Below, piece by piece: positions 1 through 57,423 of a DNA stretch of 57,423 bases (the first letter of the stretch is position 1; every line of letters begins with the position of its first letter). The notes beneath the pieces are model-generated. The model had not been told where the DNA came from and searched no databases. It was given only the letters and a program-made list of their open reading frames with translations. Source of the DNA: a bacterium (GTDB taxonomy: Bacteria; Planctomycetota; UBA8108; UBA1146); contig JAPOLY010000007.1 in NCBI GenBank assembly GCA_029976805.1, positions 1 through 57,423 of the forward strand, given 5' to 3'. The position numbers and the translations under genes were made by a program.

Positions 1-2
1 GG

Positions 3-1067
3 TGGTTACAGTCATTCAGTGTTCGATCAGGTGATCTCCGGAATCTGGAAGCCCACTGGAAGGCACGGGTAGGGGACGCCCTTTCCTCTGATGATCGAGC
101 ATGGCTCAGTCTCAAAAAGAGTCGTCCCCTCAGGGTCTTGTTGGTCGGTGAGGAAAACCTCATTCTCAAAAACGCCCTTTCAGTGGTCGACAATGTTCAA
201 TCAGAGTGGCTTCCCTTTGATGACATCGATCTGGAGTCTCTCTCCAGAGATTATGATGTGGTGATCTGGAATCGTCAGATCCCCGAGACACTCCCCAGAG
301 GGGTTGGGCATCTGGTGTTTGATGCTGTTCCCTCACCCTATTGGGCGGAAGTTCCACCCGTTGTTGAACAGCCGCCCCTGGTCCGTTGGGCCGCAGACGA
401 TCCGGTGTTGCGGTTTTCTTCCATGTCACCGCTGGACGGGCGCATCCTGAAAGCACGGCCCCTTCCTTCAGGAAAAGGGACTCGTGCTCTGGTCGAAGTG
501 CGTGAAGGGGCATTGATCTCCCGCTTTGCTTCGGAAGGTGTGAGGGGCATCGTTGTTTCCTTTGACATCCTTGAATCGAGTTGGCCCCTGAGCCCCTCCT
601 TCCCACTGTTTTTCACGGCTACACTGAGGGACCTGGGAAGACAAAACAGTGGAATCAACTCTGGGGTTCGCAGTGGAGACCTCGTTGAAGCACGACCGGG
701 TGGTGAAACCCGAGAGTTGTTTCATATCGATCCTGCGGGAATCACCCGCACCCGTTCCCTGGACAGGGATGGCCGAATGCAATGGAGGGCTTCCGACCAA
801 CTTGGGGTTCACAGATTCCAGAGTGAGAAGAGTTCAGGGGAAGAGGATTCAAATCCCACGGGCTCCTTTTCACTCGAAGTGCCGGTGAACCTGCTTTCAC
901 TCGCAGAAAGCAGGATCGAACCCCGGCCAGGCGTCATTCTCGGTTCTGCCTCTACGACAGCCGAAGGATTTTCCTGGGGGGAGGCTCGCAGGGAGTATTG
1001 GCCGTGGTTGATGGTTTTGGGGTTGTTGGCTTTGCTCTTGGAGTGGATCGTCTATCACCGGCGATAA
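3..1067 (+). CDS. BatA/VWA-type membrane protein, C-terminal part (5' truncated by window edge)
   Basis: The frame is open from base 3, so the gene begins outside the window and 354 residues of its C-terminus remain. Just inside the edge the segment DDRAWLSLKKSRPLRVLLVG resembles the region of planctomycete BatA/von Willebrand-type double-transmembrane proteins where a 'D-x-A-W' motif precedes a Rossmann-like strand. The body is a soluble, probably periplasmic region. It closes with one hydrophobic helix (WPWLMVLGLLALLLEWIVY) and a basic tail, which fits a C-terminal anchor. The VWA domain itself and its metal-binding motif are not in view. The family assignment rests on architecture and this motif. 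The TTG at 138 is only an internal codon and is not a believable start. Confidence 0.6.
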   Translation, partial: WLQSFSVRSGDLRNLEAHWKARVGDALSSDDRAWLSLKKSRPLRVLLVGEENLILKNALSVVDNVQSEWLPFDDIDLESLSRDYDVVIWNRQIPETLPRGVGHLVFDAVPSPYWAEVPPVVEQPPLVRWAADDPVLRFSSMSPLDGRILKARPLPSGKGTRALVEVREGALISRFASEGVRGIVVSFDILESSWPLSPSFPLFFTATLRDLGRQNSGINSGVRSGDLVEARPGGETRELFHIDPAGITRTRSLDRDGRMQWRASDQLGVHRFQSEKSSGEEDSNPTGSFSLEVPVNLLSLAESRIEPRPGVILGSASTTAEGFSWGEARREYWPWLMVLGLLALLLEWIVYHRR

Positions 1068-1101
1068 TTTGGTGACCCGGGCTTTACGAGAGGATATCCA
1101 G

Positions 1102-1542
1102 ATGAAATTGACCGTCTATCTTGCTGGCCAGATTCATGATGATTGGCGTGGGCGACTCGAGGCAAAAGCACAGGAGCGTGATTTGCCGATCGAGTTTGTC
1201 GGACCACAGGATGATCATCCCCTCAGCGATGCCATTGGCGAAAATATTATTGGTGAACAACCCAATGCCCGATGGAAAGATGAACTTGCTTCACAGTTTA
1301 ATAATTTGAGAACCCGGGTACTGATGAACCGTTGTGATGTGGTCGTTGCCCAGTTTGGCGAAGAATATCGTCAGTGGAACGCCGCGATGGACGCAGGAAT
1401 CGCCATCGCAGCGGACAAGCCGCTGATACTTGTCCGTGATCCTTCGCTTCACCATGCCCTCAAGGAGATTTCCCAGCGCGCCCAGGCCACGGTCGATCAT
1501 CCCGACCAGGTCCTCGACGCACTGGAATACATCCTTCACTAG
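1102..1542 (+). CDS. ytoQ: YtoQ family protein (nucleoside 2-deoxyribosyltransferase-like)
   Basis: 146 residues beginning MKLTVYLAGQIHDDWRG, the characteristic start of the YtoQ family. The family is placed by fold with nucleoside 2-deoxyribosyltransferases, but its substrate is unknown. Further family-like segments are GPQDDHPLSDAIGENI and the acidic stretch WNAAMDAGIAIAADKPLILV, where the deoxyribosyltransferase fold keeps its catalytic Glu/Asp. ATG 1102 is chosen over an upstream in-frame start at 1069 because GAGAGGAT lies 5' of it and it gives the family N-terminus. It follows the BatA-like gene by 34 bases on the same strand and ends one base before the convergent alpha-2-macroglobulin gene. 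No signal peptide is seen, so it is probably cytoplasmic. Confidence 0.8.
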   Translation: MKLTVYLAGQIHDDWRGRLEAKAQERDLPIEFVGPQDDHPLSDAIGENIIGEQPNARWKDELASQFNNLRTRVLMNRCDVVVAQFGEEYRQWNAAMDAGIAIAADKPLILVRDPSLHHALKEISQRAQATVDHPDQVLDALEYILH

Positions 1543-1543
1543 G

Positions 1544-4500
1544 TCAGTCCGTTGCCTGTTTGATCTGGATTCCCTTTTGGGTTGCTTCCACATCAGTACG
1601 CCATTGTGAGTTCCGAGTACCGAGGTTGTCCGCATTGAAGCGAATCACATTCTGGAAGTAATCCTCCATTTGTAATTGCTGGACCGTCTCAAAGTCTTCT
1701 TCCATCTCTTGGCCATACCAGTCCTGAATCTCATCGAGCTCTTCGCTGATGCGGGACGAGGGACCAGACATGCGATAGAAAGCGTAATCACTTTTCCCTC
1801 TGCGGGCGATGACCGTGTACTGATTCGCGGTTGCGGCGAGGAAAAGGCCTCTTTTGTCGGTGGTGCCGAAGGTGGTTCCATCTCCCCTCGAGCTGTAGGG
1901 GTTGAGTACTCGAACATCGACATCGGGAATCAGATTGCCAGTGGTCGGGTCGACAATCTGGACACGCAGGGAACCGGAGCGATTCTGAACCACCATCTCC
2001 ATGCGATTGACCAGGATGAGACCTGAAGTGTGAACATCCCCACCCCTGACGATGACCAGATAGGCACCTTCTTCCTCGATCGGGATTTCGATCTTGCGAG
2101 TGGTATGAAGGGTTCCTCCGGCAGTTCCCTGAGCACCCAATTCGACGGTTTTGCTCAGGGTCGGGGAGATTCCGCTGAGTTTGACTTCAGTGACACGGGA
2201 GAGATCCTGTTCACGAAGGGCCAGAGTCATGAGATTGACTTTGTAGGCGAGCACTTCTGCGCTGTCGATGTTGCGATACCGGAGCTCTACGGCCACCGGA
2301 TCTCCAGGCCTGAACTCGGAAATCTCATCGAGCTCGAGTTCACGGGCATTGATCTGCCGCAGTGAATCACGGGCATCTGCAAACTGCGCCTGAACCTGTT
2401 CATAGTATTCAGAAGCCTTTTCGGGTTGATTTGCGGCATGGTGAATCTGACCGATGATGAAGAGGGCCAGATCACGGTTTTCGCTGGGTCGATCGCCTCC
2501 CGAAGGAATCGGGTAGCGGCTTGAAGCGATTTCTTCCAGTAGCTGAAGTGCATCGTCATCTTCACCCAAAGCCCACATCGCGACGGCCTGGGTGTAGCGG
2601 AAGGAATCGAGATATCTGGGCTTTTGATAGCGCTTCGCGAGCATTTCCGATTCTCTTCGGGCAAGAGTCCAATTCTTGCTTCCCAAAAGATTACTGACGA
2701 GGTTGAGTCCTGCATCAGGAGCGGTGGGGTCGGAACCGTGCAATGCAAGGAATCGGTAGAGAACCCTGCGTCCGTTCAGGCCCAAACTGATCCGATCTTC
2801 CATCGACAAATCTCCGCCTCCGGAAGAGGTACCGAGTGCAACGTCGGCAAGGTATTGCTCGGCAGCAAGGACGGCAGGAGTCGGTGGATTTTCCAAAGTC
2901 AGCCTTTGAAGCAGATTGAGAGCTGGTATGAGGTCGCTTGCCGAGAGAAGGTCGCTGACCTTGCGATCACGGGCGAAGATCGCCTCATTGACCGCACTGA
3001 AGATCTCCATGGATCGAGAAGACTCGCCCAAAACCCGATACGCTTCTCCCAGACGCATAAAGTTCACGAGACTGAGAGAAAGATCCGGGTTTCGTTCTTT
3101 GAGGATTTCAAAGAAGGAGACCATCGACGAATTGTCGCCTGCTTCCATGGCGGAGAGCATGAGGATTCTTGCCATTTCTCGGGCAGGGGCTGTTTTCAGT
3201 TCTTCGGAGTACTCAGTCCATAATGGTTCAAGTGTTTGTCTGGATTCACGCCAGCGTCCATCTTCCCAGAGCCTCGTTCCTCTGGCGTAAAGTTCATCGG
3301 GTGTTGGCCTGTATTCATCGGGGTTGATCTCCCCTGAATTTAACACCGTCACTACCTGAGATTTGCCAACGGTCATTCGTTGTGGTTCTGCAACACTGCG
3401 GATGATCACGGGAGGCATCCGATACTCTCCGGGACTGACAGCCACCACAGAGAACTCTGTGTTGATTCGCCTGTTCAATGTTCCCCAGATTTTCAATACT
3501 CCGCGTCGGTATTCATGGTAAGTAAAATTGCCATTCAGTGAGTCCTGATCCAGGATCAAGCCACTGGGAATCTGCACCTCCATCTCGACGAACTCACTCC
3601 GATTTCCGGGGCTGGAGACCTTCAGTTCAAAACGGGACGATTCACCTGGAAGAAGATGTCGTACGTTATTTTTCCAGCGTTCTCGGGTCTCTCTGAGAAT
3701 ATTGAAACCGATGGGAAGTTCGCGCCCGGACATGCGGGGAGGGACGGTCAGGAATTGGGTTTCATTGACACTGAGATCTCGATCCTTGAGTTCAGGATAT
3801 CCTTCAAAGTGACCTGACAACTCTGCTGTAAAGAAAGCTCCGCTGTCTCCACTGACCCGGGTTGCCAGATCGAACTCTCCGGGTCCATCACCCAGTTCCA
3901 GAAGCAGTGAATCATGATTTTTCCCATCACCCACCCTCAGTGTTCCACGGTCAGTGCCATTGATGCTGAAAATTACCTCGCACGCTCTCTGACTCGGCAC
4001 AGCCACGCTTTGCCACTTGAGGAGCGCAGCGATGGACAGAGCACTGCTGCGGTTGAGTTGGAATGTGAGTTGATTGCGAAGCCAACGGGAAGTTGATTCC
4101 AGTGCACTGTTGGGAGCATTGGCCATTAACAGGGAATGCAACGACATGGCGGTGAGGAATCTTCCTCCACGATAGAGAGCGAATTCAGCCTTTTTGGTGT
4201 CACTGTCACTCCAGGAGCCGTCATCGTTCTGACGATCCAGAAGGGTCTGGACGACCTCTGTAGCCATGGCATTTTTCTTCAAATGCGACAGTGCACGAAT
4301 CAGTGCTCCCAATCCGGAATTGGAAAGTTTGGTACGGTTTCTGTGAAGTCGATTGGCCGCACCAAAGTCAGCGGAACCACTGCTCGCCAAGGCCGACAGA
4401 AGAATCGCTTTTTGATTCAGTTTGCTTTGATCGGTATTGCGGAATTTCTCTTCCAGATGGGGGATAGCCCGACTGAAGACCCGGTCTGGAACAGAAAAAC

Positions 4501-7500
4501 CGGAAGACCGGGCCATAGAAAGGGATTCAAATACCCAGGAAGTGACCACCACTGAGAAAGTATCACTTCGTGAATTTTCAGCAGGGATCCAACTCCAGTC
4601 ACCACGGCTGTTTTGTGCAGTGACCAGTCTTTGAATTGCCTTTTCTGTCAATGCACGAAGTTGTTCTTCGTCGGGTTTGTTTATTGAACCGGATTGCTCT
4701 GATGAGATTGCAAGAGCTTGCAGATAAGCAATCAGTTGCGACGCCGTAGTGAAGTTATCACTGATTTCCGGAGAGGGTCCGGGAATCAGGCGGCTCATCG
4801 AAGGACGACTCGTCAGACGATTGACAAGACCGGAGTCGATGGTCGCCCCCAGAGTGAGCCTCAATTTGCGATCAAGAAGTTGTGTGCCTTCTGAGATGCC
4901 CACTTTTTCACGTTGTGATTCACCAGAGAGAATCCAACTGTCCCGACTGAAAGCATCCAGCCCCCATCTTTGAATCGAGACTTTGCCATCCTGGGTCCAA
5001 CTTTGCCCATCGACTGTGACAGTGATGCGATAGGGGAGGTCGGGATCCGTTCCCAATGCCGGCCAGCGGTCGAGAAGAACTTCCTGAAGCCCAGGAAGGA
5101 GTGCGATGATTCTTTCCGAGACGTTTTCTGCGTACCCTGAGGGCCAAGAGATGGAAACGGAAGCCTGAGTCTGTAGCCCGGTATCGTTGAAGATGCGGAC
5201 CCTTGGTGTGATCTCATCTCCTTCCAGTGCGATTTGAGGAATCAAAGATTCGATCACCAGTTTTTCACGTGTCACAAAGTTCGATTGGTTTTCACCAAAG
5301 AGATCTCCTGATGCGACTCCCCGTGCGCGAATACGCCATGTCGAGTTACGATCGGGGACGCGGAATGTCACTGTTCCTTTTCCCGAAGAATCGGTCTTCA
5401 GTGCACCTTCCCAAAACGCGAGATAGCGTGTGGCAGGTTTTTCTTCCTCACCGAGCATGAGCAAGTCCTCGGCATTTTTTCCACCTCGACCACCGATGGA
5501 ATTCAAACCCCTCCCAAAACGGGATCCATAGGCACCGCCGGACGCTCCCTCGGCGTACATGACTTTTTTGCTGGCAAGTCCCCTGTCACGACCTCGTGAC
5601 ATGACTTGGCGCGCCATTTCCGCAGCCGGAGCGGGCATGGCAGCATCCGCATTCGCCATAACTTCCAGACCGAGGGACAGGGATTTCTCCATTTCCCTCT
5701 CCTCGAGACGTCTCTCCTCTGCCAAGAGGCTTTCCTCGATGGCTTTGGTGACACCGGTGTAGCGAAACTCACAGGAGGAAGCGATCGACAGGATCCGTGC
5801 TGGATCATGAGAGCTCTGGGAAACGGTCAGCTTCCTGAACCAATCGGGGTAGAGATCATCGATCGATGCATCCAGAACAGCCAATGCAATTTCAGCGGAA
5901 ACGGGCTGATCCAGAAGATCCTTTGTTTCCACTTCCAAAGTGACTTCATCCCCTGGATTGATGGCACCATCAGGGGGAGTGATGGAAACTTTCAACTGAC
6001 GGCGGATTTTGAAGGTAGTCTCTGCTTTATGGAGGCCCGTCTGGTTCATCATTGCCAAGCGAAGAGTGGCTGCAGATCGAATCGCCGGATCGGCTATGAA
6101 TGAAAGGGTGTTCTTTCCCTTTCGCAAATTGACGATTCGGTGATTGACCAACTGATCACCCAGAATGGTCAACAATGCGGGGCCAGAAGTTCCATTACAT
6201 TGAAGAGACAGTTCCTTCTCTTCACCGATAACCAGCGCCACATCATCGACGAGCCAGAGCAACTGGGAGTCGTCTTTTTCACCGAAAACACGAATCGACT
6301 TTTGTGCACTGATGGGGTGTCCCCAGCGATCGATTCCTTCCGCTTTCAGGATCAGGGAGCCTGCTTTTTCAAGGGGTACCCGGATTTGTGCGAGGCCATT
6401 TTTATCTGTGGAGACCTCGAATTCTTCCAGACGTTTGACACTCCAGCGGTTCGCACGGCGGACTCTCTCCGAGAGAGAGAGAGTCATCGTCTTGCTGACA
6501 GGCTCACCAGAGAGATCTTTGGCAAGAACCGTGACGGGAACACTTTCACCGAGCATGAACTGACCGCCCCGGCGAGGAATCTCCAATGATATTTCCCACA
6601 GCCGTTGTCGGAGGGGAATTTGCAGAGTGCGCTGGATGCCCTCACTTTGGAGTATCGCAACAAAATTGAGGGTTGAGGATTCAGCGGTGCGCGAGTCAAA
6701 GGTGAAGGTCGCACTGCCCTGATCATCAAGGATCAGTTTTTCCTCTATCTGCTCATTTTGATAGGGAAGCAAGATGCTGACAGCGGTTCCACCAAGAGGC
6801 TTCCCGTACCAGGTCTGGGCGGACACTTTCAATTCAATCTGTTCACCACGGACGTACACGTTTCGCTCAGCAGTGAAGTCCAATTGGACCGGAAGAGGTT
6901 TGGGAACTTCGACATTGAAGTTTTGCGATGCCCTGAAGCCGTTCGGTGAAACGATCTCCAGGCGCCAAAGTCCCATCGGGGCACTGGTCGGAAGATCGAC
7001 AGATCCATGCAGGGTTCCCAGATCGCCAAACGACGATTCCTCCCTGAAAATTTCCATCCCTTGCGGATCGAAGATACGGACTCGACCTGTTTCACCTGCT
7101 GGAAGACTCCATTGTTGATCTTTCAGGTCCCTTACGAGTGCGCTCCAGCGAACAGAATCACCCGGCTGATAGGTGGCGCTATCCATCAGAATGTGGCCCA
7201 AAGGTGAAAGCCCCCTGGCCACCAGCGTATTGCCAAGACCTACACCGGAAACAGCGGAGTCGTTTTCGCGGATGGCCAATACCCGCACACTGTCGTCTTG
7301 TTTCAAACCTTCATATTGGATTCTCACCGTACCGTCGGAGCCGGTGACAACGTCTTGTATGACAGGCTGATCATCGGGGCCCGGGGTTGCGATCAGAATG
7401 CGCGTCTGAGGGGCAGGTTTCATTTGAACCATGTCTTGGGCGTAGATCAGAACGTCTTTGCGACCCGCTTGAACGATCATGTCCAGGTCAGTGCGAACCA

Positions 7501-9571
7501 CAAGAGTGGTTGCCTTGAGTTCGCCCGCAGTGACGACTACAGCCCATGTACCCTGCCCATCCACCGGAAGATCCACACGTTGGGAACAGGGGCGATAGGG
7601 CTCATGGCCCAAAACGTCGACATCGAAACTCTTCCAGGGGTCGATCAGGTCCAGATCGAGTTGCTCAATATTTTTCCGTGATTGGTATTTACGAAAATAG
7701 GCTTGGATGTCGATGGGGAAGAGATCGACACTGACAGACTCAATATTTCTGGTATCCAGAGTGAAACTTGCAGCATCTGTCGAGCGATACAACCTTTCCG
7801 TTTCTATGGAAAGGTCGATTTTCGTCAGTTGTGCAAGACGCGATCTGGCAGCAGATTCGTAACTGCCGCCGAAGCACTCACGATAGGCTTCCACCGCATC
7901 AGCGGGCTTGAGCAAGTCCTCTTCCAGAATCACAGCAACATCGAAGATGGCCCTTTGCCCCTCATTGTCAGTGGGGTACTTGCCGTTGAGTGCACGAAGT
8001 TCGGTGATGGTCTTCTCAAGGAGATTACTCACTTCCTCAGGAACACTGGCTTCCTGAAGATCCAAATCTGCCAGTTTCGAGCGTGCTTCAGAAGCCCAGG
8101 TTTTGGCGGATTGGTAAAGCAGCGGGAGGGTCTTGCCGTGAATCGGATACTTTTGAGAAAAAGTATCAATCGCATTTCTCGCCGCGGAGTAATCCTCTTC
8201 AGAGAGGAGTCGTTCACAGATCCGGGCTTCGATTTCGATACAGTTTTCCTGAGATTGGGCCCACTCTGCACCGTCAGGGAATTCGCTGACATATTTACGG
8301 AAAGTTTCGAGGGCACTTTCCAAGTTTGCCAAATTCCAATGGGCGTTTCCGACGGTGAAGAGAGTGCGGGATCTGAGTTTGGCCAATTCCGAATCTTCAG
8401 TGAGGGCCGGAATTTCTCCAAACAGTTCAAGCCAATGATCGATGGCTTGTTCAGCACCTGAAGTTTGTTCGATCAGACTTCCGAGTTGGAAGCGGGTTTC
8501 CCAGTATTGAGGGTGACCTTCGCCAACCTCGATAAATCTGCGTGTTGCTGCCAGACGTGAAGGAGCTTGCCGATAAGTGTCGATGATTCGGAGCAGTGAT
8601 TCCTGGCGAATCTCTGCAAAAGGTTTGTCGACATTTTCAGAAAAGAATCGAGCACGCCACGGGTGCCCACTGATTTCATTATCAATTCGTGCGATGAGGT
8701 CTTCGAGGGATCGGCGTTTCATGACCGGATTCATCGAATCGGTGCGGCTCAGCAAAACAGTGAGAAGGTTTTTTCCGAAGTATTCGTCTTCGATCACTTC
8801 GTTACCCTGTTTTTCCCGGTAATCGAAATTTTCCACATATCGATCGGCGTCCTCATGGGGGAAGCCAATTTCATCAGAGCAGCGAACCAAAGCGAAGAGC
8901 GCTTTTTCCAGAAGTGGTGCAGGTGGGTTCAATTCAGCGGCTTGCTGGTAGACTGCATGGGCCTTTAGGAGGTCTCTGGGCTTCTCTTCAGCCACTCCCG
9001 GATCTCTTTCGGCGGAAAGAAGATCTCCCTCCTCAATAAGCAACGAGGCTAACTCAATGCGCCGCTCTTCAGAGTGCAATCTCAGTGTTTCCTGTTCGAT
9101 GATTCTCTGTGCTTCACCAAATCGTCCCAAATCTTTGAGGATTCGCGCTTTGAGAAATCGGGCCCTGTGAAACCAGCGGCCGTTGGGGTAATCGGATTCC
9201 AACTTGCGCAACATTTCGAGGGCGGGTTTCGATTGATCTGTTTGTTCAAGCAATGAAGCTTGGAAAAACAGCCAATCTTCCTGACGCTCAGGCTTTTCTT
9301 CTGCCAATCGGTCGAGGATTTCGAGACCTTCAGTCGCTTTGCCGAGAATCATGGCTTCTCGAAGATCCTTGGGGATCGGACTGCCGGCGATGGGAAGCAA
9401 CTCTGGTTCCGAGGGCTTTTCAGAGTCTGATTGAGCCAGGGCAGGCAGGGCCATCGACAGTAAAAGACTGAAAGTGAAGATGACGAAGAGAGCGGAGCTG
9501 AACTGAGATCGGGGAGCTCTCTTGGCAATCAGGAGTGGAAGTTGCGGATAGAAGTTGAGAAGGGGTCTCAT
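1544..9571 (-). CDS. Giant secreted TPR / alpha-2-macroglobulin-like protein (thioester motif absent)
   Basis: 2675 residues. The start is the ATG at 9571, preceded by GGAGG; it gives a signal peptide with a hydrophobic core near residues 27-45 ending in an ALA-Q cleavage site. Order seen: TPR-like helical repeats (about 75-575); MG-type beta domains, including the MG2-like TYQPGDSVRW near 805; a Gly/Ala/Arg-rich bait-like loop (about 1320-1370); the A2M domain (GTVTFRVPDRNSTWRIRARG, about 1400); then a helical thioester-domain-like segment with GDWSW near 1659. The CxEQ thioester expected near 1585-1605 is replaced by RLTSRPSMSRLIPG. A second TPR block (about 2090-2405) and C-terminal beta domains follow. 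Bacterial relatives are periplasmic or envelope protease traps, usually beside a penicillin-binding protein 1C, which is not found here. The envelope location is inferred. Trapping by covalent thioester chemistry looks impossible. Confidence 0.85.
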   Translation of the reverse strand: MRPLLNFYPQLPLLIAKRAPRSQFSSALFVIFTFSLLLSMALPALAQSDSEKPSEPELLPIAGSPIPKDLREAMILGKATEGLEILDRLAEEKPERQEDWLFFQASLLEQTDQSKPALEMLRKLESDYPNGRWFHRARFLKARILKDLGRFGEAQRIIEQETLRLHSEERRIELASLLIEEGDLLSAERDPGVAEEKPRDLLKAHAVYQQAAELNPPAPLLEKALFALVRCSDEIGFPHEDADRYVENFDYREKQGNEVIEDEYFGKNLLTVLLSRTDSMNPVMKRRSLEDLIARIDNEISGHPWRARFFSENVDKPFAEIRQESLLRIIDTYRQAPSRLAATRRFIEVGEGHPQYWETRFQLGSLIEQTSGAEQAIDHWLELFGEIPALTEDSELAKLRSRTLFTVGNAHWNLANLESALETFRKYVSEFPDGAEWAQSQENCIEIEARICERLLSEEDYSAARNAIDTFSQKYPIHGKTLPLLYQSAKTWASEARSKLADLDLQEASVPEEVSNLLEKTITELRALNGKYPTDNEGQRAIFDVAVILEEDLLKPADAVEAYRECFGGSYESAARSRLAQLTKIDLSIETERLYRSTDAASFTLDTRNIESVSVDLFPIDIQAYFRKYQSRKNIEQLDLDLIDPWKSFDVDVLGHEPYRPCSQRVDLPVDGQGTWAVVVTAGELKATTLVVRTDLDMIVQAGRKDVLIYAQDMVQMKPAPQTRILIATPGPDDQPVIQDVVTGSDGTVRIQYEGLKQDDSVRVLAIRENDSAVSGVGLGNTLVARGLSPLGHILMDSATYQPGDSVRWSALVRDLKDQQWSLPAGETGRVRIFDPQGMEIFREESSFGDLGTLHGSVDLPTSAPMGLWRLEIVSPNGFRASQNFNVEVPKPLPVQLDFTAERNVYVRGEQIELKVSAQTWYGKPLGGTAVSILLPYQNEQIEEKLILDDQGSATFTFDSRTAESSTLNFVAILQSEGIQRTLQIPLRQRLWEISLEIPRRGGQFMLGESVPVTVLAKDLSGEPVSKTMTLSLSERVRRANRWSVKRLEEFEVSTDKNGLAQIRVPLEKAGSLILKAEGIDRWGHPISAQKSIRVFGEKDDSQLLWLVDDVALVIGEEKELSLQCNGTSGPALLTILGDQLVNHRIVNLRKGKNTLSFIADPAIRSAATLRLAMMNQTGLHKAETTFKIRRQLKVSITPPDGAINPGDEVTLEVETKDLLDQPVSAEIALAVLDASIDDLYPDWFRKLTVSQSSHDPARILSIASSCEFRYTGVTKAIEESLLAEERRLEEREMEKSLSLGLEVMANADAAMPAPAAEMARQVMSRGRDRGLASKKVMYAEGASGGAYGSRFGRGLNSIGGRGGKNAEDLLMLGEEEKPATRYLAFWEGALKTDSSGKGTVTFRVPDRNSTWRIRARGVASGDLFGENQSNFVTREKLVIESLIPQIALEGDEITPRVRIFNDTGLQTQASVSISWPSGYAENVSERIIALLPGLQEVLLDRWPALGTDPDLPYRITVTVDGQSWTQDGKVSIQRWGLDAFSRDSWILSGESQREKVGISEGTQLLDRKLRLTLGATIDSGLVNRLTSRPSMSRLIPGPSPEISDNFTTASQLIAYLQALAISSEQSGSINKPDEEQLRALTEKAIQRLVTAQNSRGDWSWIPAENSRSDTFSVVVTSWVFESLSMARSSGFSVPDRVFSRAIPHLEEKFRNTDQSKLNQKAILLSALASSGSADFGAANRLHRNRTKLSNSGLGALIRALSHLKKNAMATEVVQTLLDRQNDDGSWSDSDTKKAEFALYRGGRFLTAMSLHSLLMANAPNSALESTSRWLRNQLTFQLNRSSALSIAALLKWQSVAVPSQRACEVIFSINGTDRGTLRVGDGKNHDSLLLELGDGPGEFDLATRVSGDSGAFFTAELSGHFEGYPELKDRDLSVNETQFLTVPPRMSGRELPIGFNILRETRERWKNNVRHLLPGESSRFELKVSSPGNRSEFVEMEVQIPSGLILDQDSLNGNFTYHEYRRGVLKIWGTLNRRINTEFSVVAVSPGEYRMPPVIIRSVAEPQRMTVGKSQVVTVLNSGEINPDEYRPTPDELYARGTRLWEDGRWRESRQTLEPLWTEYSEELKTAPAREMARILMLSAMEAGDNSSMVSFFEILKERNPDLSLSLVNFMRLGEAYRVLGESSRSMEIFSAVNEAIFARDRKVSDLLSASDLIPALNLLQRLTLENPPTPAVLAAEQYLADVALGTSSGGGDLSMEDRISLGLNGRRVLYRFLALHGSDPTAPDAGLNLVSNLLGSKNWTLARRESEMLAKRYQKPRYLDSFRYTQAVAMWALGEDDDALQLLEEIASSRYPIPSGGDRPSENRDLALFIIGQIHHAANQPEKASEYYEQVQAQFADARDSLRQINARELELDEISEFRPGDPVAVELRYRNIDSAEVLAYKVNLMTLALREQDLSRVTEVKLSGISPTLSKTVELGAQGTAGGTLHTTRKIEIPIEEEGAYLVIVRGGDVHTSGLILVNRMEMVVQNRSGSLRVQIVDPTTGNLIPDVDVRVLNPYSSRGDGTTFGTTDKRGLFLAATANQYTVIARRGKSDYAFYRMSGPSSRISEELDEIQDWYGQEMEEDFETVQQLQMEDYFQNVIRFNADNLGTRNSQWRTDVEATQKGIQIKQATD

Positions 9572-9820
9572 GAATCCTCCAGAGAGGTTTTGGAAAACCT
9601 TGCGGAAATCTTCTGACAAGAGCTTCGGCGAGAGCTTCTTTGTCTAAGGGGGGTCAATGTCGATTTCGTCTGCACATCATAAACAAACATGGGTCAGCAA
9701 ACACTGTCTCATTTGGGCTAATGAAGACTGATTTGAGGTCTTTTTTACGGTTTTGACCATGTGGACTTCGACTGAAATGTAATTCCGATGGCTATACGGC
9801 AGTCAGTCGCCTTGTGTTCC

Positions 9821-10729
9821 CTAGGATCCGATGATTTGCAGGATTTTTCCACGAACACCGATCACGCAACGGGCTTCAACAAGACTGTTACTGCGATTTT
9901 CAACAGCATGGCCTTGCCAAGAGAAATCGAAGCTATCGCCGATTCTTTGAAGAAAGGAACCGGTGTGCCAGGGTTCCGTTGGGGGATCCCTGCGGCTGGG
10001 TCCCAGCAGAAGGTGGCTGAGCCCCCTGGGTTCGAGTGCCCTGCGAACCGCTTCGCCCAAAACGCCCAATGGGATGTGTCCGCAGTGTTGTCCAATATTG
10101 GTGGTACCTGAAAGTTTGGCGATCCACTTTCCCAGGGGAGTCTCGGGTTCTACCTGAAGTTTCCATGGGTGGGCTCCTCTACCCCGGACCTGTGATTCGA
10201 GATTCGCCAACTCCTCTGGCGTGCCATTGACCGGTTGCCACTCTTCGCTCCCCGGGATGACGTTGGCAACGATGGCGAAGGCCACCCGACGTATATTTCC
10301 ATCACAGTCTGCGGTCCAGACTCCGCCAAAAAAGGAGGGATCATCGGGGTCGTCAGGGTTCTGTTTCACCTGCCCGAATGTGAACTGTCGATCCTTGCCA
10401 CTGCGGCCTCCGTCATTGACGTTGGTCAGACGCCATTTCTTGCCACCTTCCTTATTGCACCAGTGGTCCAGTTCTTTCTGAATGATGGGGTTCACAAATC
10501 CCGATCGGGGGCGATCCCTGTCATCGAGGCAGACCTCGATCAGTTGGAGGGTGGTCTGGATAAATTGGCCCGCAACCTCGGTATCAAGACCGGATTCGAG
10601 TGAATCAGGCTGCATAGTCAGAGATTCGAGGAGAAAATCAAACTGTCCGGAATCGATGACGCCCTTGTCCAGAGCCTTCTGGAGGAAGCCACGTGTATAT
10701 TCATTGAGATGGTTGTGGTCCTGATCCAT
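9821..10729 (-). CDS. Hypothetical protein, family not recognised
   Basis: 302 residues, no signal peptide and no membrane segment, so it is probably cytoplasmic. The N-terminal third (about 1-80) looks helical and acidic, starting MDQDHNHLNEYTRGFLQKAL. The middle is rich in Gly/Asp/Pro with short conserved-looking stretches such as DDPSFFGGVWTADCDGN. The C-terminal part is basic. An AGGAAAGG sequence lies upstream of ATG 10729, with rather long spacing. It stands alone between two other transcription units and diverges from the rhodanese-ThiF gene. Coding is supported by length and the absence of a better frame, not by a known family. No function is proposed. Confidence 0.6.
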   Translation of the reverse strand: MDQDHNHLNEYTRGFLQKALDKGVIDSGQFDFLLESLTMQPDSLESGLDTEVAGQFIQTTLQLIEVCLDDRDRPRSGFVNPIIQKELDHWCNKEGGKKWRLTNVNDGGRSGKDRQFTFGQVKQNPDDPDDPSFFGGVWTADCDGNIRRVAFAIVANVIPGSEEWQPVNGTPEELANLESQVRGRGAHPWKLQVEPETPLGKWIAKLSGTTNIGQHCGHIPLGVLGEAVRRALEPRGLSHLLLGPSRRDPPTEPWHTGSFLQRIGDSFDFSWQGHAVENRSNSLVEARCVIGVRGKILQIIGS

Positions 10730-10852
10730 CCGGAGGCTGGCCTTTCCTGAATCGGGCCTGAACTGGCGAGGGGAGAGGTCTTGTCGTCCTCTCTGGCAAC
10801 GGTGACACTCAGTCTAGATCATAGTGAGAGGGATGTCATGCTTCTGATCTCT

Positions 10853-10866
10853 GTTGCCATGGCAAC
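10853..10866. promoter_or_regulatory. Perfect 14-base palindrome in a divergent intergenic region (candidate operator)
   Basis: GTTGCCATGGCAAC is a perfect inverted repeat, 24 bases upstream of the ATG at 10891. A further half-site GGCAAC sits at 10795-10800. The position between two divergent genes fits binding of a dimeric regulator, but no regulator gene is adjacent and the role is inferred. Confidence 0.4.
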
Positions 10867-10890
10867 CCGGAGTTAGCGCGGAGAGAACCA

Positions 10891-11991
10891 ATGAACGGAA
10901 ACAGTGAACCGGAGTTCACAGTCGAAGAGTGTACTCCCCGCAGAGTCAGTGAGTGGCTCGGTGGGCTGAACCCTCCACAGATTCTCGATGTCCGTGAGGA
11001 TTACGAGCTGGAGGAAGGAATTCTCCCGGGAGCCGTTCATATACCTCTCCACTCTGTCCCGGGTGAAGTGTCCCGTCGGCTGAACCCTGATCTCCCTCTC
11101 GTGGTCTACTGTGCGCACGGAGTCAGATCGCTTCACGCCATTCGTTTTTTGCGATCTCAGGGCTGGGAGAAATCTCTTTCCATGTCTGGCGGATTTGTTG
11201 AATGGCTGCAGGCAAACTATCCGGTCGAATCGCACGGTTCTGCTCCTGAAGTCGCGGCAGGGGAAAGGTATCGCAGTCAGCTGCGGCTTCCCGAAATCGG
11301 TCTCGAAGGGCAGCGGAAACTTCTCTCCTCCAAAGTGTTGATCATCGGAGCGGGTGGTCTGGGCTGCCCTGCGGCGACCTATCTGGCGGCAGCGGGAGTG
11401 GGAGAGTTGACACTGGTCGATGACGACCACGTTGATCTCTCCAACCTTCCCAGGCAGGTGCTATTCCATACCCGGGACGTGGGTGAGCAGAAGGCCCCTT
11501 TGGCAGCGAACGCTCTCAGGGGGATGAATCCGGAGATTCAGGTGAGAGAGGTTTCCCTGCGTTTGAACAAAGAGAATGTCAATGAACTGATCACCGGGAT
11601 GGATGTCATCGTTGATGCCTGTGACAACTTTGAAACCCGGTTCATTGTCAATGACGCAGCCGCGAAAATGGGGATTCCAGTGATCCATGGTGCGGTTCAC
11701 AAATTTGAGGGAATCGTGACCGTCTTCCATCCCGCTCAAGGGGGGCCTTGTCTTCGGTGCCTTCATCCGAGCCCTCCTTCCGCTGAGGACTGCGGCAGTT
11801 GTGCAGAAGTGGGAGTTTTGGGAGTTTTGCCCGGTTTGGTAGGAATATATCAATCTCTGGAGGCCTTGAAGTTGATCGCAGGCTTTGGAAAACCTCTGAT
11901 AGGCAGGATTTTGGCCCTGGATACTCTCTCGGGGGACCACAGGAAGATTCAGCTCCCTGTTGACAAAGCCTGCGGCTGTAATCGCTGTTAA
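10891..11991 (+). CDS. Rhodanese-ThiF/MoeB fusion (sulfur-carrier adenylyltransferase/sulfurtransferase)
   Basis: 366 residues. Residues about 12-112 form a rhodanese domain with the active-site loop CAHGVRS (Cys74). Residues about 123-366 form a ThiF/MoeB/UBA-type E1 domain: nucleotide motif GAGGLG (153-158), VDDDHVDLSNLPRQ, the D-x-C-D-N motif near 242-246, Cys301/Cys304 before GVLG, and two zinc CxxC pairs (287-290 and 363-366). Such enzymes adenylate the C-terminal glycine of a ubiquitin-like sulfur carrier (MoaD, ThiS) and hand over rhodanese-bound sulfur. The usual MoeZ/MOCS3 order is ThiF then rhodanese; here it is reversed. GGAGAG precedes ATG 10891. No MoaD or ThiS gene is nearby, so the pathway (molybdopterin, thiamine or thio-modification) is open. 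Confidence 0.88.
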   Translation: MNGNSEPEFTVEECTPRRVSEWLGGLNPPQILDVREDYELEEGILPGAVHIPLHSVPGEVSRRLNPDLPLVVYCAHGVRSLHAIRFLRSQGWEKSLSMSGGFVEWLQANYPVESHGSAPEVAAGERYRSQLRLPEIGLEGQRKLLSSKVLIIGAGGLGCPAATYLAAAGVGELTLVDDDHVDLSNLPRQVLFHTRDVGEQKAPLAANALRGMNPEIQVREVSLRLNKENVNELITGMDVIVDACDNFETRFIVNDAAAKMGIPVIHGAVHKFEGIVTVFHPAQGGPCLRCLHPSPPSAEDCGSCAEVGVLGVLPGLVGIYQSLEALKLIAGFGKPLIGRILALDTLSGDHRKIQLPVDKACGCNRC

Positions 11992-12169
11992 TCTAGTGTG
12001 TATCTCTGTTGTAAATAATGCTTTGTTATTATATTAATTTTATTTTGGTTATTGCGGTTGGTCATTAATGTCAGTTTACTTGGGGTGATTATTTAGCCGG
12101 AGGTCCGTGGGTTAACTGCGGATATTCACGGCATAGTGCGTGGAAGATATTTAATTGCGGAAGAGAAAT

Positions 12170-13084
12170 ATGTCCCTGCCCAGCCTTAAGCCGGTACTGA
12201 GAAGTATTGCATTCCTAACCCTGATAACAGGAATAACGGTTTCTGGAGATCTTCCAGGAGCGGATGACACCATCTATCTCGGCGGAGCTCATGGCCCGCA
12301 AATCTACAATCCACAAGCCCGTATTCAGCCAGGGGGTGTGGAGGAATTTTCATTCTTCTTCATCGATCCTTCCAGCAACATTCAGGGATTCACGATTGCC
12401 GCTTGTTTCGAGCCGCCACTCATTGCCTTGCCGGGTTCCTTTTCCATCGAAAACACGGTGCTCGAAGATGTGGGAGCGGAGTATGTCGAACAGCAGTTTG
12501 ACAATGACGATGAGGATGGAGATGGTCGTGAAATTCTCATCGGTATTCTTGTCGATTACCTGCCACCTTTTGCCGGCCAGACGGTTCCTCCCAGTTTTCT
12601 CCCTCAAGAGATTGGCTATTTCGAGTTTTATGCGCCTGAAGAGGCGGAGTGTTTCGAATGCTACACAGTGGAGTTCTGTGACAACATCAACGGAACCGGA
12701 GGAGTGTTTCTGTCGAACAGGGTCGTGATAGGCAACCAGTCAATTCCACCTGAATTAACTTACCCTGGACAGGTCTGTGTCCCGGCTACGGCATTATTTA
12801 TTCGTGGCGACAGCAACAATGATGGCATCGTCGATGTCGCGGATCCGATCTTCTCTCTGCACTATCTCTTTACGGATGGGCTGCAGCCGAGTTGTATGGA
12901 TGCTGCTGATGCAGACGATGATGGTTTCTACAACATTACCGATGTGGTTTTCACACTGTACTTTGTCTTTGGTATCGGTATCGCACCGCCGTATCCCTAT
13001 CCGGAATGCGGACTGGAAGACTACCCCGGAGACGATGAATTTAACTGTATTCAACCTTCCGGCGGTTGTCCGGAATGCCCCTGA
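12170..13084 (+). CDS. Secreted protein with C-terminal planctomycete dockerin-like module
   Basis: 304 residues from ATG 12170, chosen over the TTG at 12155 because GGAAGAG sits just upstream. It begins with a signal peptide (hydrophobic about 12-27). The middle (about 40-200) is a beta-rich, acidic domain with a Cys-containing ECFECYTVEFC segment, probably cohesin-like or Ig-like but not identified. Residues about 208-290 carry two Ca-binding loops, DSNNDGIVDVAD and DADDDGFYNITD, each followed by an aromatic 'LHYLF' or 'LYFVF' helix. This is the dockerin type I-like module common in planctomycete secreted proteins. It closes with PYPYPECG and a Cys-rich tail ending CPECP. The stop overlaps the next gene's ATG (TGATG), suggesting coupled translation. 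The function is unknown. Confidence 0.75.
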   Translation: MSLPSLKPVLRSIAFLTLITGITVSGDLPGADDTIYLGGAHGPQIYNPQARIQPGGVEEFSFFFIDPSSNIQGFTIAACFEPPLIALPGSFSIENTVLEDVGAEYVEQQFDNDDEDGDGREILIGILVDYLPPFAGQTVPPSFLPQEIGYFEFYAPEEAECFECYTVEFCDNINGTGGVFLSNRVVIGNQSIPPELTYPGQVCVPATALFIRGDSNNDGIVDVADPIFSLHYLFTDGLQPSCMDAADADDDGFYNITDVVFTLYFVFGIGIAPPYPYPECGLEDYPGDDEFNCIQPSGGCPECP

Positions 13085-14853
13085 TGAAACGCGGGAGCAG
13101 GTCCAAAATGCGTCATATTCTTTTCTCCCTGATGATTCCTGTTTTCTTCTCAACCACGGTGTGGGGAGCGGATCGCTTCGTTCCCGATCAGTTTGCGACC
13201 ATCGCGGAAGCGATCGCCGCTTCCAATGATGGTGATCGCGTTCTCGTATCCCAGGGAACCTATGAGGAGTTCGTCGATTTTTCCGGCAAAGCGATTGAGG
13301 TGATAGGGGTTGATGGGCCAGACCTGACGATTCTTGAGGGCGCTTCTTCTTTCCTGTCGGTAGCAAAGATCGATGCACTTGCAGGGAACAGTCGATTGGA
13401 AGGGTTCACTCTCCAGAATGGCTTCGGGGTCAGCTGTGGAGATCCTTTGACGATTTGTGGCGGAGGCGTGGTCATTCTCCAATCTTCCGCGGTGATTGAG
13501 AACTGCATTTTTGTGGGGAACACATCATCCAATGGTGGTGGATTACATGCTGAAGAGTCGGCCTTGATCCTCACGGGTTGCACATTCATGAGCAACTTCG
13601 CCAATCAGGGAGCAGGCGTATCTATCGACGGGGGTTCTTGCGAAATTTCCCAGTGTGATTTTATTGGTAACACTGCCTATGCCTGGGGGGGCGGTTTGTT
13701 CGCCGACAATGAAGCAGAGTTGACCATTGCTGACTGCAATTTCACCGCAAACAGCAGTGAGTCCGGTGGCGGATTCATGATGTCAGGGGCGATCGGAACA
13801 ATGTCGAATTGCCTGATTGATGGCAATCAGGCTATTGATGAAGGAGGCGGTGGCCTCTTCGAGCAGTTTGCCAACTTCTCAGTCAGTGGGCTCCAGGTGA
13901 TCCAGAATACTGCGAGTGATGGTGGTGGCCTGGGGATTACCCATTTCTCCACAGTTGATCTGGTCGACAGTGAGATCAGCCTCAATAGCGCGGACAACGA
14001 CGGCGGTGGAATCTACAGTTTTGAGAACTTCTCCACGTATCGCAGATTGAGAATCGTGGGTAATAGTGCGGATCAGCGTGGGGGTGGCATGATGTTGCGC
14101 TTCTTCGGCGATCCTCTCGTGGAGAACTGTCTGATTCTGGGTAATCAGGCAAACGTTACAGGCGGTGGAATCGGCTGTTCAGAAGACGTTTCACCCCAAA
14201 TTCTTCACTGCACACTCGACCGAAATATCACTCTCGGTTTGGGTGGCGGGATTCGTGCTGACAACCTTTGTTTCCCGACACTCGTTAATTGCATCATTTG
14301 GCGCAATCGGGCCCAGCAGGAAACGGGAGTCTCCACTGGTCCACAGTCTAGCTTTGATTTGATTCACGTGTTGATGCAGGGAGCCGATCCGGATGACCCT
14401 CTCGTCTTTCAGCAGGATGCTGAACTGAATGACTTCGGATTTCCTGGTGAATGTTCGGCAGCCATCGACGAGGGCACAGGCGATTATCCTGGACTTCCCG
14501 ATACCGATATCGATGGTGTCTCGCGGCCTCAGGGATTGAGGCGTGATCTTGGAGCGCACGAAGTTTCAGGTTTTGGTCACTGTTTTGTTCGGGGTGATTG
14601 TAACGGAAATCAGGCGGTGGATATTGCGGATGCCCTGTTGGTTCTTGGCTATCTGTTCAATGGCGTAGAAGTCACCGGTTGTGTGGAAGCCTGTGATTTT
14701 CAGGATGATGGTTTTGTGACCGTGACCGATGCGATCCAAACCATTTCATTGCTGTTCTCGGGTGGATCTCCTCCCACACAGCCCTATCCCTTCCCGGGTC
14801 CTGATGTGAATTTGCTCAACAGCCAAATCAATGAGTGTTGGGTCTTGCCCTAG
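13084..14853 (+). CDS. Secreted parallel beta-helix protein with dockerin-like C-terminus
   Basis: 589 residues from ATG 13084, which overlaps the previous stop. An in-frame ATG at 13108 is an alternative and keeps the signal peptide (MRHILFSLMIPVFFSTTVWG). Residues about 40-400 are right-handed beta-helix repeats of the Pmp-like type, with recurrent GGG-I/L/M turns followed by 'N.F..N.A' coils, starting with the FATIAEAIAASNDGDRVLV segment typical of pectate-lyase-like folds. A choice-of-anchor or LamG-like stretch ends in RDLGAHE. The C-terminus holds two Ca-binding loops, DCNGNQAVDIAD and DFQDDGFVTVTD, as in its neighbour, then PYPFPGPD and a tail with a single Cys. Probably extracellular or surface-attached. 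No catalytic residues could be assigned. Confidence 0.78.
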   Translation: MKRGSRSKMRHILFSLMIPVFFSTTVWGADRFVPDQFATIAEAIAASNDGDRVLVSQGTYEEFVDFSGKAIEVIGVDGPDLTILEGASSFLSVAKIDALAGNSRLEGFTLQNGFGVSCGDPLTICGGGVVILQSSAVIENCIFVGNTSSNGGGLHAEESALILTGCTFMSNFANQGAGVSIDGGSCEISQCDFIGNTAYAWGGGLFADNEAELTIADCNFTANSSESGGGFMMSGAIGTMSNCLIDGNQAIDEGGGGLFEQFANFSVSGLQVIQNTASDGGGLGITHFSTVDLVDSEISLNSADNDGGGIYSFENFSTYRRLRIVGNSADQRGGGMMLRFFGDPLVENCLILGNQANVTGGGIGCSEDVSPQILHCTLDRNITLGLGGGIRADNLCFPTLVNCIIWRNRAQQETGVSTGPQSSFDLIHVLMQGADPDDPLVFQQDAELNDFGFPGECSAAIDEGTGDYPGLPDTDIDGVSRPQGLRRDLGAHEVSGFGHCFVRGDCNGNQAVDIADALLVLGYLFNGVEVTGCVEACDFQDDGFVTVTDAIQTISLLFSGGSPPTQPYPFPGPDVNLLNSQINECWVLP

Positions 14854-14867
14854 TCCTGATTTGTCTC

Positions 14868-16328
14868 TTAAGCCAGCAGATCTCTGATGACATCTCCATG
14901 CACATCCGTGAGACGGAAATCGCGCCCCTGATAGGGGTAGGTCAACTGCTCGTGATCAAAGCCCATCAGGTGCAGGATCGTCGCCTGCAGATCGTGGACT
15001 CCGACGGGATCGCGGGTGATGCGATAACCGAATTCGTCCGTCTCGCCATGGGTGTAGCCCCCTTTGACGCCCCCTCCGGCCATCCACATCGAATAACAAT
15101 GGGGGTGATGGTCTCGACCGAGATAGGTCGAGCCGTTCCGCTCTTCATTCATCGCCGTGCGGCCAAACTCGCCGGTCCAGATCACCAGGGTGTCATCGAG
15201 GAGGCCCCGTTGACGAAGATCCTTGATCAGCGCTGCGACAGGGCGATCGGTCTCCTGACATTTCTTGGGCAGTTGGTGAATGATGTCGTCACTGGGATTG
15301 GTGCCATGTGTATCCCAACCCCAGTCGAAGAGTTGAACGAAGCGAACGTCCTGCTCCACCATTCTGCGGGCGAGGAGGCAGTTACGGGCGAAGCTCGAAG
15401 GTTCATTTCCGATGCCATACATCTCCAGTGTCTTGGGGTCTTCCTTGCCAAGGTCCATTACCTCTGGAACAGAAGTTTGCATGCGATAGGCGAGTTCATA
15501 CTGCTCGATACGGGTGATCGTTTCGGGGTCAGCATCCTTTGTGGCAGCGATACGGTCCAGAGCCTGAATCGCATCGATGCTGCCACGACGGGTCACCCCA
15601 TCGATTCCGGGTGGATTTCCCAGATAGAGAACCGGATCGCCGCTGGTCCGACACTGAACACCCTGATGCACCGAAGGCAGGAAACCGGAGCCCCAGACAC
15701 TCTTTCCGGAACTGGGAGTTTTGCCCCCTGAAACGAGGACCACATAGGCTGGCAGATTCTGATTGGCGCTGCCGAGGCCCCAGGTCAGCCAGGAACCCAT
15801 CGACGGGCGTCCGAATCGGGGAGATCCGGTGTAGATGAACATCTGTGCAGGGGCGTGGTTGAATTGATCGGTATGCATCGAGTGGATCATGCAGATTTCC
15901 TCAGAAACCTGACTCAACTCCGGCATCAATTCAGAAAAGTGCATGCCGGTTTTCGCGTGACGCTGAAACTCGTAGGGGCTGGCGAGAATCTTTGGGTGTC
16001 CTTTGATGAAAGGAAAGATTTCATTGGCCATCAGGTGGTCGGGGCAAGGTTGTCCGTCCAGCTCCTTGAGAAGGGGCTTCGGATCGAAGAGATCCTGTTG
16101 TGGAGGAGAGCCGGCCAGATGAATGGCGATGACCCGGCGAGCACGGGGCTTGAAATGGGAATTTCCAGGCAGCCACGACGGTTCGGCAGCCGTGTCAGCA
16201 AACAATTTCTGACCCATACCTGAAAAGGCGATACCGCCGATTCCCAAGCCGATACGGCCAAGGAACCAGCGCCGGGTAATCTCCTGATGGTGCTCCAAAA
16301 AATGTTGGTCCTGAGGATTCATCTTCAT
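14868..16328 (-). CDS. DUF1501 domain protein (alkaline-phosphatase/sulfatase-fold, Tat-exported)
   Basis: 486 residues. A twin-arginine signal (TRRWFLGRIGLGIGGIAF, near residues 18-35) points to Tat export. The body is a DUF1501 protein: MHTDQFNHAPAQMFIYTGSP, WDTHGTNPSDDI, LVIWTGEFGRTAMN and GRDHHPHCYSMWMAGGGVKGG are hallmark segments of this alkaline-phosphatase-like superfamily. Its start ATG at 16328 overlaps the upstream gene's TGA by four bases (ATGA), so it is translationally coupled to the cytochrome PSD1 protein. The DUF1549/DUF1553 plus DUF1501 pair is very abundant in Planctomycetota and Verrucomicrobiota. The substrate is unknown, and a role with sulfated or phosphorylated polymers is only suggested by the fold. 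Confidence 0.92.
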   Translation of the reverse strand: MKMNPQDQHFLEHHQEITRRWFLGRIGLGIGGIAFSGMGQKLFADTAAEPSWLPGNSHFKPRARRVIAIHLAGSPPQQDLFDPKPLLKELDGQPCPDHLMANEIFPFIKGHPKILASPYEFQRHAKTGMHFSELMPELSQVSEEICMIHSMHTDQFNHAPAQMFIYTGSPRFGRPSMGSWLTWGLGSANQNLPAYVVLVSGGKTPSSGKSVWGSGFLPSVHQGVQCRTSGDPVLYLGNPPGIDGVTRRGSIDAIQALDRIAATKDADPETITRIEQYELAYRMQTSVPEVMDLGKEDPKTLEMYGIGNEPSSFARNCLLARRMVEQDVRFVQLFDWGWDTHGTNPSDDIIHQLPKKCQETDRPVAALIKDLRQRGLLDDTLVIWTGEFGRTAMNEERNGSTYLGRDHHPHCYSMWMAGGGVKGGYTHGETDEFGYRITRDPVGVHDLQATILHLMGFDHEQLTYPYQGRDFRLTDVHGDVIRDLLA

Positions 16329-19300
16329 CTTCTCACCAAAACCTCATCGAGATTGAGAATCACATTCGCCACCATCACCAGCGCTGCCTTGCCTGCGATA
16401 TCCGTCGGTGAAGCCTGTGGCCAGCGAACCGATTCGAGGAGCAGGGTGGCCTGTTCCGGGTTTTCCAGGAAACGGCTTTGCTCCTCTTCCAAATATCGTT
16501 GGAGCGTTGCAAACTCCTCGGCATCAGGGAAGCGGCAGGTCGCAAGACGGAAGGCGAGTCGCAGGGCTTCCTTGCTGTCATCATGTTGAATCAGGCTGCG
16601 GTGGGCGAGACCTCCTGCTGCTTCCAGATAGACCGGGTCGTTGAGAGTGACCAGCGCCTGCAGAGGAGTGTTGGTTCGAATCCTCCGGGAATGACACACC
16701 TGTCGATCCGGTGAATCAAAGATCAGCATCGCCGGGTATGGAGCTGTGCGGCGCCAATAGGTGTAGATGCTGCGACGCACCCGATCCTCACCACTGCTGG
16801 TGGGCCATTGTGAGCCGTTGTAGACGACCTGCCAGACTCCGTCCGGTTGTGGAGGATAAACCGGGGGTCCGTGCATCTTTGGTGACAGCAGGCCACCGAT
16901 GGCCAATGCCTGATCACGGATGGTTTCTGCGGGAAGGCGCACTCGTGAAGAACGGGCGAGCCAGCGGTTTTGTGGATCCAGAGACTGTTGAGTTTCATCG
17001 ACACGGCTGCTGCGTCGGTAGGTTTCGCTGGTGAGGATCCGCCGCAGCAGTTTTTTCATGCTCCAGCCATCATCCTTCTGCCAGGTGACCGCCAGATAAT
17101 CGAGCAGCTTGCCATGACTGGGCAGGTCTCCCTGTGTTCCCAGATCTTCAATCGTCGGAACCAGTCCGAGGCCAAAGACCTGTTCCCAGATCCGGTTCAC
17201 CTGAACCCGGGCCGTCAGCGGATTTTTCGGATCGATCAGCCAACGGGCAAAACGGAGGCGATCCGGTTCACTGGAATCTGCCAGCGGCGGCAAAAATGCG
17301 GGGGCCGCTGCGGAGACCGCCTGCCCCGGTTGCAGGTAGGAACCGCGTTGCAGTAAATGAGTCGCCCGTTCCCGCTCGGCGGCGAGGGGCTGGAGGATGG
17401 GCAGTGGCAAGGCACGTCGCTCAATCCTGGTGATCTCCTCCCGCTGGTGGGCAATGGCACTTCGTGCTGGGAAGAGGGCACGCCTGCCGAAGATCGAGAT
17501 TTCCCGTTTCCACCACTCTTGCACGCGGGTTTTGGCCTCAGCGTTCTCGTCACGGGCGGATTCGATGGACGAGCGGATCTCTGCAGGAAGGAGATCCTGA
17601 TCAAACTCAGTGGCCGCTGCGAGGAAATCGGGGAAGAGAATTTCGGGATGGGCCGCCGGTGGATTTTTTCGCATCAGGCGAACTCCACCCCATTCGATTT
17701 CGCCACCGATCTGAGTCAGGGCGAGACCGTTGAGTCGCGACCCGGGCCTCATTCCCACTGTGGAGGCGGGAATTTGCAGGACTTGCCATTCGGGATTCTG
17801 CAGTGGGTCAATCTCGGGAGTCATCGGCCAGCGAGAACTCGTTCCGGGTTGCCCCCATGGGATTCGATCATCGCCCCAATAAGCCCGATGTTCCCAAGCG
17901 GAAGCATCGGCAGCGTGAACCTGCAGCATCAGGGTATTCGGAGCCTTGCGAATCCTGACGTGGATCGCAAAGACATCTCCTTCAGCAACTGTCACAGGGT
18001 GCAGGCTGCGATCGAAATACACCTGACGTGTCTGCTGATCGGGAGCGATCTGGTGGATCACATGGGAGATGCCTGGAGGGGCCACCTCCTCAAGAGCCGT
18101 CCATATCCAGGGAGTGACACGGTCATCGATGGTCTCTGTTGCCAGTGGCAGGGTGTACCCCGACCAGACCAGATCACGCCACAGTGCAGTCAGGGGCAGG
18201 GCGGTGCGATCGACCTCCGGAAGAGGTTGATTACGGTACTGCTCTTCCAATTCCTGAAGCACAGTTTTGGCGGAGTCCAGTTCTTGCTGATCCGGGACGG
18301 AAAGGTAGGGCAGGGTCGGAAACTCATCGTTGCGATCTGCGTCTTCGGTCTGATTGAAAATATCGTAGAGCTGGTAGTACTCCACCTGCGACAGGGGATC
18401 GTATTTGTGATCGTGACATTGGGCACAGGAGGCGGTCAGGCCCATCCACACCTGCATCGTTGTGTTCACCCGATCCACCACCGCTGCTACCCGGAACTCC
18501 TCATCCTGGGTTCCACCTTCATCGTTGGTCAGTGTATTGCGGTGAAACGCTGTGGCGATGCGGGTCTCGGTATCGGCATCGGTGAGCAGGTCGCCAGCGA
18601 TCTGTTCCAGTGTGAAGCGGTCGAAGGGCATGTCCTCGTTGAGGGCCCGGATCACCCAGTCACGCCAGGGCCAGATGTGACGATGTCCATCCTGTTCATA
18701 GCCCTTGGTATCGGCGTAGCGTGCCAGATCGAGCCATGGGCTCGCCCATCGTTCCCCATAGGTGGGTAATGACAGCAGATGGTCGATCCAGCGATTCCAG
18801 GCCCCTTGCGAATCCTTCGAATGATCTTTAAGGAATCGGTCGAGTTCTTTTGGATCGGGGGGCAGGCCGGTCAGATCGAGGGCCGCCCTGCGAGCGAGGA
18901 TCTCCGGAGCGGCCAGGGCTGAAGTGGACAGCCCCTGTTCTTCGATAGCGGCATCGATGAAGGCATCGATGGGATTCAATCGTTCAAGAGGAGGGGCGAC
19001 CCGTGCCGGAGCAGAGAAACTCCAGTGTTCTTTCCATGGTGCACCAGCGTCGATCCAGGCGAGGAGGATGCCTTTCTCCCGCTCATCCAGTGACTCATGA
19101 AAGTCGGGGGGCGGCATCTGGTCATCCGGGTCGTCGGTCGTAATTCGCTGTCCGAGGAGACTCTCTTTCGAGTTTCCGGGCGTGATGACCTCCAGGGCTT
19201 CACTCTCGAGATCGAGGCGAAGACTGCCTCGACGTGTCTGTTGGTCCGGGCCGTGACAGGGAAGGCAATGACGAGAGAGAATCGGACGGACTTCCGAGGC

Positions 19301-19396
19301 GAAATCTGGCGGAATGGAGACGGAATCACCGCCGTGGCCCTGTGTGAAGACACAGAACAACAGAGCCAACTGCCATATGACCATGCGATGGTACAT
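16325..19396 (-). CDS. Planctomycete cytochrome c (PSCyt1)-DUF1549-DUF1553 protein
   Basis: 1023 residues, signal peptide at 1-23, start ATG 19396 directly behind GGGAGGT. The N-terminal PSCyt1 domain carries one c-type heme site, CLPCH (44-48), within VRPILSRHCLPCHGPDQQ. DUF1549 follows (about 140-345), with ALDLTGLPPDPKELDRFL and the CAQCHDHKYDPLSQ segment, whose CAQCH could bind a second heme. A central beta-rich segment lies at about 440-620. DUF1553 fills the C-terminal third (VQVNRIWEQVFGLGLVPTIE, RRSIYTYWRR, FDSPDRQVCHSRRIRTNTPL). The protein is periplasmic by inference and forms an operon with the DUF1501 gene by ATGA overlap. The biochemical role of these pairs is unknown; redox chemistry through the heme is plausible. 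Confidence 0.93.
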   Translation of the reverse strand: MYHRMVIWQLALLFCVFTQGHGGDSVSIPPDFASEVRPILSRHCLPCHGPDQQTRRGSLRLDLESEALEVITPGNSKESLLGQRITTDDPDDQMPPPDFHESLDEREKGILLAWIDAGAPWKEHWSFSAPARVAPPLERLNPIDAFIDAAIEEQGLSTSALAAPEILARRAALDLTGLPPDPKELDRFLKDHSKDSQGAWNRWIDHLLSLPTYGERWASPWLDLARYADTKGYEQDGHRHIWPWRDWVIRALNEDMPFDRFTLEQIAGDLLTDADTETRIATAFHRNTLTNDEGGTQDEEFRVAAVVDRVNTTMQVWMGLTASCAQCHDHKYDPLSQVEYYQLYDIFNQTEDADRNDEFPTLPYLSVPDQQELDSAKTVLQELEEQYRNQPLPEVDRTALPLTALWRDLVWSGYTLPLATETIDDRVTPWIWTALEEVAPPGISHVIHQIAPDQQTRQVYFDRSLHPVTVAEGDVFAIHVRIRKAPNTLMLQVHAADASAWEHRAYWGDDRIPWGQPGTSSRWPMTPEIDPLQNPEWQVLQIPASTVGMRPGSRLNGLALTQIGGEIEWGGVRLMRKNPPAAHPEILFPDFLAAATEFDQDLLPAEIRSSIESARDENAEAKTRVQEWWKREISIFGRRALFPARSAIAHQREEITRIERRALPLPILQPLAAERERATHLLQRGSYLQPGQAVSAAAPAFLPPLADSSEPDRLRFARWLIDPKNPLTARVQVNRIWEQVFGLGLVPTIEDLGTQGDLPSHGKLLDYLAVTWQKDDGWSMKKLLRRILTSETYRRSSRVDETQQSLDPQNRWLARSSRVRLPAETIRDQALAIGGLLSPKMHGPPVYPPQPDGVWQVVYNGSQWPTSSGEDRVRRSIYTYWRRTAPYPAMLIFDSPDRQVCHSRRIRTNTPLQALVTLNDPVYLEAAGGLAHRSLIQHDDSKEALRLAFRLATCRFPDAEEFATLQRYLEEEQSRFLENPEQATLLLESVRWPQASPTDIAGKAALVMVANVILNLDEVLVRR

Positions 19397-19459
19397 TCGG
19401 ACCTCCCGCCCACATTATCCCGCAAAAATGCCACGGATAAACGGGGAAGGCATCGGAGT

Positions 19460-20185
19460 TCAGGCGAAGAGCTGGTCGTTGGAAGGGTGCCAGCCAAAGA
19501 GTCGATAGGCGGGAAGCAGCCGCTTCCACTCGTCGACGACCCGCTGACGGAATCCCCCCGAGGTGACAAAGAGGGAGTCCTTCTCGATCTGCTTTTCAAT
19601 GTGAATCCAGTGCTCACCCGGCGTGAAGTGTTTTCTCACCGACTTCCATTCGATGTCGTCTACCGAAGGGCAGGGACGGGAAGTTTTGTTGTCATGGATT
19701 CGTAGATCGTACCCATCGAGATTTCGCATGGCGGAACCGAGTGCTTCCCGGCAACTCTGTTTACCCATTTGGCGTCGCAGATTTTCACCGTCCCACCACG
19801 CTTTGGGATGAACTTTGAGTCCAATCATCAGACCTTGATGGTGGATCTCCAATACAAGAAGGGCGTGGAAGTAATCACTGCCCAGGTCCGCACCAATTTC
19901 TTGACCGAGCTGTGCTTCGAGTGTCTTGCGTTCTTCATCGCTGCGGGAGAGATAGACCCATTGACGATCGACCTTGAAGGAATTGATTTTGTGGGGATGG
20001 TGGAGGCTCGCACGGGAAGTGAAATCCCGAACGCCATCTGAAAGGGTTTCTGTTCCGGCTTTGCCGATCTCATCGAGTTTGCGTCGGACTTCCAGGCGCG
20101 CATCGTTGTATTCTGCGTTTCCCTGAACCCCCGGGGCAAATCGCTCAAAATCTCCCGGTAGAAACCGGTAACCCTCAGCGCTCAT
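19460..20185 (-). CDS. Hypothetical protein, family not recognised
   Basis: 241 residues, charged, no signal peptide or membrane segment, probably cytoplasmic. Visible segments include DKTSRPCPSVDDI-like and W-rich stretches (HPKAWWDGENLRRQMG, HWIHIEKQIEKDS) and a central 'FHALLVLEIHHQGLMIGLKVHP' strand pair suggesting an alpha/beta fold that recognises a ligand or nucleic acid. ATG 20185 has a weak GGGAA upstream. The gene ends 63 bases before the PSD1 gene starts, on the same strand, so it could lead that operon. It diverges from the kynurenine operon across 182 bases. I cannot place it in a family. Confidence 0.6.
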   Translation of the reverse strand: MSAEGYRFLPGDFERFAPGVQGNAEYNDARLEVRRKLDEIGKAGTETLSDGVRDFTSRASLHHPHKINSFKVDRQWVYLSRSDEERKTLEAQLGQEIGADLGSDYFHALLVLEIHHQGLMIGLKVHPKAWWDGENLRRQMGKQSCREALGSAMRNLDGYDLRIHDNKTSRPCPSVDDIEWKSVRKHFTPGEHWIHIEKQIEKDSLFVTSGGFRQRVVDEWKRLLPAYRLFGWHPSNDQLFA

Positions 20186-20367
20186 GAGTCTGTATTCCCA
20201 TCGATCAATGCGAGTTTCCTGCCATTTACGGCCGGGAAATCCGTCGATTAGGCCCCTCGGCCAAGTTGCCGAAGTTGGGGCAAAGGATTACTGTATAACG
20301 ATATCTGTGCAGTATTCAAGCGGGCCTTTGTTGACCGCCTGAACCGCCAGTCTGAAAGGCGTTGATC

Positions 20368-20883
20368 ATGTCCAAGTTGTCAGCATTCTCTCTTAAGGAA
20401 TGGATCGACGAGCATCGTCATCTGCTCAAGCCTCCTGTTGGAAATCAGGTCGTTTGGAAGAATACCGATTTCATCGTCATGATCGTGGGTGGACCCAACC
20501 TTCGTAAGGATTTCCACATCAATGAAACCGAAGAGTTCTTCCACCAGTTGGAGGGGGACATGGTTCTCCGGATCAAGGAGAACGGTGAAGTCCGGGACAT
20601 CGAGATCCGTGAAGGTGACGTCTTTCTTCTGCCTCCCGGTATTCCCCATTCACCCCAGAGGGGAGAGGGTACCGTCGGTATGGTGGTCGAGCGCAAACGC
20701 CCGGAGGGTGTCGAGGACCAGTTCGTCGTCTACTGTGATGAATGCGAACACAAGGTCCTTCATGCCCAGTTTGTGCTAACCGATATCGTTGGCCAACTGA
20801 AACCATTGCTGGGCAACTTCTGGGACAATGAAGATCAGCGTACCTGTTCCGAGTGTGGTGCAGTGGTCCAGCCAGTCAGCTGA
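20368..20883 (+). CDS. nbaC: 3-hydroxyanthranilate 3,4-dioxygenase
   Basis: 171 residues; converts 3-hydroxyanthranilate plus O2 to 2-amino-3-carboxymuconate semialdehyde (ACMS). It is a cupin with the family Fe(II) ligands at His50, Glu56 and His94 (KDFHINETEEFFHQ and PPGIPHSP) and the substrate arginines Arg46 and Arg98. The C-terminus has the second, rubredoxin-like metal site of the bacterial enzymes, CxxC at 123-126 and 160-163. ATG 20368 is preferred to the TTG at 20362 because GAAAGG lies at good spacing and it matches the family length. It is the first gene of the plus-strand kynurenine operon, 70 bases before ACMS decarboxylase. A TATAAC sequence at 20294-20299 could be a -10 box, but no matching -35 is seen. 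Confidence 0.95.
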   Translation: MSKLSAFSLKEWIDEHRHLLKPPVGNQVVWKNTDFIVMIVGGPNLRKDFHINETEEFFHQLEGDMVLRIKENGEVRDIEIREGDVFLLPPGIPHSPQRGEGTVGMVVERKRPEGVEDQFVVYCDECEHKVLHAQFVLTDIVGQLKPLLGNFWDNEDQRTCSECGAVVQPVS

Positions 20884-20953
20884 TCAGAAACTGATTTTCA
20901 TTGACGGATCGAAACATTGATTCAGCAGGCGTGAAGAAACCCAGGAGATCTGC

Positions 20954-21994
20954 ATGTCCCTCAAGATAGATTTGCACACCCATATTCTTCCGCAGCAGTG
21001 GCCCGATCTTGCGCAAAGATATGGCTACGATGGGTTTGTCACCATTGAGCATCATGCTCCCTGCTGTGCCCGACTCTGGAAGGATGGGAAGTTCTTCCGC
21101 GAAATCGACGATCGTTGCTGGAGTCCTGAACGCAGAATTCAGGACTGTGATCAGCAGGGAGTCGATGTGCAGGCGTTATCGACGGTTCCGATCATGTTCA
21201 GTTACTGGGCAAAAGCCACGGATGCCCACGACCTCTCAAAATTGCTGAACGATCACATTGCAGAGGTGGTCAAGGATCATCCACAGAGGTTTGTCGGTCT
21301 TGGTACGGTTCCGCTTCAGGACCCGGAGTTGGCCTGCCTCGAAATGGATCGCTGTGTGGATGAATTGAATTTTCCCGGTTTACAGATCGGAACCCATTGT
21401 GGGAAGTGGAATCTCGACGCTCCGGAACTGTTCCCCGTTTTGGAGCATGCCGCCCGCAGGGGAGTTTCCATCTTCGTTCACCCGTGGGACATGCTCGGGG
21501 CTGATCGATTGGGGTCATATTTCCTCCCATGGTTGGTGGGGATGCCGGCTGAGACAAGCCTGGCCATCTGTTCGATGATCTTTGGAGGAGTCTTCGACCG
21601 TCTACCGGATCTGAAAATTTGCTTCGCCCATGGAGGCGGTTCATTTCCGGGGACCCTCGCCAGAATCGAAAAAGGTTACAAGGCGAGGCCTGATCTCTGC
21701 GCCGTCAATGGGTGCAGTGCTCCCAGTGACTATATTGGCAAATTTTATCTCGACACCCTCGTCCATGATCCTGAGATGTTGCATCAGGTCATGGCCATGT
21801 TTGGCGTAGAGAAGCTGGCTCTTGGCAGTGATTATCCATTTCCGCTCGGAGAAGATCATCCGGGCGCAATGATTGAGGCGATGGAAAAACTGACGGAGCA
21901 CGAGCGCGGCAGAATGTTGGGCGGGACTGCCCTCGAATTTCTCGGACTTCAGGAGAATTCCTTTTCTGGTGCGTCGGGGGGTGGAGGACGATGA
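20954..21994 (+). CDS. nbaD: 2-amino-3-carboxymuconate-6-semialdehyde decarboxylase (ACMSD)
   Basis: 346 residues, amidohydrolase superfamily. It decarboxylates ACMS to 2-aminomuconate semialdehyde and so steers carbon to catabolism rather than quinolinate. Zinc ligands visible: the N-terminal HxH in IDLHTHILP (His8, His10), a mid-protein His in FVHPWDM, and the C-terminal Asp in GSDYPFPLGEDHPG. The segment FAHGGGSFPGTLARIEKGY is diagnostic of ACMSD. CAGGAGAT precedes ATG 20954. Its last four bases overlap the start of kynureninase (ATGA), so the two are coupled. Direct adjacency to the ACMS-producing dioxygenase supports the assignment over other amidohydrolases. The Gly/Ser-rich tail (ASGGGGR) is unusual but minor. 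Confidence 0.95.
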   Translation: MSLKIDLHTHILPQQWPDLAQRYGYDGFVTIEHHAPCCARLWKDGKFFREIDDRCWSPERRIQDCDQQGVDVQALSTVPIMFSYWAKATDAHDLSKLLNDHIAEVVKDHPQRFVGLGTVPLQDPELACLEMDRCVDELNFPGLQIGTHCGKWNLDAPELFPVLEHAARRGVSIFVHPWDMLGADRLGSYFLPWLVGMPAETSLAICSMIFGGVFDRLPDLKICFAHGGGSFPGTLARIEKGYKARPDLCAVNGCSAPSDYIGKFYLDTLVHDPEMLHQVMAMFGVEKLALGSDYPFPLGEDHPGAMIEAMEKLTEHERGRMLGGTALEFLGLQENSFSGASGGGGR

Positions 21995-23262
21995 ACTTTC
22001 TTGAAAAGGCACAAAGCCTGGAGGCCGCCGAACCGGTTTCCAGTCGTCGGCACCTGTTTCACATCCCGACCGGGAGTGATGGGGAAGAGATCGTCTACTT
22101 CTGCGGCAACTCACTGGGGTTGATGCCAAAAGCTGTAGAGGGGGATCTGCAGGCCGAATTGGAAGACTGGCGTGATTTGGCGGTGGATGGGCATCACCAT
22201 GCGCGTCGCCCATGGTACCCATACCACGAGTCATTCCGGGAAACAGGAGCCCGACTGGTTGGGGCGAAACCGGGTGAAGTGGTGTTTATGAACACCCTGA
22301 CTGCCAATCTTCATTTTCTGATGGCGTCCTTCTACAGGCCGCAAGGAAAGCGAACCCGCATTCTTTCAGACGCTCCGACTTTTCCGTCAGACATCTACGC
22401 TCTGCAGTCGCAGATTCGGTGGCATGGTGGAGATATTGAACGGGACATGCTGGTGTTGCATCCCCGAGATGGTGAAAATTGCCTCGAGGACTCCGAGATC
22501 ATACGGGGGATTGAGGAAAATGCGGATGAGTTGGGTCTGGTGATGTTGGCAGGAGTCAATTTCTTTACCGGACAGGCATACGATTTGGCGGCCATCGCAA
22601 AAGTGTGTCAGAAACATGACATTCCATTTGGTGTAGACCTGGCTCATGCCGCAGGAAATTTGCATCTGCAGTTGCATGATGATGGAGTCGATTTCGCGGC
22701 ATGGTGCAGTTACAAATACGTCAACTGTGGCCCGGGTGCGATTGCAGGGGCTTTCGTGCACGAAAAGCATGCCCAAGATACGGATCTGGTTCGCCTTGCG
22801 GGTTGGTGGGGCAATGATCCTGCGACCCGTTTTCAAATGGATGAGAAAACCGATTTTGTTCCTCATCCGGGGGCAGAAGGGTGGCAGGTTTCCAACCCGC
22901 CCATCTTTTCGATGACCCCTTTGCATGCTTCTCTGGCGATCTTTGATGAAGTCGGCATGGATGAGTTGCGGGATCGTTCGACCAGAATGACCGGCTTCCT
23001 TGAAGAGTGTATTGGTGACCTGGGTGGAGAGCACTATTCGATCATTACCCCTTCTGATCCGCGCTCCCGGGGTGCACAGATCTCGATTCGTGTTCACAGG
23101 GATGCTCCCGGGCTGAGGGAATCACTTCAAAAGGCAGGGATCGTGACAGATTTCAGACCCCCGGATGTGATCCGAATCGCACCCACTCCTCTCTACAACA
23201 CCTACGAAGAGATTGCCCGATTCGCACAAATTCTGGGCGAACGGGTGGGGGCGGGTGTCTGA
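21991..23262 (+). CDS. kynU: Kynureninase
   Basis: 423 residues, PLP-dependent fold-type I hydrolase. It cleaves kynurenine or 3-hydroxykynurenine to (3-hydroxy)anthranilate and alanine. Family segments: YFCGNSLGLMP near 36-46, the PLP phosphate region FMNTLTANLHFLM near 99-111, Asp216 and His219 in GVDLAHAAGN, and the Schiff-base Lys242 in WCSYKYVNCGPGAIAG. The C-terminal small domain closes with the ALP-like RIAPTPLYNTYEEIARF. It starts by ATGA overlap with ACMSD and ends one base before kynurenine monooxygenase, in mid-operon. Because a monooxygenase and a 3-hydroxyanthranilate dioxygenase flank it, 3-hydroxykynurenine is the likely physiological substrate (inference). Confidence 0.96.
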   Translation: MNFLEKAQSLEAAEPVSSRRHLFHIPTGSDGEEIVYFCGNSLGLMPKAVEGDLQAELEDWRDLAVDGHHHARRPWYPYHESFRETGARLVGAKPGEVVFMNTLTANLHFLMASFYRPQGKRTRILSDAPTFPSDIYALQSQIRWHGGDIERDMLVLHPRDGENCLEDSEIIRGIEENADELGLVMLAGVNFFTGQAYDLAAIAKVCQKHDIPFGVDLAHAAGNLHLQLHDDGVDFAAWCSYKYVNCGPGAIAGAFVHEKHAQDTDLVRLAGWWGNDPATRFQMDEKTDFVPHPGAEGWQVSNPPIFSMTPLHASLAIFDEVGMDELRDRSTRMTGFLEECIGDLGGEHYSIITPSDPRSRGAQISIRVHRDAPGLRESLQKAGIVTDFRPPDVIRIAPTPLYNTYEEIARFAQILGERVGAGV

Positions 23263-23263
23263 A

Positions 23264-24586
23264 ATGTCCCAGAAATCGATCATCATCGCAGGAGGCGGAC
23301 TCACTGGAGCGTTGGCAGCGTTGATGTTGGCCCGTGATGGACATCGGGTATCTCTCTACGAAAGACGCGGGGATATTCGCAATGCGGAAATTGTCCATGG
23401 GCGGAGCATCAATCTGGCGATCTCAACCCGTGGTCTGACGGCTCTCGACAGGGTGGGGTTAAAAGAAAAGGTGCTGGAGATGGCGGTGCCCATGCGTGGC
23501 AGGCTCATGCACAGCAAGGACCGCTCGACCACTTTTCAGGCGTATTCCTCGGACCCGGATGAAAATATTTACAGTATCTCCAGAGGAGGGCTGAACCGTT
23601 TTCTTATCGAACAGGCCGCCGCAGAAGAAAATGTAGACCTTCATTTTCAACACCGCTGTGAAGAAGTGGACGCGCGCGCGGGAATTGCGACCTTCAAGAA
23701 TGATGAGAATGGTGAAACGGTCGAGGTCAGTGGAGATCTGCTGATCGGAGCAGACGGCGCATACTCTGCGGTCCGGCAAAACCTGATGGTTGGAGACCTG
23801 TTTGATTTTTCACAGGAATATCTGACGCATGGATACATGGAACTCTACCTTCCCGCAGCAAAAGGAGGAGAGTTCTCAATTGAGAAAAATGCACTGCACA
23901 TCTGGCCTCGGGGTCACTTCATGATGATCGCGCTTCCCAATGATGACGGTTCCTTCACTGGAACGCTCTTTTGGCCAAACAAGGGTGATGGAGCTTTCTC
24001 CAATCTCAAGGATGCGGATCAGGTGAAAAGATATTTCGCCGAGTGGTTTCCAGATGTTCCCGATTTGATACCAGACCTGGAGAAACAGTATCTGGATGCC
24101 AATCCTTCTTCACTGGTGACGATTCGTTGTCGCCCATGGGTTGTTGGGAAAACGGTCTTGGTCGGGGATTCTGCCCATGCAATTGTTCCCTTCTATGGTC
24201 AGGGAATGAATGCAGGTTTTGAGGATGTGAGAATCCTCTGCGAAGAGATGGAATCTCACCCTGATGACCTTGAGGAAGCTCTTCAGTCCTATCAGGAATT
24301 GCGTGTCGAAAATGGCAATGCCATTGCAGATCTGGCTCTGGCCAATTTTCACGAAATGCAGGACCATGTCGCTCGGCCGACTTTCCTGCTCTACAAGAAG
24401 TTCTCCAACCTGCTTCAGAAGCTGTTCCCCGGGTGGTACCGTTCCCTTTACTCGATGGTCAGCTTTTCGAACACGCCCTATGCAGAGGCGATTAGAATCG
24501 CCCGATCACAGGATCAAGCGATCCGAGTCGTCTTTCCGCTGATGTTAATGATCATCGCTGTTGCGATAGTCTGGAGTTTGAAGTGA
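23264..24586 (+). CDS. kmo: Kynurenine 3-monooxygenase with C-terminal membrane helix
   Basis: 440 residues, class A FAD monooxygenase that hydroxylates kynurenine to 3-hydroxykynurenine with NADPH and O2. The N-terminal dinucleotide fold shows IIIAGGGLTGALAALMLARD and the ribose-binding acidic YERR. The middle has LLIGADGAYSAVR, and the second FAD motif is VGDSAHAIVPFYGQGMNAGFED. The family's kynurenine-site HGRSINLAIS segment is present. The extreme C-terminus (about 418-438) is a hydrophobic helix, VVFPLMLMIIAVAIVW, a possible tail anchor reminiscent of mitochondrial KMO. ATG 23264 directly follows the kynU stop with a G-rich ribosome-binding region, and gives the family N-terminus. The last four bases overlap the GTG of tryptophan dioxygenase. 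Confidence 0.95.
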   Translation: MSQKSIIIAGGGLTGALAALMLARDGHRVSLYERRGDIRNAEIVHGRSINLAISTRGLTALDRVGLKEKVLEMAVPMRGRLMHSKDRSTTFQAYSSDPDENIYSISRGGLNRFLIEQAAAEENVDLHFQHRCEEVDARAGIATFKNDENGETVEVSGDLLIGADGAYSAVRQNLMVGDLFDFSQEYLTHGYMELYLPAAKGGEFSIEKNALHIWPRGHFMMIALPNDDGSFTGTLFWPNKGDGAFSNLKDADQVKRYFAEWFPDVPDLIPDLEKQYLDANPSSLVTIRCRPWVVGKTVLVGDSAHAIVPFYGQGMNAGFEDVRILCEEMESHPDDLEEALQSYQELRVENGNAIADLALANFHEMQDHVARPTFLLYKKFSNLLQKLFPGWYRSLYSMVSFSNTPYAEAIRIARSQDQAIRVVFPLMLMIIAVAIVWSLK

Positions 24587-25365
24587 CACTGACCTATCAC
24601 GATTATCTGGGTATTCCGGAAATCCTTGAGCTTCAAACTCCACAATCCAGTCCACCAGAGCATGATGAAACCCTCTTTATCATCATTCACCAAACTTACG
24701 AACTTTGGTTCAAGCAGTTCCTCCACGAGATGGACAGAGCCGAGACTTGCCTGAACTCGGATGATCTTTGGGGTTGTATCGCAACCCTCAAGAGGATGCG
24801 CATGATCCTCAAAACTTTGGTTCAGCAAGTTGATATCCTGGAGACGATGACTCCGTTGAGTTTTGTTTCTTTCAGAGATCGTCTCGACACCGCCAGCGGA
24901 TTCCAGTCTGTTCAGTTTCGTATCATGGAATTCCGCCTTGGCCACAAGAGGCAGCGGATTCTCGACATGACCGCTGAAGGAGTGCCCTTGCGGGATCAGC
25001 TTGTCGAGGCGATGGAAAAGCCGAGTCTGATGGCGGTGTTGAACGGGTTCCTCTCACGGATGGGTTGTGACATACCCACGGAGGTGCTCGATCGGGATGT
25101 TCGCGAAGCTACGGCCCCCAACGAAGGCGTCCAGAATGAATTGTTGAAGATGTATCGGGAGCGACCTGACGTCTCAGTCATGCTTGAGTTGCTGACCGAC
25201 ATCGACGAAGGCATTCAGGAATGGCGTTATCGTCACGTCAAACTCGCAGAAAGAACCATTGGAGCCAAAATCGGTACCGGTGGAAGCGACGGAGTCGAAT
25301 TCCTCAAGCGTACTCTTTTCACCCCTCTGTTCCCCGATCTGTGGGCGATTCGCTCCGAGATGTAG
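24583..25365 (+). CDS. kynA: Tryptophan 2,3-dioxygenase
   Basis: 260 residues, heme dioxygenase converting L-tryptophan to N-formylkynurenine, the first pathway step. Diagnostic segments: LTYHDYLGIPEIL at the N-terminus, FIIIHQTYELWFKQFLHEMD (distal His36 region), and RYRHVKLAERTIGAKIGTGG with proximal heme ligand His218 and the GTGG loop. Substrate-site residues are in FRIMEFRLGHK. The start is GTG 24583, inside a GTGA overlap with the kmo stop. It is followed seven bases later by kynurenine formamidase, so steps one and two of the pathway are co-translated at the distal end of the operon. The length matches bacterial homologues. Confidence 0.97.
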   Translation: MTLTYHDYLGIPEILELQTPQSSPPEHDETLFIIIHQTYELWFKQFLHEMDRAETCLNSDDLWGCIATLKRMRMILKTLVQQVDILETMTPLSFVSFRDRLDTASGFQSVQFRIMEFRLGHKRQRILDMTAEGVPLRDQLVEAMEKPSLMAVLNGFLSRMGCDIPTEVLDRDVREATAPNEGVQNELLKMYRERPDVSVMLELLTDIDEGIQEWRYRHVKLAERTIGAKIGTGGSDGVEFLKRTLFTPLFPDLWAIRSEM

Positions 25366-25372
25366 GCGATCT

Positions 25373-26005
25373 TTGAAACTGATCGATATTTCACCTCTTC
25401 TGAGCTCTGGCACCGCGGTCTTTCCCGGTGATACCCCTTTGCAAAGAGAGGTCCTCATGGACCTTCATGAGGGGAACCATCTGACATTGTCCACATTGAG
25501 GTCGACGGTTCATTTGGGGAGTCATTTGGACGCTCCCAGTCATTATGATCCGGACGGAGTGACCATCGAGCAGGCGGACTTGTCACTTTGCATCGGGAAA
25601 TGCCAGGTGATTGAAACGAGTTGCCAACCCGGTACAGAGATCGGTATCGACGATCTTCAATCAAACCCTGAATCTTCAAGGATTCTGCTTAAAACCGGCA
25701 GTCACCCTGACCCGGATCACTGGGCAGGCGACTTTTGTGGGGTATCCCCAGCTCTGATCGACGAACTTTCTGCCAAGGGGGTGCGATTGCTGGGTGTGGA
25801 TACGCCGAGTGTCGATTTGGCCGACTCCAAGGATCTTCAATCCCATGCAGCCTGTCGGCGCGGATCGATCTGGATTCTCGAAGGATTGGTTTTGACGGAA
25901 GCTACACCCGGGTTTTATGAACTGATCGCTCTTCCTCTTCGTCTCAGCGGATTTGATGCCTCACCGGTTCGAGCGGTTCTGCGTTCTCTCGGAGATTCCG
26001 ACTGA
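25373..26005 (+). CDS. kynB: Kynurenine formamidase (cyclase family)
   Basis: 210 residues, matching bacterial KynB. It hydrolyses N-formylkynurenine to kynurenine and formate. It carries the metal motif of the cyclase/KynB family, H-x3-H-x-D-x3-H in VHLGSHLDAPSHYDPDG, and the family segments DISPLLSSGTAVFPGDTP and LLGVDTPSVDLADSKDLQSH. The start is TTG 25373, set by the family N-terminus (KLIDISPLL) and an AGG element seven bases after the tryptophan dioxygenase stop; the open frame upstream is an overlap with that gene and is not expected to be translated. The stop TGA is followed immediately by the ATG of the next small gene. Confidence 0.93.
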   Translation: MKLIDISPLLSSGTAVFPGDTPLQREVLMDLHEGNHLTLSTLRSTVHLGSHLDAPSHYDPDGVTIEQADLSLCIGKCQVIETSCQPGTEIGIDDLQSNPESSRILLKTGSHPDPDHWAGDFCGVSPALIDELSAKGVRLLGVDTPSVDLADSKDLQSHAACRRGSIWILEGLVLTEATPGFYELIALPLRLSGFDASPVRAVLRSLGDSD

Positions 26006-26323
26006 ATGAACCCTGACAATCCAGATTTCAGTGCATTTCGCAAACCGGCTCTATTGGTGTTCCTGGTTTGGGTCACTCGTCAGCACACCGATGCACTCGT
26101 TACTCTGTGTGGCCTCAAGTTGGTTGGGTCGAGAATGAAGATCGGTAACTTGATCGAGGTGTTTCAGTATTCCAGCGAGGAATGGAAAGCCGCTCAGCAG
26201 CACTTCGATTCAATCGAGGAGGGATCCCCTGAAGAGAACGAGATCATCCGTACGGGATTTCTTGAGTTGACCGGATTCGAAGATGAGACGGTCGATCTAA
26301 TCCGCAAGCAGCTGCAGATTTAG
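26006..26323 (+). CDS. Small hypothetical protein ending the kynurenine operon
   Basis: 105 residues, starting with no gap after the kynB stop (TGAATG), so translation is probably coupled. The first 45 residues contain a moderately hydrophobic stretch (PALLVFLVWVTRQHTDALVT). The rest is acidic and helical (WKAAQQHFDSIEEGSPEENE), ending in a helix VDLIRKQLQI. There are no cysteine pairs or catalytic motifs. Its last four bases overlap the end of the convergent carboxypeptidase-regulatory-like gene. The position suggests a role tied to tryptophan breakdown, for example as a small partner or sensor, but the family is unknown to me. Confidence 0.6.
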   Translation: MNPDNPDFSAFRKPALLVFLVWVTRQHTDALVTLCGLKLVGSRMKIGNLIEVFQYSSEEWKAAQQHFDSIEEGSPEENEIIRTGFLELTGFEDETVDLIRKQLQI

Positions 26324-28095
26324 GGCAAGCGCAATCGCGTTGCTTCCTTTGGCTCAATAAAAATGACGGCTGAGGCGGGGCCACTGTCCAGATCTGCCAG
26401 TATTTCATACTGACCCGGAGAAAGGGTAACTCGACTCGATCCTCTGGGGCCTGTCGTTCGCAGGGCCCATGCCTCCGGAATCTCCGGAGCCGAGAGGGGC
26501 AGGATCTTGAAGGGATGATTAGCCAGTACTTCTCCATCGAGACCGACAAGAGTCACTGTTACTTCACCCGCAGGTTGAAGAGTGGCTTTGATCGGCAAAG
26601 GAAAATCTGAGGGGCCGGTGGAGAAAAAGTAGGGGGTCCACCCACGCTGGTAAACAACTCCGACTCCACCTCCACGTGGCCAAAGGAATGTTTCCGGTTG
26701 CTGGGTTCTTTTCAATGGAGACATCTCTCCATTCTCTGCCAGCAAATAGACCGGAACATTGGTCAGAGTGGGTTCACTGTATTCGTCGCGGGCAGCAAAC
26801 ACGGTAATCATCAACTCTGTGGCTCCATCAAATTGGAACTCTTCGTACTGATCACCCGTAACCTCGAAGCTGCGATTCTGTGCAAAAACACGATCAGGAA
26901 GTTGCAAGAAGACCCATTTGTAGGTTCCGTAGGGTACGTTATCGATGACGAATCTTCCCTCTTCATCCGTGACGAAAGAAAAGGGGCGTGGCCCAAAGAG
27001 GCTTCCCTGAAGGCCGATCACTGATTCTCCGACGGGCCCTATGACCCGGCCTTCAATACGGCCGGTGTTCAATGAAAGAACCACTTCACTGTCAGAGAAC
27101 AATTCTTGCTCAAGGGTTGTTCCTTCACCGTTACCGGTGGGGGAAGTCCAGATGAAACGCCATAACCCCGGGCTTGGAAGCCGGGCTTCAAACTGGCCGA
27201 ACTCGGAAACAGGAATCGTCGCTGAAGCCTGAGTTTCACGGCACCAGGTTTGAACCGTCCCGCCCGTCACTGGCTGACCATTGCGCAGGACGCTTCCAGA
27301 TACCTGAATCGAGGGGCCGAGTCGGAATACCAGATCCCGCTCTTCTCCTTCACCGATCTCAATCTCCCTGCGAGCCAGAACTTTGGATCCGGAGCGGATG
27401 CTGACCATATGACGTCCTGCGATCAGGCCACCCAGACGCTGGGTGGGCCCTTCAAGAATGACTGGAGGAACCGGAACAGGCGCACCCATTTCCACAGGAG
27501 TCCGAGGCTCGACAACCCGACTCTCAACGAGAACGTCATCGGTAAAGTCGAGTTCAGGGGATTCGACACTGATCCACAACACACTTTCGGGCGCAATGGC
27601 GAGGAGCAGTTCCCCTGCGGGAGTATTCGATGTGGCAGCGCCCTGGTTCAGATCGGCTTCCTCCCACTTCCAGCGGGAAGGAGCAAATCCTTCGGCCCGA
27701 ACGGTAACAGCTGCCTGCATCACCTCCGGTACCTCGACAGAAAAATATCCACCCGATCGAGTACGGGAATGACCAAGGGGAATCGACCCTTTGAAATTTC
27801 TGAAGGCAACGGTGGCTTCTGCAACAGGAAGTCCCGTGGTGATATCGATGACTTGGCCTGCAAAGCGGGTTCTCGGCCCGGTGGGTATCTGAGGGTTTTT
27901 TCCCTGTGGGTCGTCAATGGATCCCAATTCCGGATCGGTCTCTTTTTCCGCTACCTGAGGATTTTTCGGGTTTCCAATATCGGGCTCCTCGGAGATGGAT
28001 GAAGTATCCCCCAAAAAGAAACGACCGACGACGAGGGCAAGACCGCCGACAAGGATCAGAACGATGGCGAGGACACGCTTGTCGATGGTGATCAA
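26320..28095 (-). CDS. Membrane-anchored carboxypeptidase-regulatory-like beta-domain protein
   Basis: 591 residues. An N-terminal hydrophobic helix (about 8-29, VLAIVLILVGGLALVVGRFF) anchors it. A Pro/Asp/Glu-rich linker follows (about 32-72), then repeated beta-sandwich domains of the carboxypeptidase-regulatory type: FAGQVIDITTGLPVAEATVAF with YFSVEVP; IQVSGSVLRNGQPVTGGTVQ; GRIEGRVIGPVGESVIG with GRFVIDNVPYGTYKWVFL; and a C-terminal ATLQPAGEVTVTLVGLDG. No catalytic residues are seen. TTG 28095 is the apparent start, with GGGAG about nine bases upstream. It begins 12 bases after the RidA-type deaminase stop, so it is probably on the same message as the 2-aminomuconate genes. Its role there is unclear. 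Confidence 0.75.
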   Translation of the reverse strand: MITIDKRVLAIVLILVGGLALVVGRFFLGDTSSISEEPDIGNPKNPQVAEKETDPELGSIDDPQGKNPQIPTGPRTRFAGQVIDITTGLPVAEATVAFRNFKGSIPLGHSRTRSGGYFSVEVPEVMQAAVTVRAEGFAPSRWKWEEADLNQGAATSNTPAGELLLAIAPESVLWISVESPELDFTDDVLVESRVVEPRTPVEMGAPVPVPPVILEGPTQRLGGLIAGRHMVSIRSGSKVLARREIEIGEGEERDLVFRLGPSIQVSGSVLRNGQPVTGGTVQTWCRETQASATIPVSEFGQFEARLPSPGLWRFIWTSPTGNGEGTTLEQELFSDSEVVLSLNTGRIEGRVIGPVGESVIGLQGSLFGPRPFSFVTDEEGRFVIDNVPYGTYKWVFLQLPDRVFAQNRSFEVTGDQYEEFQFDGATELMITVFAARDEYSEPTLTNVPVYLLAENGEMSPLKRTQQPETFLWPRGGGVGVVYQRGWTPYFFSTGPSDFPLPIKATLQPAGEVTVTLVGLDGEVLANHPFKILPLSAPEIPEAWALRTTGPRGSSRVTLSPGQYEILADLDSGPASAVIFIEPKEATRLRLP

Positions 28096-28107
28096 AAAAC
28101 CGTCTCC

Positions 28108-28533
28108 CTACCCTCTGGGCGCGTGAACGATCACTTTCAATTCGACGGCGATGGGAGTGGGAAGAGCCCCTACTTCCACGGTCGTCCGACAGGGTCGTAT
28201 TTCACCGAAGTATTCCTCATAGACTTTGTTGAAGGCTGCAAAGTCCTTCTTCATGTCCGTCAGGTAAACGGCGACGTCGACCACTTCATCCCAGCGAGCC
28301 CCTGAATCTTCGACCACTTTCTGGACGTTTTCAAAACAGGAGCGGCACTGGGTTTCGATACAGTAGTCTACGATGTTTCCCTCCGGAGAGAGGGTGACCC
28401 CCGGAATCTCCTTCGTACCGCGTGATCTGGGCCCTACACCGCTCAAAAAGATAAAATCTCCGGCCCTGCGGGCATGGGGGTAGGGGCCGACCGGCTCGGG
28501 AGCTCTTTCACTGTCTGTGACGGAATTATTCAT
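28108..28533 (-). CDS. nbaF: RidA-family 2-aminomuconate deaminase
   Basis: 141 residues, RidA/YjgF fold with GPYPHARRAGDFIFLSGVGPR, Q-C-x-x-C-FENVQKVVEDSG, DVAVYLTDMKKDFAAFNKVY and the C-terminal EIRPCRTTVEVGALPTPIAVELKVIVHA. In this context it matches 2-aminomuconate deaminase (NbaF type, about 142 residues), which releases ammonia from 2-aminomuconate. A general RidA enamine/imine deaminase is the alternative; the adjacent semialdehyde dehydrogenase and the nearby ACMSD favour NbaF. ATG 28533 is chosen for GGAAAGG at seven bases and the family N-terminus, so the longer frame reaching into the ALDH gene is not used. It lies 34 bases downstream of the ALDH gene. Confidence 0.88.
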   Translation of the reverse strand: MNNSVTDSERAPEPVGPYPHARRAGDFIFLSGVGPRSRGTKEIPGVTLSPEGNIVDYCIETQCRSCFENVQKVVEDSGARWDEVVDVAVYLTDMKKDFAAFNKVYEEYFGEIRPCRTTVEVGALPTPIAVELKVIVHAPRG

Positions 28534-28567
28534 GGGGTAACCTTTCCGGAAGTTCAGTCGCAAGGCT

Positions 28568-30046
28568 TTAACGGGAAGAATCGAAGCGCAGGCAGATGTT
28601 GGTGGGTTCCTGGAAGAAGCGCAGCGATTCGCTGCCCCCTTCCCGTCCCAGACCACTGTCTTTGACTCCGCCAAAGACAGTGCGAAGGTCCCGCTTCATC
28701 CAGGTGTTCACCCAGACGGTTCCCGCTTCAATTTTTTCAGACATTCTCAGGGCACGATCCACATTCGAAGTCCAAAGGCTTGCCGAGAGGCCATAGCGAA
28801 CATCGTTGGCCAGGTGTAGTGCTTCTTCCTCGCTGGCAAAAGGGGTCAGCGTTGCGACGGGGCCAAAAATTTCCTGTTGGTTGGTCTCGGCACTGTGAGG
28901 CAAGCCCCGGATCAGTGCCGGCGTCAGGAAGTATCCAGAAGAGCACCGGCCCTCGGGTGATCGACGTTCTCCTCCCACGAGGATTTCGCCGCCCTCATCC
29001 CGAGCCGTTTGCAGGCAAGCTTCCACCTTTTCCAGATGTGATTTCGAAACCAGAGAGCCCATCATCGTTGATTCCTCAAGGGGATCACCGACAACCATTT
29101 CGCTGATTCTCTTCTGTAATCGGGAGGTCACTTCGTCCAGCTTTGATTCATGCACGAGGATTCTGGATCCACACAAGCAGATCTGTCCCTGATTGGAGTA
29201 GGCAGCCCTGAATGCGCCCTCGACCGCAGCATCCAACTCTGCATCATCCATGATAATGGTTGGATTCTTCCCCCCGAGCTCAAGCAGTGTCTTCTTGAAC
29301 TTCGGGGCGGCTTGCTGGGCAATTGATGCACCGGTGGCTGTTCCTCCGGTGAAGGAGATAGCGGGGATCTCCGGATGTTCAACGATGGCGGATCCGGTCT
29401 CAGGGCCGGTTCCGTGGACAATATTCAAGACTCCTGGAGGGAAGCCGACTTCGATGGCCACTCGGGCAAGAAGATCAGCGGTGACGGGAGTCACTTCTGA
29501 TGGCTTGCCGACTACCGTGCAGCCAGCTGCCAGAGCAGGAGCAATTTTCCATGTGAAGAGATAGAGAGGGAGATTCCACGGTGAAATACAACCCGCAATC
29601 CCTACCGGCCGACTAACGGTTACATTTAGCAGGTCGTCTCCGGGAAGACGGGTACGGAAGGCGTCTTCATGCTGAAAACGGGCGGCACCGGCAAAAAACC
29701 GGAGATTCGCAGCCGCTCGGGGAATGTCGAGGGACTTTGAAACGGCGATCGGCTTGCCGTTGTCGATGCTCTCCGCTCGCGCAAAAGCCTCCAGATTCTC
29801 TTCGATGCCACGAGCCAGATTTTCAAGGTGGAATCCCCGTACCTCTGGTGACAATTCAGCCCAAGAGGCCTTCGCATCATTGGCGGCTTCGACCGCCCGC
29901 GAAACATCGTCGGCATTGCTGGCGGGAAGGGTTCCCAAAAGCTTGCCGGTTGCGGGCTCGGGATTGTTCAGGGTTTTGCCTGAGATGGCGGGAATTCTCT
30001 CACCGCCGATGAAATTCAGGACTTCAGAGAGGTGGTCGAGTTTCAT
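28568..30046 (-). CDS. nbaE: 2-aminomuconate semialdehyde dehydrogenase
   Basis: 492 residues, NAD-dependent aldehyde dehydrogenase of the ALDH8/2-hydroxymuconate-semialdehyde type. It oxidises 2-aminomuconate semialdehyde to 2-aminomuconate. Visible features: cofactor segment GCISPWNLPLYLFTWKIAPAL, GKPSEVTPVTA, SFTGGTATG, general base Glu256 in LLELGGKNPTII and catalytic Cys290 in NQGQICLCGSR. FGGVKDSGLGREGG and FFQEPTNICLRF close the chain, as in this subfamily. It lies between the SDR gene (28 bases upstream) and the deaminase gene. The substrate is assigned from the subfamily look and the presence of ACMSD in the facing operon. Confidence 0.93.
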   Translation of the reverse strand: MKLDHLSEVLNFIGGERIPAISGKTLNNPEPATGKLLGTLPASNADDVSRAVEAANDAKASWAELSPEVRGFHLENLARGIEENLEAFARAESIDNGKPIAVSKSLDIPRAAANLRFFAGAARFQHEDAFRTRLPGDDLLNVTVSRPVGIAGCISPWNLPLYLFTWKIAPALAAGCTVVGKPSEVTPVTADLLARVAIEVGFPPGVLNIVHGTGPETGSAIVEHPEIPAISFTGGTATGASIAQQAAPKFKKTLLELGGKNPTIIMDDAELDAAVEGAFRAAYSNQGQICLCGSRILVHESKLDEVTSRLQKRISEMVVGDPLEESTMMGSLVSKSHLEKVEACLQTARDEGGEILVGGERRSPEGRCSSGYFLTPALIRGLPHSAETNQQEIFGPVATLTPFASEEEALHLANDVRYGLSASLWTSNVDRALRMSEKIEAGTVWVNTWMKRDLRTVFGGVKDSGLGREGGSESLRFFQEPTNICLRFDSSR

Positions 30047-30074
30047 CGGTCAGCCCTTCGGAATCGGTTCATCC

Positions 30075-30854
30075 TCAGATGACGTTTAGTCTGCCACCGT
30101 CCACCGGAAGGCAGACTCCACTGATGTAACTGGCCGCTGGAGAGCACAAAAACGCTACTGCAGCACCAACCTCAGAGGCTTCCGCCAGTCTTCCCAGAGG
30201 AATGGTGGCCAGCCAGCCGGATTTTACATCGTCGGTAGAAATGTTACCTGCACTGGCTCTCTTTTCCATCAACTGGCTGAGGCGGGCGGTATCTGTGAAA
30301 CCTGGAAGCACGCTGTTGATGGTGATGCCGTGAGGGCCCAATTCTTTGGAGAGTGTTTTTGCCCATGAAGCCACTGCACCACGAGTTGTGTTGGAGACAC
30401 CCAGGCCTTGGATCGGTTCTCTCACCGATGTGGAAATGATGTTGACGATCCGTCCGTATGCACTCGTTTTCATTCCGGGGACAAGTTCCTGAACAAGAAC
30501 ATGATTACAGACCAAGTGACGGGTCATGGCGGACGAAAACTCTGTTGAATCTGCGTCAAATAGTGGTCCACCCGGAGGCCCACCGGAATTATTGATGAGG
30601 ATTTCAAAGGTTTTGCCCGCAGAGAGAGTTTCTTTCACCTTCTGTTTGAGCTGTTCAGGATCATCAAAGTCAGCAACAAGAATGTCATGACCTGTTCCTG
30701 GCAAATGAGTCACTGCCATCTTCAGATCAGCTTCGTTGCGAGCGCAAAGTGTCACTCTTGCTCCGAGGCTGGCCAGCTCGACGGCACTCGCAAGGCCGAT
30801 CCCCTGACTGCTTCCGCAGACCAATGCCGATTTGCCATTCAGTGAAGTCTCCAT
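30075..30854 (-). CDS. Atypical SDR oxidoreductase lacking the catalytic Tyr and Lys
   Basis: 259 residues, short-chain dehydrogenase/reductase fold: cofactor motif GSSQGIG (14-20), ILINNSGGPPGGPL near 85-98, a serine in IVNIISTSV (near 141-143), and a C-terminal LPVDGGRLNVI. The usual YxxxK is replaced by SNTTR, so Tyr becomes Ser154 and Lys becomes Arg158. This matches the divergent BKR-like SDR subgroup in which the catalytic tetrad is imperfect. GAAAGGG precedes ATG 30854. As the first gene of the aminomuconate operon it could reduce or isomerise a product of 2-aminomuconate, replacing the missing 4-oxalocrotonate route. That is inference; a non-catalytic or unrelated role is possible. 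Confidence 0.85.
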   Translation of the reverse strand: METSLNGKSALVCGSSQGIGLASAVELASLGARVTLCARNEADLKMAVTHLPGTGHDILVADFDDPEQLKQKVKETLSAGKTFEILINNSGGPPGGPLFDADSTEFSSAMTRHLVCNHVLVQELVPGMKTSAYGRIVNIISTSVREPIQGLGVSNTTRGAVASWAKTLSKELGPHGITINSVLPGFTDTARLSQLMEKRASAGNISTDDVKSGWLATIPLGRLAEASEVGAAVAFLCSPAASYISGVCLPVDGGRLNVI

Positions 30855-30968
30855 CGTTTTCCCTTTCGTCCAGTGAATCGATCTTAAACCACCGTCGGGG
30901 AAAATGGAGAAATCACTTCGGGTTGCCGGAAAGAAAGGAAAGAGATCGCGTCACGTGCAGGAGAGAAA

Positions 30969-33086
30969 TCAGGGACAGGATCGATCCTCACAGGAAAGGG
31001 CTGTGAGTGGATTCCCGCAATCAGGATATGGAGAGCTTGGAGGTGGGCCGCCTGAAAAGAGAAATTCGGCCAAGCATGCGAAGTCTCCCAGATCGATAAC
31101 ATTATCTCTGGTGAGGTCTGCTGCTGAGAGGCAAGGCAAAGGGTTGTTCTGGAACAAAAAGGACAGCAACAGGGAACTGTCTCCGACATCAACGGAGAAG
31201 TCGAGGTTCAGGTCACCCCGGATAAATGCAGGGAGACAATCGTCGGGGATCCTGTCGCCATTGAAGTCAACAGAGAAGCCTGAGAAGATATCCATAAAAT
31301 CGCTGATGCCATTTCCATTGCAGTCTTGATCTTCCCACTCTGCTTTTTTGACAAAATCAATCATATCGAGTTCGTCGATAATGAAATTTCCGTCAAAGTC
31401 GAAAAATTCAAATCCGCTTTCGAAGGGATTTTGTGCAGTCGTGCGCATGGAACACATCGCTGAAAAATCTGCAGGAGTGAGAATCCTGTCCGCATCCGGA
31501 TCCCCCAGAAGAAAGGGATGTGGTAAGGACCAGGTGGCGTTCATGGGAACATCAATGAATCGACGAAGGGAATTATCGGGATAGAAAACTTCTACCGCTG
31601 TCATGGTTTTTCCTTCGGGAACCCCATGGTGGAAGATCCATTCTGATTCGGATTTGTAATTTCTTCCGGTGGTTTTTTGATCCGAAAAAATCAACTCCAT
31701 ATTCTCTGCGTAAACCATAATCCGGCTTCCAATGCCGTGGTAATTGGGGGGTTGATACAGCGGCCTTAATCTGAAGTAGTTTTTCGTGGGAGTTCCCTGT
31801 TGGATGAATACTTTCAGATTTTCCCACAAACTTTGGTTTACGAGGTCGATATCCCCGTCTCCATCGATATCCCCTTTGACCCAACAGGCACTGAAGCCGG
31901 GGTAGTCGAGACCAGTTTGGGGAGCAATGTTCTCCCAAATGGTTGCGTTTCCGTTTTCGTAGAGGCGGTCCGGGGCATTGGTATCGGCCACCAGAAGATC
32001 CAGATCCCCGTCGAGACCGTGATCAAAGAACAGGCAACCCCAACTGACGATACCCAGATTGACACCATAATCCCTGGAGAGGTCTTCATATTGAAAGTAT
32101 CCGGTGTTGATCAACAGAGGGTGAGGATCAGCGGTACTGGTCACATAGATATCGGGCATTGCATCGAGATTGAGATCCGCAACACAAACCCCCATGGAAT
32201 CAACGGCGACGGAGGGATAGATGGTTAATGGATTCCCGATTGTTCCATTGTCATTGATCAGAAAGCGATTGAAGAACCCCAAGTTCAGTCCACGATCATT
32301 GGAGACATAGAGATCGAGATCCCCATCAAGATCATAATCGAAGGGCATTATTTGAAAGGTTGGCTCTGAGAGTTGAAGAACCGGAACATCGACGGGGATA
32401 AAAAATCCGGTGCCATCATTCAGAAACAAACGATTGGCATTTTGAATCGGAGTACCCGAGCCGCAGGCAACGATGAGATCCAACCAGTCATCCCCATTGA
32501 GATCACATAAAGACGCTCCGTTGGTTCGGGTGTAATCCAGTTCAGAGTTGGCTGGGGTCCAATCAGTAGAAGTGAACTGCCAATTACCCTGATTCAGAAG
32601 CAGACGGTCATGCGCGAAATAGCACCCCACAAAAATATCGAGGTCTTTATCACCGTCGACGTCTCCCAGAGCGAGGCAGCTCATCGTTTGAAGACCGAGT
32701 GGGCTCGAGTTGGGGGAGCGATCTATAAAGAAACCAGATCCGTCATTTTCAAAGATGCTCAGATTGGATCCCCCATTGGTGGAGATCAGGTCGGGGTCCC
32801 CATCGAGATCGATATCCACCAAAGCAATCCCTGCACCGGTACTTCCTCCAGAATTGGTGAAGAGATCCAGTCCACGAATTGCGGCCTCTTCCACAAAAGG
32901 AAGAATGGGAGATTGAGCCTGGGAGATGGATGAAATCAAAACTCCGTGGATCAGAATGAAAGTGACCAGTGGAATCACAAGGGAGGTAGGCAGAGACAAA
33001 GGGTTTGACACCGTTGCAGAAAATGTATCTTTTCCTATAAATTGCATGGGAATACCTGCAATCTCTCTCAACTGTACTTCGCGCAT
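30969..33086 (-). CDS. Secreted FG-GAP/VCBS repeat protein with UnbV and dockerin-like C-terminus
   Basis: 705 residues; ATG 33047 is an alternative start that keeps the signal segment (about 25-57, PTSLVIPLVTFILIHGVLIS). Residues about 75-430 are FG-GAP/VCBS repeats with the recurrent Ca-binding D-x-D-x-D-G-x-x-D-L loop (for example DIDLDGDPDLIS, DVDGDKDLDIFV, DIDGDGDIDLVN), forming a beta-propeller. An ASPIC/UnbV-like domain follows (YHGIGSRIMVYAENMELIF, VEVFYPDNSLRRF). EF-hand-like segments are at about 540-620. A dockerin-like module near 628-690 (DLNLDFSVDVGDSSLLLSFL, DLTRDNVIDLGDF) ends in PYPDCG and a tail ending SCP. It is presumably extracellular. The domain order is typical of planctomycete and verrucomicrobial surface proteins of unknown role. 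Confidence 0.85.
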   Translation of the reverse strand: MREVQLREIAGIPMQFIGKDTFSATVSNPLSLPTSLVIPLVTFILIHGVLISSISQAQSPILPFVEEAAIRGLDLFTNSGGSTGAGIALVDIDLDGDPDLISTNGGSNLSIFENDGSGFFIDRSPNSSPLGLQTMSCLALGDVDGDKDLDIFVGCYFAHDRLLLNQGNWQFTSTDWTPANSELDYTRTNGASLCDLNGDDWLDLIVACGSGTPIQNANRLFLNDGTGFFIPVDVPVLQLSEPTFQIMPFDYDLDGDLDLYVSNDRGLNLGFFNRFLINDNGTIGNPLTIYPSVAVDSMGVCVADLNLDAMPDIYVTSTADPHPLLINTGYFQYEDLSRDYGVNLGIVSWGCLFFDHGLDGDLDLLVADTNAPDRLYENGNATIWENIAPQTGLDYPGFSACWVKGDIDGDGDIDLVNQSLWENLKVFIQQGTPTKNYFRLRPLYQPPNYHGIGSRIMVYAENMELIFSDQKTTGRNYKSESEWIFHHGVPEGKTMTAVEVFYPDNSLRRFIDVPMNATWSLPHPFLLGDPDADRILTPADFSAMCSMRTTAQNPFESGFEFFDFDGNFIIDELDMIDFVKKAEWEDQDCNGNGISDFMDIFSGFSVDFNGDRIPDDCLPAFIRGDLNLDFSVDVGDSSLLLSFLFQNNPLPCLSAADLTRDNVIDLGDFACLAEFLFSGGPPPSSPYPDCGNPLTALSCEDRSCP

Positions 33087-33194
33087 AACATCCGCAGCAG
33101 GCTGGCTTCAATTGGGAAGCTGCCTTCAATGATTTCCGTGATGTCGACGAATCAGAGCCCGGTTCAAATTGGTCGAACCTTAACGATTAATAAT

Positions 33195-33222
33195 ATTATA
33201 CCGGTTCGTCCACCTTTTTCAA
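33195..33222 (-). promoter_or_regulatory. Candidate sigma-70 promoter for the FG-GAP protein gene
   Basis: On the minus strand TTGAAA (33217-33222) and a perfect TATAAT (33195-33200) are separated by 16 bases, about 110 bases upstream of the start codon at 33086. The surrounding stretch is AT-rich, unlike the rest of the window. Not tested. Confidence 0.5.
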
Positions 33223-33341
33223 TCCGGTGGGTCATTCACTATATTGAATGATCTGAACGAATACGCAGCAGGCTCAGGCGTTTTTCGCAATAACTGAAGA
33301 TGTTGTTCCAAATGGATTTATGAAGCAGAGAAGATGGTGGA

Positions 33342-36005
33342 CTAATCCGAAGCCTTCTTCTTGGTTGTTTTCTTCTTGGTTGTTTTCTTTTTGGTCGTCT
33401 TCTTTTTGGTGACCTTCTTTTTCGCCTTTTTCTTCGCGGTTTTCTTCTTCTTCTTTTTGCCTTTTTTGGCGTCGCGCTCGCGCTTCTCCAGGATGCGCTG
33501 GGCGGCTTCGGAAGAAGTCACTTTTGTCGGATCCATGCCGCTGGCCAGGGTGGCATTGGTTTCACCATCGGTAGCGTAGGGACCGAAGCGACCGTCCTTG
33601 ATCTGGATGGTGGCTCCCTCCAGCTCGGCGACATTTTCGAAGGTCTGAATCGGCGGTTTTGCAGCGGCTCGGCCACGGCGCTTCGGCTGGGAAAGAAGGA
33701 AGCGGCAACGCTCTTCGTTGACGGTGAAGGGATCGTCTCCCTCTTCGAGGCTACGGGTTTCCTTGCCGGCTTTCAGGTAGAGACCATAACGCCCATTGAA
33801 GACCCTGATCTCATCTCCTTCAGGGCTGGTGCCGACAGGGCGCCCCTCCTTGAGGATCAGTAACTGAATCGCGATCTCTGCGGTGATCGACTCGGGTTCC
33901 ATGTTGGGCAACAGGGAAGCGAACTCCGGTTTCTCTTCACTGTCTGTATCACCCCGTTGAACGTAGGGGCCGAAGCGTCCGCTCTTGAGGAAGATCGGCT
34001 TGCCGGTGGCACTGCAGTGACCCAAAGGTTCATCCTTGCGGGCGCCCGCCTGCATGATCTCGTCAATCTTTGAGGCGTCGAGCTCGTCGGGGGGGAGTTC
34101 TTCGGGGATGTTTCCACGGACCTCACCTGCTTCGAGGTAGGGGCCGTAGCGACCGACTCGCAAGACCACGTCTTCATCCTGAAAACGGATCGGATCCCCG
34201 CCTGCGAAAGGCATCGGGAAACGACAGATGGCAGCAGGGTCGATCACTTCCATGCCCGATTCGAGCAATCCCTCAAGGCCCGCTTCGCCATTTCCTGCCC
34301 AGAACTTCTTCAGGTATTCCTGCGTGTTGAGTTTGCCCTGAGCGATGCCGTCCAGATCGTCTTCCATGCGGCGTGTGAAGTCGTAGTCAATGATCTGAGA
34401 GAAGTGCTCTTCCATCAGTCGGACGACCGCAAAGGCGGTCCAGGTCGGAACCAGTGCCTTGTTCCTGCGGAAGGAGTACTGGGCAGACTGGATTCGATCG
34501 ATGATGGAAGCGTAGGTACTGGGTCGGCCGATGCCGCGCTTTTCCATCTCCTTGATCAGTCCCGCTTCGGTGTAGCGACCGATGGCCTGGGTACGATGTT
34601 CCTCAGGATCCAGTTCTGCGAGGGCAACCGTGTTTCCGACTTCGACCGCAGGGAGCAGGATTTCCTTGGTTCCAGCCGGGTCTGCCAGCATGAAACCCTT
34701 GTGGTCGATGACGGTTCCGCGCGCCTGGTAGCGGGCGGCTTCTTCATGTTGCTCTTCCACTTCGACGATGACGGTCCGGCCCGTAGCCGGCTTCATCTGG
34801 CTGGCAACGGTACGCTTCCAGATCAGGTCGTAGAGACGAGCCTCATCGTCTCCCACTTTGGTGGAGACTTCTGCGGGGTCGTCAAAATCGGAGGGACGGA
34901 TCGGTTCATGTTCACCGCCGGCATCCTTGGAGAGGTGTTCGAAGTTTTTTGGAGCGTGTTCGTCCGCTCCGTACTTTTTGGTGATCAGGGACCCGATCGC
35001 CTGCATTGCTTCCGGTGCGAGGACGTAGTTGTCAGTACGCACGTAGGTGATGAAGCCTTTTTGGAAGAGTGCATTGGCCGCCCGCATTGTTCTCGAAGGT
35101 GAGAATCCCAGACGGTTGGATGCTTCCTGCTGCATACCACTGGTGATGAAGGGCACGGGTGGCTTGCGTGAGTAGGATTTTTCTTCCAAAGAGGAAATCT
35201 TGAAGGTGCCGTTTTCGAAACGGTTTTTCAGAGCCGTGGTTCGGCTCTCGTCGAGGACGATGCAGTCTGAAGACTCCTGCTTCAGTTTGCCGTCGTCGCC
35301 GAAGTCCTTGCTCTGGGCGATGCTTTTGCCGCCGAGCGTCAACAGTTTGGCGTCGAAGGTCTCTTTGGACTCGGTACCAAAAGTGGCGTCCATATCCCAA
35401 TAGACGGCGGGAACAAAGGCGAGGCGTTCCTTTTCCCGTTCGACCAGCAGACGGATCGCGACGGTCTGCACACGACCGGCGGAAAGCCCCTGGGCAACCT
35501 TTCGCCAAAGCAGATTGGAGACTGGGTATCCATAGAGCCGGTCCACCATGCGGCGTGCTTCCTGAGCGTCGACCAGCTGGGTATCGAGCTCTTCCGGTTC
35601 CTCGATGGCTTTTTCAAGAGCGCTCTTGGTGATCTGTCCGAGACGCAGTCTTTTGACAGGAAGACCTTTTTTGGGTTTCAGTACCTGAAGCAAATGCCAG
35701 GAGATGGCCTCACCCTCACGGTCCGCGTCAGTGGCGAGGAACAGTTCTTCCGCTTCCCGCATCCGTTTGCGGATGGCCGTGACGGTCGATTTTTTGTCTT
35801 CATCGAGAACGTAGATCGCCTCAAACTCGTTGGTTACTCCGGTGACCACCTGCTTCTTTTTGTACTCTTCAGGAACCTGACTCGCCTTGGAAGGGAGATC
35901 ACGGATGTGGCCAACGCTTGCCTCGACGACGAAATCTCCGCCGAGATACTTTTCGATGGTTTTGGCTTTGGTGGGTGATTCGACGATCACGAGGCGTTTT
36001 GCCAT
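33342..36005 (-). CDS. topA: DNA topoisomerase I (type IA) with lysine-rich tail
   Basis: 887 residues. It relaxes negative supercoils through a transient 5'-phosphotyrosine. The TOPRIM domain opens the chain (LVIVESPTKAKTIEKYLG, acidic triad in ATDADREGEA at 91-100). SAGRVQTVA is at 175-183, the catalytic Tyr321 is in FITYVRTDN, and GIGRPSTYASII is in the cleavage-domain arch. The C-terminus has no CxxC zinc fingers. It carries repeated toprim C-terminal repeat units with the pattern GRYGPY or GRFGPY (about 620-840), followed by a histone-H1-like tail of KKKTT repeats (about 845-885). It is divergent from mutM across 211 bases. Confidence 0.97.
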   Translation of the reverse strand: MAKRLVIVESPTKAKTIEKYLGGDFVVEASVGHIRDLPSKASQVPEEYKKKQVVTGVTNEFEAIYVLDEDKKSTVTAIRKRMREAEELFLATDADREGEAISWHLLQVLKPKKGLPVKRLRLGQITKSALEKAIEEPEELDTQLVDAQEARRMVDRLYGYPVSNLLWRKVAQGLSAGRVQTVAIRLLVEREKERLAFVPAVYWDMDATFGTESKETFDAKLLTLGGKSIAQSKDFGDDGKLKQESSDCIVLDESRTTALKNRFENGTFKISSLEEKSYSRKPPVPFITSGMQQEASNRLGFSPSRTMRAANALFQKGFITYVRTDNYVLAPEAMQAIGSLITKKYGADEHAPKNFEHLSKDAGGEHEPIRPSDFDDPAEVSTKVGDDEARLYDLIWKRTVASQMKPATGRTVIVEVEEQHEEAARYQARGTVIDHKGFMLADPAGTKEILLPAVEVGNTVALAELDPEEHRTQAIGRYTEAGLIKEMEKRGIGRPSTYASIIDRIQSAQYSFRRNKALVPTWTAFAVVRLMEEHFSQIIDYDFTRRMEDDLDGIAQGKLNTQEYLKKFWAGNGEAGLEGLLESGMEVIDPAAICRFPMPFAGGDPIRFQDEDVVLRVGRYGPYLEAGEVRGNIPEELPPDELDASKIDEIMQAGARKDEPLGHCSATGKPIFLKSGRFGPYVQRGDTDSEEKPEFASLLPNMEPESITAEIAIQLLILKEGRPVGTSPEGDEIRVFNGRYGLYLKAGKETRSLEEGDDPFTVNEERCRFLLSQPKRRGRAAAKPPIQTFENVAELEGATIQIKDGRFGPYATDGETNATLASGMDPTKVTSSEAAQRILEKRERDAKKGKKKKKKTAKKKAKKKVTKKKTTKKKTTKKKTTKKKASD
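33354..33420 (-). repeat. 15-base tandem repeat encoding the TopA lysine/threonine tail
   Basis: About four imperfect 15-base units (plus-strand form TTCTTGGTTGTTTTC and variants) encode KKKTT repeats. Third-position differences grow away from the stop codon, suggesting recent in-frame expansion near the 3' end. Confidence 0.75.
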
Positions 36006-36216
36006 TTTTACCGGCCATCCCTTCAGGTTCTACGAAGACGCCAAGGCGACATTTAATTACGGGTAACGTCTCCATGGGGGTCGTTGCAAGGGATCTTTTT
36101 TGTCACCTGCAGGATCAATTTGGCCAATTCGGCGTGAATTCGACCATTATTGGCCTTATACGGGGATTTCCGGAAACTCTGGAAGAATTCCACAGATGGG
36201 GTACTGGAGGTCTCGA

Positions 36217-37041
36217 ATGCCCGAATTGCCTGAAGTTGAAACGACCCGCAGGGGCATCGCTGACCTGATTCGGGGATTGCAGATTGAATCGGTGGAGGTC
36301 AGGCGTCCGAAACTGCGGCTGCCGATTCCCGAGGACCTTGCGATCCGGCTCGAGGGGGCTCATTGGCAGGAGACGCGCCGTCGGGCCAAATTCCTTCTCC
36401 TCGATTCGACGGCAGGGACGATTCTGGTGCATTTGGGAATGTCCGGCAGTCTGCGCCTCACAGACCCGACCCATGAATACCGCAAGCACGATCACATCAT
36501 CTGGCATCTTCAAGGCGATCGTCAGCTTCGTTATCACGATCCGCGCAGATTTGGCATCGTGACCTGGGCGGAGGTGGATGGAGAGCCGCATTCGCTGATC
36601 GGCGATCTGGGCCCGGAACCGATCGATGGCATCACCACGACCGATCTGGCGGAGCACCTCTGGCAATCCTCCAGGGGGAAAAAGAAGCGCCTCCGCGATT
36701 ATCTGCTCGATGGGCGAATCATCGCCGGAATTGGCAATATCTACGCCAATGAGGCCGCATGGAGATCCGGTATCCGTCCTGATCGTGCCTGCGGGCGTGT
36801 CTCCCGTGAGCGATATCAAAGTCTGGCCGCGGATCTCCAGCACGTCTTGCAGGTGGCGGTTGAGAAGGGGGGCACCACGCTGAGGGATTTCGTCAATCCA
36901 GAGGGAGAGCCCGGATATTTTCAGCACACCTTCGAGGTGTATGGACAAGAGGGCGTGGAATGCTCCCGCTGTGGCCGGGAAATCGTCCGGGATGTGGTTT
37001 CCCAGCGTTCTATCTTCTTCTGCAGGGGTTGTCAGAGATAG
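36217..37041 (+). CDS. mutM: Formamidopyrimidine-DNA glycosylase (Fpg/MutM)
   Basis: 274 residues, bifunctional base-excision enzyme removing 8-oxoguanine and formamidopyrimidines. ATG 36217 follows GGAGG by six bases and yields the invariant MPELPEVETTRRG, with catalytic Pro2 and Glu3. Lys near 58 sits in RRRAKFLLL. Other segments are LGMSGSLRL, YHDPRRFG, the helix-two-turn-helix LLDGRIIAGIGNIYANEAAW, and the C-terminal zinc finger C-x2-C...C-x2-C (CSRCGREIV, FFCRGCQR). Upstream in-frame codons to 36100 are not part of the protein. It is probably monocistronic; isocitrate dehydrogenase follows after 122 bases. Confidence 0.97.
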   Translation: MPELPEVETTRRGIADLIRGLQIESVEVRRPKLRLPIPEDLAIRLEGAHWQETRRRAKFLLLDSTAGTILVHLGMSGSLRLTDPTHEYRKHDHIIWHLQGDRQLRYHDPRRFGIVTWAEVDGEPHSLIGDLGPEPIDGITTTDLAEHLWQSSRGKKKRLRDYLLDGRIIAGIGNIYANEAAWRSGIRPDRACGRVSRERYQSLAADLQHVLQVAVEKGGTTLRDFVNPEGEPGYFQHTFEVYGQEGVECSRCGREIVRDVVSQRSIFFCRGCQR

Positions 37042-37062
37042 CCACCCCTTCAGCAGGTCTGC

Positions 37063-37091
37063 TTTCCACAGTGGTGTACAAGTCCTAGAAT
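37063..37091 (+). promoter_or_regulatory. Possible promoter for icd
   Basis: TTTCCA (37063-37068) and TAGAAT (37086-37091) with a 17-base spacer lie 72 bases upstream of the GTG start at 37164. The -35 match is only four of six bases, so this is tentative. Confidence 0.3.
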
Positions 37092-37163
37092 CGCCCTTTG
37101 CAAGTGTGAAACACAAACAGACATTTCCCGACCCCCAAGGTCCTGAAACTCAAGGAGTCCAGC

Positions 37164-38387
37164 GTGGAGAAGATCAAAGTCGACAACCCCGTCGTCGAAC
37201 TCGACGGCGATGAAATGACCCGCATCATTTGGCAATTTATCAAGGATCGTCTGATCCTCCCTTACGTCGACGTCGAGCTGAAGTACTTCGACCTTGGTGT
37301 CGAAAAGCGTGACGAGACTGACGACCAGATCACCATCGATGCCGCCGAGGCGATCAAGAAGTATGGTGTGGGAGTCAAATGCGCGACCATCACTCCCGAT
37401 GAGGATCGGGTCGAGGAGTTCGGCCTCAAGAAGATGTGGCGTTCACCGAATGGCACCATCCGCAACATTCTCGGGGGGACCGTTTTCCGTGAGCCGATCA
37501 TTTGTGAAAACGTGCCGCGTCTCGTTCCCGGCTGGACCCAGTCCATCGTCATTGGCCGCCACGCCCATGGAGATCAATATCGCGCGACCGATTTCCTGGT
37601 TCCCGGTGCGGGCAAATTGTCGATGACCTTTACCCCCGAAGATGGGGGCGATCCGATGAACTTCGATGTCATGCAGTTCGAGGCTCCCGGCATTGCCATG
37701 GGCATGTACAACCTGGATGAATCGATCCGTGGTTTCGCCCGTGCTTGTATGAACTACGGTCTGCAGCGCAAGTGGCCCGTTTACCTCTCGACCAAGAACA
37801 CCATCCTCAAAGCCTACGACGGTCGCTTCAAGGATCTGTTCCAGGAAGTCTTCGACAGTGAGTTCAAAGCCGCCTTCGAAGATGCCGGGATCGAATACGA
37901 ACACCGCCTGATTGACGATATGGTCGCTTGCGCCATGAAGTGGTCCGGAGGATTTGTCTGGGCATGCAAAAACTACGACGGCGATGTCCAGTCCGATACC
38001 GTGGCTCAGGGATTCGGTTCTCTGGGGCTGATGACCAGCGTACTGATGACACCTGACGGTAATACCGTCGAGGCAGAGGCTGCCCATGGAACGGTGACTC
38101 GCCACTACCGCGAGCACCAGAAGGGGAATCCGACCTCGACCAACCCCATCGCCAGCATCTTCGCCTGGACCCGCGGCTTTGCCCACAGGGCTCGCATGGA
38201 TGGCAATGATGCCCTGAAGAAGTTTGCCGAGGATCTGGAAGCGGTCTGCATCGAAACCGTTGAAGCGGGTCACATGACCAAGGACTTGGCACTTCTTGTC
38301 GGCGGAGATACCCCCTTCATGACTACGGAAGAATTCCTCGCCAAGCTGGATGAAAACCTTCAGGCGAAGCGTGGTCAGGCTTCCTGA
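37164..38387 (+). CDS. icd: NADP-dependent isocitrate dehydrogenase, eukaryote-type
   Basis: 407 residues. It oxidatively decarboxylates isocitrate to 2-oxoglutarate, making NADPH. The sequence belongs to the homodimeric type II family shared with eukaryotes: [16 protein letters not shown], the isocitrate loop [37 protein letters not shown], the catalytic Lys region [17 protein letters not shown], metal-binding Asp in [25 protein letters not shown], and NADP-binding [14 protein letters not shown]. The start is GTG 37164, preceded by AAGGAG at seven bases. It ends in a strong hairpin, so it is likely its own transcription unit. Both neighbouring amino-acid degradation routes could feed the TCA cycle around this step. 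Confidence 0.97.
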
Positions 38388-38394
38388 TCACCCG

Positions 38395-38433
38395 GAACCG
38401 ATCCCGATTCCTGACCGGAATCGGGATCGGTTC
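38395..38433 (+). terminator. Long perfect hairpin after icd
   Basis: A 17-base arm (38395-38411, GAACCGATCCCGATTCC) pairs perfectly with 38417-38433 across the loop TGACC, seven bases after the icd stop. Only a poor T-tract follows. It could be a terminator, or an RNA 3'-end stabiliser separating icd from the downstream operon. Confidence 0.7.
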
Positions 38434-38467
38434 TCTGACTTGTTGACCTTTTGCAGCAGGAGGTGAC

Positions 38468-39415
38468 TTGATTCGCTATACCGACCTGCACACCGAGGGA
38501 GAGCCCACCCGGGTTATCACCTCCGGATTTCCCGATCTGGGATCAGGCTCCATCCGTGATCGTTGCCAACGTCTTCAGGATCAATACTCTCAACTCTGTT
38601 CTGGCATCGTTCGTGAGCCAAGGGGGCACGAGGCGATGGTGGGTGCACTCCTGTTGGAGTCAGAGAACCCAGACTGCGATCACGGGGTCATCTTTTTCAA
38701 CAACGTGGGTCCCCTCGGCATGTGTGGTCACGGCACCATCGGAGTCGTGCGTGCGCTGTATGAGTTGGGCAGAATCACCGATGAAAAAGTCACCCTCGAA
38801 ACCCCAGCGGGCGTCGTCGAGGCTTCATTGGAGGAAGACGGCTCAGTCTCTGTGATCAATGTGGAGAGTTACTGTTATCGCAAGGATGTCACTGTTGAGT
38901 TGGCCGGAGGACAGAAGGTGACCGGCGATATTGCCTGGGGAGGAAATTGGTTTTTCATCTCCGATAACTGTGACATCGCCCTGAAAAGTACAAACTTGTC
39001 CCAATTGATCGATTTCACGATTTCGATTCGCAACGCTTTGGAGAAGTCGGGCATCACCGGCAGGGACGGCGAGGCTGTCGATCACATAGAGGTTCATGAA
39101 TCTCTCAGGGACGGGGATTCTGAAGAGGGGCAAAAAGGGGTTCGTTGCTTCGTTCTTTGTCCAGGCATGGAATGGGATCGTTCTCCCTGCGGGACCGGAA
39201 CCAGTGCGACCGTCGCATGCCTGGCGGATCGAGGGTTGTTGGCAGAGGGCGAAATCTGGCTTCAGGAAAGTCTTCCGGGTGGTCGATTTGAAGCGACATG
39301 GCGATCCGGGAATGAAGGTGTCGTACCAACGATTCGCGGGCGTGCGTGGTTGTGCTCACAGGGTGAATTGATTTTTGAAGACGGCGACCCCTTTCGCCAC
39401 GGTTTCCCCTCCTAG
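38468..39415 (+). CDS. lhpA: 4-hydroxyproline 2-epimerase (proline racemase family)
   Basis: 315 residues, PLP-independent. It interconverts trans-4-hydroxy-L-proline and cis-4-hydroxy-D-proline by two-base chemistry. Both catalytic cysteines are present: Cys86 in MCGHGTIG and Cys241 in DRSPCGTGTSA. A Thr at the second site would instead mark a 3-hydroxyproline dehydratase. H-T-E-G-E-P-T-R near the N-terminus is the family motif. The start is TTG 38468, directly behind AGGAGGTGA. Proline racemase is the alternative; the downstream flavoproteins, DapA-family gene and semialdehyde dehydrogenase make hydroxyproline the better guess. It is the first gene after the icd terminator. Confidence 0.88.
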   Translation: MIRYTDLHTEGEPTRVITSGFPDLGSGSIRDRCQRLQDQYSQLCSGIVREPRGHEAMVGALLLESENPDCDHGVIFFNNVGPLGMCGHGTIGVVRALYELGRITDEKVTLETPAGVVEASLEEDGSVSVINVESYCYRKDVTVELAGGQKVTGDIAWGGNWFFISDNCDIALKSTNLSQLIDFTISIRNALEKSGITGRDGEAVDHIEVHESLRDGDSEEGQKGVRCFVLCPGMEWDRSPCGTGTSATVACLADRGLLAEGEIWLQESLPGGRFEATWRSGNEGVVPTIRGRAWLCSQGELIFEDGDPFRHGFPS

Positions 39416-39488
39416 AGGATGGACGCAGCGCCCGTGAAGTTCTGGACGGGCAGTTTGGAAAAAGGTGTTCTGGGAAAGGGGAATCTTC

Positions 39489-40583
39489 GTGTTGAGTATC
39501 GCCATCGATGCCACGGCAGCATGCACCCCGAAACCAACCGGAATCGGGCGCTACACTGAAGGTCTGACAGCGGCACTCTCCCAACGTGCGATTCGTCTGA
39601 AGATCGGCACCCGTTATTCCCACTTTCACCATCGCAATCACCGTCTTCAGATTTCAGATTCAAAGAGATTCTGGATTCAGGAGCCGATCTGGCCACTGGT
39701 GCAAGGTGTGGATGTGCTCCATGTCACCGATGCCAGAGTGCCGCGCTGGCCACTGTTGAAGAAGGGGACTCCGAGAGTCGCAACCCTTCATGATGTGTTT
39801 CATATTCTCCCTGAGTTTCAAAATGGGGGGAAGTATGCCACCGAAGAGTTCACTCGAAAGAAAATCGACCGCTATCGGCAGATCGCCAGAGAATGTGATC
39901 GCATCATTTGTGTCAGTGAAAAAACCCGAACCGATTTCATGAATCACGTGGATTGCGATCCTCAGAAAGTGGAAGTGGTTCATCACGGAATCGACTCGCA
40001 TTTTCTTGAAGAAACCAGGGGGAATGATGCAGAGATTCTCGAGTCACTGGGAATTCCGCAAGGGGGCGTTCTCTATGTGGGCGATGTCTCAGCCCGCAAG
40101 AATTTGAAGGGGATCGTCGAGGGGTATCTGGCGGCGGACCTCGATCAAGACCACCCCTTGCTTCTCGTTGGTGAATCCACTTTTGGCTCCGGGGAACTGG
40201 AATCCAGAATTCGACAGGCAGGAGATCGAATCCTGAGAATCGGTTGGCAGAAACAGGAGATTCTCGCGGCCATCTATCGACAATCGAGGGCACTTCTGTT
40301 TTGCACCCACTATGAAGGTTTTGGATTACCGGTTCTCGAATCGATGGCATGTGGGACACCGGTGGTCATTTCCCGATCGGGGGCAACACCTGAAGTAGCG
40401 GGCGGACATGGGCACCTGTGTGATCCTGCGGATGTGAATTCCATCGCGGCTGCCCTGAAGTCTGCTTTGAACTCTTCCAAAGAAGACATCAGGGCGGGAC
40501 GTGATCATGCTCGTCGCTTTACCTGGGAGCATTGTGCAAGAGAGACGGAAGCTGTTTATCAACGGGCAATGGAGGTCCACTGA
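39489..40583 (+). CDS. Glycosyltransferase family 4
   Basis: 364 residues, GT-B fold, retaining family-4 type. N-terminal segments are TGIGRYTEGLTAAL (acceptor side) and DVLHVTDARVPRWP. The C-terminal donor domain has LYVGDVSARKNLKGIVEGYL, then ALLFCTHYEGFGLPVLESMACGTPVVIS, where the E-x7-E of GT4 binds the nucleotide-sugar. A GTG start at 39489 is preferred, with AAGGGGAA at eight bases and the family beginning (SIAIDATAAC). Its stop overlaps the next gene's ATG (TGATG). Donor and acceptor are unknown. Its place inside a hydroxyproline-type operon is odd and may reflect simple co-transcription. Confidence 0.88.
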   Translation: MLSIAIDATAACTPKPTGIGRYTEGLTAALSQRAIRLKIGTRYSHFHHRNHRLQISDSKRFWIQEPIWPLVQGVDVLHVTDARVPRWPLLKKGTPRVATLHDVFHILPEFQNGGKYATEEFTRKKIDRYRQIARECDRIICVSEKTRTDFMNHVDCDPQKVEVVHHGIDSHFLEETRGNDAEILESLGIPQGGVLYVGDVSARKNLKGIVEGYLAADLDQDHPLLLVGESTFGSGELESRIRQAGDRILRIGWQKQEILAAIYRQSRALLFCTHYEGFGLPVLESMACGTPVVISRSGATPEVAGGHGHLCDPADVNSIAAALKSALNSSKEDIRAGRDHARRFTWEHCARETEAVYQRAMEVH

Positions 40584-41740
40584 TGGATCGACACCATGTG
40601 ATCATCATTGGAGCCGGCATCGTCGGAGTTTCCTGTGCCCATCAACTTTCCCAGCGAGGTAGTCGAATCACCCTGATAGAAGCAGGTCCGGGGCCCGGTG
40701 TTCAGGGAGCGACTGCTGCGGGTATGGGTCATATCGTCGTGAACGACGGTGACCCGGAAATACTGAAGTTGTGTTTGCGTGGCCGTGAAATGTGGCGGCA
40801 ACTGTTGGACGAGAATGTGGGAGACCGGGGGTACTGGAACACAGGAACCCTTTGGCTCGCAGAAGATGAAGAACAATTGCATGGCCTTGGAGGTGCCCGG
40901 GATCGGCTTCACTCCGCAGGAGTTGACAGCCATACGCTTCAAGCAGCAGAGCTTTTCGATCTGGAGCCGGCTCTCAACAGGGACCTTGCCGGAGGATTGC
41001 GAATTCCCCATGACGGGGTGGTCTACGCTCCAAAGGTGACTGCCCGGCTTCTGTCACAGACAACGGAAGTGGAAACACGGTTCGATACTCGCGTGACTCG
41101 TGTCGGAGATGGGGGGGTGACTCTGGAAGACGGCACGGAAATGAAGGCGGATGCCGTCGTCATCGCCAGTGGAGTTTCCCTATTGGAAAATCTCGATCGC
41201 GAGGAGGATTTCTCATGGAAACAAAAGCTGAAAATTCTGCCTCGTGAAGGGCATCTGGCGATCACTGCCAGAGGTACCGGAATATTGCGTCATCATGTGG
41301 TGGAAGCCGGATACCAAAAAGGGGCGCATGGGGTGGTCGAGGAGGCGATCGCTTGCGCCATCCTTCCCAGACCGACGGACCAGTTGTGTCTGGGCTCTTC
41401 CCGCAGGCCGGGCAGGGCTGGTGCCGTTGATCCTGGGGTCCTGAAAAAGGTGATCGATCGTTGTGAAAGATTTGTTCCCGGAGTACGTCGTCTGCCCATC
41501 CTGCGTGCATGGACCGGAGCACGCGCTGCCACTGTGGATGGCAAACCGTTGATCGGTCCTGTTCCCGGTTGGAACCGAACCTGGCTCGCGGGTGGTTTTG
41601 AGGGACTGGGAATCACCCAGGCTCCTGCCGCTGCAGAGTTGTTGGCCCAGAGAATTCACGCAGAGACCTGCACTCTCGATGCGGGTCCATGGGATCCGGG
41701 GCGGATGCTGGTGTTGTCGGCAGGAGGTCGAAGTGACTAA
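40583..41740 (+). CDS. FAD-dependent D-amino acid oxidase-type oxidoreductase (likely D-hydroxyproline dehydrogenase subunit)
   Basis: 385 residues. DAO-family flavoprotein with HVIIIGAGIVGVSCAHQLSQ at the N-terminus, acidic LIEAG, ADAVVIASGVSLL in the middle, and the C-terminal FAD motif RAWTGARAATVDGKPLIGPV plus WLAGGFEGLGITQAPAAAELL. ATG 40583 follows GGAGG at eight bases and overlaps the glycosyltransferase stop. This resembles the beta subunit of heteromeric D-hydroxyproline or opine/octopine dehydrogenases, whose alpha and gamma parts are fused in the next gene. It would oxidise cis-4-hydroxy-D-proline to pyrroline-4-hydroxy-2-carboxylate. The substrate is inferred from context. Confidence 0.82.
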   Translation: MDRHHVIIIGAGIVGVSCAHQLSQRGSRITLIEAGPGPGVQGATAAGMGHIVVNDGDPEILKLCLRGREMWRQLLDENVGDRGYWNTGTLWLAEDEEQLHGLGGARDRLHSAGVDSHTLQAAELFDLEPALNRDLAGGLRIPHDGVVYAPKVTARLLSQTTEVETRFDTRVTRVGDGGVTLEDGTEMKADAVVIASGVSLLENLDREEDFSWKQKLKILPREGHLAITARGTGILRHHVVEAGYQKGAHGVVEEAIACAILPRPTDQLCLGSSRRPGRAGAVDPGVLKKVIDRCERFVPGVRRLPILRAWTGARAATVDGKPLIGPVPGWNRTWLAGGFEGLGITQAPAAAELLAQRIHAETCTLDAGPWDPGRMLVLSAGGRSD

Positions 41741-43286
41741 AGCGGTGCGCATCACTGTCGATGGGGCTTCACTGCTCGCTCAAGAGGGTCAATCCCTGAC
41801 TGCTGCCCTGATGATGGCGGGAGTCTCTGCGATTCGAAAATCTCCCACGGGGGAGGCCAGGGGTGCACTGTGTGCCATGGGCTCATGCCATGAGTGTCGT
41901 GCCACCGTGGATGGAGTTCGGGGGGTGAGAACCTGTCTGGTTCCGGTGAAGGAAGGCCTTCGTGTTGAGCGGGAGATGAAACTCCCCCGACTTCCCCTTG
42001 AGCCATCTCCCGGAGGTGAGGGTGGCGATTCTCCGCAGATCATCGAAACAGGCCTTGCTGTGATTGGTGCCGGGCCTGCAGGGTTAGCCGCCGCTTGTGT
42101 CGCTGCTGAGTTGGGAATGAAAGTTGTCATCATCGATGAATCGATGGGACCCGGAGGCCGGATCTGGAGTCACCGTCACGATCCCCCTCTGGCAGCCCGA
42201 AACTGGCTTGAGCGTGCCCGTGAAGCCGGGGTTCTCAAGCTTCAGGGCTACTCGGTCTTCAGTGGACAAGCCGGGGAGTTGGACGTGGCACGGGTGACGG
42301 ATGGCAAACGGGTTCGAATCCGTTGCCAGTCGATGGTGGTCGCGACGGGAGCGAGGGAGCGATTTCTCCCTTTCCCGGGTTGGACCCTTCCCGGTGTAGT
42401 AGGTGCCGGTGCACTGCAATCTCTGATCAAGGGTGGACTCAATATCGATGGCCGTCGAGTTTTGGTTGCCGGAACAGGACCGCTCTTGTTGGCCGTCGCT
42501 CGATTGGCCAAAGAATCGGGAGCAGAGGTGATTCTGGCCGAGCAGTCCTCTCTGGTTGATCGCAGCAGTTTGGCGATACCCCTGCTGCTTTCACCATCAC
42601 GCTGGAAGCCCGCTCGACAATTGTTGAAAGCTCTGGGGGGCATGGAGCGCTATTCGTCCAGTTGGGTCACAGAAGCCCGGGGAGGCCCGGCATTGAAAGA
42701 GGTGGTCCTCAGAACTCCAGCCGGCGATCGGGTGATGGAGGTGGATGGTCTGGCCATCGGATATGGACTGATTCCGGAGACCCGGATGGCCGCCGGTCTT
42801 GGTTGTGACGTTGAATCGACTGGAACGGTCCGGGTCGATTCCCTTCAGCAAACCTCAGTCCCGGGAATTTATTGTGCCGGAGAACCGACCGGAATTGCGG
42901 GCTGTGAAGCCGCCATCGATGAAGGATTGGTGGCAGGTATCGCTGCTGTGGGGAAGACACCCAAGGCCAGTTTGCTCGCTCGGGTTCGGAGACACCGGTT
43001 TTGGGGACAGGCCCTTGAGGATGCGCATCCGTTGCGTGAGGAATTGGGAAAACTGGCGCACGGCAGTGAAATTCTCTGCCGTTGCGAAGACGTGACGGTG
43101 GGAGACGTTTCGGAGATCTCCTCGATTCGTGAAGCACGCCTGATCCACAGAGTGGGAATGGGGCCTTGTCAGGGCAGGGTATGCGAGAGTGCTGCTCTCT
43201 GTCAGTCCCTCTCGGGATCCGATACGATCCGTCCTCCGTGGACGGTGGTTCCCGGAGAAAATCAGGATATGAGTTCTGCCCGTTGA
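41733..43286 (+). CDS. Fused 2Fe-2S ferredoxin / FAD-NAD oxidoreductase / BFD-like subunit of amino acid dehydrogenase
   Basis: 517 residues, two usually separate subunits in one chain. Residues 1-75 are a small ferredoxin domain with cluster cysteines 47, 52, 55 and 68 (GALCAMGSCHECRATVDG, RTCLVP), equivalent to HcnA/OoxX. Residues about 105-440 are a pyridine-nucleotide-disulfide oxidoreductase-like FAD domain (LAVIGAGPAGLAAACVAAEL, VVATGARERFLPFPGW, GIYCAGEPTGIAGCEAAIDEG). The C-terminus has a BFD-like 2Fe-2S set (CRCEDVT and GPCQGRVC). GTG 41733 overlaps the previous stop (GTGACTAA) and follows AGGAGG at five bases. Together with the preceding gene it would form the D-hydroxyproline dehydrogenase and pass electrons to the respiratory chain. 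The fusion is unusual. Confidence 0.85.
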   Translation: MTKAVRITVDGASLLAQEGQSLTAALMMAGVSAIRKSPTGEARGALCAMGSCHECRATVDGVRGVRTCLVPVKEGLRVEREMKLPRLPLEPSPGGEGGDSPQIIETGLAVIGAGPAGLAAACVAAELGMKVVIIDESMGPGGRIWSHRHDPPLAARNWLERAREAGVLKLQGYSVFSGQAGELDVARVTDGKRVRIRCQSMVVATGARERFLPFPGWTLPGVVGAGALQSLIKGGLNIDGRRVLVAGTGPLLLAVARLAKESGAEVILAEQSSLVDRSSLAIPLLLSPSRWKPARQLLKALGGMERYSSSWVTEARGGPALKEVVLRTPAGDRVMEVDGLAIGYGLIPETRMAAGLGCDVESTGTVRVDSLQQTSVPGIYCAGEPTGIAGCEAAIDEGLVAGIAAVGKTPKASLLARVRRHRFWGQALEDAHPLREELGKLAHGSEILCRCEDVTVGDVSEISSIREARLIHRVGMGPCQGRVCESAALCQSLSGSDTIRPPWTVVPGENQDMSSAR

Positions 43287-43349
43287 GGCAGGCCTGAATC
43301 CAACCGCCCGGAAAAGCAGTTCTGTCGTCATTGGAGAGAGGAGGATGTC

Positions 43350-44237
43350 ATCGATCGCAAAACACTGTTGCTGTTGGCGCTTCTCGCTCTCGGTACGGCA
43401 ATCCTCTCGGGGTTTTCCGGCAGTCACAGCCGGACTTCCTCCTATCCCCTGTCTGAAAATCAGAGGCTGGCATCATTGGCCCCATGCCTGACTTCGACGC
43501 TGATTGCGATGGGTGGAGAAGATCGCCTTACACTGATCAGTGATTATTGTCCGCCGGTGAAGGAACTTCCCAGGGGAGGTACCGCTTTGTCACCGGATCT
43601 TGAAAGAGTGATGCGTTCCGGAGCAGAGGTGGTCCTCGCACGCGCCGCAGCAGGCGTGCCCGTCGATGCCATCCGGCGCGTGGGGACACCGGTGGTCTTG
43701 CCCTGGTCCAGCGTCCGCGAAATGTGTGACAGTGTCCTTCGCCTCGGTGACTTGAGCGGTTGTCAGCAGGCGGCCAGGGGTTTGGCCCAAGACCTGGAAA
43801 CAGGATTGGCCCCCCGGAACGATGGTACTGGCCCCAGAGTCTTGTTAGTCATCGGTGGGCCCCTTGATCGCAGTGGGGGGCCCTGGGTGATCCGCGAGGA
43901 CTCTCTTCATGGCCAGACTCTCAAGGCTGCTGGATATCGACATGCATTTCAGGAACCCCTGATGGGTGCACCCCAACTCTCCGTGGAATCACTCATCGAT
44001 CTGGATCCGGATGTCATCGTGCATCTGATTCCGGAAGAGGATGATGGTAGCGGACGCCAAAAGGTATACGACTCCTACTCAGGCATTCCGGGTTTGCGGG
44101 CTTGGGTCGAAGACAGAATCGGCGCCATCCATGATCCGCAGATTCTCGATGAGGGTCCGGGATTGTTGGTTCTCGTCGATCAACTGCGCAAAGAGATCGG
44201 TGATCTCAGCCAACGTTCAGGGGAGGCAAATCGTTGA
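43350..44237 (+). CDS. Periplasmic binding protein of FecCD/BtuCD-type ABC transporter (start codon uncertain)
   Basis: About 289-295 residues. A hydrophobic signal segment (LLLLALLALGTAILSGFSG) is followed by a class III binding protein body: RLASLAPCLTSTLIAMGGEDRLTLIS, LSPDLERVMRSGAEVVLA, LSVESLIDLDPDVIVHL, LRAWVEDRIGAIHDP. This suits vitamin B12, heme or siderophore binding. No in-frame ATG, GTG or TTG lies near the ribosome-binding site. AGGAGG (43339-43344) is five bases before an in-frame ATC at 43350, giving MIDRKT and a proper signal n-region; TTG 43368 is the first conventional start but is too far away. The ATG at 43345 is out of frame. The stop overlaps the transporter start (TTGA). 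The ligand is unknown. Confidence 0.75.
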   Translation: MDRKTLLLLALLALGTAILSGFSGSHSRTSSYPLSENQRLASLAPCLTSTLIAMGGEDRLTLISDYCPPVKELPRGGTALSPDLERVMRSGAEVVLARAAAGVPVDAIRRVGTPVVLPWSSVREMCDSVLRLGDLSGCQQAARGLAQDLETGLAPRNDGTGPRVLLVIGGPLDRSGGPWVIREDSLHGQTLKAAGYRHAFQEPLMGAPQLSVESLIDLDPDVIVHLIPEEDDGSGRQKVYDSYSGIPGLRAWVEDRIGAIHDPQILDEGPGLLVLVDQLRKEIGDLSQRSGEANR

Positions 44238-46000
44238 ACCCCTCTGACAAGAACCCCTCTGACAAGAACCCCAGTGACAAGACCGACGACCCCTGGCTCC
44301 ATATTGAGAAACTGACTGTCAAGCGGGGCGGTAAGGAGATCCTGAAGGGCCTCGACCTTCAGGTTTCATCCAGCGAGCTGATTGCCATCGTCGGTGCCAA
44401 TGGTTCTGGCAAATCGACCCTTTTGGCAACACTTCTGGGACAGGTAGAGGCGACTGCAGGCACAGTCCGTGTCGACAATCAGTCCATCACTCGACTTTCC
44501 CATCAGCAACGGGCGCAGTCTTTCGCGTGGTTGCCTCAGGAAAGCCCGACACCGGAACCGTTGCTGGTAGAAGAGGTGGTTGCCGCCGCACGCTACCACA
44601 TGGATGAGCCACGGCCGGATGCCCTGAAGGAGGCCCGTGCTGCACTGGAAGATTGCGGTGCAGGGGATCTGTCGACTCGCTGGTGGAATGAACTCTCCGG
44701 CGGTGAAAGACAGAGGGTGGAGCTCGCAACCCTGAAGGCACAGGGAGCCCGGGCATGGCTGCTCGATGAACCCGCCAATCATCTGGATCCGGTGTGGAGA
44801 ATGAGGTTGCTGGAAGAGTTGCAACGACGGGTGCTGGAAGGAACCACCGTCGTGGTGGTGCTTCACGACATCTCCCTGCTGGAAGAGTTCAATGAAGTCG
44901 AGCCGAGAGTGATTGCTCTTGCAGATGGCCAAGTCATCTATGACGGCAAGGATCCGCAAGATTTGGGAGAAGATTGGCGATCCCGTATCTGGAGTGAAAA
45001 TCGACGCAGTGGCACGGCAGTCGATTCCGAGGCGCGTGGACGCAAACCCTGGGGAGGGGCCCGTCTCCTCGGTTGGGCAGTCCTGACTTTACTGATCGGG
45101 GTGGCGTCTGCCTGGATCGGCCCTGAGATCTCCGGAGAGTTGGGACAAGCCATCCTTCATGAACTGCGTATTCCGAGGGCTGTGGCCGGAATGATCATGG
45201 GAGCCGTTCTCGCCGGATCAGGAGCGGTCTTGCAAATTCTCCTGCAGAACCCATTGGCGACTCCGGGAACCGTTGGCACCACGGCGGGTGCTTCTCTGGG
45301 AGTGATTCTTGCCCTGTTGTTTGGAGTGGAAAGTGCACTCTTTGGAATTCCCCTGTTGCCACTGGCTGCTTTCGCAGGAGCACTGACCGTCACTTCCATC
45401 ATCGTTCTGGTCGCCTCGCGTCATCGAACGCGGACAGAAGATGTTTTGTTGGCAGGCATCGCCCTGACATTGATGACCGGTGCCATCTCCTCTGCATTGA
45501 GGCTCGGCTTTGATCAGGTGATGGCATTGGATGCATTGCGCTGGTCTCTTGGAAGTTTGACCCTGATCGGTTTTGAGAGATTGTGGTTGGCTTTGCCGTT
45601 CCTTCTCGTCTCCATGTTGGGAATGCTGATGTTGTTGCGACCGCTGGATGTTTTGGTCACCGGCATCGATCGGGCGGGGACAAGGGGGGTGAATGTTCCC
45701 CGTATTCGGACTTGGGGTGTGGGACTGGCATCGCTGGGTGTGGCTGCGGGGGTCGCCATGGCTGGCCCCATCGCCTTTGTCGGCCTTGTGTGTCCGCACA
45801 TCATGAGACTGTGGGGCGGTGGACAACCCCGTTTTCTCATCCCTGCGTCGATGTGTCTGGGTCTGGCATTCCTTCCCCTTTGTGACAGCCTGGGCCGGGT
45901 TCTTCTTGATCAGAGAGAAGTTCCGGTGGGAGTCATCACTGCGGCCATCGGTGCACCCCTGTTGTTTCTGCTGGTGATTCGCCGATCTCGCCAACGTTGA
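44234..46000 (+). CDS. ABC transporter: ATPase fused to FecCD/BtuC-type permease
   Basis: 588 residues in one chain. Residues 1-17 are the NPSDK repeat. Residues about 20-255 form an ABC ATPase of the FepC/BtuD type: Walker A GANGSGKST, Q-loop WLPQES, signature NELSGGERQR, Walker B AWLLDEPANHLD, and switch His in VVVLHDIS. Residues about 270-588 form a FecCD permease with about eight to nine hydrophobic segments and the family motifs LRIPRAVAGMIMGAVLAGSGAVLQ, NPLATPGTVGTTAGASLG and AGPIAFVGLVCPHIMRLW. Normally these are two genes. The start is TTG 44234 behind GGGAGG, overlapping the binding-protein stop. It imports an iron chelate, heme or cobalamin across the inner membrane; the ligand is unresolved. 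Confidence 0.92.
   Translation: MNPSDKNPSDKNPSDKTDDPWLHIEKLTVKRGGKEILKGLDLQVSSSELIAIVGANGSGKSTLLATLLGQVEATAGTVRVDNQSITRLSHQQRAQSFAWLPQESPTPEPLLVEEVVAAARYHMDEPRPDALKEARAALEDCGAGDLSTRWWNELSGGERQRVELATLKAQGARAWLLDEPANHLDPVWRMRLLEELQRRVLEGTTVVVVLHDISLLEEFNEVEPRVIALADGQVIYDGKDPQDLGEDWRSRIWSENRRSGTAVDSEARGRKPWGGARLLGWAVLTLLIGVASAWIGPEISGELGQAILHELRIPRAVAGMIMGAVLAGSGAVLQILLQNPLATPGTVGTTAGASLGVILALLFGVESALFGIPLLPLAAFAGALTVTSIIVLVASRHRTRTEDVLLAGIALTLMTGAISSALRLGFDQVMALDALRWSLGSLTLIGFERLWLALPFLLVSMLGMLMLLRPLDVLVTGIDRAGTRGVNVPRIRTWGVGLASLGVAAGVAMAGPIAFVGLVCPHIMRLWGGGQPRFLIPASMCLGLAFLPLCDSLGRVLLDQREVPVGVITAAIGAPLLFLLVIRRSRQR
44237..44281 (+). repeat. 15-base tandem repeat, three copies, at the start of the ABC fusion gene
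   Basis: AACCCCTCTGACAAG occurs twice and then as AACCCCAGTGACAAG, immediately after the start codon, encoding NPSDK three times. Copy-number change would keep the frame. Confidence 0.9.
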
Positions 46001-46085
46001 TCCTCCTGATCAGGCGGATGGGTTTCGGTTGCACGCATCTCCGATCATGATGTCTGCGACTGATAACTTCCGGGAAAGGAACCCC

Positions 46086-47021
46086 ATGGAATCCGATCTG
46101 AATTGGGCAGGAGTCATGCCCGCCATCACCACTCCTTTTGATGATGCGGGAGAAGTGGACCACGCCTTCCTTTCCGAACATGCGGTATGGCTCGTCGACC
46201 ACGGGGCGACAGGCATCATTCCCTGCGGATCTCTGGGTGAGGGGGCCACTCTCTCGCTGGAGGAAAAACAGCGTGTGATCGATACCTGTGTACGAGCAGT
46301 CGGTCACAGGGTTCCAGTGATTCCTGGGATCGCTGCAGCCTCCACTCGCGAAGCCGGAAGGCTCGCCGCCGCCGCTTCAGTGATGGGTGCCAGGGGGTTG
46401 ATGGTTTTGCCCCCCTACATTCACAAAGGTCCCTTCCACGAGATGGAAGCACACGTCGAGGCCGTGATGGCGGCGACCGATTTGCCGTGCATGCTCTACA
46501 ACAATCCGGGTGCGTATGGCATCGACTTCCCACCGGGATGGATTGCCGATCTGGCGGAGCGTCAGGAGAAATTGAAAGCGGTCAAGGATTCGAGTGGCGA
46601 CGCTCGGAGGATTACCGCTGTTCGTTCTCTGGTGGGTGATCGACTGGCGCTTTTCGCAGGGCTCGATGACATGGTGGTCGAAGCGGTTCGACAGGGAGCC
46701 GTCGGCTGGGTCGCCGGACTCGTCAATGCTTTGCCTGGCGAATCGGTTCTGCTCTTCGACAAGGCTGTCGCAGGGCTGGATGACCGCCAGAGTGCGCTGG
46801 AAGCAGATGAAATCTATCGCTGGTTCTTGCCGATGTTGAGATTGGATTGTGTGCCCGAGTTCGTCCAGTTGATCAAGTTGGTTCAGCAGGAGGTCCAGCG
46901 CGGTTCGGAAAATGTCCGGGCACCGAGAATCCCGGTCGTGGGAGCTTTGCGCGAGGGAGCAATTGCGGTGATCCGCGAGGCATTGGAGAAGAGGCCGTCA
47001 GTGCTCGAGGGAGAAAAGTGA
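46086..47021 (+). CDS. lhpC: DapA-family aldolase/deaminase, likely pyrroline-4-hydroxy-2-carboxylate deaminase
   Basis: 311 residues, TIM-barrel class I lyase. It has MPAITTPFDDAGEVDH at the N-terminus, GSLGEGATLSLEEK (phosphate/carboxylate loop), catalytic Tyr138 in MLYNNPGAYG and Schiff-base Lys167 in LKAVKDSSGD. In the hydroxyproline route this family member converts pyrroline-4-hydroxy-2-carboxylate to 2-oxoglutarate semialdehyde with loss of ammonia. Dihydrodipicolinate synthase or a keto-acid aldolase are sequence alternatives, but the following semialdehyde dehydrogenase and the upstream epimerase favour the deaminase. ATG 46086 has AAAGGA five bases upstream; the upstream in-frame ATG at 46029 is less likely. 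The stop overlaps the next ATG (TGATG). Confidence 0.87.
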   Translation: MESDLNWAGVMPAITTPFDDAGEVDHAFLSEHAVWLVDHGATGIIPCGSLGEGATLSLEEKQRVIDTCVRAVGHRVPVIPGIAAASTREAGRLAAAASVMGARGLMVLPPYIHKGPFHEMEAHVEAVMAATDLPCMLYNNPGAYGIDFPPGWIADLAERQEKLKAVKDSSGDARRITAVRSLVGDRLALFAGLDDMVVEAVRQGAVGWVAGLVNALPGESVLLFDKAVAGLDDRQSALEADEIYRWFLPMLRLDCVPEFVQLIKLVQQEVQRGSENVRAPRIPVVGALREGAIAVIREALEKRPSVLEGEK

Positions 47022-48604
47022 TGCTGAATGGTGTCCATTGGATCGCAGGCGAGAGTGTTTCCGGAGATCTCCTCTTTCATGCCAATAACCCGGTCACCGG
47101 TGAGCGTCTGGAGCCGGGGTTTCCTGAGGCGACGACCGATCAGATCGATTCCGCTGTGGCGGCTGCAGTTGCAGTTCATGAAAGCCGAGTGCTGTTTCCG
47201 GCAGAAGCACGAGTCCGGCTGCTGAAAGCAATAGCGAAAAATCTCGAGGAAGCCTTGCCTCGTATTCTGGAGCGGGGAGTTCTCGAGACGGGATTGCCGG
47301 CGGGTCGATTCGAAGCGGAGATGGGAAGAACCTGTTCCCAGTTGTTGCAGTTTGCGGAGACGGTTTCCACGGGGCTCTTCCGTGAGCCGGTGATGCAAAG
47401 CGCAGATCTTCAGAGGACACCCTTGCCGAGGCCTGACTTGCGCCGGCGCTGGATTCCTTTGGGACCGGTAGCCGTTTTCGGAGCGAGTAACTTTCCCCTC
47501 GCATTTGGAGTTGCAGGGGGTGATACGGCGAGTGCCTTTGCTGCGGGTTGCCCCGTGATCGTCAAGGGTCATCCCGCTCACCCGGGAGTCTGTGAATTGG
47601 TGGGTGAAGCGATCACCTCTGCTGTCGAGGAAGCTGGCTTGCCGTCGGGAGCTTTCAGTCTGGTCCACGGAGAATCTTTTGATGTGGGAGTGGGTTTGAC
47701 AGCGCACGCCGGAATCTCCGCAGTCGGTTTCACCGGTTCACAAGCGGGAGGATTGTCACTGTGGCGCATTGCTGCCCAGCGAGAAGTCCCGATTCCGGTG
47801 TTCGCAGAGATGGGCAGTGCCAACCCCGTCTTTGTTTTGCCCGAAGCCATCAATGAGAGAAGTGACGAGATTGCTGCTGGCCTGGCGGCAAGTGTCCTGC
47901 TTGGAGTGGGACAGTTCTGTACCTGCCCCGGAATCCTGATTCTGGTTCGCGACGAGAACAGCGAGGCTTTCAAGGCGTCCCTCTCCAGAGAACTGTTTCA
48001 GGGACCTGCGGGAACGATGCTTCATCAGGGGATTCATGCCGGTTACCAAAAAGGTTTGCAGGAAGTCGCCGAAAGAAATGGTGTAGAGCTGGTAGGCAAG
48101 GGACCCGCCAGTTCCGGAAGCTGTGATGCGGAAGCGGGATTGTTGGCCGCCGATGCACGTCGATTCATCGACGATCCTTTACTGCAGGCAGAAATCTTTG
48201 GTCCGAGTACTCTGCTGGTAGAGTGTGATGATCTCGAGCAGTTGCTTCAGGTGGCTTCCGTCCTCGAAGGACAGTTGACCGCCACCATCCACGCGACAGA
48301 AAATGAGTTGGCGGATCATCCCCGGTTGCTCGACCGCCTGGAAGACAGGGTCGGCCGACTGATCTTCAACGGATTTCCAACGGGCGTGGAAGTGGGTGAG
48401 TCGATGCATCACGGAGGGCCGTGGCCTGCGACGACAGACTCCCGCTGGACTTCGGTGGGAATGTCTGCCCTCGAGAGATTTCAGCGACCGGTTTGTTGGC
48501 AGGGATTTCCCGACTCTCTTCTTCCAGGAGATCTCTCCGTTGATTCCGGATCCGGCGCTCCATTCAGGTTGGATGGGGAATGGCAAGGGAGACCTTCGAG
48601 TTGA
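47021..48604 (+). CDS. 2-oxoglutarate (alpha-ketoglutaric) semialdehyde dehydrogenase
   Basis: 527 residues, aldehyde dehydrogenase of the 2,5-dioxovalerate dehydrogenase subfamily: WIPLGPVAVFGASNFPLAF, a SAFAAGCPVIVKGHPAHPG cofactor segment, AVGFTGSQAGG, general base Glu263 in FAEMGSANPVFVLP, and nucleophile Cys300 in GVGQFCTCPG. The long C-terminal FNGFPTGVEVGESMHHGGPWPATTDSRWTSVG is diagnostic of this subfamily. It oxidises the semialdehyde to 2-oxoglutarate, the last hydroxyproline step. ATG 47021 is the overlap start with lhpC; an upstream reading-frame extension is discarded. It is followed by the EamA gene with a TTGA overlap. NAD versus NADP preference was not judged. Confidence 0.93.
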   Translation: MLNGVHWIAGESVSGDLLFHANNPVTGERLEPGFPEATTDQIDSAVAAAVAVHESRVLFPAEARVRLLKAIAKNLEEALPRILERGVLETGLPAGRFEAEMGRTCSQLLQFAETVSTGLFREPVMQSADLQRTPLPRPDLRRRWIPLGPVAVFGASNFPLAFGVAGGDTASAFAAGCPVIVKGHPAHPGVCELVGEAITSAVEEAGLPSGAFSLVHGESFDVGVGLTAHAGISAVGFTGSQAGGLSLWRIAAQREVPIPVFAEMGSANPVFVLPEAINERSDEIAAGLAASVLLGVGQFCTCPGILILVRDENSEAFKASLSRELFQGPAGTMLHQGIHAGYQKGLQEVAERNGVELVGKGPASSGSCDAEAGLLAADARRFIDDPLLQAEIFGPSTLLVECDDLEQLLQVASVLEGQLTATIHATENELADHPRLLDRLEDRVGRLIFNGFPTGVEVGESMHHGGPWPATTDSRWTSVGMSALERFQRPVCWQGFPDSLLPGDLSVDSGSGAPFRLDGEWQGRPSS

Positions 48605-49518
48605 ATCGATTCGTCGGTACATGGACCTTGCTCATCATCGGGATCGTCGGGATCTCGACTTCGACACTGTGGATCCGGCTCGGGACCGCCCAGGGAGATC
48701 TGGACGAGGTTCAGTTGGCGTTTCTCAGACTCGCCCTCGCCATCCCCATCCTGTGGCTGTTGGGGAAGAGAGAGAAACCGGTCCCACTGAATCGCAGAGG
48801 GACTTCGATTTTGATCGCTGGTGCATGCCTCGCACTGCACTTTGGTGCCTGGATGGCCTCTCTCGCGTACTTGTCGGTGGCCACTTCAGTGGTACTCGTT
48901 TATCTCCATCCGGTCATCATTTATGCCATCGAAGTCGTGCGGGGACGAACGACTCTGAAGGTGGCATGTATCGGCGGTGTTCTGCTGACTCTTTCCGGTA
49001 CGACAATTCTTGCCTTGTTTGCGGAGGACTCTGGTCAGTCGGCACAAAGCGATCATCGGATCTGGGGAATGGGACTTTCCGTCATCGGCTCTCTGGCTTT
49101 CGTCGGATATCTCCTCGCAGGCCGTAGTGCCACGCAACAGATGCCAACAGTCACCTATGCGACAAGAGCCTACGCAGTGGCAGCTTTCTTCCTTTTGATA
49201 TGGTTATTCTCGATGAATTCAGAGGTGGTTCCGGAAACAGGATTGAGTTGGGGGTATGCAGGTCTTCTTGCGCTGTTTCCCACTCTTCTGGGGCACACTC
49301 CTCTGAATGCTGCACTCAAGCGTTTACCGCCAACGGTGGTGTCGACCACTTATCTGGGGGAGATGGCCGGGGCACCGCTTCTGGTGTGGCTGGTGGTCCA
49401 GGAGGCTCCGCCGACATCATTCTGGATTGGTGGACCACTGGTAGTGGCAGGAATCATGCTGGTTGCGAGAAACAGCGAAAAGTTGACGGGAGATTCCGCA
49501 AATCCGGATTCTCAGTAG
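48601..49518 (+). CDS. EamA/DMT-superfamily transporter
   Basis: About 305 residues with ten hydrophobic segments and two EamA repeats (first about 5-135, second about 150-295). Segments such as FLRLALAIPILWLL, ALHFGAWMASLAYLSVATSVVLVYLHP and TLLGHTPLNAALKRLPPTVVSTTYLGEMAGAPLLVW are typical. It is probably an inner-membrane exporter or importer of a metabolite. TTG 48601 overlaps the dehydrogenase stop (TTGA) with AAGGGAG upstream; the ATG at 48580 gives seven more residues and is the alternative. It is the last gene of the hydroxyproline-type run, so transport of hydroxyproline or an intermediate is plausible but unproven. It converges with the zinc-ribbon gene. Confidence 0.9.
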   Translation: MNRFVGTWTLLIIGIVGISTSTLWIRLGTAQGDLDEVQLAFLRLALAIPILWLLGKREKPVPLNRRGTSILIAGACLALHFGAWMASLAYLSVATSVVLVYLHPVIIYAIEVVRGRTTLKVACIGGVLLTLSGTTILALFAEDSGQSAQSDHRIWGMGLSVIGSLAFVGYLLAGRSATQQMPTVTYATRAYAVAAFFLLIWLFSMNSEVVPETGLSWGYAGLLALFPTLLGHTPLNAALKRLPPTVVSTTYLGEMAGAPLLVWLVVQEAPPTSFWIGGPLVVAGIMLVARNSEKLTGDSANPDSQ

Positions 49519-49823
49519 TTTCTTTTTGAAGAAAGCACGCCGAGAAGAAGAAGGATGGCGACTCCAACTCCGAGGGCTTTCTGCGTCGGCATGAACCAGA
49601 AAATCAGACCTACGGGCAACCCGGCGATGAGGACTGAAGCGATCATCTTCTGCTTCCCCTTTTTGAGGTCCTTTTCTTCTTCAGAATAATCTTCTCCCAG
49701 ATCGACGGACTGGTAGTCCAGTTCAGCTGGATCTCCCCAGCCGGTTTCGATGTCACTGCCGCACTCACGACAGGCCAATCGGCCTTCGGCGACTTCTGCA
49801 CCGCAGTGTGGGCAATCCAACAT
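49512..49823 (-). CDS. Zinc-ribbon protein with two C-terminal membrane helices
   Basis: 103 residues from ATG 49823, with GAAGG upstream. An N-terminal zinc ribbon (CPHCGAEVAEGRLACRECG, residues 4-22) is followed by an acidic linker (about 30-52) and two hydrophobic helices (MIASVLIAGLPVGLIFWFMP and LGVGVAILLLLGVLSS). Topology suggests the zinc ribbon faces the cytoplasm. It sits directly downstream of the clpC terminator and overlaps the end of the convergent EamA gene by seven bases. The function is unknown; such zinc-ribbon/TM proteins are often small membrane-associated regulators or scaffolds. Confidence 0.8.
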   Translation of the reverse strand: MLDCPHCGAEVAEGRLACRECGSDIETGWGDPAELDYQSVDLGEDYSEEEKDLKKGKQKMIASVLIAGLPVGLIFWFMPTQKALGVGVAILLLLGVLSSKRNY

Positions 49824-49836
49824 CGTCGATCCCTTC

Positions 49837-49874
49837 AAAAAAATCCGTGGCCACCTTTTCCGGTGGCCACGGAT
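49837..49874 (-). terminator. Rho-independent terminator of clpC
   Basis: A 13-base perfect stem (49843-49855 ATCCGTGGCCACC with 49862-49874) and a six-base loop lie 37 bases after the clpC stop on the minus strand, followed by a run of seven T (minus strand, 49843-49837). This is a classic intrinsic terminator. Confidence 0.9.
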
Positions 49875-49910
49875 GATGCGAATTCATTCACTCGATCGCA
49901 AACGGATTCT

Positions 49911-52361
49911 TTACTGAACCTCGCTGGCAGCCTCGATATTGATCACGACCTGATCTTCGTCGTCGAGAGAAACTTGCACAGTTCCACCCTGTTTGAGGTT
50001 GCCGTCGATGATCAGGTCAGCGATACGATCCTGGAGCTTGTCTTCCATTGTCCTTCTCAGACCACGAGCTCCGGTCGCAGGACCGGCACTCTCATTGACC
50101 ATGAGTGCCTTGGCAGCGGCGTCGATCTCGATCTTCAGGTCAAGACCGGCGATTCGGGCTTCCAGCTTGGCCACTTCCAGGTCGAGAATCTCGGTCAGAT
50201 CATCTTCTTTCAACTCGTCGAAGACGACGACTTCATCCACACGGTTCAGGAACTCGGGGCGGAAGTAGGTCTTGACCGCATCAAGGACCGCAAGGCGCGA
50301 GGCGGTGTTACCGTCTTCCTCCACCTCGGTGAATCCGAGGGAAGATTTGTTCTCCGCTTCACGTACTCCCAAGTTGGAGGTGAAGATGACGATGGTGTTC
50401 TTGAAGTCGACCTCACGTCCGAAGGCATCGGTGAGACGACCTTCCTCAAGGACCTGCAACAGGGTGTTGGTGATGTCGCCGTGCGCTTTTTCGATCTCAT
50501 CGAAGAGCACCACCATGTAGGGCTTGCGACGCACTTTCTCAGTCAGCAGTCCACCCTCGTCATAGCCGACGTACCCCGGCGGAGATCCGATCAGGCGTGA
50601 AACCGAATGCTTTTCAGCATATTCAGACATGTCGATGCTCAGAATCGCGTCCTCGGTTCCGAAGAGGAACTTGGCAAGCGACTTGGCGACCAGAGTCTTG
50701 CCGACACCAGTGGGGCCGACGAAGACGAAGGATCCCATGGGGCGCTGCGGATCACGAAGTCCGGCACGGGCCCTGCGGATGGCCCGGCTGATGGAGTGGA
50801 CCGCATGGTCCTGGCTGATCACGTCCTCATGGAGCGTGTCTTCCATCTTGCGCAGTCGTTCGGCTTCCTCCTCCTGAAGATTGGAGATGGGAACGCCGGT
50901 CATTTCTGCAACGGTGCGAGCAATGCTTGCGCCGTCAACCTGACCGTCGACCTCTTTGGAGCTGGCCTTCCATTCGAAGATCAGTTGCTCCTTGTAGTTT
51001 TTACGACTCTCCAGGTTGTCCCGGATCTGTGCAGCGAGTTCAAAGTCCTGCGAGAAGACTGCTTCATTCTTGTCCTGCTGAAGCTGGTCGATCTCCTCCT
51101 CGATCTCGGTGAGATCGGGGGGACGGGTGGTCTTCTGTAACCGCTCACAGGAACAGGCTTCATCGAGAACGTCGATGGCCTTGTCGGGAAGGAACCGGTT
51201 GGAGATATAGCGAATGGAGAGATCCACGCTCGCTTCAAGGGCTTCATCGGTGATCTGCACACGATGGTGAGCCTCAAAGGTGTCTCGAAGACCGGTGAGA
51301 ATCTCGAGGGCGTCGTCCCTGCTGGGGGGATCGACGATGATCGGCTGGAAGCGACGCTCCATGGCGCCGTCCTTCTCGATGTGCTTGCGGTATTCATCCA
51401 GAGTGGTGGCACCAATGCACTGGATCTCACCTCTGGAGAGAGCAGGCTTGAGGATGTTGGAAGCATCCAGACTCGACTCCGATGCTCCGGCACCCATGAT
51501 GGTGTGCAGCTCATCGATGAAGAGGATCACATTTCCGGACTCACAGATTTCCTTGATGATCGCTTTGATACGCTTCTCAAACTCTCCGCGGTACTTGGTA
51601 CCAGCAAGAAGGGAAGCGAGATCGAGAGAAACCACGCGCTTGCGTGAAAGAACCTCGGGTACCGCACTCTGGGCAATGCGCTGGGCAAGTCCTTCGACGA
51701 TGGCGGTCTTTCCGACACCTGGTTCACCCATGACCACCGGATTGTTTTTTGTCTTGCGGGAGAGGATCTGAATGATCCGATCGATCTCCTTCTGACGACC
51801 GATGACCGGGTCGAGGCGGTTTTGTGCGGCGATAGCGGTCAGATCGACACCATTGGAATCCAGTGTTGGTGTTGCGATCCCCGACCGTTTGACGGCTGCT
51901 CCCTGTGAACTGTCCACATCTCCTCCAAGCATTCTCTGGATGACGTTTTGAAGTCTGTCTTTGCCGAGGTCTCTTTCTGCAAGAATCCTCGAGGCTTCCC
52001 CTTCCTCTTCCTGACTCAGTCCGATCAACAGGTGTTCGGTTCCGATGTAGTACTGGTCAAGAACGACGGCCTTCTCTCTCGCGAGTTCAAGGCAGCGCTT
52101 GGCGTGGGGGGTATAAGGTGTTTCTTCGAAGTGCTTGCCTTTACTGGCGGGAATGCGGTCTAGGCTCTCCCGGAGTGAGCGAAGCAATTCATCTGTGGTG
52201 CGGTCACATTTCTGGATCGCCTGTACGGCGACAGAATCTGGCTGGTGCAACAGTGCCCACAGAATGTGTTCTGTACCGATGTAGCCATGACCGAGGCGGC
52301 GGGCCTCATTCCCTGCCAATTGCAGGACCTTTTCGGCTTTCTCGGTGAATTTGACGGCCAA
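49911..52361 (-). CDS. clpC: ClpC-type AAA+ unfoldase
   Basis: 816 residues, Hsp100 unfoldase feeding ClpP. The Clp N-domain has two repeats ([20 protein letters not shown] and [20 protein letters not shown], about 4-140). The first AAA module has Walker A GEPGVGKT and Walker [19 protein letters not shown]-bearing M-domain ([20 protein letters not shown], about 440) marks ClpC rather than ClpB. The second AAA module has GPTGVGKT and [11 protein letters not shown], then the ClpP-binding LGF loop in KSSLGFTE. The C-terminal small domain follows ([21 protein letters not shown]). The start is TTG 52361 behind GGGAGT. It has its own terminator and no mcsA, mcsB or ctsR nearby. Confidence 0.97.
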
Positions 52362-52622
52362 GAGCGGGACTCCCTCCCTGGGTTACTAAAGCAGGCACAG
52401 CGCCTGTAAAGGAGAATAGGATGGTCAGGCCGAAGACGACAAATCCGCACGGATCTGATCAGGCCAAAGAGTCCGCAATGCCCCAATAAATGCCTTCAGT
52501 GGCCATCTTGTGTATATTGGCCTTATGCGATTCCCGGTTGAATCTGCATTCAGGACCCCTGGAAGCTCTCATGAAACTCCTCATGACAGTCTTCAAGGCA
52601 GGGCAGGGCCCGAGACGGAGAA

Positions 52623-55478
52623 ATGATGAGCCGAATTTTCCACTTCCCATTCTACCGAAGTGTCTTTGTGCTGATTTTCCTCGGATGCACTGCCAGCATT
52701 TCAAATCCTGTGTGCGGTCAGTCCACCGACGAGGACGCACGCGAACTGCTCCTGCTCATCGAAACCGGTGATTATCAGGAAGCGACCGATTGGGTAGAGG
52801 AGGAGCCGGGCCAGTTTCCTCTGCTGGAGGCGAGAGTGTATCGGGAACAGGGACGCATCGACGATGCCATCGGCACCCTTGAGAAAGCCCGGGAGGCAGA
52901 GGGAGCAGACGCCCATTTGCTTGCTGCTCTGGCGGGCTTGAAGTTGGAAACTGGGAAGTATGCCGAGGGTGAATCACTCCTGAAAAAGGCTCTCGTCATC
53001 GACGATCAGCATATCGAGGCACTGGCCCGTTTGGGGCTTTATCGCATCGATCAAGGGCAGCGTGAGAGTGGTCAGGAATTGCTGCGCAAGGTGATCCAGA
53101 TCTACAAGGACATGTCCAGAGAAGAGGCGCAAAAGTCGCCACCGGAAACGTTCGTCTGGTTTGGAAAAGCCTGCGAGGGGTTACAGAGATTTCGTGATGC
53201 CTACGAGGTGATGTACGACAGTGCCCTCTATCTCGACCCGAAATCTGCCGCGGCTCATACGGCCAGTGGCCACGCCCTGTTCTCAAAGTACAATTACCCC
53301 GATGCCCGCAGTCATTTCCGCGATGCTCTCGAAACGAACGCCAATCATGCGGAAGCAATGCTGGGCCTTGCAAGGGCAACATGGACCGATTACGCCTTCC
53401 CCGGAGAACGTGGCGAAGAGGTTTCCCAACTGCTCTCGAAGGCGAGCCAAATCTGGCCTGATCACCCTGAGAGGTGGTTGCTGGAGGGAGACATCGCCTT
53501 CGCCAGTGAGAACTGGAACCGTGCGGAGATGTGCTACCGCAAGGTCCTGGAGATTCAGCCCAAGCACCAGATCGCCCAGGGATTGCTGGCGAGCATCCTG
53601 TACGCAATCGCACGACTCGACGAGTTTGAAGCGTTGCGCAAGGACGTAGAGGAAGGGCATCCCTCTCCTGCACTTTTCTATGTCACTCTCGCAGAGAGAT
53701 TGGTAGACCGATTCTTCTATCGAGAGTCTGCCGAATTTTCACTCAAGGCCATCGAGCTCGACCCGGGGTTGCCCAAGTCGTATGCCATCTTTTCCATCAA
53801 TGCACTTCGCAGTGGTCTTGAAGAAGAGGGAAAGAAGAAACTCGAGGAAGCCTGGACCAAGGATCGCTACAACGTCTGGGTCAAAAATACACGGACGTTG
53901 ATGAAGCACATCGATGAAAACTTCATCACCCGTGAAGAAGATGGTCTGGTAATTCGCATGAAGTCGGATGAAGGTCCGTACCTCATGCCTTATCTAATGC
54001 CTCTCATGAAAGAATCACGGGATAGTTTTGAAAAAGACTACCAACTCGAAGTTTATCGTCCTTTGACCATCGAAGACTTTTCCAGTCATGCCTACTTCAG
54101 TGCGCGTTCGATTGGACTGCCGGGTCTCGCTGCCAGTGGTGTTTGTTTCGGAAGACTCGTGACCTTGACAACACCGAACGCCCTTCCGGGCAATTGGGGA
54201 GCGGTGGCAGTGCATGAGTTGGCCCATGTAGTGACCCTGCAGAAGGCTCGTCACCGTATCCCACGCTGGTTTGGTGAGGGTTTGTCTGTCTTCGAGGAAG
54301 CGCGCCGGACTCCCCGCTGGAAAAGGCATGAACCATTGATGGTTTCCACCGAGTTTCATGCCGGTGCATTACGCCCCATCGCAGATTTGCAAAAGTCATT
54401 CATGAACCCCAGTTGGCCCGGTGAAATCCTGGTGGGTTATGTGCAGGGTGGTTTGATCTGCGAAATGATTCACGAGCAGCATGGCATGGCCAAGATCAAT
54501 GAGATGCTGGAATCCTACGCAAAGGGTCATGACACCCGCAGAGTCCTCCGGGATGTCCTCGGCACCTCCGCAGAAAATTTCGACCGTGTTTTCATGGAGT
54601 GGTTGGGCAAAAAAGTGGAGGTTGCCGGTGTCGGGCCTGCATTCCAGGGGAGACACATCGATCGTTTGCGTGAGCGCACAGAAGACGAACCCAACGTTGC
54701 ACGACATTGGGTCTGGTTGGCCGCCGCTTATCTCGCAGAAAAGAAAGTTGCTGATGCGGAGTTGGCCATCGGCAAAGCAGAGAAACTGGATCCTGATTCC
54801 GCGGATCTCGCAGTCGTCAGGGCTTCGATGCAACTCAACGAGGGTTTGACCGACAAGGCTCTGAAATCACTCAGTCAGGCGATTCTGGGGGACTCGATCT
54901 GGAGTTGGCGCAGCCGATTGTTGAAAGCCAGTATTCTGCGGAAGCGGGGCGACACGGAGGAAGCTCTGAAGATGTTGGAAGAGGCCACGGCGCAGGCTCC
55001 CACCGCAACCAGTTCGCCGGTGAGCCCCGGAAGTCCCTGGATTCAAATGGCCACTCTTCAAAAGGATCTGGATCTCGATGCCCAGGCAATCGAAAGTTAT
55101 CGCCAGCAGATCCTCCATGATCGTGACGATGCCAGTACTCGACTGGCTCTGGCAAAAAGTATGGAAAAGGTGGGGGATTATCAGGGAGTGATCGATGCCG
55201 CTTGGGATCTTCCCTTTATCACGCCCTATGGAGATGAGAGTCACGCTCTCCTGGGTCGTGCCTACCTCGAGTTGGAGGATTGGCAGAATGCCCGGCGGGA
55301 GCTGGAACTGAGGTTGGCTCTGGAGACTCCTGCGATGGAAGAGATTTATCCGGATCTGGCATGGGTGCTCTGGAAATTGGGGGCTGACGCAGATGCCCTC
55401 AAATGGGCGAGACGTGCCCTGATGCTCGATCCAGCCAATGTCAGGGCCCAGCAGGTGGTCGACTCTCTCAAAGAGTAG
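52623..55478 (+). CDS. Secreted TPR protein with gluzincin (HELAH) metallopeptidase core
   Basis: 951 residues. A signal peptide (about 1-32, FVLIFLGC could also be a lipobox-like site) precedes about eight TPR repeats (about 45-420, for example YPDARSHFRDALETNANHAEA, WNRAEMCYRKVLEIQPKHQIAQ). A peptidase MA-like domain follows, with HELAH at 531-535 and the third-ligand glutamate probably Glu552 in RIPRWFGEGLSVFEE. Another TPR set (about 700-950) ends in ALMLDPANVRAQQVVDSL. GGAG precedes ATG 52623; ATG 52626 is equally possible. It is probably a periplasmic or surface protein with an active zinc site, but the substrate is unknown. It diverges from clpC over 261 bases. Confidence 0.9.
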   Translation: MMSRIFHFPFYRSVFVLIFLGCTASISNPVCGQSTDEDARELLLLIETGDYQEATDWVEEEPGQFPLLEARVYREQGRIDDAIGTLEKAREAEGADAHLLAALAGLKLETGKYAEGESLLKKALVIDDQHIEALARLGLYRIDQGQRESGQELLRKVIQIYKDMSREEAQKSPPETFVWFGKACEGLQRFRDAYEVMYDSALYLDPKSAAAHTASGHALFSKYNYPDARSHFRDALETNANHAEAMLGLARATWTDYAFPGERGEEVSQLLSKASQIWPDHPERWLLEGDIAFASENWNRAEMCYRKVLEIQPKHQIAQGLLASILYAIARLDEFEALRKDVEEGHPSPALFYVTLAERLVDRFFYRESAEFSLKAIELDPGLPKSYAIFSINALRSGLEEEGKKKLEEAWTKDRYNVWVKNTRTLMKHIDENFITREEDGLVIRMKSDEGPYLMPYLMPLMKESRDSFEKDYQLEVYRPLTIEDFSSHAYFSARSIGLPGLAASGVCFGRLVTLTTPNALPGNWGAVAVHELAHVVTLQKARHRIPRWFGEGLSVFEEARRTPRWKRHEPLMVSTEFHAGALRPIADLQKSFMNPSWPGEILVGYVQGGLICEMIHEQHGMAKINEMLESYAKGHDTRRVLRDVLGTSAENFDRVFMEWLGKKVEVAGVGPAFQGRHIDRLRERTEDEPNVARHWVWLAAAYLAEKKVADAELAIGKAEKLDPDSADLAVVRASMQLNEGLTDKALKSLSQAILGDSIWSWRSRLLKASILRKRGDTEEALKMLEEATAQAPTATSSPVSPGSPWIQMATLQKDLDLDAQAIESYRQQILHDRDDASTRLALAKSMEKVGDYQGVIDAAWDLPFITPYGDESHALLGRAYLELEDWQNARRELELRLALETPAMEEIYPDLAWVLWKLGADADALKWARRALMLDPANVRAQQVVDSLKE

Positions 55479-55530
55479 TCGCTCACACCCGATCGGCAGA
55501 ATGCCCAAATGTGGACCTCCAGGGGGGGTG

Positions 55531-55544
55531 GATTTGTGCAAATC
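55531..55544. promoter_or_regulatory. Inverted repeat upstream of the ATP synthase operon (candidate operator)
   Basis: GATTTG and CAAATC form a perfect six-base inverted repeat with a TG spacer, 22 bases upstream of the putative -35 box. No dedicated regulator is in view, so the role is speculative. Confidence 0.35.
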
Positions 55545-55565
55545 TGCAGGCAAATTTTGATTCGC

Positions 55566-55595
55566 TTGACCCCATTTGGCGGGGTCGACTATCCT
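55566..55595 (+). promoter_or_regulatory. Putative atp operon promoter
   Basis: TTGACC (55566-55571) and TATCCT (55590-55595) with an 18-base spacer lie about 160 bases upstream of the first atp-type start. A second inverted repeat (GACCCC with GGGGTC, 55568-55586) overlaps the -35 and spacer. Confidence 0.4.
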
Positions 55596-55752
55596 CACCA
55601 GACGTGTACTTTTCCACGCGGACCAAGTCTTCCCGTGCAGAGGAATTTCGGCAGGTTTCCGGATGGGTCTGGAATCCTTCGACAGGGTTTTTCCTCTGAC
55701 AGATCAACCCCGCTGGCGTTGTCGCTGCGGTTTGCTGGAGGATCACTTCAAC

Positions 55753-56010
55753 GTGGAGAATGACGAGCCGAAATCTCCGGATCCCCAATCCCCGACACGG
55801 GATGAAGATGGGTCTGGTGGAAACCTGGCGCGCTCGGCAGCATGGAGTTCATTGGGTTGGCAACTGTTGCTCACCTTCGTGATTTTCGCTGCCTTGGGCC
55901 GGTGGATCGACGGTCGTTACGACTCGGAACCGTGGGGTGTGCTCGGAGGATGTCTCCTTGGATTCATCGCTTTGATCGTGCGAGCCCAACAAGAGTCGAA
56001 TCGCAGTTGA
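55753..56010 (+). CDS. atpZ: AtpZ/AtpI-like F0F1 ATPase accessory subunit
   Basis: 85 residues from GTG 55753, preceded by GGAGG at about 11 bases; an in-frame ATG at 55663 would add 30 residues and cannot be excluded. An acidic N-terminus is followed by two membrane helices (LGWQLLLTFVIFAALGRWID and WGVLGGCLLGFIALIV), with the family's GRWIDGR between them. These proteins sit at the head of ATP synthase operons and assist membrane-sector assembly or carry Mg2+/Ca2+ (family knowledge). Position before subunit I and subunit a supports the call. Confidence 0.75.
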   Translation: MENDEPKSPDPQSPTRDEDGSGGNLARSAAWSSLGWQLLLTFVIFAALGRWIDGRYDSEPWGVLGGCLLGFIALIVRAQQESNRS

Positions 56011-56060
56011 TACGGCGAAGTCGGGATGTGTGAAACGAAATCGAAAGACCGGAGGATCCC

Positions 56061-56531
56061 TTGAGCGGACTCTCGCGATTGACGCTGAGATTTCTGCTGA
56101 GGACTCTGGGTCTTCTTTTGATCATTGGAGCCCTGGCGTATGCGCCGGTTTCATCCCTTTGGGGAGAGGAAACGGTGCCCATTCTCGGATACGGAATGGC
56201 CGTCGCCGCCCTTTTGGGGGTGTTGGGGATACGAAACCTGTTATCGATCCTGCGTTCCAAAGCGGACAGGGCGGTAGGCAAGGTTTTCCTGGGCATGGGT
56301 TTGCGAGCTCTGGTTCTGGCAGCCAGCCAGGTGCCGGTGTTCAACATGTACGGCCGCGAGACTGGTGGCCGGACCTTGATTGCGGCGGTGTGTTTCTACC
56401 TCGTCGTGTTGGGGGTCGAAATCTTCTCTTTGCAGCAGTATCTGCAAGAGGAAACGGTCCTGAGCAAGAAAGCGAAAACGGCCGAAGAGCCGGATTTGCC
56501 CAAGGAAACGGAATCGCAGCAGGAGTCTTGA
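56061..56531 (+). CDS. atpI: AtpI-like ATP synthase membrane accessory protein
   Basis: 156 residues with four hydrophobic segments (LLRTLGLLLIIGALAYAPV, ILGYGMAVAALLGVLGI, GMGLRALVLAASQVPVF, TLIAAVCFYLVVLGVEIFSL) and a charged, Glu/Lys-rich tail. The primary motif content is low, so the identification rests on size, topology and place between an AtpZ-like gene and atpB, where AtpI (subunit I) usually lies. TTG 56061 follows GGAGG at five bases. AtpI helps assemble the c-ring. It could equally be a lineage-specific membrane protein of the atp operon. Confidence 0.65.
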   Translation: MSGLSRLTLRFLLRTLGLLLIIGALAYAPVSSLWGEETVPILGYGMAVAALLGVLGIRNLLSILRSKADRAVGKVFLGMGLRALVLAASQVPVFNMYGRETGGRTLIAAVCFYLVVLGVEIFSLQQYLQEETVLSKKAKTAEEPDLPKETESQQES

Positions 56532-56590
56532 TCCCTCGTGTGAAATGAGACGTGGGAATCGAGACAGTTCTGCGAGCAGAAAGGTGCGGG

Positions 56591-57367
56591 ATGCTGACAT
56601 TTGCTGCTGGTGATCCACTGAGCCATGTGCTCGACAAGTCACTTCATCCCTTTCTGGATCAGATCGGGCTGACGAAGCATGTCATGATGATGCTGATTGC
56701 CACTCTCATCTGCGTCTTCCTCTTCAGCCGGGTGGCCAAGGGGCTGGCGAAGCAGATTGAGACCGGCGAATCCAAAGGCACTCTTTCGAGCATGCTCGAA
56801 GCGATGCTGGTCTTTTTGCGTGATGATATGGTGAAGCCCACTTTGGGTGCGGATACCTATCGCTTCCTTCCGCTTCTCTGGACGTACTTCTTTTTCATCG
56901 TCACCTGCAACCTTCTGGGGTTGATTCCCTTCTCTGCGACAGCCACCGGAAACATCAGTGTGACTGCAGCGCTCGCGGGAATCGCCTTCGTGACCTATCA
57001 CTTCTTTGGCATGAAGCAAAATGGGGTCGTCTCCTATTGGAAAGACAACCTGCTCGTGGGTCCGGCACCTCTGTGGCCATTGATGATCGTCATCGAGGCC
57101 GCTGGTCACCTGATCAAACCGTGTGCTCTGGCGATTCGACTCTTCGCCAACATGATGGGCGGGCACATTCTTCTCGCCGTGATCATGTCGGGTACCGCCG
57201 TGGCGACATTGGACAACCTTGTTGTGGGGGGCGGCATTTCGCTGATCTCCGCTCTGGGAGCTGTTGCCCTGACATTCCTTGAACTTTTGGTCGCCATGAT
57301 TCAGGCGTTCATTTTTACAAATTTGACCACTGTTTTCCTGGGAGCCGCTCTGCATCCGGAGCACTAG
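56591..57367 (+). CDS. atpB: F0F1 ATP synthase subunit a
   Basis: 258 residues from ATG 56591, preferred to the GTG at 56552 because AAAGGTG precedes it. Subunit a forms the proton half-channels against the c-ring. The essential arginine is Arg183 in CALAIRLFANMMGGH. Earlier helices include HVMMMLIATLICVFLFSRVAK and FFFIVTCNLLGLIPFSATATG. Later ones are VALTFLELLVAMIQAFIFTNL, carrying the conserved Glu and Gln of helix 5. It is the third gene of the atp operon; the c, b, delta and F1 genes are presumably beyond the window edge. Base use is like its neighbours. Confidence 0.97.
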   Translation: MLTFAAGDPLSHVLDKSLHPFLDQIGLTKHVMMMLIATLICVFLFSRVAKGLAKQIETGESKGTLSSMLEAMLVFLRDDMVKPTLGADTYRFLPLLWTYFFFIVTCNLLGLIPFSATATGNISVTAALAGIAFVTYHFFGMKQNGVVSYWKDNLLVGPAPLWPLMIVIEAAGHLIKPCALAIRLFANMMGGHILLAVIMSGTAVATLDNLVVGGGISLISALGAVALTFLELLVAMIQAFIFTNLTTVFLGAALHPEH

Positions 57368-57423
57368 AAAAACCTAAAATAATCAATTCAATGCGCTTCA
57401 CAGGGAAGTGAAGGGTAGATCAC
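57368..57423 (+). other. Leader before the next atp gene (window edge)
   Basis: 56 bases after atpB. An AT-rich stretch is followed by a six-base hairpin (CTTCAC with GTGAAG, 57396-57413). No start codon with a ribosome-binding site can be fixed. Subunit c would be expected next. Confidence 0.4.

Follow-up and report, generated by a model that had tools for sequence, protein, structure and literature searches.

A planctomycete alpha-2-macroglobulin core between two copies of a TPR and beta-domain module: predicted secondary loss of the thioester and a bait loop that co-varies with a loop of toroid proteins

A long gene in the planctomycete DNA analyzed here (the window, a stretch of 57,423 nucleotides) raises the question of how an alpha-2-macroglobulin (A2M) came to lack its thioester and what such a protein could do. 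The sequence-only reading had described a 2675-residue protein at positions 1544-9571 with recognizable A2M- and thioester-domain-like parts, no CxEQ motif, a Gly/Arg-rich bait-like loop and TPR blocks on both sides. The frame was borne out and lies on the minus strand, with an ATG at 9571, a stop codon that ends at 1544 and a GGAGG just 5' of the ATG. Full-length orthologues in the same genus and family share 42-95% identity with the protein, three relatives were found at 94-97% identity, and partial matches occurred in five plasmid records. It is the sole Pfam A2M match found in its assembly.

Pfam confirmed the A2M character of the protein with matches to the MG2, MG3, bait-region and A2M domains (Table 1), and bMG3 and bMG10 were matched below the Pfam cut-offs. 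The MG, bait-region and A2M domains stand in this order, which places the protein in the A2M superfamily, and a profile of its MG part matched Salmonella A2M with an E value of 1.6e-19. Pfam TPR matches flank the A2M core on both sides as described before, but the two blocks turned out to be parts of one duplicated module. Copy 1 consists of TPR block 1 and the first beta pair, copy 2 of TPR block 2 and the second beta pair. Residues 330-790 and 2076-2675 align in hhalign with an E value of 1.3e-38 over 373 columns that cover both the TPR and the beta parts, and a C-terminal profile matched residues ~556-733 in the N-terminal copy (E 2.7e-24). The alignment to E. coli YfhM, which starts at position ~185-191 for both copies, is good for the N-terminal copy and modest for the C-terminal one (for the C-terminal beta pair, hhalign probability 59 against YfhM 185-362 and E 3.8e-5 against the YfhM fragment 4zjh). 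TPR block 2 is also matched at residues 2290-2402 by tol_pal_ybgF, under its cut-off. Since the two ends are related to each other, the protein is, judging from these profile alignments, a single A2M core flanked on each side by a copy of the same module of TPRs and two beta domains, not a core between two unrelated TPR blocks. The part that follows the second TPR block, a beta pair and a tail of 75 residues, had been missed.

Table 1. Coordinates of the A2M gene, of its predicted parts and of neighbouring frames in the window
Feature	Residues	Positions	Strand	Basis or remark
Whole A2M gene	1-2675	1544..9571	-	ORF; ~2670-aa orthologues in same genus and family
Signal-peptide-like N-terminus, ends ALPALA	1-46	9434..9571	-	judged by eye from sequence
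TPR block 1	~60-599	7775..9394	-	Pfam YfiO (402-533) and TPR families; NCBIfam OM_YfiO under cut-off
First beta pair	600-786	7214..7774	-	aligns to E. coli YfhM from ~191; second half is Pfam bMG3
Pfam MG2	792-887	6911..7198	-	E 1e-16
Further MG domains	891-1105	6257..6901	-	Pfam MG3 at 897-961
A2M bait-region domain	1109-1239	5855..6247	-	Pfam, E 2.5e-6
Bait loop	1290-1384	5420..5704	-	alignment; co-variation with toroid-protein loop
Bait-loop core EGASGGAYGSRFGRGLNSIGGRGG	1341-1364	5480-5551	-	alignment
Pfam A2M domain	1385-1473	5153..5419	-	E 3.6e-13
TED alpha/alpha toroid (predicted)	~1580-1860	3992..4834	-	profile matches; low-confidence model
Stretch with lost thioester site	~1590-1609	4745..4804	-	three alignments, exact place differs
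bMG10-like domain	1957-2064	3380..3703	-	Pfam E 1.7e-4, under cut-off; profile matches
TPR block 2	~2080-2415	2327..3334	-	Pfam TPRs at 2369-2399; TPR and BamD matches
Second beta pair	~2416-2600	1772..2326	-	hhalign against module copy 1; YfhM matches
C-terminal tail	2601-2675	1547..1771	-	common to main thioester-less clade
YtoQ-type nucleoside deoxyribosyltransferase-like gene		1069-1542	+	convergent with A2M gene
302-aa frame		9821-10729	-	just upstream of A2M gene; no Pfam match
Two frames with dockerin-type matches		12155-14853	+	one match under cut-off

A sequence search found no CxEQ anywhere in the protein, neither at the expected site nor elsewhere, and by this measure it is not a Type I A2M. 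When it was aligned to thioester-bearing relatives, the cysteine of the motif fell on E1602, D1605 or R1594, depending on the alignment; the alignment to R1594 splits the motif by a gap and places EQ on residues 1607-1608. Thioester-less members have insertions in this stretch, so that the site is not placeable to the residue. The segment RLTSRPSMSRLIPG (residues 1585-1598), which had been quoted as the former thioester loop, overlaps or just precedes the site; the three motifs quoted in that reading start at residues 1399, 1585 and 1657. Among thioester members the mean column entropy of residues 1590-1612 is 0.96, the lowest of 16 regions, whereas in the main thioester-less clade it is 2.93, the highest of 16 regions, a value to which misalignment may contribute. 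No replacement motif was apparent at the former site of this clade.

The fold around the lost site appears to persist. Thioester-bearing TEDs can be aligned with thioester-less ones along the full domain (hhalign E 1.6e-41), and a profile of 14 thioester-less members including the window protein matched Salmonella A2M with an E value of 1.5e-45, with a best stretch (970-1645) that spans TED and MG10. The AF2 prediction for the isolated TED has low confidence (pLDDT 50, pTM 0.49). Its three best Foldseek matches were E. coli and Salmonella A2M, at E values of 0.006-0.03 with none below 0.001, and those that followed were mostly complement C3 and its relatives; after realignment of the matches E. 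coli A2M leads with a Z of 10.8 and an rmsd of 5.3 over 201 residues, in a list made up mostly of A2M and complement entries. Because helical proteins can reach such a Z by arrangement alone, the TED assignment leans on the alignments, according to which the predicted alpha/alpha toroid is kept though the thioester is gone. A model of residues 1476-2075, computed with AF2 from three near-identical sequences, reached a pLDDT of 35 and was discarded.

The distribution of the thioester among planctomycete homologues was used to place its loss. At E 1e-20 the C-terminal module was found in 88 of the 294 Planctomycetota genomes sampled, and the frames that carry it, unless cut short, are mostly 2300-3000 aa long; three genomes of the window's family (G007, G010 and G012) lack it at full strength. 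A search of 59 genomes with the full-length protein gave a match at E 0.001 in 47, many of them only other A2Ms or toroids. Loci were fetched for part of the C-terminal-module matches, with long frames preferred, which yielded 80 family frames, 75 of them longer than 2200 aa, and it is on these 75 that the thioester counts rest. PYGC[VTLI]EQ or a close variant is present at the aligned site in 28 of them and absent in 47, and 43 of the latter, the window protein included, form one main thioester-less clade. In a tree of the MG core (residues 640-1290) these 43 full-length members make up exactly one side of a branch with an SH-aLRT support of 99. The C-terminal-module tree (80 rows, three C-terminal fragments unlabelled; SH-aLRT only, quick search) unites 45 thioester-less rows and two unlabelled fragments in one group with a support of 100. 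One alignment row, that of L047, contains N and has an unreliable end. The other four thioester-less proteins (L127-L130) sit outside the main clade. In L127, L129 and L130 the site reads RGGGLET, compared with PYGCLEQ in relatives, and there is no tail. On both trees the thioester state requires a minimum of three changes, and two genomes (G052 and G076) each carry one thioester-bearing and one thioester-less protein.

A2Ms outside the TPR-A2M-TPR family are known to retain the thioester, as was seen for YfhM, and loss is thus the likely direction of change. Since relatives of the same architecture keep the motif, its absence is taken to be secondary, and the alignments and trees indicate that the thioester was lost within the planctomycete family. 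The tail follows the same division. All 43 clade members carry a C-terminal tail of 55-89 residues, compared with 0-5 residues in all 28 thioester members and 0-2 residues past the last beta domain in the four thioester-less outsiders. Because the tree shows the gain of the tail and the main loss of the thioester as a single event, this link is not statistically independent. The lineage of the window protein would accordingly have undergone a single loss of the thioester, kept the TED fold and gained the tail. In some sub-branches of the clade (L096, L097, L099, L101, L102, L106, L061, L084 and L055) a shortened TED was observed, with 245-259 aligned residues compared with ~300.

The gene neighbourhood gives no partner of a known type. 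The earlier statement that no PBP1C gene adjoins the A2M gene holds for the seven neighbouring frames scanned in the window. A search for the GT51 domain (PF00912) was likewise negative in the assembly, which is 91% complete, and positive as a control in 10 of 14 genomes, so that the genome presumably has no PBP1C; a PBP1C gene beside a Type I bacterial A2M is frequent but not universal. None of the DUFs named beside yfaS was among the Pfam matches of the same seven frames, and neither a mag operon nor yfa-type neighbours, which would mark a Type II locus, occur among them. All-against-all clustering of the flanking frames of 80 loci, a coarse procedure in which antisense frames were also clustered, gave no family-spanning cluster among the 25 largest listed; the largest comprise 13 loci, all in the window's family f1, and outside f1 those listed reach at most five loci. 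In 10 loci of the window's family an upstream neighbour on the same strand was found, to which the 302-aa frame probably corresponds. The second of the two dockerin-type frames also contains polymorphic-membrane-protein-type repeats.

The Gly/Arg-rich bait-like loop that had been noticed is present, and the proposal that it might be hypervariable holds for its flanks, which vary strongly among relatives. The loop is not simply hypervariable, however: many relatives share a core like IGxGGGAGGxFGGRxGGRR, and the loop co-varies with that of a second protein family. A strict core pattern was matched by 14 of the 43 clade members, 11 of the 28 thioester members and none of the four others; a looser pattern was matched by 19, 13 and none, respectively, and in the control (the first 1200 residues) by 2, 0 and 0. 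Of 12 genomes searched with a peptide query, 11 gave matches, and 10 of these 11 had matches outside the TPR-A2M-TPR frame. In the window's own genome, a DNA pattern for the bait core matched at one place on another contig.

The co-variation was quantified with one toroid protein per genome, the 90 residues before its toroid domain being compared with the A2M bait loop. Toroid proteins were searched with the toroid part of L142 without its loop, L142 itself having been found through its loop, and matches at E 1e-15 were obtained in 47 of the 47 genomes searched. A first test comprised 40 of these genomes, and the main test 26, one per family; the toroid protein was the best-listed match in all 26, and in the 40-genome test the second match was used for G107. 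In the 26 genomes own-genome loop pairs average 73 compared with 48 for foreign pairs. The row- and column-centred excess is 24.3 with a permutation SD of 3.2, and none of 20,000 permutations was as high in this test, which is not tree-aware; ten random draws of one genome per family gave 0 of 5000 permutations each. Composition-matched shuffled loops score 1.4, which is still above chance (11 of 20,000), and eight other A2M regions are unremarkable, with 604 to 3979 of 5000 permutations as high. The window genome ranks first of the 26 and pairs GASGGAYGSRFGRG with GAGAGAYGNRFGKG. Other striking own-genome pairs were observed in G070, where DAYGVGGGAAGAYGQRWG occurs in both loops, and in G189, G247 and G181, and in six of the 26 (G052, G024, G276, G143, G243 and G132) the own-genome score lies below the foreign mean.

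Codon usage bears on the origin of these pairs. In 19 mostly high-scoring genomes, identical loop residues shared their codon in 248 of 461 cases, compared with 225.9 expected when codon usage is taken from the A2M gene only; this small excess is similar to that between genomes (1930 of 4042, compared with 1786.7 expected). Given this similarity, recent gene conversion does not account for the pairs in general, and constraint at the peptide level, not recent copying, would explain most of the loop pairs. An exception is G054, for which the loop of a second toroid protein, closer to that of the A2M, was used: 30 of 39 codons are shared compared with 18.3 expected, so conversion or duplication may act in this genome. 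The co-variation suggests an endogenous partner shared by the bait loop and the toroid-protein loop, rather than a general protease bait.

The loop-bearing toroid proteins are ~480-590 aa long and have, by eye, a hydrophobic TonB-like N-terminus, a Gly/Arg core and the toroid domain directly after it; they are probably membrane-anchored. Pfam SQHop_cyclase_C was matched in five of five proteins scanned, in four of them over the cut-off, and one of the five has a VWA domain. One toroid protein of the window's genome is L200 (C11:1-3000, minus strand 1-1440), and L139, L142, L144 and L148 are similar; in L200 and L142 the squalene-cyclase-type toroid lies under the Pfam cut-off. Gene order around the toroid genes of four genomes gave no clear lead. 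The same Gly/Arg core also stands before the VIT domain of two VIT-VWA proteins (L195:2349-5018 and L196:87-2198), the former with an additional weak PDZ match; no VIT protein was found in the window's own genome. A minus-strand frame of 1634 aa in L197 (G167) resembles by eye a second A2M and carries the core GGGAYGGRMGGRRNLIARGGG in the bait position.

These observations would fit an A2M that acts as a non-covalent trap or scaffold and is tuned to a partner shared with the toroid proteins, a function which we consider quite possible, if short of probable. The protein would be secreted, as its signal-like N-terminus suggests by eye, and probably periplasmic, and would work without a covalent bond. 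An endogenous partner, for which a periplasmic protease is a plausible candidate, would recognize the exposed Gly/Arg loop of the protein and might also read the similar peptide on the membrane-anchored toroid proteins of the same cell. A2Ms change shape upon bait cleavage, and recognition or cleavage of the loop could drive a rearrangement of this type. The partner or its cargo might then be physically held, for which the Type II protein MagD is a precedent. In a more specific form, which is put forward tentatively, the loop would be a genome-specific peptide address read by one endogenous periplasmic protease or receptor, the Gly/Arg copies on toroid proteins, some VIT-VWA proteins and the apparent second A2M would co-evolve at the peptide level, and the thioester-less clade would form a non-covalent shell, similar to that of CAGE, which closes on the partner.

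Other explanations account for part of the evidence. The protein could be a plain Type II-like A2M that broadly traps foreign proteases entering the periplasm without a covalent bond, the loop being an ordinary bait and the TPR modules partner-binding arms. Its losses and retentions are those of MagD (PMC5764988), the loop flanks are highly variable, and no second Pfam A2M match was found in the genome. A general bait should, however, diversify independently, whereas this loop tracks the loop of another family in the same genome, and neither mag-like neighbours (seven frames) nor a widely shared neighbour set (clusters listed) was found; we regard this explanation as unlikely. Decay on the way to a pseudogene would fit the lost thioester and its degenerate site as well as the A2M frame of G008, which is broken in two, possibly by an assembly error. 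It is extremely improbable, as long stop-free frames occur across the genus, the family and the phylum and the C-terminal module is conserved (57% identical in a member of the same family that belongs to a different genus).

The A2M-like trapping might also have been lost entirely, with four copies forming a hollow container or scaffold like CAGE, which a 2025 preprint (PMC12485934) describes as a hollow homotetramer of ~1 MDa (Tetrahymena CAGE1, Dictyostelium AbpF). According to the preprint, domains 4 and 6 of CAGE1 find their best PDB match in A2M. Bacteria account for more than two thirds of the CAGE homologues, among which Planctomycetota and Verrucomicrobiota are prominent, and a signal peptide is predicted for most of the bacterial ones; by eye, the coarse domain order also resembles that of the window protein. 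On the other hand, no Pfam domain is reported for CAGE1 there and its fold is called novel by the authors, whereas the window protein has several Pfam domains, and the resemblance in order is at the coarse level of helical and beta regions. CAGE was not recognized among the 60 of 210 PDB matches listed for the family profile, which speaks weakly against the idea, and the preprint assigns no function to CAGE itself. We rate this container or scaffold as rather doubtful and prefer the non-covalent trap or scaffold tuned to a shared partner.

Both A2M forms occur in the same unusual architecture within one phylum, so that comparisons among relatives can address how the covalent bond was lost. Through the TPR-A2M-TPR family the unexplained CAGE complex also becomes accessible to a sequence test; if CAGE belongs to this family, it would be an A2M that lacks the thioester and carries both end modules. 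If the loop co-variation holds, the question of what bacterial A2Ms recognize narrows to finding a single partner that they share with the toroid proteins.

Thioester-less A2Ms as such are already known as Type II. As far as the searches show, the new elements are the architecture, the thioester loss with tail gain within one family, and the loop common to a second family; no description of the TPR-A2M-TPR family or of the shared loop was found in the literature searched, which lay largely outside subscription journals. E. coli YfaS, which we take to be a Type II A2M, is annotated as a pseudogene in K-12. MagD of P. aeruginosa, of Type II and without a thioester, was reported to hold TEV protease non-covalently after cleavage of an engineered bait (PMC5764988). 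Like MagD, the window protein combines an A2M core, a bait region and a TED without CxEQ, but it is longer (~2675 compared with 1495 aa), has a TPR and beta-pair module at both ends and a C-terminal tail, and was seen without mag- or yfa-like neighbours. Its position nested among thioester-bearing planctomycete proteins argues for a loss parallel to that of MagD and YfaS.

CAGE was compared by description only. According to the preprint (PMC12485934), the N-terminal half of CAGE1 is helical at 1-443 and beta at 444-1195, the last beta domain being split; the remainder is helical among split beta at 1244-1559, beta at 1606-1738, helical at 1751-2011 and beta at 2014-2215. With these boundaries set by eye beside the window protein the coarse helical and beta order agrees, and CAGE1 is shorter (2216 compared with 2675 aa). 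The Type I A2Ms (E. coli YfhM, Salmonella A2M) have MG domains, a TED and an MG10 homologous to those of the window protein, which differs from them in lacking the thioester, in having a TPR block in place of the first ~185 residues of YfhM, and in the absence of GT51 or PBP1C from what was found in its genome. The planctomycete TPR-A2M-TPR proteins with CxEQ (such as L053, L052 and L050) differ in keeping PYGCxEQ or a close variant and in being tail-less, and they share the architecture of the window protein from end to end, the duplicated module included.
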